From: Defluviicoccus sp.
Lineage (GTDB): Bacteria; Pseudomonadota; Alphaproteobacteria; MPNO01
Assembly: GCA_028820505.1 (NCBI GenBank)
Contig: JAPPIT010000022.1
Span: forward strand, 1-44,249
DNA: 44,249 bases
Direction: 5' to 3'
Shown here: positions 1-44,249 of the stretch, piece after piece
Layout of the letters: each line of letters starts with the position of its first letter
How positions within the stretch are numbered: position 1 is the stretch's first letter
The notes under the pieces: model-generated
Databases searched by the model: none
Told to the model about the DNA's origin: nothing
Seen by the model: the letters and a program-made list of their open reading frames with translations, nothing else
Translations under genes and position numbers: made by a program

Positions 1-236
1 AGGTGGCGGAGGGACGTGGATGCCCGGAACAAGTCCGGGCATGACGACCGGGAGGAACGGGAGTGCCGGAGGATGCCCGCCCCGCCCGACATTGTCTCCG
101 CCCCCCGCTGTCACCCCGGCCTTGAGCCGGGGTCCAGGCTCGCCCCGGACTTCGATCCGGAGAAGGCCGGGGTGACAGGCTTGGGGTCGGCCGCGGTGCG
201 GGTTCCTCTTCGGCAATTGGCGAGAAATGCAGGCTA
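1..236. repeat. Composite of interspersed palindromic repeats
   Basis: No gene is seen here. Bases 14-47 hold a hairpin unit (stem ATGCCCGGA/TCCGGGCAT, 20-42) that recurs at 24151-24180, 38871-38898 and 38950-38980. Bases 109-137 hold a second unit (CACCCCGG...CCGGGGTCCA) with an inverted partner ending near 178. The tract 3-137 matches 24224-24350 in order, so it is a composite direct repeat. Bases 215-236 (GCGAGAAATGCAGGCTA) resemble the end of the 267-bp inverted-repeat element at 23034-23300. The last bases form the stop codon of the cupin gene. Confidence 0.75.
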
Positions 237-608
237 ATCCTCCGCGAAGTCCGCCTCCTGGTAGTCCACCAGGTGCCGGTAGTCCTCGCGGATCGGGGCG
301 AAGACGTCGAGGTTGAGCGCCGGCTCGTCGCCGATGGGCTCGCCGTAATGCTCGACATCGGGCGGGATGCGGATGAAGGAGCCGGGGCCGGCCTCGAACA
401 CCTCGTCGCCGACATGGAACCGCACGCGGCCCTGGACGATGCAGACGACCTGCTCGAACGGGTGGCTGTGCGGGTTGATGTCCATGCCGGGCTCGAGCCA
501 GTTCATCACCAGCAGCACGTCCTCGCCGCGGAAGCCGCAGCGCTCGACGCCCTCGCGCACCGCCTCGCGCGGCAAATCGTTCCAGTTGTAGAGCACCGCC
601 TTGGCCAT
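234..608 (-). CDS. Small single-domain cupin protein
   Basis: A 124-residue protein with one cupin barrel. Motif 1 is visible as PHSHPFEQ followed by a conserved Gly (residues about 45-60), and motif 2 as RIPPDVEH (about 80-88). The His and Glu residues expected to bind a metal are present. It starts 14 bp after the hyuB stop on the same strand, so it is probably the last gene of the hyuA-hyuB operon. Its role is unknown; small cupins in catabolic operons can be isomerases, dioxygenase-like enzymes or ligand sensors. The stop codon lies in the end of a repeat. Fold assignment is secure, function is not. Confidence 0.85.
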   Translation of the reverse strand: MAKAVLYNWNDLPREAVREGVERCGFRGEDVLLVMNWLEPGMDINPHSHPFEQVVCIVQGRVRFHVGDEVFEAGPGSFIRIPPDVEHYGEPIGDEPALNLDVFAPIREDYRHLVDYQEADFAED

Positions 609-622
609 CTCCGTCTCCCTCG

Positions 623-2173
623 CTAGTTCGCCGCGCCGAAGCCGCCGCCGCCCGGCGTTTCCAGCAGCACCTCGTCGCCGGCTGCCATGGTCATCTTGTT
701 GGCCCGCGCCGACGGCTCGCCGTTGACCAGGAAGCGCCCCGGCCTGCCGGAGCCGCCGCCCTCCAGCCCCTCCGCCGGCGCGTCAAGGCGGCTCGGCACC
801 GCGTTGAGCAGCCAGGGATCGCGCGTCCGCATGCGGAACCCGATGACCTGCCCGTCGCCGCCCGGCGCGCGCCCCGCCCCGCCGGAGCCGTCGAGCAGCT
901 CCTTGCGGGTGAACTCGATCGGCATCGCCGCCTCCAGCACCTCGACCGGGACCGCGGCGACCCCGGTGGGATAGCAGGTGGCGCCGAGCCCGGGCTTGGC
1001 CCGCCTCGCCCCCATGCCGCCCGAATAGTTGAACATCGCGCTGGTGAACGGCTCGCCGCGCCCGTCCTTGCCCTGGATCTGCATCGTCCACACCGCGCCG
1101 GCCCCTTCCGCCACCACCCGGTCGGGCGCCACCGCGTGCAGCGCCTTCAGGATCGGCATCGGCACGTACATGCCCACCACGTGGCGCGCGGCCACCGGCG
1201 CGGGGTACTTCGCGTTGACGATCGAGCCTTCCGGCGCGGTCACCCGGATCGGCTTCAGGCTGCCGTGGTTGTTGGGGAGCTCGGGGTCGAGCGTGCTCCG
1301 GATCGCGAAGGCGGAATAGGCGTGGGTGTAGTTGAGCACCACGTTGACCCCGTGCGGGCTCGCCCCCGACGAGCCCGCGAAGTCGACCAGGATGTCGCCC
1401 GCTTGCGAATCGACGGTGAGCGCGCATTTCAGCACGATCTCCGCCCCGCCCGGGATGTCGAACCGGCTCTCGCCGCGATAGGTGCCGGCCGCGAGCCTGC
1501 GGATCGAATCCCGCGCGGCGCGTTCGGACCGCGAGATTATCTCGTCCGCCAGCGTGTCGATGTCGTCGAGCCCGTGCCGGTCGCAGAGGATCCCGAGCCG
1601 CTCCGCGCCCACCCGGCCGCTCGAGACCTGGGCCGCGAGGTCGCCCATCACCTCGTCCGGCGTGCGCACGTTGTGGCGGACGATGTCGTGCAGCAGCGGG
1701 TTGGGCTCGCCGGCCTCGTAGAGCTTGGCGCGGGGAATCCAGAGCCCCTCCTCGTGAACGTCGCGCGCGCCCGCGCCGACGCCATAGCCGCCGATATCGG
1801 TGTGGTGGATGGTGGAGCCGAAGAAGGCTATGACGCGGCCCTTGCGGAACACCGGGGTCAGCACGGTGATGTCGAAGAAATGGCCCGCCGACAGCCACGG
1901 GTCGTTGGTCACCAGCACGTCGCCCTCGGCGAGGCCGTCGGGCGGGAAGGTCTCGACGAAATGGGCGCCCGCCGCGGCCAGCGTGTTGATATGCCCCGGC
2001 GTCCCGGTCACGGCCTGGGCGATCATCCTGCCGTCGCGGTCGAGCAGCGCGCAGGCGAGGTCGCCGGCCTCGCGCACCACCGGGCTGAAGGCGATGCGCT
2101 GCAGCGCGCGGGCCTGTTCCGACACCGCCCCGATCAGGTTGGACCAGAGGATTTCGAGCGCGATTCCGTCCAT
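623..2173 (-). CDS. hyuB: Hydantoinase B/oxoprolinase family subunit (first pair)
   Basis: A 516-residue HyuB-family protein, the partner of HyuA in ATP-dependent hydrolysis of cyclic amides such as N-methylhydantoin or 5-oxoproline. Family signatures are seen: RIAFSPVVREAGDLACALL near the N terminus, TNDPWLSAGHFFDIT, STIHHTDIGG, and the Gly-rich C terminus ETPGGGGFG. The start is the ATG at 2173, 2 bp after the hyuA stop, which implies translational coupling. The reading frame stays open far upstream through the antisense of hyuA, but that extension has no family similarity. The substrate cannot be read: these subunits also occur in acetone, acetophenone and carbamoyl-type enzymes. Confidence 0.92.
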   Translation of the reverse strand: MDGIALEILWSNLIGAVSEQARALQRIAFSPVVREAGDLACALLDRDGRMIAQAVTGTPGHINTLAAAGAHFVETFPPDGLAEGDVLVTNDPWLSAGHFFDITVLTPVFRKGRVIAFFGSTIHHTDIGGYGVGAGARDVHEEGLWIPRAKLYEAGEPNPLLHDIVRHNVRTPDEVMGDLAAQVSSGRVGAERLGILCDRHGLDDIDTLADEIISRSERAARDSIRRLAAGTYRGESRFDIPGGAEIVLKCALTVDSQAGDILVDFAGSSGASPHGVNVVLNYTHAYSAFAIRSTLDPELPNNHGSLKPIRVTAPEGSIVNAKYPAPVAARHVVGMYVPMPILKALHAVAPDRVVAEGAGAVWTMQIQGKDGRGEPFTSAMFNYSGGMGARRAKPGLGATCYPTGVAAVPVEVLEAAMPIEFTRKELLDGSGGAGRAPGGDGQVIGFRMRTRDPWLLNAVPSRLDAPAEGLEGGGSGRPGRFLVNGEPSARANKMTMAAGDEVLLETPGGGGFGAAN

Positions 2174-2175
2174 GC

Positions 2176-4263
2176 TCACCCTTCCCGCCGCGCGACGATG
2201 CAGCCGTCCCCGCGGACCTCCGCCCGCCAGCCGGCCATGACGAAGATCGTCGTCTCGCGCTCCTCGATTATGGCCGGGCCGGCCAGCGCCTGTCCCGCCG
2301 AAAGCGCCGCGCGGTCGTAGACCGGCACCGACTCGCCGTCTGCCCGCACATGGACCGGGCGCTTCCCCTTCGCCCCGCCGGGCGCGGCGGCGGTCATCGG
2401 TTCGGTCTCGCCGGCGATTCCGGGGCCGTGGGCGCTGACCCGCCACGCGACCGCCTCGATCGCGAGGTCGGAAAGGCGGAGCCCGTAGGCCGCTTCGTAG
2501 GCCGTCTCGAAGGCTTCGCGCAGCATCGCCCCGTCGCGCGCCGCCACCGGATTGCCGTCGAACGGAACCGTCACCTCGTTCTGCTGCCCGGCATAGCGCA
2601 TGTCGGCGCCGTGGCCGAACCGCATGCCGTCCTGCGGGCAGCCGGCGGCGGTCATCGCGGCGCGCGCCTCTTCCTCCATCGCCGCCATCGCCGCCTCCGC
2701 CCGGTCCCAGTCGACCGGCCCCGCCATGCCGCGCGCGAGGTCGTAGCGGAGCGGCGTGATCAGGGCTCCGAAGGCCGACAGAACGCTGGCGAGCGGCGGG
2801 TAGATCACCGTGTCGCCGTCGAGCAGCTCGGCGACGAAGCAGGCATGGGCCGGGCCGGCGCCGCCGAAGGCCAGCACCGGCAGCCCGCGATAGTCGAGCC
2901 CCCGGTCGGTCGCGTGCGCCCGCGCAGCGGCGGCCATCGATTCCCCCACCACGCGGAAGACGCCCCGCGCGGCCTCGATGCGGGCGACGCCGAGCCGTTC
3001 CGCGAGCCCGTCCACCGCGCGCTCCGCCGCGCGGAGGTCGAGCGCCATGTCGCCGCCGAGAAAGTGTCCGGCGTCGAGCAGGCCGAGCACGAGATCGGCA
3101 TCGGTCACCGTCGGCGCCCGGCCGCCGCGGGCGTAGCAGGCGGGGCCCGGCTCCGACCCCGCGCTGTCCGGGCCGACCTTGAGCAGCCCGAGATTGTCGA
3201 CGGTCGCTATCGAGCCCCCGCCGGCGCCGATCTCGATCATGTCGATCGCCGGGATGAGGATCGGGAAGCCGCTCCCCGCCTTGAACCGGTACACCCTGTC
3301 GACCTCGAACCGGCCGGTCACCGTGGGGCGGCGCTCCTCGATCAGGCACGCCTTGGCGGTGGTCCCGCCCATGTCGAAGGAGAGCATCCGGTCGAGGCCC
3401 ATCCGTTCGGCGAGATGGCTGGCGGCGAGCGCGCCGGCGGCTGGGCCCGATTCCACCATGCGGACCGGGAAGCGCCCGGCCGTCGCCGCGCCGAGCACGC
3501 CGCCGTTCGACATCATGATCAGCGGCGCGGTGGAAAAGCCGCGCTCGGCCAGCACCTCCGACAGCCGTTCGAGATAGGGGGCGACGATGGGCTGCGTGTA
3601 GGCATTCAGCACGGTCGTCGCCGCGCGCGGGTACTCGCGGATCTGCGGCGCGACCTCCGACGACAGCGAGACATGCAGGTCCGGCAGCCGTTCGGCCAGC
3701 AGGTCGCGGAGCCGGCGCTCGTTCGTGCCGTTGACATAGGCATTGAGTAGACAAATCGCGACCGACTCGACATTCGCATCATTTAATTGCCGCGCGAGAA
3801 TGTCGACCTCCGCCGCCTCCACCGGCCGGTCGACATTTCCGTCGGCATGGACCCGTTCGGAAATGCCGAACGTGCGCGCGCGCGGCACCAGCGGGTCGGC
3901 ATATTCGATCTGCGGGTCGAACATGTCGTAGCGGTGCTCGTCGCGGATATGGAGCACGTCGCGGAACCCTTCCGTCACCAGGAGCGCGGTCGGCGGCCCG
4001 CTCCGCGTGACGACCGCGTTGGTGACGATCGTGGTCGCATGCACGATCGTGTCGTCCACGTCGGCGGGCGCGATGCCGGCCTTCGCCAGCACCCCGTCGA
4101 CGGCCGCGAAGAACCCCTCCAGCAGGTCCCCGTGGGTGGTCAGCCGCTTGTCCGACCGCACCAGCCCGTCGCCCCGCCGCAGCACCGCATCGGTGAACGT
4201 CCCCCCGATATCGACCGCGACGCGGTAGCGGGGGGAGGGGTCCTGAACGTCCGGTCCTGTCAT
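2176..4263 (-). CDS. hyuA: Hydantoinase A/oxoprolinase family subunit (first pair)
   Basis: A 695-residue HyuA-type ATPase of the ASKHA fold. The N-terminal phosphate-binding motif VDIGGTFTDAVL (about residues 17-28) and the second one FDMGGTTAKACL (about 290) are both present, as is IEIGAGGGSIA. It should activate the cyclic amide by phosphorylation while HyuB completes hydrolysis. Its ATG overlaps the stop codon of the upstream PIN toxin gene (ATGA, 4260-4263). I see no separate ribosome site, so translation seems coupled to the toxin. hyuB follows after 2 bp. The length matches N-methylhydantoinase A proteins. Confidence 0.93.
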   Translation of the reverse strand: MTGPDVQDPSPRYRVAVDIGGTFTDAVLRRGDGLVRSDKRLTTHGDLLEGFFAAVDGVLAKAGIAPADVDDTIVHATTIVTNAVVTRSGPPTALLVTEGFRDVLHIRDEHRYDMFDPQIEYADPLVPRARTFGISERVHADGNVDRPVEAAEVDILARQLNDANVESVAICLLNAYVNGTNERRLRDLLAERLPDLHVSLSSEVAPQIREYPRAATTVLNAYTQPIVAPYLERLSEVLAERGFSTAPLIMMSNGGVLGAATAGRFPVRMVESGPAAGALAASHLAERMGLDRMLSFDMGGTTAKACLIEERRPTVTGRFEVDRVYRFKAGSGFPILIPAIDMIEIGAGGGSIATVDNLGLLKVGPDSAGSEPGPACYARGGRAPTVTDADLVLGLLDAGHFLGGDMALDLRAAERAVDGLAERLGVARIEAARGVFRVVGESMAAAARAHATDRGLDYRGLPVLAFGGAGPAHACFVAELLDGDTVIYPPLASVLSAFGALITPLRYDLARGMAGPVDWDRAEAAMAAMEEEARAAMTAAGCPQDGMRFGHGADMRYAGQQNEVTVPFDGNPVAARDGAMLREAFETAYEAAYGLRLSDLAIEAVAWRVSAHGPGIAGETEPMTAAAPGGAKGKRPVHVRADGESVPVYDRAALSAGQALAGPAIIEERETTIFVMAGWRAEVRGDGCIVARREG

Positions 4264-4703
4264 GGTCGGTTCAGGCCGACAAACAATGAGAGCCCCCTAA
4301 GGACGTCACGTGCGGTGACGACCGGTATTCCGTCAACCTCTCCGAGCGAGAGCACATGCTTCTTGTCGCCGGAAACGACGAAATCGGCATTTCCGGCGAT
4401 CGCTGCCGCAAGGATCGGGTTGTCCGATGGATCGGGTGAGAGATCCACCGCGGGCAGGTCGTTCAAGACAAGAGCGCGCACGGCAAGGTTCTCGAGGATG
4501 GCGTTCGCCTCGTCGGCGTCGACCAGTCGTCGGATACGGGGCCTTGCGAGCACCTCGGCAAGTTCGGCGATTTGCGCGGCGGATGTCACGAGCTCGATAT
4601 CGCCACGCAACCAGGCCCGGTAGAGCTCATCGGGCGGCGTGCCCTTGGTGATCAGGGCGCCGATCAGGATGTTGGTATCAAGAACGAGCCGCACGCGCGG
4701 CAT
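4260..4703 (-). CDS. PIN-domain toxin (VapC-like)
   Basis: A 147-residue PIN-family protein resembling the putative toxin-antitoxin PIN family. The expected acidic residues appear in order: LDTNILIGAL at residues 7-16, a Glu in QIAELAEVL near 45, DPSDNPILAAA near 93, and ADFVVSGDKKHVLSL near 108. Such proteins are Mg-dependent ribonucleases. It overlaps the 3' end of the antitoxin gene by 26 bp and the start of hyuA by 4 bp. The toxin-hyuA coupling is odd, because toxins rarely lie upstream of, and overlap, metabolic genes. Confidence 0.88.
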   Translation of the reverse strand: MPRVRLVLDTNILIGALITKGTPPDELYRAWLRGDIELVTSAAQIAELAEVLARPRIRRLVDADEANAILENLAVRALVLNDLPAVDLSPDPSDNPILAAAIAGNADFVVSGDKKHVLSLGEVDGIPVVTARDVLRGLSLFVGLNRP

Positions 4704-4914
4704 CCACCTCGCTATCGATCAGCCGGAGGAGTTCGTCCTGATCGTGCTCCGCGTTCCGATCCTTTACTTGCTCGACGGTCAGATCGAACACGTAGCGGCG
4801 TACGGCTTCGTCGACAAAGCGCGAAAGATCGCCTTTCTTGCCTCCGTTGCGCGCGAGGAACAGCCGGATCGTCCGATCCGTCTCTTCAGGGATCGAAAGG
4901 CTCCAACGGGTCAT
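4678..4914 (-). CDS. Ribbon-helix-helix antitoxin of the PIN module
   Basis: A 78-residue protein beginning MTRWSLSIPEETDRTIRLF, a typical RHH strand followed by helix, then LSRFVDEAVRRYVFDLTVEQ. The acidic, charged tail (about 50-78) would wrap the toxin. It lies first in the operon, as antitoxins usually do, with an inverted-repeat operator 23 bp upstream of the ATG. RHH antitoxins normally dimerise and repress their own promoter, which fits that site. Exact family membership is not certain. Confidence 0.82.
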   Translation of the reverse strand: MTRWSLSIPEETDRTIRLFLARNGGKKGDLSRFVDEAVRRYVFDLTVEQVKDRNAEHDQDELLRLIDSEVDAARAARS

Positions 4915-4936
4915 GGATAGTGTCCTTCTGCGCTTA

Positions 4937-4988
4937 TGTGTAAATACACACTTACATATACTATATCACTCCCGACCCTTCACGTCCA
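4937..4988 (-). promoter_or_regulatory. Promoter and operator of the RHH/PIN-hyuAB operon
   Basis: On the minus strand TGGACG (4983-4988), a 17-base spacer and TATAGT (4960-4965) form a sigma-70-like promoter. Just downstream lies the inverted repeat TGTGTA-AA-TACACA (4937-4950), with a further AT-rich tract at 4951-4966. The repeat would cover the transcription start, the usual place for an autoregulatory RHH antitoxin operator. No other convincing promoter lies between here and hyuB, so the hydantoinase genes may depend on this site. Confidence 0.6.
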
Positions 4989-5039
4989 GCGCCCAAGCGG
5001 GACGTCGCGCGGCTCCGGTCAATATGGCGAGGAGAGCGG

Positions 5040-5145
5040 AGAGTCGTGAAAGGGGTGCCCGCACTCCCACTTCCCGACTGTGGAAAATATGGTGCGAAGC
5101 GTGTCCCGGGTCAAGAGAGATTTTTCTTTTTTAGATAATTTTTCT
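5040..5145 (-). ncRNA. Candidate promoter plus short structured RNA (copy A)
   Basis: Reading the minus strand: an A/T-rich tract (5115-5145), TTGACC (5109-5114), a 17-base spacer, CATATT (5086-5091), then a block with GTCGGGAAGTGGG (5068-5080) and a G-rich hairpin (5052-5068; GTGC/GCAC stem with GGG/CCC flanks) followed by CTTTC. The same order, spacing and initial sequence occur on the plus strand at 29060-29170. It could be a small RNA gene or a second leader for the RHH/PIN operon 130 bp downstream. There is no clear U-run terminator, so the RNA end is unknown. The rest of 4989-5273 holds no gene that I can see. Confidence 0.45.
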
Positions 5146-5191
5146 GGCTCCGTTCGCGAATGTAGGCGTGCCTTTATGTCAACGAGCAAGC

Positions 5192-5239
5192 ATCGTCTGG
5201 CCCCCCATCGTCATGGGAGGTGCGAAGGGGCGAGACGAT
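5192..5239 (-). terminator. Nested hairpin downstream of the second hyuB
   Basis: An imperfect inverted repeat of 13 bases (ATCGTCTGGCCCC at 5192-5204 against 5227-5239, one mismatch) encloses a second small hairpin (CCCAT-CGTC-ATGGG). It lies 35 bp beyond the hyuB stop at 5274 on the minus strand. There is no U run, so it would be an RNA-stabilising or Rho-assisted end rather than a classic intrinsic terminator. Confidence 0.3.
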
Positions 5240-5273
5240 CATGACGACATGGGGAGCGGCGCGGTGTCGCCCC

Positions 5274-7028
5274 TCACCCGCCCTGCCTGAGCCTTTCGGT
5301 CTCCGCCGCGTCGACCGTGCCCGCCTCGTCGAGCGCCACGCGGTAGACGCCGCGGGCCTTCTCCCGGGTGACGTAGCCGGCGGCCACGTCGTCGGCCACG
5401 CGGTCCGGGTCGCGCGACTCGGGCGGGCCGAAACCGCCGCCGCCGCCGGTCCTGAGCCGGAAACGGTCGCCGGGCCCGAGCTCGGTGACGCCCTTGAGCA
5501 GCCGGTAGGGCTCGCCGTCGGCGGGCTCGATCCGGCCGTCGGCGCCCTCGCCGTCGGTGCCGCCGCCGATGCCCCAGGGGCGGCAGCGGGTGCGGTCGAT
5601 CTGGATGCTGAACCCGGACTCCGACAGCACCCGGACCACCTTTTCGGTCCCGAGGCCGCCGCGGTGGGTGCCGTCGCCGGCCGAGTCTGGCCGCAGCGCG
5701 ATGGTCTCGACCAGGAGCGGGCAGAGCGCCTCCTGCAGCTCGACCGGCACGTCGAGCGTGTCGCCGTGCGCCATCGTCTTGTAGGGCCCGCCGCCGTCCG
5801 CGCCCGCCGTCGCCCCCCAGCCGCCGTGCCCGGTGTCGATCTGCTGGTAGAGCGCGCCGTTCGCCGGGTCGGTGCCGAAGAACCAGTGCACGGCGAAGGT
5901 GGCGTGATGCCCACCCGCGGCGCGCGACGGGTCCGCCTTGCCGACCGCCCGGACGATCGTGTCGATGACGGTCGCAAGGGTCGCCGAGTACATCCCCATC
6001 GGCGCGGTGGCCGGCGCGCTCAGGAAGGTGCCGTCGGGAATGACGATCTCGAGCGGGCGGAAACACCCCTCGTTGGCCGGCTCGTCGGGCGCGGTGAGGA
6101 TCTTGAAGGCGATCCGGGCGGCGGGCCAGGCGCCGCCATAGACGCCCGAGTTCATCGGTCCCCTGAGCACGCCGCCGACGCCCGACAGGTCGATGGTCAT
6201 GGTCTCGCCGGAAATCCGCACCTCGACCGCGACCGGCACCGGTGTGTCGCCGTCGATTCCGTCATTGTCGAGGAAGGATTCGGCCCGCCACACGCCGTCG
6301 GGCAGGTCGCGCACCCCGCGCCGCGCCACCTGCTCGCTCCTGTCCCAGATGGCCTCGATCGCCTCCCGCATGGTCGCCGCGCCGTAGCGGTCGATCATGG
6401 CGCGGAACTTCCTCTTGCCGGTCAGCGTCCCGGCGAGCTGCGACTCGAGGTCGCCGAGGACCATCGACGGGAAGCGCGTGTTGATCTCGATGGTGCGGTA
6501 GAAATCGTCGTTGCGCACACCCTTCGACCACAGCTTCACGCTGCGAAACTGGATCCCCTCCTGGAAGATCTCGGTCGCGTCGGTCGCGCTGCACGAGCCG
6601 GCGGTCGAGCCGCCGACATCGACCCAGTGGACCAGCACGCACATGAAGCCGAACAGCGCGCCGGCGCCGTCGAAGACCGGGGTGTACATGACGACGTTGT
6701 TGAGGTGCTGGCCGAGCGTGCCGGCGTGGTTCGAGATCAGCACGTCGCCGTCGTGGATGTTGTCGATGCCGTGGACCGCGATCCCGTCGCGCACCGCGAC
6801 GCCGAGCGCGTTGGCGACGAAGATCGGGATCGAGCCGGACCCTTGCGCGACCAGCCGGCCTTCCGCGTCGACCAGGCCGGAGGCGAAGTCCTTGTACTCG
6901 TAGACCAGCGGGCTGAACGCGGTGCGGGTGATGTTGGCGTCGATCTCGTTCGGGATCGCGACCAGCCCGTGGCCGACGATTTCGAGGGTGATGGGGTCGA
7001 GCGCCGCCCCGGGCCGGGCATCGTCCAT
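5274..7028 (-). CDS. hyuB: Hydantoinase B/oxoprolinase family subunit (second pair)
   Basis: A 584-residue HyuB protein from the ATG at 7028. Seen: DPITLEIVGHGLVAIPNEID, RTAFSPLVYEYKDFASGL, ISNHAGTLGQHLNNVVMYTP, VHWVDVGGSTAGS, and the C-terminal TGGGGGFGPPESRDPDRVAD. It is about 70 residues longer than the first HyuB, with a C-terminal tail (about 545-584: VAAGYVTREKARGVYRVALD) like that in acetone-carboxylase-type and many alphaproteobacterial HyuB proteins. It starts 2 bp after its hyuA partner. The two pairs are clearly divergent paralogues rather than a recent tandem copy. Substrate unknown. Confidence 0.92.
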   Translation of the reverse strand: MDDARPGAALDPITLEIVGHGLVAIPNEIDANITRTAFSPLVYEYKDFASGLVDAEGRLVAQGSGSIPIFVANALGVAVRDGIAVHGIDNIHDGDVLISNHAGTLGQHLNNVVMYTPVFDGAGALFGFMCVLVHWVDVGGSTAGSCSATDATEIFQEGIQFRSVKLWSKGVRNDDFYRTIEINTRFPSMVLGDLESQLAGTLTGKRKFRAMIDRYGAATMREAIEAIWDRSEQVARRGVRDLPDGVWRAESFLDNDGIDGDTPVPVAVEVRISGETMTIDLSGVGGVLRGPMNSGVYGGAWPAARIAFKILTAPDEPANEGCFRPLEIVIPDGTFLSAPATAPMGMYSATLATVIDTIVRAVGKADPSRAAGGHHATFAVHWFFGTDPANGALYQQIDTGHGGWGATAGADGGGPYKTMAHGDTLDVPVELQEALCPLLVETIALRPDSAGDGTHRGGLGTEKVVRVLSESGFSIQIDRTRCRPWGIGGGTDGEGADGRIEPADGEPYRLLKGVTELGPGDRFRLRTGGGGGFGPPESRDPDRVADDVAAGYVTREKARGVYRVALDEAGTVDAAETERLRQGG

Positions 7029-7030
7029 GG

Positions 7031-9094
7031 TCAGTCTCCGATCGCGATCCGGATCTCGCCGAGCCCGCCGACGATACAGCGATCGCCGGGGCCGATCACC
7101 GTGGTCGCGCCGTACTCCTCGACGATCAGCGGGCCTTCGGCCTCGAAACCGGCCGGCAGCGCCGCCCGGCGGCGGACCGGGGTCTCGATCCACCCGCCCG
7201 CGGCGCCGAACCAGACCGGCCGGGACGCCGCCGCCCCGCCGACGGAGTCTTCCGCGCGCGGCAGGCGGGCGAGCGCGGGCTTGTCGGTCTGCGCGTAGGC
7301 GCTGACCCGGATGCCGACGATCTCGACGGGCGCGGCGGAATCGGAATGGCCGAACCGGTCCCGGTAGTAGGCCTCGAAGGCCTCGCGCAGCGCGGCGGCG
7401 TCTCCGATCTCCGTCACCGGAATGACGAAGCTGTGCTTCTGGCCGCGGTAGCGGAGCTCGATGGAGCGCGCGAGCGTGGCGGCCGCGCCCGGCACCTCGG
7501 CGGCGACGATCCCCGCGCCGTGCCGGTCGGCCTCGGCGAAGGCGTCGCGGATCTCGGGCAGCGTCTCCTCGCCGAGGTCGCGGATCATGGTGCGCGCCAC
7601 GTCGAGCCTGGCATCGGCGAGCAGCATGCCGATGGCCGAGAAATTCCCCGGCTCCGGCGGCACGATCACGGTGCGGATGTCGAGCTCGCGGGCGAGCAGG
7701 GAGCCGTAGAGCGGTCCGCTGCCGCCGAACGCGAAAAGCGCGAAGTCGCGCGGGTCGTAGCCGCGCTCGACGGTGATCTGGCGGATCGCGCCGGTCATCG
7801 TGACGGCGCCGAGCGCAAGCATCCCCTCGGCCGTCTCCTCGACGGGCCGGCCGCCCATGCCGACGGCCTCCGCGACGCGTTCCGCGATGGCGGACGAAGC
7901 GGCGTCCGCATCGAGCTCCAGCCCGCCGCCGAGGAACACGCCCGCGCCGATCCGCCCCAGCACGAGGTTCGCGTCGGTGATCGTAGGTTCCTTGCCGCCG
8001 CGGCCGAAGGCGACCGGGCCGGGATCGGAGCCGGCGCTCCTCGGGCCGATATGGAGCCGCTTTTCCTCGTCGACCCAGGCGATGGAGCCGCCGCCCGCGC
8101 CGACCTCGACGATATCGACCACCGAGCCCCTGATCGGGAAGCCGGTATCGTAGCCGCCGACGAAGTAGGGCGAGCGGAGCCCGAACGCGCCGTCGCGGAT
8201 GACCGCGCATTTGGCGGTGGTGCCGCCCATGTCGAAGGCGATCAGGTCGGGGATGCCGAGCGCCTTTCCGTAGGCGCCGGCGCCGATGCACCCGCCCACG
8301 GGTCCGGACTCGATCAGCGCGATGGGCTCGCGGAGCGTCCGTTCCACCGACAGCACGCCGCCGTTGGAGCCCATCATGTAGAGCGTGCTCTCGAACCCGC
8401 CATCGGCGAGCCGGCGTTCGAGCCGCGCCGCGTAATCCGCCATGCGCGGCCCGACGATAGCGTTCGCCGCGGCGGTGCAGCAGCGCTCGTACTCGTACCA
8501 CTCGCGGGTGAGCTCGGTCCCGGCGGTCACGTAGATCCCCGGCAGGCGGCGGCGCAGGCGTTCGGCGACCGCGCGTTCGTTGCGGTCGTCGCGATAGGCG
8601 TTGAGGAGCGAGACCGCCACCGCCTCGACGTCGAGCCCGGCGATCGCCTCCGCCAGCCGGTCGATCTCCTCCGGGTCGGGCTCGGCCAGCACCTCGCCCC
8701 GGCCGTGCACCCGCTCGTCCACCTCGAAGCGCAGCGTGCGGGGGATCAGCGGCGGGGCGCGGCGGAACGCAATGTCGAACGGGTTGGTGCGGTTGCCGCG
8801 CGCGAGCTCGAGCGTGTCGCGGAAGCCCTTCGTCGTCACCAGTGCCGCCCTGGCGCCGGAACGCTGCAGGAGCGTGTTGATGACCAGCGTGGTGCCGTGC
8901 TTGACCAGCAGCGCGCGGGCGAGGTCGACGCCGGCCTCGGCGACGCAGGCCATCACCCCGTCGACCAGGTCGCCATAGGTGGTCAGCGCCTTGGCGTAGA
9001 CGACCTCGCCCCGTTCCATGTCGAAAGCGGCGATGTCGGTAAAGGTGCCCCCGGTATCGACGGCGACGATCAGGGGCATGGCGCGCGCGGTCAT
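7031..9094 (-). CDS. hyuA: Hydantoinase A/oxoprolinase family subunit (second pair)
   Basis: A 687-residue HyuA protein. The phosphate motifs VAVDTGGTFTDIAAFD (about residues 9-24) and AFDMGGTTAKCAVI (about 290) and the segment VEVGAGGGSIAWVD are present. I chose the ATG at 9094 (MTARAMPLIVAV); the ATG at 9079 (MPLIVAV) is equally plausible, since neither has a strong ribosome site. The frame stays open further upstream, but that part runs through repeat DNA and is not protein-like. It is the first gene of a two-gene operon with hyuB. Confidence 0.92.
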   Translation of the reverse strand: MTARAMPLIVAVDTGGTFTDIAAFDMERGEVVYAKALTTYGDLVDGVMACVAEAGVDLARALLVKHGTTLVINTLLQRSGARAALVTTKGFRDTLELARGNRTNPFDIAFRRAPPLIPRTLRFEVDERVHGRGEVLAEPDPEEIDRLAEAIAGLDVEAVAVSLLNAYRDDRNERAVAERLRRRLPGIYVTAGTELTREWYEYERCCTAAANAIVGPRMADYAARLERRLADGGFESTLYMMGSNGGVLSVERTLREPIALIESGPVGGCIGAGAYGKALGIPDLIAFDMGGTTAKCAVIRDGAFGLRSPYFVGGYDTGFPIRGSVVDIVEVGAGGGSIAWVDEEKRLHIGPRSAGSDPGPVAFGRGGKEPTITDANLVLGRIGAGVFLGGGLELDADAASSAIAERVAEAVGMGGRPVEETAEGMLALGAVTMTGAIRQITVERGYDPRDFALFAFGGSGPLYGSLLARELDIRTVIVPPEPGNFSAIGMLLADARLDVARTMIRDLGEETLPEIRDAFAEADRHGAGIVAAEVPGAAATLARSIELRYRGQKHSFVIPVTEIGDAAALREAFEAYYRDRFGHSDSAAPVEIVGIRVSAYAQTDKPALARLPRAEDSVGGAAASRPVWFGAAGGWIETPVRRRAALPAGFEAEGPLIVEEYGATTVIGPGDRCIVGGLGEIRIAIGD

Positions 9095-9167
9095 GCGCGC
9101 ATGGTAGCGGGATCGGGCGGGGCGATCACGGGGGCGCCGGAATGGAAACGAGCTGCCCTCTCCCGGT

Positions 9168-9552
9168 CCCTCGATACGGCGCTGACGCGCCTGCTCGGGA
9201 TGAGGAGAAAAGAAAGAAACCCTCACCCCGAGAAGCGGCGAAGCCGCGTATCGAAGGGGGCTTATATCGACGACTTGACAGGCGCGAGGCCGACAGGCGT
9301 TCCGGGAAGCGCCGGGGCGTATCCGGTTCGTGGCGCACCGTTCCTCCTCCGTCATGGTCGGCGAAGGCCGACCATCCACGAGTTTTTGCGGCGCTGGAAA
9401 CGAAAAACAAATCGTGGATGGTCGGCCTTCGCCGACCATGACGGGGGGAGGCTGGCGGTTCCCGCGCCCGCCGCAACAGGGCGGCGTTACTGGCGCCGAC
9501 CCGCGTCCGGCGATCGGCTGTCAAGTAGTCGATATAATCCCCTATCGACGGG
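9168..9552. repeat. Nested inverted-repeat block between hyuA and phoX
   Basis: No gene is seen in 9095-9558. Three symmetric layers are visible. First, an imperfect pair at 9168-9205 and 9221-9257 (TCGATACG...TGAGG and its inverse). Second, an outer pair of about 34 bases, near 9246-9279 against 9516-9548 inverted (shared TTATATCGAC and ACTTGACAG). Third, a central pair of perfect hairpins at 9351-9380 and 9413-9443 (stems ATGGTCGGC/GCCGACCAT, loop GAAG) in opposite orientation around a 32-base spacer. The central pair recurs, flipped, at 27481-27586. The arrangement suggests a REPIN sitting inside a small non-autonomous element. Confidence 0.75.
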
Positions 9553-9558
9553 CCGCCC

Positions 9559-11448
9559 CTAACCGATCGGCCCGCGATCCTCCCGCGCGATCGCGATGAC
9601 GGCCGAGCGCGGCACGCTGTCGCCCGCGTCGGGGAAGTGGCTGTTGCCCTTCTCGCCCGGATGCTGGATGCCGACGAAGAGGGTCCTGCGGTCGGGGCTC
9701 CAGGCGATCCCGGTCACCTCGCACTCCTTCGGGCCGACCATGAAGCGGCGGATCTCGCCGGTCGCCGGGTCTCCGACCAGCATCTGGTTGTTGCCCTGGC
9801 CCGCGAACCCGTCCTCGTTCGAGTAATTCCCGTCGGTCTGGATCCACAGCATCCCGTTGGAGTCGAAAGCGAGCCCGTCGGGCGAGTTGAACATATTGTC
9901 CGGGGTCACGTTCCTCGAGCCCGCGTTGGCGTCCGAATGGACCGCCGGATTGCCCGCGACCGCGTAGAGGTCCCAGGCGAATCCGGCGGCGAGATGGTCG
10001 CCGCCGTCGGGGCGCCAGCGGACGATCTGGCCGTAGAGGTTGCCGGCGCGCGGGTTGGGGCCGCCGACCGGGGTCGGATCGCCGCCCTTGTTGGGCTTCC
10101 TGCCGCGGTTCTTGTTGTTGGTGAGGCAGCAATAGATTTCGGCCTTCTTCGGGTTCGCCGCGACCCATTCGGGCCGGTCCATCGTCGTCGCCTTCACCGC
10201 GGACGCGGCCATGCGGGTGTGGATGCGGATCTCGGCCGCCGACGCCATGCCGGTGGTTTCCGGGGCGAGCTCGACCCATTCGCCGCGCCCGCCTTCGGCG
10301 AACTTCGCGGCGAACAGCCTGCCGGAGTCGAGCAGGTCCGCGTTGTCGACGCCCTCGACGTAGCGGCCGTCGGAGACGAACCGGTACAGGAACTCGCCGC
10401 GCTCGTCGTCGCCCATGTAGACCACGACCCGGCCGTTGGCGGCGAGCACGAGCTCCGCGTTCTCGTGCTTGAAGCGGCCCAGCGCGGTCCGCTTCTTCGG
10501 CGTCGAGGCGGGATCGAGCGGGTCGATCTCGACGATATAGCCGGCGCGGTTGGGCTCGTTGGGATGCTTCGCGATGTCGAACCGCTCGTCGACGGCCGCC
10601 CACGCATAGCCCCAGTCCTCGAGGCCGATGCCGTAGCGCTCGAAGGCGTGGCCGATCTGGAGCGCGGGGTCGCTGGACGAGAAATAGCCGTTGAAGTTCT
10701 CCTCGCAGGCGAGATAGGTGCCCCAGGGCGTGCGCCCGCTGCCGCAGTCGCTCCAGGTGCCGAGGCTGCGTTCGCCCCTGGGATCGGCGGCGGTCCTGAG
10801 CAGGTCGTGGCCGCGCGCCGGACCGGAGATCTCCATCGGCGTGTCGGCGGTGATCCGCCGGTTGTAGGGCGAGTCCCTGACGATCGACCAGGCGCCGCCG
10901 CGCTCCGCGATCTCGACGACCGAGACCCCGTGCCCGGCCTTCCCCTTGCGCACGTCGTCGGCGCTCTCCGGCTTGCCCGAGGGGTAGGCGATCCTGCGGT
11001 TCACGTATTCGTTGTTGACCGCCAGCACGTTCCGGCCGCCCTTCGTGAACAGGGACATCCCGTCATTGTTGTCGCCGAAGGCGCGTTCTTGGCTCGCGCC
11101 GGTGCCGCGCGTCTTCGGGTCGAATTCCGCCGCGTTCGACCACATCGGATCGCCCCACCGGGCGACGACGTGCCAGCGATACCCCTTCGGCACGGTGACG
11201 GTGTCCAGCACGTTCGCGGCGACCGGCTCGAACCCGAAGCGGCTGTCGCTGGCGGGCGCCGCCAGCGGTCTCGGCCCGCCCGCCGCCGCGACGAACGCGG
11301 CCGCGCCGAAAGTCACGCCCCCGGCGACGAAGCCGCGCCGGGACAGCGCCCGTTCCGCCAGACGCTCGAAATCCGTCCCCGTCTCGCGAAGATCGGGGCT
11401 GTTGCCGGGCGGTTCCGGCGCATGGGCGTCGGTCGGAATTCGGGGCAT
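9559..11448 (-). CDS. PhoX family (DUF839) Tat-exported phosphatase
   Basis: A 629-residue protein with a Tat-type leader: SRRGFVAGGVTFGAAAF at about residues 36-52 after a long charged N-region. Mature-domain motifs fit PhoX: NTDGM-like NNDGMSLF, YLACEENFNGYF (the Cys and Glu that bind iron and calcium in characterised PhoX), PNRAGYIVEIDP, GDDERGEFLYRFVS and NSPDGLAFDSNGMLW. PhoX enzymes release phosphate from many phosphomonoesters in the periplasm. It stands alone on the minus strand, divergent from the next gene by 155 bp. I found no convincing Pho box. Confidence 0.9.
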   Translation of the reverse strand: MPRIPTDAHAPEPPGNSPDLRETGTDFERLAERALSRRGFVAGGVTFGAAAFVAAAGGPRPLAAPASDSRFGFEPVAANVLDTVTVPKGYRWHVVARWGDPMWSNAAEFDPKTRGTGASQERAFGDNNDGMSLFTKGGRNVLAVNNEYVNRRIAYPSGKPESADDVRKGKAGHGVSVVEIAERGGAWSIVRDSPYNRRITADTPMEISGPARGHDLLRTAADPRGERSLGTWSDCGSGRTPWGTYLACEENFNGYFSSSDPALQIGHAFERYGIGLEDWGYAWAAVDERFDIAKHPNEPNRAGYIVEIDPLDPASTPKKRTALGRFKHENAELVLAANGRVVVYMGDDERGEFLYRFVSDGRYVEGVDNADLLDSGRLFAAKFAEGGRGEWVELAPETTGMASAAEIRIHTRMAASAVKATTMDRPEWVAANPKKAEIYCCLTNNKNRGRKPNKGGDPTPVGGPNPRAGNLYGQIVRWRPDGGDHLAAGFAWDLYAVAGNPAVHSDANAGSRNVTPDNMFNSPDGLAFDSNGMLWIQTDGNYSNEDGFAGQGNNQMLVGDPATGEIRRFMVGPKECEVTGIAWSPDRRTLFVGIQHPGEKGNSHFPDAGDSVPRSAVIAIAREDRGPIG

Positions 11449-11603
11449 TCCTGTTTCTCCTGCTGCGGTGCGGCGGAACGATCGCCCGGGCGCGTTGCAG
11501 CGGCGTGACCGCTTCGTTACAGGCGCGTGAAAGCGGGGTCCAGCGCGGCGACGGTTCCGTCCGGGCCCGCGTTGCTCTAGCCTGCGCCCCGACCGGAGGG
11601 GCG

Positions 11604-13742
11604 ATGGGCGCGCTGTTCGACCGCTACGCGGCGCTGAGCGAGGGGCTGATCTACGAGCGCGACGCCTATGAGCGCCGCCCGGGCGTCGATCCCGAGTTGA
11701 TCTCCCACGGGCTCGAGCCGGTCACCGAGCTCGAGCGGCGCGGCATGGACGCGGTCGCCGAGATCGACGTCGAGCTCCTGTTCCACAAGCTGACGGCCAT
11801 CGCGGAAGAGGCGCGCGACGTCTACATGTCGCTCTCGATCTCCGAAGCGATCATGACCGGCGACATGAATTGCGGGATCTTCACCGCCTCGGGCGACCCG
11901 GCGGTGGTGGCGACGGGCATCTATTTCCACACGATGCTCAACAACGCCCAGCTCAAATACGCCAAGAAGTACTACGAGCCGGACCCGACGGTCGGGCTCG
12001 CGGACGGCGACATCTACTTCTTCAACGACGAGCTCGGCGGCGGCGTCCACCCGTTCGACATGTTCACCGCGATGCCGGTGTTCTTCGAGGGCACCCATGT
12101 CGCCTGGGTGACCTGCGGCGGGCACCAGGGCGATTCGGGCTCGCCGACGCCGGGCGGGTTCAACGCCAAGGCGCGCACCCGCTACGAGGAAGGCTTCCAC
12201 GTCCCGATGATGCGGATCGGCGACAATTTCCGGCTCAACCAGGACATGCTCGACATGCTGGCGGGCGAGGTCAGAAACCCGTTCGTCTTCTCGGCCGATC
12301 TGCGCTCGCGCGTCGCCACCCTGTTCCAGATGCACCGGCGCATCGTCCGCGAGATCGAGCGCCGCGGCGTCGAGCACGTCGTCGGCGGGATGCGGACGAT
12401 CCTGACGCGGGCCGAGCAGGCCGCGCGCGGCCGGCTGCGCCAGATCAACGACGGCGTGTTCCGCGCGGTGATGTTCAACGACGACGATATCGGCGGCAGC
12501 CTCGGGCTGACCCGGATCCCCGTCACCCTGTTCAAGGAGGACGATTCGCTCACCCTGCTGGTCCAGGGGGTCTCGCCGGAGAACCGGCTCGGGCCGATGC
12601 ACGGGACCTGGCATCTCGTCCGCGCGGCGACGGCGGTCTACCTGTTCTCCTATTTCTTCCGCGGCATCCCGCCCAACGCCGGGCTGCTGGAGACCTGCCG
12701 TTACCTGGTCGAGGGGCCGTCGATCGCCAACGCGACCGACGAGATCGCGCACGGCATGGGGACCTCGATCGCCGCCTGCGTCACCAACGGCTGCCACGTG
12801 CTGGGATCGAAGGCGCTGTTCGCGAGCCCCTACCGCGTCGCCGTCCAGGCGCCGCATTCCAGGAACCAGAACGTGTTCACCTTCGCGGGCGAGAACCGGC
12901 GCGGCTACAACTCGGCCAACATCACCGGCACCTGCAACGCGGCCGGGCAGGGCGGGCGCTTCGACGGCGACGGGGAGAGCGCGATCGGCTTCTTCTGGGG
13001 GCCGTTCACCGATGCCGGCGAGACCGAGGACATGGATTCCCGCCTGCCCCATTTCGTGCTGAGCCGCGCCATCGACCGCAACAACCACGGCTACGGCAAG
13101 TTCCGCGGCGGCGCCTCGCTGGTCGAGATCTCGACCGCCTGCGGCGACCCGGGCTGCTTCCTCAACTCGTGGGGCAGCGCCGACAAGATCAGCCACAACC
13201 CCGGCATCATGGGCGGCTATATGGGCCCGCCCAACCCGCGCATCGTCATCGAGGGCTCCGACCTGCTCGACAAGGCGGCGGCGGGCGAGGACGTGGACCT
13301 CGAAATGGCCGACCTGATCGCGAAGCAGAGCGTGGAAGGCTCGTACCGGCTGGAGTCCTCGGGCCAGCCGACCGAGAAGTTCGAGGAAGGCGATCTGATG
13401 ATCTTCACCATGGGCGGCGGCGGCGGGTACGGCGACGTGCTGGAGCGCGACCCGGACGACATCCAGAAGGACCTCGACGACAGGATGATCGACGGCTACG
13501 TGGCCGAGGGGGTGTACGGTGCGGTCATCGACGCCGCGACGGGGCGGATCGACCGCGCGGCGACGGAAAGGAAAAGGGCGGCCATGCGCCGCGAACGGCT
13601 GAAAAAGGCCAGGCCCTTCGACCGCTTCGTCGCCGAGTGGCGCAAGCGCAAGCCGAAGGACCGTATCGTCGCCTATTACGGCGAATGGCCCGAACCCCGC
13701 GCGCCGGGCTACGACAAGGTGTTCTGGGGGTTTTACGGGTAG
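11604..13742 (+). CDS. Solo long HyuB-like protein (acetone carboxylase alpha type)
   Basis: A 712-residue member of the hydantoinase B/oxoprolinase family. The ATG at 11604 is chosen because GGAGGGG lies just upstream; an in-frame ATG at 11505 has no such site. Motifs: ISEAIMTGDMNCGIFTASGD, YFFNDELGGGVHPFDMFTA, VTCGGHQGDSGSPTPGG and MGGGGGYGDVLERDPDD. The long C-terminal tail (about 610-712) resembles acetone or acetophenone carboxylase large subunits rather than classic HyuB. No HyuA partner or small subunit lies next to it; the nearest HyuA genes are on the other strand more than 2 kb away. The partner and substrate are unknown. Confidence 0.85.
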   Translation: MGALFDRYAALSEGLIYERDAYERRPGVDPELISHGLEPVTELERRGMDAVAEIDVELLFHKLTAIAEEARDVYMSLSISEAIMTGDMNCGIFTASGDPAVVATGIYFHTMLNNAQLKYAKKYYEPDPTVGLADGDIYFFNDELGGGVHPFDMFTAMPVFFEGTHVAWVTCGGHQGDSGSPTPGGFNAKARTRYEEGFHVPMMRIGDNFRLNQDMLDMLAGEVRNPFVFSADLRSRVATLFQMHRRIVREIERRGVEHVVGGMRTILTRAEQAARGRLRQINDGVFRAVMFNDDDIGGSLGLTRIPVTLFKEDDSLTLLVQGVSPENRLGPMHGTWHLVRAATAVYLFSYFFRGIPPNAGLLETCRYLVEGPSIANATDEIAHGMGTSIAACVTNGCHVLGSKALFASPYRVAVQAPHSRNQNVFTFAGENRRGYNSANITGTCNAAGQGGRFDGDGESAIGFFWGPFTDAGETEDMDSRLPHFVLSRAIDRNNHGYGKFRGGASLVEISTACGDPGCFLNSWGSADKISHNPGIMGGYMGPPNPRIVIEGSDLLDKAAAGEDVDLEMADLIAKQSVEGSYRLESSGQPTEKFEEGDLMIFTMGGGGGYGDVLERDPDDIQKDLDDRMIDGYVAEGVYGAVIDAATGRIDRAATERKRAAMRRERLKKARPFDRFVAEWRKRKPKDRIVAYYGEWPEPRAPGYDKVFWGFYG

Positions 13743-13805
13743 GGGTCGGCGGCCTTGACGTGTTTCGCTTGAAGTACATATCGTCGCCAGACGGGAGCGT
13801 GTCCT

Positions 13806-14105
13806 ATGCCAGCACAGACCTCGGTGCTCCATGTCCGCGTGGACGAGAAACTAAAGGCCAAGGCGGCGGACACGCTGGCCGAAGCGGGCCTGACGCTCTC
13901 CGACGCCGTGCACATCCTCCTGACCCGCGTCGCCGCGGAGGGAAGGTTGCCGACCGGCCTGACCGCCGACCCCGAAGCTCATGACGCATGGTTTCGCACC
14001 AGGGTGCGCGAGGCTCTGGACGATCGCCATCCCGCCGTTCCGCACGAACGGGCGATGAGCGATGCGCAGGCGCTGATCGACCGAAAGCGCCGTGCTCCGT
14101 CTTGA
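13806..14105 (+). CDS. RelB/DinJ family antitoxin
   Basis: A 99-residue protein with an N-terminal RHH segment VLHVRVDEKLKAKAADTLAE followed by GLTLSDAVHILLTRVAAEG, the RelB/DinJ signature. A charged C-terminal part (60-99) would bind the toxin. It begins 63 bp after the HyuB-like gene, and TTGACG at 13755-13760 may be the -35 of its promoter. It overlaps the toxin gene by 14 bp. In this family the antitoxin-toxin complex represses its own promoter. Confidence 0.88.
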   Translation: MPAQTSVLHVRVDEKLKAKAADTLAEAGLTLSDAVHILLTRVAAEGRLPTGLTADPEAHDAWFRTRVREALDDRHPAVPHERAMSDAQALIDRKRRAPS

Positions 14106-14373
14106 ATGGAAAGCCACGGCGGCCGCCGATCTACTGGCGATCGTCGACTACATTTCCGACAACAATCCCGACGCCGCCCAAGCCTTGAAGGACGAAATCG
14201 AGGCCAAGGTATCGCGATTGCGGGAGCGCCCACGGCTCTACCGGGTCGGCCGCGTGGAAGGCACCCGCGAAATGGTCGTGCGTTCCAACTACATCGTTGT
14301 CTACGCGGAGGACGCCGATACCGTCACTATCCTTCGAGTGCTGCACGCAGCCCAGCAATGGCCGCAGACGTGA
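14092..14373 (+). CDS. RelE/ParE family toxin
   Basis: A 93-residue protein starting at GTG (14092), inside the end of the antitoxin gene. The fold is visible in LRLEWKATAAADLLAIVDYI (first strand and helix), RERPRLYRVGRVEGTREMVV (the basic central strands) and NYIVVYAEDADTVTILRVLH. The terminal strand and RVLHAAQQWP match RelE/ParE toxins. Whether it cuts mRNA (RelE) or poisons gyrase (ParE) cannot be decided from sequence; the RelB partner favours RelE. It ends 21 bp before the convergent monooxygenase gene. Confidence 0.87.
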   Translation: MLRLEWKATAAADLLAIVDYISDNNPDAAQALKDEIEAKVSRLRERPRLYRVGRVEGTREMVVRSNYIVVYAEDADTVTILRVLHAAQQWPQT

Positions 14374-14394
14374 ACGACGGGTGGAGAGAACGCC

Positions 14395-15534
14395 TCACCC
14401 GCCGAGCGGGACCGTCGTCGCGTCGTAGGAGAACACCCAGGCGGGGTCCATCGGGTTCCTGAGCCACCTGTTGTCGCGCGAGCCCTGCTGGACCGCCTCG
14501 CAGCGCCCCTTGCGGCTCGCCTCGTAGAGGGCGAAGGCGGCGGCATGATCCTCGCCGCAACGCTCCAGGCAGCGGACCAGGATCGCCGCGTCCTCGATCG
14601 CCATCGCCGCGCCCTGCCCCATATGGGGCTTCATCGGGTGGCAGGCGTCGCCGATCAGCACCAGCCGCCCGTCGCTCCAGAGCGGCAGCGGCTCCCGGTC
14701 GAACAGCGGCCACTTGGTCGCGCCGCTCGAAATGTCGATCAGGGTGTGGATTTCCGGGTGGAAGTCGGCGAACGCCGCGCGCAGCTCGTCGTAATCGGCA
14801 TCGACGTGGGAGAAGCCGTAATCCCATTCCGGCTGCGGCACGCCGGTGACGAAGTAGATCTCGTCGCGGTTCCGGTCGAGATAGTAGACCACCATGTGGG
14901 TGTCCCGGTGCGCGTCGTCGGACCACCACTTGCTGACGTCGGCGGGGGCGAGGTCGCCGAGCCTGTCGGCGGGAATGATGCAGCGATGCCCGACATAGCC
15001 CGAATAGACCGGCAGCTCGGGGCCGAGCAGCGCCTCGCGCACCGTCGAATCGATGCCGTCGGCGCCGATCACGATATCCGCCCGGGCCCGGCTGCCGTCC
15101 TCGAATTCGAGCGAGACGGGGTCGCCTTTCCGCTCCAGCGCGACCAGCTTCTTGCCGAACGCGATGGTGCCGGGGGCGACGTTCCCGGTCAGGATCTCGT
15201 GGAAGTCGCCGCGGTGGATGACCATGTAGCAGGCGCCGAACGCCGCCTCGCAGGCGTCGCGCATGTCGTAGCGGAACATGGTCTCGCCGGTGTCGAACCT
15301 GCGGCTGATCCAGTATTCCGGCCGGAGCCCGATTTCCAGCAGCTGCGCCTCGACGCCGGCGGCGCGCAGCACCTTCATCGTGTTGGGGCTGAGGTTGATG
15401 CCCGCGCCGAGCCGCTCGAAGGCGGGCGCCTGCTCGTAGACGCGGACGCGAAAGCCGCGCCGTTCCAGGAGCGCCGCGGCGACCAGCCCGCCGAGCCCCG
15501 CGCCGATGACCGCGATTTCCCAATCGGGGCGCAT
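14395..15534 (-). CDS. FAD-dependent aromatic monooxygenase
   Basis: A 379-residue group A flavoprotein hydroxylase. It shows the Rossmann motif VIGAGLGGLVAAALLERRGF (about residues 9-28), the GADGIDSTVREAL motif (about 158) and the FAD ribityl motif LIGDACHPMKPHMGQGAAMA (about 292). The overall pattern resembles salicylate and 6-hydroxynicotinate 3-monooxygenases, which hydroxylate an aromatic or pyridine ring using NAD(P)H and O2. It lies 10 bp downstream of the aldehyde dehydrogenase gene on the same strand, so the two are probably co-transcribed. Substrate is inferred only at the level of an aromatic acid. Confidence 0.9.
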   Translation of the reverse strand: MRPDWEIAVIGAGLGGLVAAALLERRGFRVRVYEQAPAFERLGAGINLSPNTMKVLRAAGVEAQLLEIGLRPEYWISRRFDTGETMFRYDMRDACEAAFGACYMVIHRGDFHEILTGNVAPGTIAFGKKLVALERKGDPVSLEFEDGSRARADIVIGADGIDSTVREALLGPELPVYSGYVGHRCIIPADRLGDLAPADVSKWWSDDAHRDTHMVVYYLDRNRDEIYFVTGVPQPEWDYGFSHVDADYDELRAAFADFHPEIHTLIDISSGATKWPLFDREPLPLWSDGRLVLIGDACHPMKPHMGQGAAMAIEDAAILVRCLERCGEDHAAAFALYEASRKGRCEAVQQGSRDNRWLRNPMDPAWVFSYDATTVPLGG

Positions 15535-15544
15535 CGCTTCCCTC

Positions 15545-16978
15545 TCAGATGCTGAACCCGGCGACCTTGGTCTCGAGATACTCCGCGATCCCCTCGCGGC
15601 TGCCCTCGCGGCCGAGGCCCGAGTCCTTCATCCCGCCGAACGGCGCCGCCGCCGATGCCGGGTTGATGTCGTTGATGCCGACGATGCCGAAATCGAGCCC
15701 CTCCAGGAGCCGCATCGTCCGGGCGAGGTTCTGGCTGTAGATATAGGCGGCGAGCCCGTAATGGGTGTCGTTCGCCATCGCCAGGATGTCGTCCCCGTCG
15801 TCGAAGCGGACCACGGCGGCGACCGGGCCGAACGTCTCCTCGCGGTAGATCCGCATGTCGGGCGTGACGCCGTCGAGCACGGTGGGGGCATAGAAGTTGC
15901 CCTTGTCGAGCCCGTTCCCGGTCAGCCGCTTGCCGCCGCAAAGGACGGTCGCGCCCTTGGCCACGGCATCGTCGACCTGCGCCTCGACCTTGGCGACCGC
16001 CGCCTCGTCGACCAGCGGGCCGATGGTCACCCCGTCCTCGAACCCGCTGCCGGCCTTCATCTTCGCGACGCGGCCGGTGAGGGTCTCGAGGAACGCATCC
16101 GCGCCGTCGCGGTGCACGTAGACCCGGTTGGGGCTGATGCAGGCCTGGCCGGTGTTGAGGAACTTGACGAGCTGCAGCCCCTTCGCGGCATGCACCGGAT
16201 CGGCGTCGCCGAGCACGATGAACGGGGCGTGCCCGCCGAGCTCGCAGGAGACGCGCTTCATGTTCCCCGCAGCCCGGCCCGCCAGCATCTTGCCGACGGC
16301 GGTGGACCCGGTGAAGGTGAGCTTCCGGACCTTGGGGTTGGCGACGAATTCCTCCCCCACCGGCGCCGGGTCCCGGGCGGTCACCAGGTTGACCACGCCG
16401 TTCGGGAACCCGGCGTCCTCGAACACGCGGAAGGTCTCGACCGCCGTCAGCGGCGTCGCCTCGGCCGGTTTCAGCACCACCGTGCAGCCCGCCGCGAGCG
16501 CCGGGCCGAGCTTCCGCGTGATCATCGAGATCGGGTAGTTCCAGGGGGTGATCGCGGCCACGACGCCGACCGGCTGGTGCAGCACCATGAACCGCTGGTC
16601 GGGGCGCGCCGACGGGATCGTCTCGCCGTAGACCCGCTTCGCCTCCTCGGCGAACCAGACCAGGAAATCGGCGGCGTATCGGACTTCCGTGTTGGCGGCG
16701 CGGAGCGGCTTTCCCTGCTCCTCGGTCATCGTCCGGGCGATCTTCTCGCGGCGCTCCAGCATCAGCGCGTGCGCCTTCATCAGGATGGCCGCGCGCTCGT
16801 AGGCCGTCGTCGCGCGCCACGCCGGGAAGGCGTCCGCCGCCGCGTCGATCGCCGCCCGGGCGCGCTCGGCGCCGCCGTCGGGGACGTGCGCGATCACCGA
16901 CCCGTCGGCCGGGTTGAGCACCGCGAAGCTCGCGTCGGCGGACCCCCGCTCCCAATCGCCGTTTATGTACATCCGCAC
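15545..16978 (-). CDS. NAD(P)-dependent aldehyde dehydrogenase (succinate-semialdehyde type)
   Basis: A 477-residue ALDH. Visible: TPWNYPISMITRKLGPALAA (about 148-167), LTFTGSTAVGKML (coenzyme loop, about 220), CELGGHAPFIVL with the general-base Glu (about 247), NTGQACISPNRVYVH with the catalytic Cys (about 281), and EETFGPVAAVVRF (about 376). The spacing and the residues around Cys resemble GabD-type succinate-semialdehyde dehydrogenases. It is first in the operon with the FAD monooxygenase and divergent from the thiolase-fold gene by 58 bp. A role in oxidising a ring-cleavage aldehyde is plausible but inferred. Confidence 0.9.
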   Translation of the reverse strand: MRMYINGDWERGSADASFAVLNPADGSVIAHVPDGGAERARAAIDAAADAFPAWRATTAYERAAILMKAHALMLERREKIARTMTEEQGKPLRAANTEVRYAADFLVWFAEEAKRVYGETIPSARPDQRFMVLHQPVGVVAAITPWNYPISMITRKLGPALAAGCTVVLKPAEATPLTAVETFRVFEDAGFPNGVVNLVTARDPAPVGEEFVANPKVRKLTFTGSTAVGKMLAGRAAGNMKRVSCELGGHAPFIVLGDADPVHAAKGLQLVKFLNTGQACISPNRVYVHRDGADAFLETLTGRVAKMKAGSGFEDGVTIGPLVDEAAVAKVEAQVDDAVAKGATVLCGGKRLTGNGLDKGNFYAPTVLDGVTPDMRIYREETFGPVAAVVRFDDGDDILAMANDTHYGLAAYIYSQNLARTMRLLEGLDFGIVGINDINPASAAAPFGGMKDSGLGREGSREGIAEYLETKVAGFSI

Positions 16979-17036
16979 CCTCTTCGCACTTGCCGGCGCA
17001 CTATAGCGGCCGGCCGGGCGTGGCTATAGTTCGCCG

Positions 17037-18197
17037 ATGAGGGAAGGCGCGGTCATCGTCGGCATCGGCGAGACGAGGGTCGGCAAGCACCCCGGCCGCA
17101 GCGCGCTGGACCTGCAATGCGAGGCGGTGCGCAGGGCGCTCGCCGACGCCCGCATCGACAAGGCGCGGGTCGACGGCGTCTACGCGCTCGGCTCCTACAT
17201 CCAGCCGACCCAGCTCCACGGGCTCGGCGTCGTCGAATATCTCGGGCTCACGCCGCGGCTCGCCGAAATCGTCGATGTCGGCGGCACGGTCGCCTTTATC
17301 GCGATGATCCAGAACGCGATGGCGGCGATCGACGCCGGACGGCTGGAGATCGCGGTCTGCGTCTACGGCGACAACGCGGCCACCCACCGGCCGCCGGGCA
17401 CCCACGGCTATGTCGCGCAGATGACGACCGGCGCGGAGGAGTTCGAGGAGATTTTCGGCTCCTCGATCGTGGTTTCCTACGCGCTGCTGGCCAGGCGCTA
17501 TCTCGACCTCCACGGGCTGGAGCCGGAGGAGGCGTTCGCGCCGATCGCGCTGACCGCGCGCCGCCACGCCATGCTCAACGACAACGCGGCCTACCGGAAG
17601 CCGATTACCGTCGAGGACTACCGCGCCTCGCCGTGGATCGCGGAGCCTTTCCGCCGGCTCGACTGCTCGCCGGTGGTCGACGGCGCGGGCGCGTTCGTGA
17701 TCGTCTCGCGCCGCGTCGCGCGGGAATTGGACGTAACGCCGGTCTCCTATCTCGGCGCGGGATCGCAGGCGACGCACAAGATCGTCAGCCTCACCCCCGA
17801 CATCCCGGAGCTCGGCATGGCGGAGGCCGGGCGCCGCGCCTTCGCCGAAGCGGGCCTCGCGCCGCAGGACGTCGATCTGCTGACCGTGCATGACGGCTTC
17901 ACCGCGTCGGTCTCGATCACCGTGGAGGCGCTGGGCTTCTGCGGCGCGGGAGAATGCGGGCGGTTCGCGGCCGAGGGCGGGCTCGGCTTCGACGGCGCGC
18001 TCCCGGTCAACCCGCATGGCGGGCTGCTTTCCCAGGGCCATGTCGGCGGCATGCTGCACGTGCTCGAGGCGGTGCGCCAGCTGCGCGGCGATTCCGGACC
18101 GCGCCAGGTGAAGGACGCCGAGATCGCGGCGGTCTCGGGCAACGGCAACATCTTCTCGATCTGCGGCGCGATGCTGCTCGGCAAGGGGCTCGCATGA
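17037..18197 (+). CDS. Thiolase-fold protein lacking the nucleophilic Cys
   Basis: A 386-residue thiolase-superfamily protein of the SCP2/lipid-transfer type. It has VIVGIGETRVGK at the start, HDGFTASVSITVEALGFC (about 283-300) and NPHGGLLSQGHVGGMLHVLE (about 323-342). The segment where thiolases carry the acyl-accepting Cys reads EIVDVGGTVAF, with no Cys, and the C-terminal region reads VSGNGN instead of a Cys-Gly motif. It is therefore unlikely to be a true thiolase. It overlaps the DUF35 gene by ATGA. The pairing of a Cys-less thiolase fold with DUF35 resembles the steroid side-chain aldolase Ltp2 with its DUF35 partner, so a retro-aldol role is possible. Confidence 0.88.
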   Translation: MREGAVIVGIGETRVGKHPGRSALDLQCEAVRRALADARIDKARVDGVYALGSYIQPTQLHGLGVVEYLGLTPRLAEIVDVGGTVAFIAMIQNAMAAIDAGRLEIAVCVYGDNAATHRPPGTHGYVAQMTTGAEEFEEIFGSSIVVSYALLARRYLDLHGLEPEEAFAPIALTARRHAMLNDNAAYRKPITVEDYRASPWIAEPFRRLDCSPVVDGAGAFVIVSRRVARELDVTPVSYLGAGSQATHKIVSLTPDIPELGMAEAGRRAFAEAGLAPQDVDLLTVHDGFTASVSITVEALGFCGAGECGRFAAEGGLGFDGALPVNPHGGLLSQGHVGGMLHVLEAVRQLRGDSGPRQVKDAEIAAVSGNGNIFSICGAMLLGKGLA

Positions 18198-18580
18198 CGA
18201 TCGACCGCGCGAGCCCGTTCTGGCGGTCCGTCGACCGGCGGGCGATGGCGTTGCCCCGGTGCGGCGCCTGCGGCCGCTTCCACTTCTACCCCCGCCCGGT
18301 CTGCCCGGAATGCTGGTCGGACGATTTCGACTGGCGCCCGGTCTGCGGCAGGGGCACGGTCTGGAGCTACAGCATCGTCCGCTTCGCCCACGGCGCGCAT
18401 GAGGGCTGGAAGACGCGAATTCCCTATGCGGTCGCCCTCGTCGAGCTCGAGGAGGGCGTCCGCATGATGGGCAACGTCGTCGACTGCCCGGTCGGGTCCG
18501 TGCGCACCGGGATGGCGGTCCGGCTCGCCTACCGGGAATACGAGGACGGCCTCATCCCGGCGTTCGTGCCGGTGGATTAG
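18194..18580 (+). CDS. DUF35 OB-fold protein with zinc ribbon
   Basis: A 128-residue protein. An N-terminal zinc ribbon with four Cys (CGACGRFHFYPRPVCPEC, residues 23-40) precedes an OB-fold part (about 50-128: GTVWSYSIVRFAHGAHEGWK, PYAVALVELEEGVRMMGNVV). DUF35 proteins bind thiolase-fold partners and are thought to hold acyl-CoA. The ATG at 18194 overlaps the thiolase-fold stop codon, so the two are translationally coupled. Its last 29 bp overlap the convergent VOC gene. Confidence 0.92.
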   Translation: MTIDRASPFWRSVDRRAMALPRCGACGRFHFYPRPVCPECWSDDFDWRPVCGRGTVWSYSIVRFAHGAHEGWKTRIPYAVALVELEEGVRMMGNVVDCPVGSVRTGMAVRLAYREYEDGLIPAFVPVD

Positions 18581-19154
18581 GCGCCGTCGCGGCCGCCGGT
18601 CCCCGCGACGCCTTCCATTCCGTCCAGTTCCGCATCAGCTCGCGCGCCCTGGCGCCGTGCGCGTCGAAGACTTCCTCCTCCTTCGCCTCCATCGAGGCGA
18701 ACTCCAGGCGGTAGCCGTTCGGGTCGTGGAAATAGATCGAGCGGCATATGCCGTGGTCGACGGGTCCCTCGACGTCGACGTCCCTGCTCTCCAGCCGGTC
18801 CTTCCAGGCACCCAGCGCGGCATGGTCCGCGACCCGCATGGCGAAGTGGAGGTCCATGCCCCAGCGCCGCTTGAAGAGCTCTTCCGGATCGTCGCCGGGA
18901 TGGTCGACCACCTCGAAGAAGGCGATATAGGACGGCTTGTCCGGGTCGCCGCCGCCGATGTCGAAGAAGATATGCAGGTAATCGACCGGCTCGCCCGTCG
19001 TCGGGTGCCGGTCGATGTGGAGCGCGAGCGTCAGCGGAAAGCCGACGACGTCCTCGTAGAAGGCCCGGGTCTCCTCCGCGTCGCGGCAGCGATAGGCGGA
19101 ATGGTCGAGGCCGTGGACGGAAGGCCGGGTCGGGGTGTCGGGGTTCGCATCCAT
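18552..19154 (-). CDS. VOC-family (glyoxalase/extradiol dioxygenase fold) protein
   Basis: A 200-residue protein with the vicinal-oxygen-chelate fold. Candidate metal ligands are the His in VHGLDHSAYRCRD (about residue 17), the His in GMDLHFAMRVADH (about 102) and the Glu in DPNGYRLEFASM (about 157). AFYEDVVGFPLTL is the usual first-module helix. The ATG at 19154 is used; the longer open frame runs through the antisense of the isomerase gene. It is last in the minus-strand catabolic operon, 10 bp after the isomerase. Dioxygenase, isomerase or lyase activity are all possible. Confidence 0.85.
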   Translation of the reverse strand: MDANPDTPTRPSVHGLDHSAYRCRDAEETRAFYEDVVGFPLTLALHIDRHPTTGEPVDYLHIFFDIGGGDPDKPSYIAFFEVVDHPGDDPEELFKRRWGMDLHFAMRVADHAALGAWKDRLESRDVDVEGPVDHGICRSIYFHDPNGYRLEFASMEAKEEEVFDAHGARARELMRNWTEWKASRGPAAATAPNPPARTPG

Positions 19155-19164
19155 GATCGGTCTC

Positions 19165-19776
19165 CTATCGCGACGCTTCGGCGATCTCCGCCTCCACATC
19201 GCCCAGCCGGTCCTTGCCGAAGAAGATCTCGTTGCCGACATAGAAGGTCGGGCTGCCGAAGGTGCCGCGCGCCACCGAGGCCTCGGTGTTGGCGAGCAGC
19301 CTGTCCTTGACCGCCCGGTCCCCGGTCCGTTCCAAGAGCGCAGCGCCGTCGATACCGTCTTCGGCAAGCGCGGAAACGATGACCTCCGGCTCGTCCATCT
19401 TCTTCGGCTCTTCCCACATGTGGCGGAAGACCGAGGCGACGTAGCGGTCGAGCCAGCCTTCCATCCCGGCCGCGACCGCGCCGCGCATGATGCGGAGCGT
19501 GTTGACCGGGAAGTTCGGGTTCCAGCTGTAGCGGTCGATCCGGTGGCGGCGGATGAAGCGGTCGGTCTCGATCCGCGCGTATTCCGGCTTGTTCCTGACG
19601 CCCGCCGTCTGGTCCATCGGCGGGCGGTTGTTGGTGAGCTTGAACACGCCGCCCAGCAGCACCGGCACGTAGGCGAAGCTCGCCCCGGTGCGGCGCTCGA
19701 TCTCCGGGATGACGCAATGGCTGAGATAGGCGTTGGGGCTGCCGAAATCGAAGTGGAATTCAACCTGTGCCGTCAT
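19165..19776 (-). CDS. DsbA-fold 2-hydroxychromene-2-carboxylate isomerase-like protein
   Basis: A 203-residue thioredoxin-fold protein of the NahD/kappa-GST group. The catalytic loop EFHFDFGSPNAYLS (residues 5-18) has Ser where DsbA has Cys, as in the isomerases. RRTGASFAYVPVLLGGVFKL, FGSPTFYVGNEIFFGKDRL and the helical insert all fit. The ATG at 19776 (MTAQVEF) is used; an in-frame ATG 54 bp upstream overlaps the SDR gene end. These enzymes use glutathione to isomerise ring-cleavage products. It begins 4 bp after the SDR gene. Confidence 0.87.
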   Translation of the reverse strand: MTAQVEFHFDFGSPNAYLSHCVIPEIERRTGASFAYVPVLLGGVFKLTNNRPPMDQTAGVRNKPEYARIETDRFIRRHRIDRYSWNPNFPVNTLRIMRGAVAAGMEGWLDRYVASVFRHMWEEPKKMDEPEVIVSALAEDGIDGAALLERTGDRAVKDRLLANTEASVARGTFGSPTFYVGNEIFFGKDRLGDVEAEIAEASR

Positions 19777-19780
19777 TGTC

Positions 19781-20506
19781 CTACCAGGGTTCCATCCAGG
19801 GTCTGAGGTCCATCTCGAAGGTCCAGGCATCGCGCGGCTGGACGTGCAGCTGCCAGTATATCTCGGCGATGTGGTCGGGGTTCACGATTCCGTCCTGTTC
19901 CTTGAGCGCATAGCGGTCGGGGAAGTTGGAGCGGATGAACTCGGTGTCGATCGCCCCGTCGACGACGACGTGCGCGACGTGGATGTTCTTCGGCGCGAGC
20001 TCGCGCGCCATGCTCTGGGCGAGCGCGCGGAGCGCGTGCTTGGCGCCGGCGAAGCCGGCGAACCGGGCGCGGCCCCGCATGCTCGCGGTCGCGCCGGTGA
20101 AGATGATGGTGCCGCGTTCGCGGGGCGTCATCCGCCGCGCCGCCTCGCGCCCGGTCAGGAACCCCGCGAAGCAGGAGAGCTCCCACATCTTGAAATAGCG
20201 CCTGGCGGTTTCCTCCAGGATGCTGCCCGGCGCGTTGGCGCCGATGTTGAAGACCGCGACCTCGACCGGGCCGATACCGGCCTCGATCTCGTCGAACATC
20301 GCGGCCACGGCGTCCTCGCTGCGCGCATCGACGCCGAACGGATGGACGGTCCCGCCCTCGGCCTCGATCTGCGCCACGAGGCCGTCCAGGCTCTCGCGCT
20401 TGCGCCGGACCGGGCACGTGACGTAGCCGCCGCGCGCGAACCGCCGCGCCACCGCGCCGCCGGTCGCATCCCCCGCGCCGACGACAACTGCTACCGGATC
20501 GGTCAT
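19781..20506 (-). CDS. Atypical short-chain dehydrogenase (Tyr of YxxxK replaced by Phe)
   Basis: A 241-residue SDR-fold protein with a strong ribosome site (AAGGAGG) before the ATG at 20506. The cofactor region reads VVVGAGDATGGAVARRFA. The active-site region reads FTGATASMRGRARFAGFAGAK, so the usual Tyr-xxx-Lys is Phe-Ala-Gly-Ala-Lys, and NNAG is replaced by NIGA. A proteobacterial SDR subgroup with this FAGAK/FASAK pattern exists, so this is probably inherited rather than decay. Reductase activity is doubtful. It is fourth in the six-gene operon. Confidence 0.86.
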   Translation of the reverse strand: MTDPVAVVVGAGDATGGAVARRFARGGYVTCPVRRKRESLDGLVAQIEAEGGTVHPFGVDARSEDAVAAMFDEIEAGIGPVEVAVFNIGANAPGSILEETARRYFKMWELSCFAGFLTGREAARRMTPRERGTIIFTGATASMRGRARFAGFAGAKHALRALAQSMARELAPKNIHVAHVVVDGAIDTEFIRSNFPDRYALKEQDGIVNPDHIAEIYWQLHVQPRDAWTFEMDLRPWMEPW

Positions 20507-20571
20507 CGTTCCTCCTTCGCGCAGTTTGCGCATCGGGCCCGGTCCCCGCCACCCGTCATTTCGACCGGCCC

Positions 20572-21780
20572 TCACCCCCGCCCGCGCGCCAGCGCGGCGA
20601 CCGCGCCGGCGGTCATCGCCGCGCCCGTCGCGACCGCGGCGAAGCCCCAGATCCAGGCGGCCGGATCGTCCCGGCCCCCGGCGGCTTCGAGCGCCGTGCC
20701 GAAGGCGACCGGCCCGACCAGGGCGCCCGCGAATCCGATGAAGGCGAAGATCCCCATCGTCGTCCCCTGCAGCTTCGGGTCGGCGTTGAGCAGCGCGCCC
20801 GTCGTCGTCGGGCCGGTGCGGCCGTAGTTCAGCACCGCGCAGGCGACGAGCAAGGCGACGACCGTCCAGTGGTCCAGCCCGACCGCCGCTCCGGTCGCGA
20901 TGGCGACGGCGAAGGAAACGATCGAGGTTCCGATCAGGACGGCCCGGATGCCGAAGCGCTCGCCGAGCTCCGATATGGCGACCGCTCCGGCGACGCCGAT
21001 GAAGGCGATGCCGGCGGCGATCGTGGTCGGCGAGAGGAGGGCGGGCTGCTCGCCCGGGCGATTCAGGAGGAACACCAGATAGGGGACGAGCCAGGTCCGG
21101 AGCCCCACCGACTCGAACAGCCCGCCGAAATTCGCGAGCACATAGGCCATGACGCTCCGGTTCGCGAAGACCGGCCGGACGTCGAACGGGCTGGGCGCCG
21201 CGCGCGCGTCCGGCGCCCGGCGGGGCAGGACGAGAAAGACCAGGGCGAACGCGAGCGCGAAGCCCAACCCGGCCACGACGAACGCCCAGCGCCATCCCCA
21301 GCCCGCCGCCGCCTCGCCGCCGACGATGAAGGAGAGCGCCGAGCCGATGGCGAACACGGATGCGTAATAGCCCGACGCGCGCGAGCGCATCGCCCCGGGC
21401 ACGTTGTCGCTCATCGCCTTCAGCCCCGGCATGTAGGTGCCGGCGAGCCCGACGCCCGCCAGGAACCGCCAGAAAAGGGCCGACCAGAACCCGTCCGCGA
21501 GGACCGCGAAACCGAACGAGGCGGCCATCCCGATCAGGGCGGATGCGAGATAGATCCGCCTCGGATCGATCCGGTCGGCGAGGCTCGAAAGCAGCGGGAC
21601 GGTCGCGATGTAGCCCGCGAAAAAGATGCCGCCGAGCCAGCCCGCCTCGATTTCGCTGAGCGACCAGGCCTCGATCAGGGTCGGCAGCAGCGCGGCCACC
21701 ACCATGAAGGACAGGTTGACGCCGGTCAGCGCGAGACAGAACGCGCCGATCAGGACGACGGGCGAGACCGCCGGCGCCAT
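20572..21780 (-). CDS. MFS transporter
   Basis: A 402-residue membrane protein with about twelve hydrophobic segments. The first is VVLIGAFCLALTGVNLSFMV. The MFS loop 2-3 signature appears as FAGYIATVPLLSSLADRIDPRR (given here as two adjoining parts, FAGYIATVPLLSS and LADRIDPRR; residues about 53-74). It probably imports the growth substrate of the surrounding operon or exports an intermediate. It lies between the RidA gene (22 bp upstream) and the SDR gene (65 bp downstream). No specific substrate family is recognisable. Confidence 0.88.
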   Translation of the reverse strand: MAPAVSPVVLIGAFCLALTGVNLSFMVVAALLPTLIEAWSLSEIEAGWLGGIFFAGYIATVPLLSSLADRIDPRRIYLASALIGMAASFGFAVLADGFWSALFWRFLAGVGLAGTYMPGLKAMSDNVPGAMRSRASGYYASVFAIGSALSFIVGGEAAAGWGWRWAFVVAGLGFALAFALVFLVLPRRAPDARAAPSPFDVRPVFANRSVMAYVLANFGGLFESVGLRTWLVPYLVFLLNRPGEQPALLSPTTIAAGIAFIGVAGAVAISELGERFGIRAVLIGTSIVSFAVAIATGAAVGLDHWTVVALLVACAVLNYGRTGPTTTGALLNADPKLQGTTMGIFAFIGFAGALVGPVAFGTALEAAGGRDDPAAWIWGFAAVATGAAMTAGAVAALARGRG

Positions 21781-21802
21781 GCGGCGAGGCCGGAGCGCGG
21801 AC

Positions 21803-22195
21803 TCAGCCGACGGCTTGCGCGGCCTTGATCTCCACCTCGACGACCATTTCCGGCTGGGCCAGCGCCGAGACGTAGAGCAGCGTCGACGCGGGCTTGTGGT
21901 CGCCGAGGAACCGGTCGCGGATCGCCATGTGGGCGTCCCGGTCCCCGACTTGTGTGAGGTACTGGGTGACCATCACGATGTCCTCGATGCCCATCCCGTT
22001 GGCTTCGAGGATCTTGACGACGTTGTTCCACGCCGCCTCGGTCTGGGCCTCCACCCCCTCCGGGATGGTGCCGTCGGGCAGCGTGCCGACCTGGCCCGCC
22101 ATCACCAGCCAGCGCGCGTTGGGGGGCACCTCGATCGAATGGACGTAATGGCGGAAGGGCGGGCAGACGCCTTCCGGATTCATGGCCTTGAACAT
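21803..22195 (-). CDS. RidA/YjgF-family protein
   Basis: A 130-residue RidA-superfamily protein. It shows MAGQVGTLPDGTIPEGVEAQ (about 32-51), AWNNVVKILEANGMGIEDIV (about 54-73) and the C-terminal ALAQPEMVVEVEIKAAQA with the conserved Glu. The Arg normally found near residue 105 in true RidA is not obvious, so it may belong to an Rid subgroup. Rid proteins hydrolyse enamine or imine intermediates, which suggests the operon handles a nitrogen-containing compound. The ATG at 22195 has AAAGGA upstream and lies 5 bp after the alpha/beta hydrolase gene. Confidence 0.88.
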   Translation of the reverse strand: MFKAMNPEGVCPPFRHYVHSIEVPPNARWLVMAGQVGTLPDGTIPEGVEAQTEAAWNNVVKILEANGMGIEDIVMVTQYLTQVGDRDAHMAIRDRFLGDHKPASTLLYVSALAQPEMVVEVEIKAAQAVG

Positions 22196-22200
22196 GCGGG

Positions 22201-23001
22201 CTATCCTTTCTGCTCGCTGAGAAACGCGATGAGCGCCTCGTCGAAGGCGCCCGGATTGGCGACGGTGCAGATGTGGCCCGCCCCGGGCAGCGAGACGTGA
22301 CGCGCGCCGGGGATCGCATCGGCCATCGCCTGCATTACCTCCGGCGGCGCGCCGACATGGTCCTCCGCGCCCGAGACCGTCAGCGTCGGCACGTCGATGC
22401 TCGGCAGCCCCGCGGTGTAGTCCATCGTGAGCAGCGCCGCGATGCAGCCGAGATAGCCGTCGACCGACGTCCTGACGATCATCGCGCGGATCTTCTTCAT
22501 GACGTCCGGGTTGGCGGCGCGGAAGGCCTCCGGGAACCAGCGCTCCGCCGTCGTGTCCGCGATGGCCTCGATGCCGCCTTCCTTCGCGCGCTCGATCATC
22601 GGCGGCCAGATCGCGCGGTATTGCGGCACCGGCTCGGACCGGCAGGCCACCGGAACCAGCGCGTCGAGCCGGTCGCCGTGTTCCAGCGCGAGCCCGATCG
22701 AGACCACGCCGCCGAGCCCGATGCCGACCAGGACGGAGCGTTCGATCCCGAGCGCGTCCCACAGACCCACGATGTCGCCGACCAGCATGTCGAGCGTATA
22801 CGGCGGGGGCGTCGTGTCGCTGGCGCCGTGGCCGCGGCTGTCGAAGCGGAGCAGGCGGTGCGTCGCCGAGAGCGCCGCCACGTGCGGGTCCCACATCGTG
22901 AGATCGTTGGTCATCCCGGTGGTAAACGTGACCCAGGGCGCGCCGTCCGGCCCGTCGATCCGGTAGTTGAGTCCGATATCGCCGACCCGCGCCATCGGCA
23001 T
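22201..23001 (-). CDS. Alpha/beta-hydrolase-fold protein with Gly at the nucleophile position
   Basis: A 266-residue protein resembling 3-oxoadipate enol-lactonase (PcaD). RFDSRGHGASDTTPPPYTL is the typical strand-turn segment. The nucleophile elbow reads LVGIGLGGVVS, so the Ser of Gly-x-Ser-x-Gly is Gly (codon GGG, near residue 95). The acid (SGAEDHVG, about 213) and the His (GAGHICTVANP, about 243) remain. Either the chemistry is not Ser-based or the protein is non-catalytic. It is the first gene of the minus-strand operon, directly beside the 267-bp inverted-repeat element that separates it from the divergent SDR. Confidence 0.86.
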   Translation of the reverse strand: MPMARVGDIGLNYRIDGPDGAPWVTFTTGMTNDLTMWDPHVAALSATHRLLRFDSRGHGASDTTPPPYTLDMLVGDIVGLWDALGIERSVLVGIGLGGVVSIGLALEHGDRLDALVPVACRSEPVPQYRAIWPPMIERAKEGGIEAIADTTAERWFPEAFRAANPDVMKKIRAMIVRTSVDGYLGCIAALLTMDYTAGLPSIDVPTLTVSGAEDHVGAPPEVMQAMADAIPGARHVSLPGAGHICTVANPGAFDEALIAFLSEQKG

Positions 23002-23033
23002 GGTCCGTCCCCCGTTTTGTCCGCGACGATCTT

Positions 23034-23300
23034 AACCCGCATTTCTCACCAGGGTCATGGCCTGCGCGGCGCTGTCCGGCCGACAGGGCAGGAGAGCCGC
23101 GCGGCGCGATGCGGGGACATCGGGCAAGCGGCGCGACGCACCCTGTCGGCCGGACAGCGCCGCCCGAAGGGTCGCGCCCAGGCGCCCGCCCGCTGCGTCG
23201 CGGGCCTCGACCGTAGTCCCCGCTACGCTCTTCGGCCCGCTCCTGACGGGCGGGCGCCTGGACGCGACGCAGGCCGTGACACTGGTGAGAAATGCGGGTT
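23034..23300. mobile_element. 267-bp MITE-like element with 33-bp terminal inverted repeats
   Basis: Terminal repeats 23034-23066 and 23268-23300 match at 31 of 33 bases in inverted orientation (outer bases AACCCGCATTTCTCACCA). Inside are a perfect 23-base inverted repeat (23066-23088 with 23141-23163) and a perfect 15-base one (23178-23192 with 23247-23261). A TA dinucleotide sits just outside each ACCCGC/GCGGGT end. There is no open frame for a transposase. The end sequence recurs at 215-236, also followed by TA. It fills the space between two divergent genes (23002-23346), so it may also supply their promoters. Confidence 0.75.
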
Positions 23301-23346
23301 ATCGCGGTATTCTGGGCCGTTGCGAACCCATGGACGAGGAACGGTC

Positions 23347-24102
23347 ATGAGCCGGCGCGAGCTCGAGTCGAAGGTCGCCATCGTCACCGGAAGCGTGCGC
23401 GGAATCGGGCGCGCGACCGCGCTTGCCTTCGCCGACGCCGGCGCGTCCGTGGTGGTCAACGGAAGGAAGTCGGCCGGGGCCGCGGATGAGGTCGCGCGCG
23501 CGGTCGAGGACGCCGGCGGCAGGGCCCGCGTTCATCTCGCCGATGTCAGCGTTCCCGACCGGGCGCAGGGGTTGATCGAGGCGGCCGTCTCCGCCTTCGG
23601 CCGGCTCGACATCCTGGTCAACAACGTCTCGCACCGGATCGCCAAACCGGTGGTGGAGACCGGCTACGAGGAATGGCGCGACGTCCAGGCCAATACGGTC
23701 GACTCGGCCTTCCTGTGCATCCGCGAAGCGGTCCCGCACCTGATCGCCGCCGGCGGCGGGTCGATCGTCAATATCGGCGGGGTGTCGGGCCATCGCGGGG
23801 TCAGGAACCGATCGGCGGTCGCGGCCGCGAAGGCGGGGCTCGCCGGGATGAGCGCGGCGCTCGCGGTCGAGCTCGCGCCGCACAACATCAACGTCAACTG
23901 CGTCTCGCCCGGCAGCATCGACAATTACGAGGTCGCCGGGCACGTGCCGGATCATTTCCGGGAGAACCCGACCCCGATGGGCCGGATGGGAACCGTCGAG
24001 GAAATCGCCGCCATGGTGCGCCATCTCTGCGGACCGGAAGGGCGCTACGTCGCGGGCCAGACGATCCACGTCTGCGGCGCGTGGAACGTGTCGATCGCCT
24101 AG
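23347..24102 (+). CDS. Atypical SDR-fold protein (Ser and Tyr of the active site missing)
   Basis: A 251-residue SDR with an intact cofactor motif, VAIVTGSVRGIGRATALAFA (about 10-29), NNVS in place of NNAG, and VNCVSPGSIDN near residue 185. The catalytic region reads VNIGGVSGHRGVRNRSAVAA then AKAGLAG: the Ser is Gly and the Tyr of YxxxK is Val, while Lys stays. The Asn of the tetrad (VQANTVDSAF) is kept. NAD(P) binding is likely but standard SDR catalysis is not. The ATG at 23347 has GAGGAA upstream. It is divergent from the hydrolase operon across the MITE-like element. Confidence 0.86.
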   Translation: MSRRELESKVAIVTGSVRGIGRATALAFADAGASVVVNGRKSAGAADEVARAVEDAGGRARVHLADVSVPDRAQGLIEAAVSAFGRLDILVNNVSHRIAKPVVETGYEEWRDVQANTVDSAFLCIREAVPHLIAAGGGSIVNIGGVSGHRGVRNRSAVAAAKAGLAGMSAALAVELAPHNINVNCVSPGSIDNYEVAGHVPDHFRENPTPMGRMGTVEEIAAMVRHLCGPEGRYVAGQTIHVCGAWNVSIA

Positions 24103-24146
24103 CGTCCCGTTCGGGACGTTCGAGCGCATTGACGCGGCGCTCCCAA

Positions 24147-24430
24147 GTCGTCATGCCCGGACTTGTTCCGGGCATCCATGTCTTGCGGCATCGCGATGCG
24201 AGCCGGGAGCGGGCGAGGCGGCGGAGGGACGTGGCGGGCGGGAGAGAAGTGCCGGAGGATGCCTGCCCCGCCCGACATCGTCCCCGCCCATCGGCGAACA
24301 CATCTCCGCGCCCCCTGCTGTCACCCCGGACTTGATCCGGGGTCCAGGCCTGCCCCGGACCCCGTTCCGGGGGAAGCCGGGCGAGGACGGTGCCCGACAT
24401 TCTGGACCCCGGAACAAGTCCGGGGTGACA
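24147..24430. repeat. Palindromic repeat block upstream of the DUF1445 gene
   Basis: No gene is seen in 24103-24518. A hairpin unit at 24151-24180 (stem ATGCCCGGA/TCCGGGCAT) is followed by a spacer that matches, inverted, the spacer at 38898-38945. From 24224 the sequence follows bases 3-137 of the window. A second hairpin family (CACCCCGGACTTGATCCGGG, near 24321-24340) has an inverted partner at 24402-24429, forming a REPIN-like doublet. The remaining bases before the TTG start at 24519 show no clear promoter. Confidence 0.75.
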
Positions 24431-24518
24431 AGAGGGGATACGGACGCCCGACCGGGACGCTTCCGCGCCGCGCGGGCGGCGGCTATCCTGACCGGGGACC
24501 GGACGGAGCCAGCCTGCC

Positions 24519-25313
24519 TTGAGCGCCACCATCGACACCATCGCCGATCCGGAGGAGCTTCGCCTTCTGTGCCGCGACGGGCTCTATAGCGGGCCGACCT
24601 CGGGCCACGCGGCGGGGTACGTCCAGGCCAACATGGTGATCCTGCCGGCGGCCGAGGCGGAGGACTTCGCCGCCTATTGCGAGCGCAACCCGCGCCCCTG
24701 CCCGGTGCTGGAGATCCTCGACCGGGGCGATCCGGTGCCGCGCCGGACCGCGCCGGGCGCCGACATCCGCACCGACCTGCCGCGCTACCGCGTGTTCCGC
24801 AACGGCGACTGCGCCGCCGAGCCGACCGAGATAACCGGTCTCTGGCGCGACGATCTGGTGACCTTCCTGCTCGGCTGCTCGTTCATCGCCGAGGCGGCGC
24901 TGCAGGGCGCGGGGCTCGAGATCCGCCACATCGCGGAGACCGGCTACGTCCCGATGTACCGCACCGGCCGCGCGACCGTTCCGGCCGGCGCCTTCGAGGG
25001 CCCGATGGTGGTCTCGATGCGCCCCTTCACGCCGGAAGACGCCGACCGGGCGGAGGAGATCACCGCCCGCTACCCGATGGCGCATGGCGGGCCGGTCCAC
25101 CGCGGCGATCCGGCGGCGCTCGGCATCCGCGACATCGCCGCGCCAGAATACGGCAGGCCGGTGACCGTCGACGACGACCAGATCCCGGTCTTCTGGGCCT
25201 GCGGGGTGACGCCGCAGGAGGCGATCCTCAACGCGCGGCCCTCGCTCGCGATCACCCACATGCCGGGCTGCATGTTCGTGGGCGACCGCACCGCGGAATC
25301 GACCCGGGTCTGA
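24519..25313 (+). CDS. DUF1445 family protein (putative hydro-lyase / D-glutamate cyclase-like)
   Basis: A 264-residue member of DUF1445. Family motifs: SGHAAGYVQANMVILPAAEA (about 28-47), YRVFRNGDCAAEPTEITGLW (about 89-108), VTFLLGCSFIAEAALQGAG, and near the end FWACGVTPQEAILNARPSLA followed by THMPGCMFVGD. One mammalian homologue converts D-glutamate to 5-oxo-D-proline; bacterial members are called hydro-lyases without proof. The start is TTG at 24519 with GGAG about 11 bases upstream. It is 13 bp from the dehydrogenase gene. A link to the oxoprolinase-type HyuA/HyuB proteins is tempting but unproven. Confidence 0.9.
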   Translation: MSATIDTIADPEELRLLCRDGLYSGPTSGHAAGYVQANMVILPAAEAEDFAAYCERNPRPCPVLEILDRGDPVPRRTAPGADIRTDLPRYRVFRNGDCAAEPTEITGLWRDDLVTFLLGCSFIAEAALQGAGLEIRHIAETGYVPMYRTGRATVPAGAFEGPMVVSMRPFTPEDADRAEEITARYPMAHGGPVHRGDPAALGIRDIAAPEYGRPVTVDDDQIPVFWACGVTPQEAILNARPSLAITHMPGCMFVGDRTAESTRV

Positions 25314-25326
25314 CGGGAGAAACCCC

Positions 25327-26715
25327 ATGGCTACGACGCTCGCCATCGACGGCCTTGCCGACCGGCTCCGCGAACGCCTCGGAGAGCGGGTCTCGACCTC
25401 ACCGGTGGTGCGCGAGGGGCACGGGCGCGACGAGTCGCACCACCGCCCCTTCCCGCCGGACATCGTCGTGTTCCCCGAGTCGGTCGACGAGGTGGTCGCC
25501 GTCGTCGGGCTCTGCCGCGAGCACGAAACGCCGATGATCCCGTTCGGCGTCGGCACCTCGCTCGAGGGCCATGTCGCCGCGCTCCAGGGCGGGGTCTCGA
25601 TCGACATGTCGCGGATGAACCGCGTGATCGAGGTCAACGCCGCCGACCTCGACGTCCGGGTCGAGCCGGGGGTGACGCGCAAGCAGCTCAACGCCCATCT
25701 CCGCGATACCGGCCTGTTCTTCCCGATCGACCCGGGCGCGGACGCGACCATCGGCGGCATGGCCGCGACGCGCGCCTCGGGCACCAACGCGGTGCGCTAC
25801 GGCACGATGCGCGACAACGTGCTGGGGCTGACGGTCGTGCTGGCCGACGGGCGGACGATCCGCACCGGAACCCGGGCGCGCAAGTCCTCGGCGGGCTACG
25901 ACCTGACCCGGCTCTTCGTCGGCTCGGAAGGGACGCTCGGCGTGATCGTCGAGGTGACGCTCCGCCTCTCCGGCATCCCGGAGGCGGTCTCGTCCGCGGT
26001 CTGCGCCTTCCCGGGCGTCGACGACGCGGTCGAGACCTGCATCGCGATCATCCAGTCGGGCGTGCCGGTGGCGCGCATCGAGCTTGCCGACGAGGTGCAG
26101 ATCGCCGCCATCAACCGCTGGTCGAAGACCGATCTGCCCGAACGGCCGGTCCTGTTCTTCGAGTTCCACGGCAGCGAGTCCTCGGTCGCCGAGCAGGCGG
26201 AGACCGCCGAATCCATCGCCGCCGACAACGGCGGCACCGGGTTCGAATGGTCCGCCCGGCAGGAGGACCGGAACGCGCTCTGGCAGGCGCGCCACGACGC
26301 GCACTACGCCAACATGGCGCTCCGCCCGGGCTGCCGCGCCTGGCCCACCGACGTGTGCGTGCCGATCTCGCGGCTCGCCGAGTGCATCGCCGAGACCCGC
26401 CGCGACATCGCCGCGACCGACCTGCTGGCGCCCATCGTGGGCCATGTCGGGGACGGCAATTTCCACATCGACTTCGTGCTCGATCCCGACGACGAGGCCG
26501 AGCTCGCCGCCGCGACGGGGGTCAACGAGCGCCTGATCGCACGCGCGCTCGCGATGGGCGGCACCTGCACCGGCGAGCACGGCGTCGGCTACGGCAAGAA
26601 GAAGTACCTCGCCGCCGAGCACGGCGAAGGGGTCTCGGTGATGCGCGCGATCAAGCAGGCGCTCGACCCCGCCAACCTGATGAACCCGGGAAAGATCGTC
26701 GATCCGCCGGGGTGA
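25327..26715 (+). CDS. FAD-linked oxidase (D-lactate/glycolate dehydrogenase GlcD type)
   Basis: A 462-residue flavoprotein of the PCMH family. The FAD pyrophosphate region is PFGVGTSLEGHVAALQGGVS (about 73-92), with DPGADATIGGMAATRASGTN (about 137-156) and GSEGTLGVIVEVTL (about 197). The C-terminal domain has GHVGDGNFHIDFVLDPDD (about 377) and TCTGEHGVGYGKKKYLAAEH (about 417). It probably oxidises D-lactate or another 2-hydroxy acid and passes electrons to the respiratory chain. The ATG at 25327 follows GGAGAAACCCC. Its last 95 bp are duplicated 0.7 kb downstream, beyond a toxin-antitoxin pair. Confidence 0.92.
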   Translation: MATTLAIDGLADRLRERLGERVSTSPVVREGHGRDESHHRPFPPDIVVFPESVDEVVAVVGLCREHETPMIPFGVGTSLEGHVAALQGGVSIDMSRMNRVIEVNAADLDVRVEPGVTRKQLNAHLRDTGLFFPIDPGADATIGGMAATRASGTNAVRYGTMRDNVLGLTVVLADGRTIRTGTRARKSSAGYDLTRLFVGSEGTLGVIVEVTLRLSGIPEAVSSAVCAFPGVDDAVETCIAIIQSGVPVARIELADEVQIAAINRWSKTDLPERPVLFFEFHGSESSVAEQAETAESIAADNGGTGFEWSARQEDRNALWQARHDAHYANMALRPGCRAWPTDVCVPISRLAECIAETRRDIAATDLLAPIVGHVGDGNFHIDFVLDPDDEAELAAATGVNERLIARALAMGGTCTGEHGVGYGKKKYLAAEHGEGVSVMRAIKQALDPANLMNPGKIVDPPG

Positions 26716-26728
26716 GGAAGGAAAAATC

Positions 26729-26956
26729 GTGAACTGGCGCGATCACATCACCGTGGATCCGGAAATCTGCCACGGCAAGGCATGCATTTCCGGCACGCGC
26801 GTCCTGGTGACGACGGTGCTCGACAATCTGGCGGCCGGCATGAGCGCGGACGACATCGCAAGGAGCTATCCATCGGTTTCCCGCGATGCGGTGCGCGCGG
26901 CGCTCTCCTATGCCGCGGCCCTGGCCAACGAACGGGTCGTCGCCTTGCCGCAATAG
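26729..26956 (+). CDS. DUF433 antitoxin
   Basis: A 75-residue DUF433 protein with the typical ITVDPEICHGKACISGTRVL (about 8-27) followed by helices with a winged-helix look (AGMSADDIARSYPSVSRDAV). DUF433 proteins are the usual partners of DUF5615 PIN-like proteins, the next gene. The start is GTG at 26729, preceded by AGGAAGGAAAA. It begins 13 bp after the dehydrogenase stop codon, inside the interval bounded by the two copies of that gene's 3' end. Confidence 0.88.
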   Translation: MNWRDHITVDPEICHGKACISGTRVLVTTVLDNLAAGMSADDIARSYPSVSRDAVRAALSYAAALANERVVALPQ

Positions 26957-26965
26957 GAAACCGGC

Positions 26966-27319
26966 GTGCGGTTCAAGCTGGACGAGAACCTTCCCGTCGA
27001 TCTGGCGGACCTGTTTCGCGCGGCCGGGCACGACGCGGCGACGGCGCTCGACCAGAACCTCAAGGGAGCGCGGGATTCGGACCTTGCATCGGTCTGCAGG
27101 CGCGAAAACCGGGCGATCGTGACGCTCGATACGGATTTTGCCGACATCCGGACATATCCGCCCAACGCCTATCCCGGACTTGTCGTGTTTCGACCGAACA
27201 CCCAGTCCCGCGACCGAATCCTGAGGCTCGGAGCACGGCTGCTCGATGTGCTCGCCGGCGCGACGCTCGCCGGCCGGCTCTGGATCGTCGAAGATTCGCG
27301 CATTCGCGAGCGGCGGTGA
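26966..27319 (+). CDS. DUF5615 PIN-like toxin (Mut7-C type)
   Basis: A 117-residue protein starting at GTG (26966). Motifs: FKLDENLPVDLADLFRAAGH (residues 3-22), GARDSDLASVCRRENRAIVT (about 34-53) and LDTDFADIRTYPPNAYPGLV (about 54-73). The acidic residues of the PIN-like active site (D6, E7, D37 region, D55, D57) are present, consistent with a nuclease toxin. It is 9 bp after DUF433 and ends 9 bp before the region leading into the duplicated dehydrogenase end. Confidence 0.87.
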   Translation: MRFKLDENLPVDLADLFRAAGHDAATALDQNLKGARDSDLASVCRRENRAIVTLDTDFADIRTYPPNAYPGLVVFRPNTQSRDRILRLGARLLDVLAGATLAGRLWIVEDSRIRERR

Positions 27320-27327
27320 TGCGAAAC

Positions 27328-27440
27328 GAACCGGCGAGCACGGCGAAGGGGTGTCGGTAATGCGCGCCATCAAGCAGGCGCTCGACCCCGCCAACCTGAT
27401 GAACCCGGGAAAGATCGTCGATCCGCCGCCGGCGGGTTGA
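27328..27440 (+). pseudogene. Duplicated 3' end of the FAD-linked dehydrogenase gene
   Basis: The translation RTGEHG followed by EGVSVMRAIKQALDPANLMN and PGKIVDPPPAG repeats the C terminus of the gene ending at 26715. From 27336 the DNA matches 26617 onward with three differences in about 90 bp, all at third codon positions and all silent (GTC/GTG, GTG/GTA, GCG/GCC). Fourteen residues (VGYGKKKYLAAEHG) present in the intact gene are missing exactly between two copies of GAGCACGGCG, as expected from a deletion between short direct repeats. The fragment has no start of its own. Confidence 0.85.
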
Positions 27441-27480
27441 GCCCTACATCGCTCGCCCGGAACCGCTATAGCTCCTCCCC

Positions 27481-27586
27481 GTCATGGTCGGCGAAGGCCG
27501 ACCATCCACGCTTTTCTTTTGTTGTTGCTTTCTTGTCCGAACCGCCGAAAAAACTCGTGGATGGTCGGCCTTCGCCGACCATGACG
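27481..27586. repeat. REPIN-like hairpin doublet (second copy)
   Basis: Two hairpins with stems ATGGTCGGC/GCCGACCAT and loop GAAG (or its complement) lie in opposite orientation at 27481-27510 and 27556-27586. The T-rich spacer between them is the inverted homologue of the spacer at 9381-9412. The whole doublet is therefore an inverted, slightly longer copy of the one at 9351-9443. No gene is seen in 27441-27617. Confidence 0.8.
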
Positions 27587-27617
27587 AAACGGAGTGTCCG
27601 ACAGACGGAACCGGCCC

Positions 27618-27827
27618 TCACCCCTGCGTCGGTCCGCCCTCGCGGTCGGTCTTGTCTTCCAGAAGCCTGGCGTCGAGCCGCGTCGCCTCGCGCTCCTGGC
27701 GGCGGCGGGCGGCTTCCTTCTCCTGCTTCGAGCGGCCGTGGCGCGCGCGGTTCTCCGCCGCCGCGTTCTTGCGGGCGAGCCGCGCCCGCTTCTTCCGGTA
27801 CCGGTCGAGGTGGATCACGTCGCCCAT
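27618..27827 (-). CDS. DUF4169 family protein
   Basis: A 69-residue basic protein starting MGDVIHLDRYRKKRARLARK, with AAAENRARHGRSKQEKEAAR in the middle and an Arg/Glu-rich helical tail. This is the usual pattern of DUF4169, a short alphaproteobacterial family of unknown function. It stands alone between a repeat doublet and an oxygenase remnant. The high charge suggests a nucleic-acid or ribosome association, but that is only a guess. Confidence 0.8.
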   Translation of the reverse strand: MGDVIHLDRYRKKRARLARKNAAAENRARHGRSKQEKEAARRRQEREATRLDARLLEDKTDREGGPTQG

Positions 27828-27935
27828 CGCATACCCCTTCCGCGCCAGGAGAGCCGGGACCGCGGCGGCTTGGGGAACCCTAGCACCCGCCCCGGGGGCC
27901 GCGCCAGCCGGAGACCGGTATTTCGGGGAAAATCG

Positions 27936-28284
27936 CTACTCCGCCGCCGACCTCATCCCGGCGGCCGACAGGCGGTGCAGAGCGCGGCGGGCGAGCGCCA
28001 CCGCCTCGTCGCGACGGCGGTAATGGAGCCCGCGACCGGGGTCGCGCGAGATCGTCCGCTGCTGGGCCTCGATCATCGCCTTGTCCTCCAGGAACGCCTT
28101 GGAGACGTCCCGGTAGAACCGCTCGCCCTCGGGCGAGTGGACGGCGCGGTTGCGGTTGGCGACCGACCAGAAATAGTGGCAGCTGGTCTCCGTCTCGGGC
28201 GTCGCGCGGTGGAACAGGCGGAGCGAGACCCCGCCCTCCCGGTCGCGGTTCTCCCGCGCGACGCGCCGAACGCTGCCGCGCCTT
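27936..28284 (-). pseudogene. C-terminal remnant of a Rieske-type oxygenase alpha subunit
   Basis: The minus-strand frame ending at the TAG at 27936 reads, among others, VSLRLFHRATPETETSCHYF, WSVANRNRAVHSPEGERFYR, VSKAFLEDKAMIEAQQRTIS and LHYRRRDEAVALARRALHRL. This matches the C terminus of vanillate-demethylase-type ring-hydroxylating oxygenases (HRATPETETSCHYFW is typical). Only about 115 residues remain of the usual 340-430. The Rieske centre and iron site are gone, there is no start codon, and the 5' end stops at the tandem repeat at 28285-28314. It is a deletion remnant. Confidence 0.75.
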
Positions 28285-28314
28285 ATTGACGAGACCGATA
28301 TTGACGAGACCGAT
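28285..28314. repeat. Tandem 15-bp direct repeat at a deletion boundary
   Basis: ATTGACGAGACCGAT occurs twice in a row (28285-28299 and 28300-28314). It marks the point where similarity to the Rieske oxygenase ends. On the plus strand TAATAT at 28327-28332 may be the -10 of the next gene, but the TTGACG in the repeat is too far (20 bases) for a standard -35. Confidence 0.7.
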
Positions 28315-28382
28315 CCTCGATCACCTTAATATAGAGCGACGGACGGAGGTCACGATGACCGACCAAAAAAGGGAGACTGACG

Positions 28383-28784
28383 ATGACCAGAACCTTCGCC
28401 ATTGCCCTGCTCTGCGCGGCCTTCATAACGGTGGCCACCCCCGCAGCCGCGTTCGAGGGCAAGCGTCTGACAACCGAGGCAGAGTTCCGGGACCTCGTCG
28501 CCGACCGCGATCTGACGGCCGACCGCACGATCGTGTCGTACTCTGGAGACGGTCAGATAGAGGGCGAAACGGGAGACAGGAAGATCAAGGGAATGTGGCT
28601 CTGGGCCGGCAAGGCCCTGTGCCGAACGGTGACGGTGGGAACGAAGAACCTGGGCCTGGACTGTCAGGCGGTTTTCCTCATCGGCGATCTCGTCGTTCTG
28701 GTTCGCAAGGAAGGGCTCGGGGCGGCCTTTGCACTCCGGATCCGTCGCGAGGGAACCGACGCGGGTAAAATCGCCTTCTTGTGA
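28383..28784 (+). CDS. Small secreted protein of unknown function
   Basis: A 133-residue protein with a clear signal peptide (MTRTFAIALLCAAFITVATP then AAAFEG; cleavage likely after AAA near residue 23). The mature part has two Cys (ALCRTV and GLDCQAV) that could form a disulfide. It carries alternating strand-like stretches (IVSYSGDGQIEGETGDRKIK, GMWLWAGKALCRTV, AVFLIGDLVVLVR), suggesting a small beta-barrel. The ATG at 28383 follows AGGGAG. I do not recognise a family, though the layout resembles small periplasmic proteins of alphaproteobacteria. Confidence 0.75.
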   Translation: MTRTFAIALLCAAFITVATPAAAFEGKRLTTEAEFRDLVADRDLTADRTIVSYSGDGQIEGETGDRKIKGMWLWAGKALCRTVTVGTKNLGLDCQAVFLIGDLVVLVRKEGLGAAFALRIRREGTDAGKIAFL

Positions 28785-28803
28785 TGAACGGAGGGGGCGC
28801 ACA

Positions 28804-29004
28804 ATGAAATCGGAAGGACGGGACACCATGCCCAAAGCCCGATCGACCGGCGGCCAGAAGCCACCGAGCAAGCATCAGCCGACGAAGGCCGAGATGGAAG
28901 AGGTCATCGTGATAGACGCCAGTCTCGACGAACTCGCGGGCGCGGTGCTGGCCGGCGGTGCGCTGCGCCGGGAGCAAAAAGACGCTCAGCCCGCCGAGGC
29001 GTGA
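28804..29004 (+). CDS. Small acidic hypothetical protein (paralogue at 36050)
   Basis: A 66-residue protein. The ATG at 28804 is preceded by GGAGGGGG. A basic, disordered N-terminal half (MPKARSTGGQKPPSKHQ) is followed by PTKAEMEEVIVIDASLDEL and AGAVLAGGALRREQ. The same pattern, PSEAELEDAVDMDAMSAAL, occurs in the 46-residue gene at 36050. Similar unnamed short proteins are common in alphaproteobacteria. It lies 19 bp after the secreted protein gene, so the two may form an operon. Function unknown. Confidence 0.72.
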   Translation: MKSEGRDTMPKARSTGGQKPPSKHQPTKAEMEEVIVIDASLDELAGAVLAGGALRREQKDAQPAEA

Positions 29005-29020
29005 GCCTCAAGGGCACTCA

Positions 29021-29040
29021 GATATATAATCCCCTATCGA
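29021..29040. repeat. Solo copy of an element end (ATAATCCCCTATCGA)
   Basis: The sequence ATAATCCCCTATCGA at about 29026-29040 matches 9534-9548, the right outer end of the nested repeat block upstream of the phoX gene. Here it is found alone, just after the small-protein gene and before the AT-rich tract of the promoter at 29091. It may be a remnant of the same small element. Confidence 0.5.
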
Positions 29041-29059
29041 AGGGCGGGCGGTCGATTCG

Positions 29060-29170
29060 CCAAAAATTTTTCTTTTTGCGATATTTCCGCTTGACCGGGG
29101 ACGCGATCGACCCCATATTTGCCATGGTCGGGAAGTGGGGGCGCCGGAGGTGACGGCGCCCCTTCCGTTT
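29060..29170 (+). ncRNA. Candidate promoter plus short hairpin RNA (copy B)
   Basis: An AT-rich tract (29060-29088), TTGACC (29091-29096), a 17-base spacer and CATATT (29114-29119) are followed by GGTCGGGAAGTGGG (about 29127-29140). Then comes a strong hairpin: GGGGCGCC and GGCGCCCC flank the loop GGAGGTGA (about 29138-29162), with outer GGAA/TTCC pairing. The order, spacing and sequence match 5052-5145 on the other strand. The only gene downstream, the P450, runs in the opposite direction, so this promoter cannot serve a coding gene. A short RNA with an exposed Shine-Dalgarno-like loop is the simplest reading. The -10 context CCCCATATT would also suit a heat-shock sigma factor. Confidence 0.5.
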
Positions 29171-29180
29171 CCGGGCCGGT

Positions 29181-30506
29181 CTACGGCGACGGCGTCCCGG
29201 CCGTGTCCCATTCCACCCGGAGCTTCTGGACGCCGCGGAAGGTGAGCGTCGGGATGTACTCCCACGCCTGCCCGTCCACCAGCCGCATATGGGGGAGGCG
29301 GCGGGTCAGCTCCTCCAGGACGATGCGCATCTCGAGCCGGGCGAGCGGCGCGCCCATGCAGAAATGGGCGCCGTTGCCGAAGGCGAGGTGGCGCTTGGCG
29401 CCCGGGCGCGCGATGTCGAACGCCTCGCCGCCGGGGAAGGCCGCGTCGTCGCGGTTGCCGGAGCCCAGCAGGAGCAGGATCTTCGCCCCGGCGGGGACCG
29501 CGACGCCGCCGATCTCGGCGTCCCGCGTCGCGATCCGGCGCCAGGCGAAGATCGAGGTGTCGTAGCGCAGGATCTCCTCGACCGCGTTGGGGATCAGGGA
29601 GGAATCGGCGCACAGGCGCTCCCACTGCGCCCGGTCGGCGAGCAGCGCCTTCAGCCCGTTGGCCGAGGCCTGGGTGGTGGTCTCGTGGCCGGCGAACTGC
29701 ATGAGGAACATGACGTTGGTGAGATAGTTCACCGTGAAGCGCGACGGGTCCTCGCGGTGGAGCCGCACCATGTCGCCGAGATAGTTGTCGCCCGGGTCCT
29801 CGAGCGCGGCGTCGACGAGCTCCTTCGTGAACGCCCAGTGCTCGCCCATGTCGCGCATCATCGCGACCTGCTGGTCCTCGTCCGGCCGGCCCCAGTTGAC
29901 CACCGCGCGGGCCGAGCCGAGCCGCTTGACGAACACCGCGTCGTCGTCGCTGGCGCCGAGGAAGATGAAGATCGCGAGCGCCGGGACCTCGTAGAGCATC
30001 TGCGAGACCAGCTCGGCCTCGCCGTCGCCGGCGAAGCGGTCGATATAGCGGGTGACGATCGCCCGGATGCGGGGCTCGATCTCGGCCACCCGCCGGGGGG
30101 TGAAGGCGTCGCCGAAGATCTTGCGGTGCCTGAGATGCGTCTCCGGGTCCTCGTCGACCAGCGAGGGCTCGATGGCGATGTCGAGCCCGTCGCGCACCTT
30201 CGCGGCTTCCGGGCAGAGCGGCGTCACCGGGTGGCGGGCGAGCGCCGCGGAGAAGGTCTCGGGATCGCGGAACACGGCGACGATGTCGTCGTGGCGCGCG
30301 ACGACCCAGTAGCCGGTCTCCGGGCTGTGGAACACCGGCTCCTCGGCCCGCGCGCGCTCGAAGAACGGGTAGGGGTCGGCGAGATAGGTCTCGGAGAACG
30401 GATCGAACCCGGCGGCCAGCGCGCTCGCCGGGCAGGCGCGCGGCGGCGCGTCTTCCGGGGCCTCCGGCTCCGACTGGAACATGCCGAGCTGCTTGAAATT
30501 GGACAT
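29181..30506 (-). CDS. Cytochrome P450
   Basis: A 441-residue soluble bacterial P450. The I-helix oxygen-binding motif AGHETTT (about residue 270), the ExxR motif EEILR (about 315) and the heme loop FGNGAHFCMGAPLARLEMRI with the Cys ligand (about 373-392) are all intact. The ATG at 30506 has GGGAGGGAG just upstream. The frame can be extended upstream but without family similarity. No ferredoxin or reductase gene lies nearby, so electrons must come from elsewhere. It is divergent from an XRE regulator, with a possible operator in between. Substrate unknown. Confidence 0.93.
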   Translation of the reverse strand: MSNFKQLGMFQSEPEAPEDAPPRACPASALAAGFDPFSETYLADPYPFFERARAEEPVFHSPETGYWVVARHDDIVAVFRDPETFSAALARHPVTPLCPEAAKVRDGLDIAIEPSLVDEDPETHLRHRKIFGDAFTPRRVAEIEPRIRAIVTRYIDRFAGDGEAELVSQMLYEVPALAIFIFLGASDDDAVFVKRLGSARAVVNWGRPDEDQQVAMMRDMGEHWAFTKELVDAALEDPGDNYLGDMVRLHREDPSRFTVNYLTNVMFLMQFAGHETTTQASANGLKALLADRAQWERLCADSSLIPNAVEEILRYDTSIFAWRRIATRDAEIGGVAVPAGAKILLLLGSGNRDDAAFPGGEAFDIARPGAKRHLAFGNGAHFCMGAPLARLEMRIVLEELTRRLPHMRLVDGQAWEYIPTLTFRGVQKLRVEWDTAGTPSP

Positions 30507-30575
30507 GGGCTCCCTCCCTGCCGGCGCATTTTGCCGGGTCGGCGCCGCGTCCGCCATGGGAGAGGCCCCGATAGA

Positions 30576-30595
30576 CATTTCCGCAACGCGAAATG
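30576..30595. promoter_or_regulatory. Inverted-repeat operator candidate between P450 and XRE genes
   Basis: CATTTC (30576-30581) and GAAATG (30590-30595) form a perfect 6-base inverted repeat with an 8-base spacer. It lies 27 bp before the XRE gene and 70 bp before the P450 gene, in their 115-bp divergent spacer. XRE-type proteins bind such dyads as dimers, so autoregulation and control of the P450 is a reasonable guess. Confidence 0.4.
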
Positions 30596-30621
30596 ACGAC
30601 CGCAACCGAAGGAGGAACGAC

Positions 30622-31485
30622 ATGCGGACGACAAATGCCTACACGAACGACGACACGCCGGATGCCGACGACATCGACCCGGCAGCGCTCAAGGCCGCCC
30701 GGGAACGCCGCGGGCTGACCCAGGCGCAGCTCGCCGACGCGCTGGGATGCGGCAAGGAGACGGTAAGCCGGTGGGAGCGCGGCCGGTCGCGCCGGCTGCA
30801 CCCGCGCCACCGCGAGTCGCTGTGCGCGACGCTCGGGGTCGGGTGGCCCGCGCTGGCGGATGCCGGCTCCGGCGCGCCGGACGGCATTTCCGGCGACGGC
30901 GTCGACACGGCGTTCCGTCTCGCCGCCGAACGCTACGGCGTCGGCGTGCGCGACGTGACGGAGGCCGCGCCGCTGCTGTTCGCCGTCGCCGCCGAGCGGA
31001 GCCTGGCGGAGCGCCGGCAACGCCTCGACGCGGCGCGCGCGGAGGCGGAGAGCGCCGGGCGGGCGCTCGCGGACAAGGCGCCCTGGCTCGGCCGGGCCGT
31101 CGCCGAAGCGGTCCGGAAGGAGGAGAGATCGATCGCCCAAAACGACATTTTCGGCCGCCTCGGCCGGGCCGATGCCGACGGGGACGACGACCGGGGACCG
31201 TTCGCGCGCTACCTCCGCGACCTCGCGAAGGACCTGCCGGAGAGCGCGGCGGCCCTGTTTTCTCCTACCCCGGAAAAGGCCGACGAACCCGCCGCATCCT
31301 GGGACGAGAGCGAAGGCCGGCGGCGGCTCATGCCGCATTTCAAAGTGGGCCGGGTCGCCGTCGGGGACTATCTCAGGGCGCGCCGCGAGCGCGACGAAGC
31401 CGGCCTGCGGCAATGGGTGTCCGAGGCCCTCGCCCGGGCTGAGGAGGAAGCGCGCAACGCGTCGCCCGCGCCGGCGGGGACGTAG
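30622..31485 (+). CDS. XRE-family helix-turn-helix protein
   Basis: A 287-residue protein. The N-terminal HTH reads LKAARERRGLTQAQLADALG then CGKETVSRWERGRSRRLHPR (about 22-62). The remainder is Ala/Arg/Glu-rich and largely helical (about 120-190), with no recognised sensor domain. A second predicted helical part reads MPHFKVGRVAVGDYLRARRE near 240. The ATG at 30622 is preceded by GGAGGAACG. Divergent placement suggests it regulates the P450 gene. It could bind a cofactor or protein partner through its long C-terminal half. Confidence 0.85.
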   Translation: MRTTNAYTNDDTPDADDIDPAALKAARERRGLTQAQLADALGCGKETVSRWERGRSRRLHPRHRESLCATLGVGWPALADAGSGAPDGISGDGVDTAFRLAAERYGVGVRDVTEAAPLLFAVAAERSLAERRQRLDAARAEAESAGRALADKAPWLGRAVAEAVRKEERSIAQNDIFGRLGRADADGDDDRGPFARYLRDLAKDLPESAAALFSPTPEKADEPAASWDESEGRRRLMPHFKVGRVAVGDYLRARRERDEAGLRQWVSEALARAEEEARNASPAPAGT

Positions 31486-31506
31486 GGAGTGCTTACCGCC
31501 CCGCGC

Positions 31507-32403
31507 TCACGGCAACCGGTAGCGCGCCCCGGCGGCGGGCGGGCCGTCGCAGGCGATCCGGCCGGTCTCGACCATGTGCTCGAGGTGGGCGAGCACCGAC
31601 CGGCCGGCGGCCCAGCGCATGCGCTCGGGCAAATGCGCGTACATGCGACCCACCATTTCGGGCACCGTCGCCTGCCCGTCTTCGAGGCAGCGCAGGATCT
31701 GGCCCTCGCGCATCCGCCGGTGCTTGAGATAGGCGCGGACGAACGGCCGGGGCCGCTCGATCGGCGGGCCGTGGCCGGGGAGGTAGAGCGCGTCCTCGCG
31801 CGCGATGCAGACCTCCAGCGAGCGCAGATAGTCGCCCATGTCGCCGTCGGGCGGCGAGACGATGGTGGTGTTCCACCCCATCACGTGGTCGCCCGAGAAC
31901 AATATGCCGCCCTCGGCGAGCGCGAAGCAGTGGTGGTTCGACATGTGGCCCGGCGTGAACACCGGCGTCAGCGTCCAGCCCGGCCCGGCGATCGCCGCGC
32001 CGTCGGCGAGGTGGATGTCGGGCTCGAAGTCACGGTCGGCGGCTTCCATCGGCGGCTCGCCGTCGGCCGGCGGGGCGGGCAGCGCGCCGACGATGGGGGC
32101 GCCCACCGCGCGGGCGAAGGCGCGGGTCGCCGGCGAGTGGTCGATATGGGTGTGGGTGACGATGACGTGGCTGACCGTCTCGCCGGCGACGGCGCGCCTC
32201 AGCGCCTCGACATGGTCGGCATCGTCGGGGCCGGGGTCGATCACCGCGACCTCGCCCTCCCCCACCACGTAGGAGTTGGTGCCGTGGAAGGTGAACGGGC
32301 CGGGGTTGTTGCAGACGATTCGGCGGACGCCGGGCGCCACGGCCCCGGCCCGCCCGTAATCGAACCGCATCTCCTTCTGGAACGGAATGTCGGCTTCGGT
32401 CAT
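31507..32403 (-). CDS. Metallo-beta-lactamase-fold hydrolase (LACTB2-like)
   Basis: A 298-residue MBL-fold protein. Metal ligands are seen in THTHIDHSP (HxHxDH, about 95-103), TPGHMSNHHC (about 170), GDHVMGW (about 191) and GHGPPIERP (about 230). The C-terminal helical domain (YLKHRRMREGQILRCLEDGQ onward) is the winged-helix extension of the LACTB2/beta-lactamase-like group. These act on thioesters, esters or RNA. It begins 18 bp after the mrp gene on the same strand, so they may be co-transcribed. Confidence 0.9.
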   Translation of the reverse strand: MTEADIPFQKEMRFDYGRAGAVAPGVRRIVCNNPGPFTFHGTNSYVVGEGEVAVIDPGPDDADHVEALRRAVAGETVSHVIVTHTHIDHSPATRAFARAVGAPIVGALPAPPADGEPPMEAADRDFEPDIHLADGAAIAGPGWTLTPVFTPGHMSNHHCFALAEGGILFSGDHVMGWNTTIVSPPDGDMGDYLRSLEVCIAREDALYLPGHGPPIERPRPFVRAYLKHRRMREGQILRCLEDGQATVPEMVGRMYAHLPERMRWAAGRSVLAHLEHMVETGRIACDGPPAAGARYRLP

Positions 32404-32421
32404 CGGACGTCCGCGAAATGC

Positions 32422-33525
32422 CTACTGGATGACGATGCTGGGCGCGGGCTTCACCGCCCCGCCCGAGACCTTCGCCCAGACCGCCTCGGCGATCGCGCCG
32501 TAGGCATCGGCGTGCATGCCCTGCGGGTCGGTGGCGACGATCGGCTTTCCGGAATCCGATCCCGCGCGGATCGACATGTCGAGCGGCAGCTCGCCGAGGA
32601 AGTCGACCCCCATCGCCTCCGCCGCGCGCCGGGCGCCGCCATGGGTGAACACGTCCGACCGGCCGCCGCAATGCGGGCAGACGAAATAGCTCATGTTCTC
32701 GATCACGCCGAGCACCGGAATGTCGACCTTGCGGAACATGTTGAGCCCCTTGCGGGCGTCGATCAGCGCGAGGTCCTGCGGCGTCGACACGATCACCGCG
32801 CCGGCCAGCGGCACGCGCTGCGCCATGGTCAGCTGCACGTCGCCGGTGCCGGGCGGCATGTCGACGATCAGGATGTCGAGCGCGCCCCAGGCGACGTCGC
32901 GCATCAGCTGCTCCAGCGCGCCCATCACCATCGGCCCGCGCCAGATGGTCGGCGAATCGGCGGGGATCAGGAAGCCGATCGACATCGCCTTCAGCCCCCA
33001 TGCCGACATCGTGTCGAGCACCTTGCCGTCGGGCGAGGTCGGCCGCCCGGTAATGCCGAGCATGGTCGGCAGCGAGGGTCCGTATATGTCGGCATCGAGA
33101 ATGCCGACCGAACGGCCCGCCGCCGAGAGCGCGAGCGCGAGATTGACCGCGGTGGTCGACTTGCCGACGCCGCCCTTGCCGGAGGCGACGGCGACGATCC
33201 GCTCCACGCCCGGCATCAGCGGCTGCTGCGGCGACTGGCGTGCGGCGGGCCGCGGCGCCTCGGGCGGCGGCTTCTCCGAGTGCGCGGTGAGCACGGCGGT
33301 CACCGAGAGCACCCCGGGCACCGCGGCGACGGCGCGCTCGGCCTCTTTCCTGAGCGGCTCCAGCGCCGCCCCCCGCTCGGGCGCGACCTCGATGGAAAAG
33401 CCGACATTGCCCTGCTTGACGACGAGGCCCGAGATCATCCCGAGCGACACGATATCCGCGCCCCGGTCGGGGTCGCGGACCGATTTCAGCGCCTCGCGTA
33501 TGGCGGCCTCGTTCAACTGCGGCAT
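32422..33525 (-). CDS. mrp: Mrp/ApbC iron-sulfur carrier ATPase
   Basis: A 367-residue protein with an N-terminal DUF59/MIP18-like domain (about 1-90: LKSVRDPDRGADIVSLGMIS). A linker leads to the deviant Walker P-loop VASGKGGVGKSTTAVNLALA (about 111-130). DADIYGPSLPTMLG follows, then the Fe-S binding CPHCGG (about 279-284). It carries and delivers Fe-S clusters in the cytoplasm. It is divergent from hflK by 157 bp; mrp next to the hflK-hflC-degP block is common in alphaproteobacteria. Confidence 0.95.
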   Translation of the reverse strand: MPQLNEAAIREALKSVRDPDRGADIVSLGMISGLVVKQGNVGFSIEVAPERGAALEPLRKEAERAVAAVPGVLSVTAVLTAHSEKPPPEAPRPAARQSPQQPLMPGVERIVAVASGKGGVGKSTTAVNLALALSAAGRSVGILDADIYGPSLPTMLGITGRPTSPDGKVLDTMSAWGLKAMSIGFLIPADSPTIWRGPMVMGALEQLMRDVAWGALDILIVDMPPGTGDVQLTMAQRVPLAGAVIVSTPQDLALIDARKGLNMFRKVDIPVLGVIENMSYFVCPHCGGRSDVFTHGGARRAAEAMGVDFLGELPLDMSIRAGSDSGKPIVATDPQGMHADAYGAIAEAVWAKVSGGAVKPAPSIVIQ

Positions 33526-33682
33526 TGTCTATCGTCCGATTTGCGACATATATGCGGGCATCAGGTCGCGGCTGCGCCGACGCCCCGCCTGCCCTATGAT
33601 AGCCGGCGGGGGCGTCCGGGGCATCCCGCGGGGTGCGGGCGCCCGGGGCCGCGTCCGGCGCGCAACAGAACGGTGATCCGAT

Positions 33683-34831
33683 ATGCCATGGAAACAGCAG
33701 GGTGGGGGCGGCAGCCCCTTCGGCGGAGGTCAGGGCCCGTGGGGCCGTCCCCCGAGCGGGGGAGGCGGCGGCGGACGCGGGCCGGGCGGACCGCCGCCCG
33801 ACTTCGAGGACATGCTGCGGCGCGGCCAGGACCGGTTCCGGCGCCTGGTGCCGGGCGGCCTGCGCGGCGGGCGCGGCCTGATCCTGCTGGTCGTCGGCGC
33901 GATCGCGCTGTGGCTGCTGAGCGGGTTCTACCGGGTGCAGCCGGACGAGCAGGGCGTGGTGCTGCGCTTCGGCGAATGGACCCGCACCACGCCGCCCGGG
34001 CTCAACTACCACCTGCCGGGGCCGATCGAATCGGTGCTGACGCCCAAGGTCACCCGGGTCAACCGCATCGAGGTCGGCCTGCGCAGCGTGGGCGAGACCA
34101 CGCGCGGCGTGCCGGTGCGCGACATCGCGGAAGAGAGCCTGATGCTGACCGGCGACGAGAACATCGTCGACATCGACTTCACCGTGTTCTGGGTGATCAA
34201 GGACGCCGGCAAGTTCCTGTTCAACATCCGCAACCCGGAAGCGACGGTGAAGCTGACCGCCGAGAGCGCGATGCGCGAGGTGATCGGCCAGACCCCGATC
34301 CAGTCGGCGCTCACCGAAGGCCGTAACGAGATCGAGGAGGGCACGCAGACGCGGGTGCAGCAGCTGCTCGACGATTACGGCGCGGGCATCGAGGTGCGCC
34401 GGGTGCAGCTGCTCAAGGTCGACCCGCCGGGGCCGGTCATCGACGCCTTCGTCGACGTCCAGCGCGCCCGCGCCGACCTGGAGCGGCTGCGGAACGAGGC
34501 CGAGGCCTACCGCAACGACATCCTGCCGAGGGCGCGCGGCGAGGCCGAGAAGATGATCCAGGACGCCAACGCCTATCGCGAGGAGATCACCAACAAGGCG
34601 AAAGGCGAGGCCGAGCGCTTCATCAAGGTGCTGGAATCGTACCAGGCGTCCAAGGACGTGACCACGCAGCGCATCTATCTGGAGACGCTGGAAGAGGTGT
34701 TCCGCGGCATGAACAAGGTCATCATCGATTCGTCGGCCCAGGGCGGGCCGGGGGTGGTGCCCTACCTGCCGCTGCCCGAGATCCAGAAACGCGCGCAGCA
34801 ATCCACCGCACAAGAGGAGACCGCGCAATGA
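33683..34831 (+). CDS. hflK: HflK, membrane protease modulator subunit
   Basis: A 382-residue SPFH protein. A Gly/Pro-rich cytoplasmic N terminus (about 5-40) leads to one transmembrane helix (GLILLVVGAIALWLLSGFY, about 65-83). The SPFH domain follows, starting VQPDEQGVVLRFGEWTRTTP, with a coiled coil near 260-330. With HflC it forms the periplasmic complex that surrounds FtsH and controls membrane protein turnover. It overlaps hflC by ATGA. Confidence 0.97.
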   Translation: MPWKQQGGGGSPFGGGQGPWGRPPSGGGGGGRGPGGPPPDFEDMLRRGQDRFRRLVPGGLRGGRGLILLVVGAIALWLLSGFYRVQPDEQGVVLRFGEWTRTTPPGLNYHLPGPIESVLTPKVTRVNRIEVGLRSVGETTRGVPVRDIAEESLMLTGDENIVDIDFTVFWVIKDAGKFLFNIRNPEATVKLTAESAMREVIGQTPIQSALTEGRNEIEEGTQTRVQQLLDDYGAGIEVRRVQLLKVDPPGPVIDAFVDVQRARADLERLRNEAEAYRNDILPRARGEAEKMIQDANAYREEITNKAKGEAERFIKVLESYQASKDVTTQRIYLETLEEVFRGMNKVIIDSSAQGGPGVVPYLPLPEIQKRAQQSTAQEETAQ

Positions 34832-35712
34832 GCCGGACCCGTCTTACGATCCTCGGGATCGCGATCATCGTGCTCGGCATCATCGCGTTCAGCGCGCTGT
34901 TCACCGTCCATCAGACCAAGCAGGTGCTGGTCCTCCAGTTCGGCGAGCCCAAGCGCGTGATCCAGGCCCCCGGACTGCAGTTCAAGCTGCCGTTCATCCA
35001 GAACGTGGTCGAGTACGAGCGCCGGGTCCTCGAGTTCGACCCGCCGGCCGAGCAGGTGATCCTGTCCGACCAGAAGCGGCTGGAGGCCGACGCCTATGTG
35101 CGCTACCGCATCGCCGACCCGCTCAAGTTCTTCCAGACCGTGCAATCCGAGGGGGTCGCCAGATCGCGGCTCTCCTCGGTGGTCAATTCGAGCCTCCGGC
35201 GCGCGCTCGGCAACGTGACCCTGCTCCAGGTGCTGTCCGACGAGCGCGAGCAGATCATGGCCAACATCCAGTCGGACGTGAACGTCGCCGCCGAGCGCCT
35301 CGGGCTCGAGATCGTCGACGTGCGGTTGAGGCGCGCCGACCTGCCGCAGGAGGCGGCGCAGGCGATCTACGCCAGGATGCGTTCCGAACGCGAGCGCGAG
35401 GCGCGCGAGGCGCGCGCCCAGGGCTTCGAGAAGGCGCAGCAGATCCGCGCCGCCGCCGACCGCGAGCGCACGGTGCTGCTCGCCGAGGCGCAGCGCACCG
35501 CCGAGATCACGCGCGGCGAGGGCGACCAGGAAGCGACGCTGATCTGGGCCGACGGGTTCGGCCGCGACGCCGAGTTCTTCCGCTTCTACCGCTCGATGCA
35601 GGCCTACCGCGAATCGCTCAAGAGCGACGACACGACGATGGTGCTCTCGCCCGACAGCGACTTCTTCCGGTTCTTCGGCAAGATCGGCAGGCGCGGCGGG
35701 CCCGAAGAATAG
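34828..35712 (+). CDS. hflC: HflC, membrane protease modulator subunit
   Basis: A 294-residue SPFH protein with an N-terminal membrane helix (ILGIAIIVLGIIAFSALFTV, about 7-26). The SPFH domain then starts HQTKQVLVLQFGEPKRVIQA. The region RMRSEREREAREARAQGFEK (about 187-206) is the conserved charged helix of HflC, and the protein ends with the usual SDFFRFFGKI segment. It partners HflK around FtsH. Translation is coupled to hflK. DUF2065 follows after 7 bp. Confidence 0.97.
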   Translation: MSRTRLTILGIAIIVLGIIAFSALFTVHQTKQVLVLQFGEPKRVIQAPGLQFKLPFIQNVVEYERRVLEFDPPAEQVILSDQKRLEADAYVRYRIADPLKFFQTVQSEGVARSRLSSVVNSSLRRALGNVTLLQVLSDEREQIMANIQSDVNVAAERLGLEIVDVRLRRADLPQEAAQAIYARMRSEREREAREARAQGFEKAQQIRAAADRERTVLLAEAQRTAEITRGEGDQEATLIWADGFGRDAEFFRFYRSMQAYRESLKSDDTTMVLSPDSDFFRFFGKIGRRGGPEE

Positions 35713-35719
35713 GACGGCG

Positions 35720-35911
35720 ATGCTGGGCACCGACCTGCTGGCGGCGATCGCGCTGGCGCTGGCGATCGAGGGCGCGCTCTACGCGCTGTTCCCCGACACG
35801 ATGAAGCGCTTCATCCTGCGCGTCGCGGACCAGCCGGCGAACGCGTTGCGCACCGCCGGGCTGGTCGCGACCGCGCTCGGCGTCGGGCTGGCGTGGCTGG
35901 TGCGGGGGTGA
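35720..35911 (+). CDS. DUF2065 small membrane protein
   Basis: A 63-residue protein with two hydrophobic helices (LLAAIALALAIEGALYALFP and GLVATALGVGLAWLV) joined by a basic loop, DTMKRFILRVADQPANALRT. This is the DUF2065 (YjeT-like) family, which very often follows hflC. Its function is unknown; position suggests a link with the HflKC-FtsH complex. In many relatives degP comes next, but here small genes and a toxin-antitoxin candidate intervene. Confidence 0.92.
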   Translation: MLGTDLLAAIALALAIEGALYALFPDTMKRFILRVADQPANALRTAGLVATALGVGLAWLVRG

Positions 35912-36049
35912 GGAACGTTTTCGTATCGAGACGTGTCGAAACCGGAGGCCGGACCTGACTGGGTGTGGGCCGCTTTGACTGTCGGCATTCACAGGGTTGT
36001 TTCCCCTATCCCGAAGGGTCATGCTGCCGCGATCGACGGGGAGGCTGCG

Positions 36050-36190
36050 ATGGACAGGGTGAGCGAGAGGGTCCGATGCCCGGCCGGTCGCCAGCCCAGC
36101 GAAGCCGAGTTGGAAGATGCCGTGGACATGGACGCCATGTCGGCGGCTTTGAGCGGCGCCACGGACCCGCCCGCGACGGCTCGCGACTAG
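36050..36190 (+). CDS. Small acidic hypothetical protein (paralogue at 28804)
   Basis: A 46-residue protein from the ATG at 36050, preceded by GGGGAGG. Its core PSEAELEDAVDMDAMSAAL aligns with PTKAEMEEVIVIDASLDEL of the gene at 28804. TTGACT at 35975-35980 could be a promoter -35, but no good -10 is seen. The two paralogues sit in unrelated contexts, one after a secreted protein and one before a Panacea module. Function unknown. Confidence 0.6.
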   Translation: MDRVSERVRCPAGRQPSEAELEDAVDMDAMSAALSGATDPPATARD

Positions 36191-36280
36191 CCGTCCGGCT
36201 CCGGGCGACCCCTTGTACAGACCCCTTCCCGCAAGCGAAGCGGCATCGCAGACGAAGCGATGGCTTGAAGGATTCGAACC

Positions 36281-36865
36281 ATGGCAGCATTGACGGCTCC
36301 CCCCTGGGCTCAGCCTTGCGCGGGCTTTCGCTCCCGGAAGGCGGCGCAGATCTGTGCCTACTTCGCGAACCGAAGCGGGGGCGTCATAGAAAAACTGAAA
36401 CTCATCAAGCTGATCTATCTCGCCGAACGACAATTCCTGTCGGCGCACCACCATCCCATGCTTTTCGACGAGTTTTATTCTCTTCCGCACGGACCCGTTT
36501 GTTCCGCCACGCTGAACGGAATCGACGGCGTGATTCATGAAAGTTTGTGGGACGAATACATCGCGAGGAACGGCAACATCGTGGTTGCCGTGAAATCGGT
36601 GGAAAGAGAGGATCTGGATCACGTCAGCGATGCGGAGATGGAAGTGCTGGATGATGTTTGGCAAGAGTTTTCAGGCATGACCGCATCTCAGATCAGAAAC
36701 TATACGCATGAGAATTGCCCCGAGTACACGGAAACAGACAAAGCTCGAATTCCAATCTCTTATCGGCAAATCTTCGATGCTCTCGGGGAGGAAGACGCGC
36801 TGGAAATCGCGACAGGCATTTCGGAACTTGTAAAATTGGAGGGTATCCTGGAAGACAATGACTGA
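36281..36865 (+). CDS. Panacea-domain (SocA-like, DUF4065) antitoxin candidate
   Basis: A 194-residue protein. The Panacea/SocA core is recognised from KAAQICAYFANRSGGVIEKL, KLIKLIYLAERQFLSAHHHP and FDEFYSLPHGPVCSATLNGI (about 20-90). The Panacea domain is known as an antitoxin module paired with many unrelated toxins. It lies first in a two-gene unit and overlaps the next gene by 8 bp. A 60-base sample (36541-36600) counts 52% G+C against about 73% in the core genes, so the module was probably acquired. It interrupts the usual hflC-degP neighbourhood. Confidence 0.85.
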   Translation: MAALTAPPWAQPCAGFRSRKAAQICAYFANRSGGVIEKLKLIKLIYLAERQFLSAHHHPMLFDEFYSLPHGPVCSATLNGIDGVIHESLWDEYIARNGNIVVAVKSVEREDLDHVSDAEMEVLDDVWQEFSGMTASQIRNYTHENCPEYTETDKARIPISYRQIFDALGEEDALEIATGISELVKLEGILEDND

Positions 36866-37235
36866 GAGAACCCTCTCCACGGGCTCGACGTTGCTCTTAC
36901 CCGGCACCCACCAAAATCCCGACAATCGCCATTTGTGCATAGTGCTGAACGACCCTCGGAAGGAAGCGGGCAATCAAGCGCTATATGTCCCTGTCATCAC
37001 GGTTCGGCGAAAATTCGATGCCACATGTATTCTGAATGTCGGAGACCATCCGTTTATCAGACATCCAAGTTGCGTTCATTACGCGACGATGAGCCAACGT
37101 TCGGAGGCGCACCTGCTGAAAGTCGGCACGATTCAAGAACCCCTGCGCGAAGAGGTCTTGCGCAGAGTTCTCGAGGGCGTGACAGCCTCCCCGCATTCGC
37201 CGCCATGGGCAAAGAAATTCTTCCTGGACGACTAG
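36858..37235 (+). CDS. Unassigned toxin candidate next to the Panacea gene
   Basis: A 125-residue protein with no firm family. TGSTLLLPGTHQNPDNRHLC, IVLNDPRKEAGNQALYVPVI and NVGDHPFIRHPSCVHYATMS suggest a small beta-barrel of the MazF/PemK type, but with low confidence. The Asp-His-Pro-Phe-Ile-Arg-His segment (near residue 65) is the most striking conserved-looking stretch. Its start lies inside the end of the Panacea gene, the usual order antitoxin-toxin. The AT-richer composition continues through it. No competing function is visible. Confidence 0.65.
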   Translation: MTERTLSTGSTLLLPGTHQNPDNRHLCIVLNDPRKEAGNQALYVPVITVRRKFDATCILNVGDHPFIRHPSCVHYATMSQRSEAHLLKVGTIQEPLREEVLRRVLEGVTASPHSPPWAKKFFLDD

Positions 37236-37282
37236 GTTGCGACAACACATCGAGGGACGGACAGTCCATGAGGAGGCATCCC

Positions 37283-38788
37283 GTGACCGTGCGCGATAAA
37301 ACACCGATGAACCCGGGACGACGGAGGGCGTCACGTTGCCGCGTCGGGCGCATCCCGCCGCTCGCCCTCGTTCTGGTTCTCATCGGGGCCGCGCCCGCGC
37401 TCGCCAAGGCGCCGCCGGCGAGCTTCGCCGATCTTGCCGCGAAGCTGCTGCCGTCGGTGGTCAACATCTCCACCACCCAGAAGGTGCAGGCGGACGGCGG
37501 CAACCGCCCGGAGATGCCGCGCTTCGCGCCCGGATCGCCGTTCGAGCGCTTCTTCCGCGAGTTCTTCGACCGCCAGCAGCAGAGCCCGATCCCGCGGCAG
37601 CGGGTCACCTCGCTCGGCTCGGGCTTCGTGATCGACGCCTCGGGGGTGATCGTCACCAACAACCACGTCATCGCGGAGGCCGACAAGATCGCGGTCATCC
37701 TGTCCGACAAGACCCGGCTCGAGGCGAAGGTGATCGGGCGCGACGCCAAGACCGACATCGCGCTGCTCCGCGTCGACCCGGGCGGGAAAGAGCTGAAGCC
37801 GCTCGGGTTCGGCAATTCGGACGGCGCGCGGGTGGGCGACTGGGTGATCGCGATCGGCAACCCGTTCGGGCTCGGCGGCACGGTCACCGCGGGCATCGTG
37901 TCGGCCCGCCAGCGCGACATCAACTCCGGCCCCTATGACGACTTCATCCAGACCGACGCCTCGATCAACCGCGGCAATTCGGGCGGGCCGATGTTCAACC
38001 TCGCGGGCGAGGTCATCGGCATCAACACGGCGATCTTCTCGCCGACCGGCGGCAGCGTCGGCATCGGGTTCGCGATCCCCTCGAACCTCGCGAAGCCGAT
38101 CGTCGGCCAGCTGCTGAAATACGGCCGCGCGCGGCGCGGCTATCTGGGCGTGCGCATCCAGACCGTCACCGACGAGATCGCCCAGGGCCTCGACCTGCCG
38201 TCGGCGTCGGGCGCGCTGGTGACCAACCTGTCCGAGGACGGCCCCGCCGCCAGGGCGAAGCTGGAAGTGGGCGACGTCATCCTCAGCTTCGACGGCAAGC
38301 CGATCGACGAGATGCGCAGCCTGCCCCGCATCGTCGCCGAGACGGCGGTCGGGCGCGAGGTCGAGGTCGAGGTCTGGCGCAAGGGCGGGAAGAAGACCCT
38401 GAAGGCCACGCTCGGCGAGTTCCCCGAGGACGAGCCGCGGGTCGCGTCGCGAACCCCCGCCGAACGGCCCAGGGACGCGACGGTGGAGGCGCTCGGGCTC
38501 GACCTCGCCGCGATCACGCCGGACCTGCGAAAGCGGTTCAACCTGGCCGACGACGCCGCGGGCGTGGTCGTCACCGACGTCAAGGCGGGCAGCCCGGCGG
38601 CGGAGAAGCAGATCCGGCCCGGCGACATCATCCGCAAGATCGGGCCGCGGCAATCGGACATCACCGACCCGTCCCAGATCGAGCAGGCCGTCGAAAGCGC
38701 CCGGAAGGCGAACCGGGACACGCTGCTCCTCCTGGTCGAGCGCGAACGCGGCCAGCAGTTCATCGCGCTCAAGATCGCGAAGGGGTGA
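37283..38788 (+). CDS. degP: Do/DegP family periplasmic serine protease
   Basis: A 501-residue HtrA protease. The start is taken as GTG at 37283, because AGGAGG lies 6 bases upstream; ATG 37268 and ATG 37307 are alternatives. A signal peptide (PLALVLVLIGAAPALAKA, about 26-43) is followed by the protease domain with His128 (TNNHVIAEAD), Asp158 (KTDIALLRVD) and Ser233 (NRGNSGGPMF). Two PDZ domains follow (about 270-370 and 400-500, the second with VVVTDVKAGSPAAEKQIRPG). It degrades misfolded envelope proteins and is functionally close to HflKC-FtsH. Confidence 0.94.
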   Translation: MTVRDKTPMNPGRRRASRCRVGRIPPLALVLVLIGAAPALAKAPPASFADLAAKLLPSVVNISTTQKVQADGGNRPEMPRFAPGSPFERFFREFFDRQQQSPIPRQRVTSLGSGFVIDASGVIVTNNHVIAEADKIAVILSDKTRLEAKVIGRDAKTDIALLRVDPGGKELKPLGFGNSDGARVGDWVIAIGNPFGLGGTVTAGIVSARQRDINSGPYDDFIQTDASINRGNSGGPMFNLAGEVIGINTAIFSPTGGSVGIGFAIPSNLAKPIVGQLLKYGRARRGYLGVRIQTVTDEIAQGLDLPSASGALVTNLSEDGPAARAKLEVGDVILSFDGKPIDEMRSLPRIVAETAVGREVEVEVWRKGGKKTLKATLGEFPEDEPRVASRTPAERPRDATVEALGLDLAAITPDLRKRFNLADDAAGVVVTDVKAGSPAAEKQIRPGDIIRKIGPRQSDITDPSQIEQAVESARKANRDTLLLLVERERGQQFIALKIAKG

Positions 38789-38870
38789 GCGCGCGGTCCG
38801 GGACGCGGAATTCGGCACGCCGCCCCGACCCGTCGCGGTCCCCGCCGTCGTCCCGCTTTCCCCCAGCGCG

Positions 38871-38980
38871 TCATGCCCGGACTTGTTCCGGGTATCCACG
38901 TGGGTCCGCCGCCTCGCCCGCGCCCGGCCCGCATTGCGATGCCGAAAGACGTGGATGCCCGGAACAAGTCCGGGCATGAC
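38871..38980. repeat. REPIN-like hairpin doublet between degP and miaA
   Basis: Two hairpins with stems ATGCCCGGA/TCCGGGYAT lie in opposite orientation at 38871-38898 and 38950-38980, separated by about 50 bases. It is the complete form of the unit seen singly at 14-47 and 24151-24180, and the spacer matches the inverted spacer after 24180. No gene is seen in 38789-39147 apart from this. Sequence after 38985 shows no clear promoter. Confidence 0.8.
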
Positions 38981-39147
38981 GACAAGGGGGGCGGGCGGCG
39001 CGGCCGCTGTGACGCCGGACGCCGGGTCCGACCGGATCCTTCCGGGGCACATCCGGCAGCCGGTTCGTGTAACGGAACGGGAGAAACCCTGTACCCTTGC
39101 GCGGCATCGTTGAGCCGGTATATTCAGATGACCGCGGGAGGTCGGTA

Positions 39148-39333
39148 ATGGCTCCGGAAGTCCTTGGATACGTCACCCTGGCGGGTATCCTCGCCGTCAT
39201 CGGGTTCCTCTGGAACCTGCATCGCGACATGCGGGCGATGGACGGACGGATCGACGATCTGGCTCGGGAATTGTCCGAGCTTCGCGGCGAATTCCGCGGC
39301 CGCTTCGGACCGCCTTCCACCGCGGAGGGATGA
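39148..39333 (+). CDS. Small membrane protein with a coiled-coil tail
   Basis: A 61-residue protein from the ATG at 39148, preceded by GGGAGG. One hydrophobic helix (VLGYVTLAGILAVIGFLWNL, residues 5-24) is followed by a charged amphipathic helix (DMRAMDGRIDDLARELSELR, about 27-46). Its stop codon overlaps the miaA start (ATGA), so it appears co-translated with miaA. I recognise no named family. Such anchors often oligomerise or hold a partner at the inner membrane. Confidence 0.65.
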   Translation: MAPEVLGYVTLAGILAVIGFLWNLHRDMRAMDGRIDDLARELSELRGEFRGRFGPPSTAEG

Positions 39334-40316
39334 CGCTCGACCGTGCCCCGGACCGGCAAGGAACCGGATCCGCCCGGGCGCCGCCGATCGTCGTCGGCGG
39401 GCCGACCGCGGGCGGCAAGTCGGCCCTTGCCGCGGCGCTGGCGGAACGGCTCGGCGGGGTCGTCATCAATGCGGATTCGATGCAGCTCTACGGCGCGCTC
39501 TCGATCCTCACCGCGCGCCCCGGCGCGGACGCGCTCGCGCGGGCGCCGCATCGTCTGTTCGGCATCGCCGAGCCGGACGATGTCTGGTCGGCGGGGCGCT
39601 GGCGACGCCGGGCGGTGGAGGAAATCGATACCGCCCACGCGGCGGGGAAACTCCCCATCGTCGTCGGCGGGACGGGGCTCTACCTCCAGGCGCTGACCGA
39701 GGGGCTCGCCGACGTGCCGGCGACGGATCCCGCGATCCGGAGGCGGCTCCGCGCCCTGCTCGCCGAACGCGGCAGCGAGGCCGTGCACGACATCCTCTCC
39801 GAACGCGACCCGGAGGGCGCGGCGGCGATCCGCCCGTCCGACCCGCAGCGCATCCTGCGCGCGCTCGAAGTGCTGGAGGCGACCGGCGAGCCGCTCCATG
39901 TCTGGCACGCGCGCCAGACGGCGCCGGCGGCGGACGGCCGGGCGGCGCTGCGGATCCTGCTGATGCCGGACCGCGATGCGGTCTACGCCGCCTGCGACGC
40001 GCGCTTCGACCGGATGATGGCGGACGGCGCGCTGGCGGAGGCACGGGCGGTCGGGGCGATGCGCCTCGATCCCGGGCTGCCGATGATGAAGGCGGTCGGC
40101 CTCGCCCCCCTGCTCGCCCATTGCCGGGGGGAGCTCGCGCTCGACGACGCGGTCGCCGCCGCGAAGCGCGACACGCGACGCTACGCGCGACGCCAGATGA
40201 CCTGGTTCCGCAACCGGTCGCGGCCCGATCGCGTCATATCGGCGCAATATTCGGAAAGTCTTTTGCCCGAAATCTTTTCATTTATTAGCGAATTTCGGTT
40301 GACCCTGTCCCGATGA
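39330..40316 (+). CDS. miaA: MiaA, tRNA dimethylallyltransferase
   Basis: A 328-residue protein. The P-loop reads VVGGPTAGGKSALAAALAER (about 21-40), and INADSMQLYGALSILTARPG (about 48-67), IVVGGTGLYLQALTEGLADV and RRYARRQMTWFRNR (near 300) are the other family blocks. It adds dimethylallyl to A37 of tRNAs reading UNN codons. One oddity: the usual Arg at the end of the DSMQVYR-type motif is Gly. The gene starts inside the stop codon of the small membrane protein. In many relatives serB precedes miaA; here it is absent. Confidence 0.95.
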   Translation: MTLDRAPDRQGTGSARAPPIVVGGPTAGGKSALAAALAERLGGVVINADSMQLYGALSILTARPGADALARAPHRLFGIAEPDDVWSAGRWRRRAVEEIDTAHAAGKLPIVVGGTGLYLQALTEGLADVPATDPAIRRRLRALLAERGSEAVHDILSERDPEGAAAIRPSDPQRILRALEVLEATGEPLHVWHARQTAPAADGRAALRILLMPDRDAVYAACDARFDRMMADGALAEARAVGAMRLDPGLPMMKAVGLAPLLAHCRGELALDDAVAAAKRDTRRYARRQMTWFRNRSRPDRVISAQYSESLLPEIFSFISEFRLTLSR

Positions 40317-40462
40317 CCCATTAGTTTTGCGCTCCCTCATGGGGGACCGACGCCCTGCCCGGCGGGTGTGCCCGGGCGCGGACGGCATGCGATCCGCCGG
40401 CCTCGACAGGCCGGTTTCGTTTTGCCGGCGGTCCGGGCGGCGAACCGCGAAGGAGTGGCGTT
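40299..40462 (+). promoter_or_regulatory. ilv operon promoter and leader with an internal terminator
   Basis: An AT-rich tract (40252-40296) precedes TTGACC (40299-40304), a 17-base spacer and TAGTTT (40322-40327). About 70 bases downstream is a textbook intrinsic terminator: CCGGCCT (40397-40403), loop CGAC, AGGCCGG (40408-40414), then TTTCGTTTT. It lies before the ilvI ATG at 40463, so ilvI needs antitermination. A competing hairpin GCCCGG/CCGGGC lies upstream (about 40355-40376). The short frame across the leader is not rich in Ile, Val or Leu, so classic peptide attenuation is not supported. Confidence 0.6.
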
Positions 40463-42223
<1,761 letters not shown>

Positions 42224-42239
42224 TCGGCGGGGTGCGGGG

Positions 42240-42743
42240 GTGAGCGACACCGAACGGCATACGATCTCGGTCCTGGTCGACAACGAGGCGGGGGTGCTGG
42301 CCCGCGTGATCGGCCTGTTCTCGGGGCGCGGCTACAATATCGAGAGCCTGACGGTGGCCGAGGTGGACGCCAGGAACGCGCTGTCGCGGATCACCGTGGT
42401 GACCGTGGGCACGCCGATGATCATCGAGCAGATCAAGGCCCAGCTCGACCGGCTGGTCCCGGTCCACAAGGTGGTCGACCTGACCAACGAGGGCGCCCAT
42501 GTGGAGCGCGAGCTGGCGCTGGTGAAGGTCAAGGCGACCGGCAACCGCCGGGTGGAATCGCTCCGCATCGCCGACATCTTCCGGGCGCGCGCGATCGACA
42601 GCACCGGGGAGTCCTTCGTCTTCGAGATCTCGGGCTCGACCGAGAAGCTCGACGCCTTCATCGGCCTGATGGAGCCGCTCGGCCTGGTCGACGTCTCGCG
42701 CACCGGCGTCGCCGCCATCGCGCGGGGAACGGAGGGGATTTAG
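42240..42743 (+). CDS. ilvN: Acetolactate synthase small (regulatory) subunit
   Basis: A 167-residue protein. The ACT domain reads ISVLVDNEAGVLARVIGLFS then GRGYNIESLTVAEVDARNAL (about 8-47) and binds valine for feedback control. The C-terminal half, including FVFEISGSTEKLDAFIGLME, activates the large subunit. The start is GTG at 42240. In most relatives ilvC follows directly; here a ParDE pair on the other strand is inserted. Named ilvH in some genomes. Confidence 0.96.
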   Translation: MSDTERHTISVLVDNEAGVLARVIGLFSGRGYNIESLTVAEVDARNALSRITVVTVGTPMIIEQIKAQLDRLVPVHKVVDLTNEGAHVERELALVKVKATGNRRVESLRIADIFRARAIDSTGESFVFEISGSTEKLDAFIGLMEPLGLVDVSRTGVAAIARGTEGI

Positions 42744-42769
42744 GGGAAGCATGCCGCGGAGCCCGCCGC

Positions 42770-43084
42770 TCACTCCCCGAACTCCTCGCGGAGGCGGCCG
42801 ATCCGGTGCATGCGCTCATGCAGCACGGTGACGATGCCGATGTCGCCGTTGTCCAGCCGCTTCCAGTAGACGAAATGCCGCTCGTACCGGAAGACGTAGC
42901 CGTCCACCCCGAACGGCGCCGGGATCGGGCGCGAGACGGTGCGGCCCGCGGCGATCCCCTCGAACGCCTCGAACAGGCCCGCGATGTAGGCGTCGGCGCG
43001 CGCTTCTCCCCAACGCTCCAGGGAGTAACGGTAGATCTCGTCGATACGGAGAGCGGCGGCTCCCTGTACGCGGACGGATGTCAC
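42770..43084 (-). CDS. ParE/RelE-type toxin
   Basis: A 104-residue protein from the GTG at 43084, overlapping the antitoxin stop by 4 bp (GTGA). The pattern is typical: ALRIDEIYRYSLERWGEARA, DAYIAGLFEAFEGIAAGRTV, YVFRYERHFVYWKRLDNGDI and VTVLHERMHRIGRL at the end. ParE toxins inhibit gyrase; the RHH partner favours ParE over RelE. It runs against the ilv operon and ends 26 bp from the ilvN stop. Confidence 0.9.
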   Translation of the reverse strand: MTSVRVQGAAALRIDEIYRYSLERWGEARADAYIAGLFEAFEGIAAGRTVSRPIPAPFGVDGYVFRYERHFVYWKRLDNGDIGIVTVLHERMHRIGRLREEFGE

Positions 43085-43347
43085 GGGCGAGCCCGGGGCC
43101 GGTTCCTCGCGATGACCTCCGATGCCGACAGCGGGAGGTAGGAATCGTCCGGCGCGGCGAACGCGTGTCCCAGCTCGGCCTTCAGGCGCTCGAACGCCTC
43201 GCCCTCCGACCGCTCCTTGTCGCGGCGGATCAGATCCCGGATGTACTCGCTGACGTTCTCGTAGGCGCCGTTCTCGCCGACATTGGCCGACACGAAATCG
43301 CTGAGCGCGCCGCTGAGGCGAACCGTCATCGTCGTGGTGCGGCGCAT
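43081..43347 (-). CDS. ParD-type ribbon-helix-helix antitoxin
   Basis: An 88-residue protein. MTVRLSGALSDFVSANVGEN (about 7-26) then YENVSEYIRDLIRRDKER form the RHH fold typical of ParD, and the rest (about 50-88) is the toxin-binding tail. The ATG at 43347 is chosen because it begins the RHH strand and lies downstream of a good promoter; the open frame further upstream is antisense to ilvC. It presumably represses its own promoter together with ParE. Confidence 0.9.
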   Translation of the reverse strand: MRRTTTMTVRLSGALSDFVSANVGENGAYENVSEYIRDLIRRDKERSEGEAFERLKAELGHAFAAPDDSYLPLSASEVIARNRPRARP

Positions 43348-43375
43348 GGCCGGTCTCCCGCAAGTGATGCGTTCA

Positions 43376-43404
43376 ATATAAACAATATCGAATACATCGG
43401 ACAA
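43376..43404 (-). promoter_or_regulatory. Promoter of the ParDE module
   Basis: On the minus strand TTGTCC (43399-43404), a 17-base spacer and TTATAT (43376-43381) form a good sigma-70-like promoter 29 bp before the parD ATG. The AT-rich spacer contains two copies of ATATTG, possible half-sites for the RHH antitoxin. The composition contrasts with the GC-rich flanks. Confidence 0.6.
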
Positions 43405-43421
43405 GCGGCGGAGCCGCGGCG

Positions 43422-44249
<828 letters not shown>

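Follow-up and report, generated by a model that had tools for sequence, protein, structure and literature searches.

Two places in the window, by which we mean the whole stretch of 44,249 nucleotides analysed here, carry the same short arrangement of promoter and hairpin, which raises the question of what such a promoter transcribes and how its output might be set. The first-pass annotation had described these loci, copies A and B, as sharing the order and spacing of their elements, and re-reading both in the sequence confirms this (Table 1). It had also held that the two hairpins differ while their pairing is kept, a claim that is weak for A and B themselves, with the hairpin of copy A apparently decayed, but that does hold for other copies of the family described below. 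The genome of the window (G000, 5.49 Mb) and its four congeners (G001-G004) are MAGs deposited as Defluviicoccus sp., for which bin names and a literature match suggest an origin in marine sponges.

Table 1. Features of copies A and B and of their surroundings, in window positions.
Feature	Position	Strand	Basis and remarks
Copy A, A+T-rich tract	5115..5144	-	Upstream of promoter, at ~-40 to -65; sequence and family profile with conserved CC(T)
Copy A, promoter TTGACC-17-CATATT	5086..5114	-	Sequence; TTGACC 5114-5109, 17 nt, CATATT 5091-5086; GGGAC in spacer at 5103-5107
Copy A, -10-like element CACAGT, initially transcribed region	5077..5082	-	Sequence; family conservation
Copy A, 13-mer GTCGGGAAGTGGG	5078-5066	-	
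Copy A, short hairpin GGGAGTGCGGGCACCCC, then TTT	5052..5068	-	Fold z -0.3; apparently decayed
RHH and PIN genes, between copy A and hydantoinase A	4260..4914	-	Pfam RHH_6, PIN_3
Hydantoinase A gene	2176..4263	-	Pfam; also follows the orthologues of copy A (G001, G004)
Copy B, A+T-rich tract, upstream of promoter	29060..29090	+	Sequence
Copy B, promoter TTGACC-17-CATATT	29091..29119	+	Sequence, family profile; TTGACC 29091-29096, 17 nt, CATATT 29114-29119; GGGAC in spacer at 29098-29102
Copy B, -10-like element CATGGT	29123..29128	+	Sequence; nAnnnT conserved in family
Copy B, 13-mer GTCGGGAAGTGGG	29127-29139	+	
Copy B, strong hairpin GGGGCGCCG-GAGGTGA-CGGCGCCCC, short TT tail	29138..29162	+	Fold z -2.4
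Cytochrome P450 gene, convergent with copy B	29181..30506	-	Gene call, Pfam p450

The surroundings of the two copies are distinct. Orthologues of copy A stand before the hydantoinase A gene in two congeners (L091 in G004 and L151 in G001); the RHH-PIN pair within the copy A leader is toxin-antitoxin-like, and no such genes were called in the leaders of L091 and L151. Copy B, as the annotation had stated, has no co-oriented gene directly downstream, and faces the 3' end of the minus-strand P450 gene; because that gene is convergent with it, copy B is an orphan unit. A lone unit also lies between P450 and MBL-fold genes in G002 (L100). An XRE-type HTH gene on the plus strand of the window (30622-31485) has no unit, while its homologue in G004 (L088) lies behind one.

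The 13-mer GTCGGGAAGTGGG occurs exactly eight times in G000, and seven of these sites have the same promoter at the same spacing, the eighth (L005) being without it. A gapped pattern combining the promoter with a 12-mer is found seven times in G000 and never when read backwards, and it has no match in 96 relatives or in 84,980 species genomes; thus, the likeness of A and B is not due to chance. When a looser pattern was run against named genomes, it returned 20 contigs labelled Defluviicoccus sp. together with one Verrucomicrobiia contig, the latter probably a chance match. A sequence-only model built from the seven copies (R1, cut-off E up to 0.1) matches 54 places in G000 and 9-17 in each of the four congeners, and a covariance model that includes the hairpin (R3, 28 copies) finds 56, 10, 15, 11 and 17 matches in G000, G001, G002, G003 and G004, respectively, at E up to 0.01, rising to 58, 10, 17, 12 and 21 at E up to 0.05, where a few of the weakest are hairpin-only. 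With R3, copy A scores 58.7 bits and copy B 84.2 bits, compared with 91.7 bits for L091. Beyond the genus, R3 matches nothing in the only other genome of the bacterial family, which is 79% complete, and gives a single weak match (E 0.006) across 21 further genomes of the order. All five genomes available for this alphaproteobacterial genus contain the unit family, and no convincing copy turned up elsewhere. A search of Rfam gave no match at the gathering threshold and two at chance level, in agreement with the earlier remark that the loci could not be matched to a known small-RNA family.

Among the 49 congener copies, the most constrained positions are CTTGAC, the spacer GGGAC, the A and TT of the -10 hexamer, and the A and T of an nAnnnT element. 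The GGGAC between the -35 and -10 elements is conserved at 96-100% per base, and nAnnnT begins 4 nt after the -10 hexamer, with its A present in 100% and its T in 98% of the copies and the bases between them variable. Only this A and T are strongly conserved, as expected for a -10-like pause element. Further upstream of the promoter, the family profile has an A+T tract with a conserved CC. The typical congener hairpin, GGGCGCCGG-loop-CCGGCGCCC followed by T4-T5, lies ~10 nt past the -10-like element. Over 103 units, GGGAC is kept in 96 and nAnnnT stands 25-27 nt from GGGAC in 91; a strong hairpin is present in 81, of which 55 have four or more T, and many of the T-runs in G000 are only 3 nt. 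The promoter, GGGAC and nAnnnT persist in copies that have no hairpin (for example L162, L168 and L174), and conservation is lower in the RNA from the start to the hairpin than in the spacer of the promoter.

Since the stem is mostly invariant in sequence, covariation across the family is weak. Compensatory changes are seen between species at the orthologous gene for a CoxM-type protein (CO-dehydrogenase medium subunit), where the five species have the stems GGGCGCC/GGCGCCC, GGCACC/GGTGCC and GGACGCC/GGCGTCC and the upstream flank is unalignable. The proposal that the promoter-hairpin arrangement recurs as a family and that its hairpin is under selection is therefore upheld, both by the copies in relatives (10-17 per congener from the covariance model) and by these paired stem changes. 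Three other readings of the unit were set aside. A leader peptide starting at the GTG of GTGGGG was dropped, as its frame is not kept across the different hairpin lengths. An RpoH-type promoter, for which the consensus is CTTGAC..CCCAT, suits copy B and not the copies with TATATT. Pairing of a 5' box with the U-tract, found in only 70% of cells and with weak covariation, was not used as an argument.

Gene positions were taken from our own gene calling, by which 102 of the 103 units overlap no called gene. A downstream gene was called for 98 units and is co-oriented with the unit in 78 of these. In the congeners, a co-oriented gene starts within 150 nt in 36 of 49 units, often 20-40 nt past the hairpin. 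With genes beginning so close behind, the most fitting interpretation of the hairpin is a terminator near the promoter, within the leader of an mRNA. Within G000, 14 of 54 units face a gene on the opposite strand. Several targets are kept between species, namely the CoxM-type FAD subunit (five species), Amidase_2 (four) and hydantoinase A (three), as well as SnoaL-like, alpha/beta hydrolase, UbiD, Rieske and membrane permease genes (two species each). The unit is mainly a 5' leader, given that most congener copies stand shortly before the start codon of orthologous genes and that some of their hairpins are compensated.

The targets also include a 17-member family of nuclease-like genes, several with a C-terminal XRE domain. 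Its proteins share the motif VIExQLGxSDHxHLGQLLTYA, a part for which Pfam has no match, and we take the family to be DUF4268-like. Each genus genome has 2-6 matches, most of them behind a unit (L101:1320-2060, L103:1055-1795, L089:1110-1892, L099:1858-2664, L165:5884-6621 and others), and five other genomes of the order have none. The Amidase_2 gene lies behind a unit at L074, L149, L157 and L164; Pseudomonas aeruginosa AlpA likewise controls a peptidoglycan amidase gene, ampDh3.

Taken together, the units have a sigma70-type promoter with a conserved, putatively bound spacer element, an nAnnnT element, and a predicted intrinsic terminator before the gene. In lambdoid phages, the Q gene lies just before the late promoter, with the terminase genes behind it. 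A module with this Q/AlpA-like layout would be expected to come with a factor gene, placed in phages just before the late promoter, and the gene for a protein of ~200 aa that we call Qx fits this expectation. Qx is present as a single copy in G000, G001, G002 and G004 (72-83% identical to the first), and its gene ends 0 to ~270 nt before a unit. Upstream of Qx is a gene for ~140 aa, cut off by the contig end in G001, and then, on contigs long enough to include it, a divergent XRE-peptidase S24 (CI/LexA-like) repressor. TerS and TerL follow Qx on the same contig in G001, where TerS, too, stands behind a unit. No Qx was detected in the assembly of G003, which has ~11 units; the fragmentation of that assembly may explain this.

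Homologues of Qx occur in other families of the order, in scattered Alphaproteobacteria and on IMG/VR phage contigs, and none was found among GenBank phages and plasmids. In phage L201 (the same as L202), the stop codon of Qx runs into TTGACGGCGGGACGCGAGTTTCGGCATGAT, followed by CACCAT and a strong hairpin; genes for HNH, TerL and portal proteins come next. The promoter at this stop reads TTGACG..GGGACGCG..CATGAT. A promoter-like match and a hairpin also start at the Qx stop in phage L200, where Qx again stands just before the promoter as in L201, and in the relatives L194 and L195. GGGACG lies 25-28 nt before CACNNT behind three of 21 non-genus Qx homologues, compared with 0.8% of random windows, among which these very sites are counted as well. 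In a stricter regular-expression scan, only one of seven further homologues with a located ORF had the promoter-hairpin module where Qx ends, and layouts resembling the unit that were noted by eye behind the homologues L211, L212, L216 and L219 are suggestive only.

Qx has no match in Pfam or NCBIfam, and no relative among solved structures, the Q/AlpA chains included, by phmmer and profile search of the PDB. AlphaFold models of Qx were unusable, with pLDDT values of 43 and 39 from a single sequence and a four-row alignment, respectively. The Phage_antitermQ profile (PF06530) finds nothing above its cut-off in these genomes. A NusG paralogue was considered as the factor and rejected, NusG being single-copy in the genus. 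From its position before units in the genus and before promoter-hairpin layouts in phages, Qx is the likely candidate for the antiterminator of the units.

We therefore favour, with moderate confidence drawn from sequence and from analogy with characterized antiterminators, a reading in which each unit is a promoter-proximal antitermination switch served by a domesticated Q-like antiterminator, Qx, whose late promoter has been copied across the chromosome. RNA polymerase would start at the sigma70-type promoter of the unit, pause at the -10-like nAnnnT close to the start and, by default, stop at the GC hairpin and U-tract just downstream, leaving an RNA of ~45 nt. During this pause, an antiterminator of the Q/AlpA type that occupies GGGAC(G/A) in the promoter spacer would be loaded onto the polymerase and allow readthrough into the gene behind. 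Qx, with its gene placed as phage Q is before its late promoter, would be that antiterminator, and a single factor could then drive a dispersed regulon of nuclease-like, HTH, peptidoglycan amidase, CO-dehydrogenase-type, hydantoinase, Rieske and other catabolic genes. Induction by DNA damage would be our guess, prompted by the S24 repressor and its parallel in AlpR.

The short and regular distance between the hairpin and the genes behind it would also suit a self-damped promoter that needs no antiterminator, in which the hairpin serves as a leaky terminator or as a 5' stem that stabilizes the mRNA, and GGGAC and nAnnnT are sites for the polymerase or for an ordinary repressor or activator, such as the XRE proteins encoded behind many units. 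T-runs of often only 3-5 nt point the same way, and autoregulation is plausible where units control XRE-domain genes, as many do. By itself, however, such a damper leaves unexplained both the combination of spacer GGGAC and nAnnnT at an AlpA-like spacing and the recurrence of the same layout behind Qx in phages, and we consider it unlikely.

At two loci, a block of ~0.5-0.6 kb that holds the unit in G000 is missing from the congeners, and the aligned G000 block additionally contains a REP-like palindrome and a ATGTCGAC-rich tail. Part of the expansion in G000 thus probably came about as a mosaic repeat inserted at new sites; that the congeners lost the blocks is less likely. Many G000 copies lie near contig ends. 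A dispersed G000 sequence, in which a tail rich in ATGTCGAC/ATGCCGAC comes after GGAGGACACGATCGTG, is located between unit and catabolic genes; it lies ~50-350 nt downstream of the unit at L047, L058, L061, L064, L066 and others. The REP-like palindrome GCCCGGAACAAGTCCGGGCATGACGG is very abundant in the genus and occurs in all five genomes (for example at ~2080 in L058).

The unit resembles REP/BIME or MITE repeats in that the G000 copies sit within a dispersed block of ~0.5 kb with REP-like palindromes, whereas in congeners the unit is conserved as a gene leader and the block is missing. It seems improbable that the unit is nothing but a dispersed MITE/BIME-like repeat that happens to carry a promoter and a hairpin and has no regulatory role: such a repeat would account for the two blocks missing from congeners, for a G000 copy number far above theirs and for the copies near contig ends, but not for a core that alone is conserved in the congeners while the upstream flanks are unalignable, nor for orthologous copies retained between species, with compensated stems and, in front of the amidase gene, a fixed spacing to the start codon. 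An autonomous family of ~45-nt RNAs acting in trans, along the lines of the small-RNA family suggested by the first-pass annotation, is very improbable and was not borne out, for although the unit has its own promoter and terminator, many copies, orphans such as B and no Rfam match, most congener copies are close gene leaders (36 of 49), the promoter and nAnnnT outlast the hairpin, and the RNA from start to hairpin is less conserved than the promoter spacer. Units may well give rise to a terminated RNA of ~45 nt, though this would more likely be a by-product.

Joining the antitermination switch to the expansion gives a broader scenario, in which a domesticated phage Q-like antiterminator governs tens of dispersed chromosomal promoters and, in one species, the cassette spreads within a mobile repeat that brings new catabolic genes under antitermination; we hold this combined scenario only tentatively, at somewhat less than even chances. 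If true, 10-58 sites per genome would make this the first regulon-scale case of antitermination in the literature searched, compared with two loci for AlpA, one for GafZ and the late promoter for phage Q; the search, which was of partial coverage, found no multi-promoter Q regulon. It would also illustrate how a switch for the late genes of a phage can turn into a global regulator in bacteria. The combination of GGGAC in the spacer, nAnnnT and a terminator directly behind would provide a signature for finding other such systems, and Qx is a candidate for a family of Q-like proteins that extends over phages and scattered Alphaproteobacteria.

In layout, the unit appears to work like a Q/AlpA module; we do not claim membership, because Qx is only a candidate factor and the sequence searches of the PDB gave no Q or AlpA chain for it. 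The nearest alphaproteobacterial precedent is GafZ of the Caulobacter gene transfer agent, a domesticated-prophage regulator for which an element between -35 and -10 lets the polymerase pass terminators (PMC11150451). Unlike the units, GafZ has a single target promoter, a palindromic element (GCGCCCG-CTGGCGC), a partner protein, GafY, and IHF sites. The phage Q proteins (lambda Q, 21Q and 82Q) use a binding element between -35 and -10, a -10-like pause element and a terminator downstream (PMC6606751). The units share the spacer element, the -10-like element and a predicted terminator, and Qx similarly stands just before a unit with terminase genes linked; in contrast, Q serves one late promoter per phage through an element of other sequence, and no sequence similarity to Qx was found. 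AlpA of P. aeruginosa binds 5'-GGGACG-3' between -35 and -10, with each base pair of the site contributing, and also requires CACGAT, a -10-like element that spans -1 to +5. The terminators bypassed with its help lie shortly downstream, their first base being 54 nt from the start at alpB and 26 nt from it at PA0807 (ampDh3) (PMC7969949, PMC9371919, PMC9998450). AlpA differs in having two target loci rather than tens of units and in placing GGGACG 3 bp nearer to the -10 element in alpB than in the units, and its solved chains have no sequence match to Qx. The resemblance nevertheless extends from the GGGACG spacer element, the -10-like element at the start and the terminator shortly downstream to the S24/LexA-like repressor upstream in the pathway (AlpR) and the amidase gene among the targets, and the distance from the first G of the spacer element to the A of the -10-like element is 25 nt in AlpA and 26 nt in the units.
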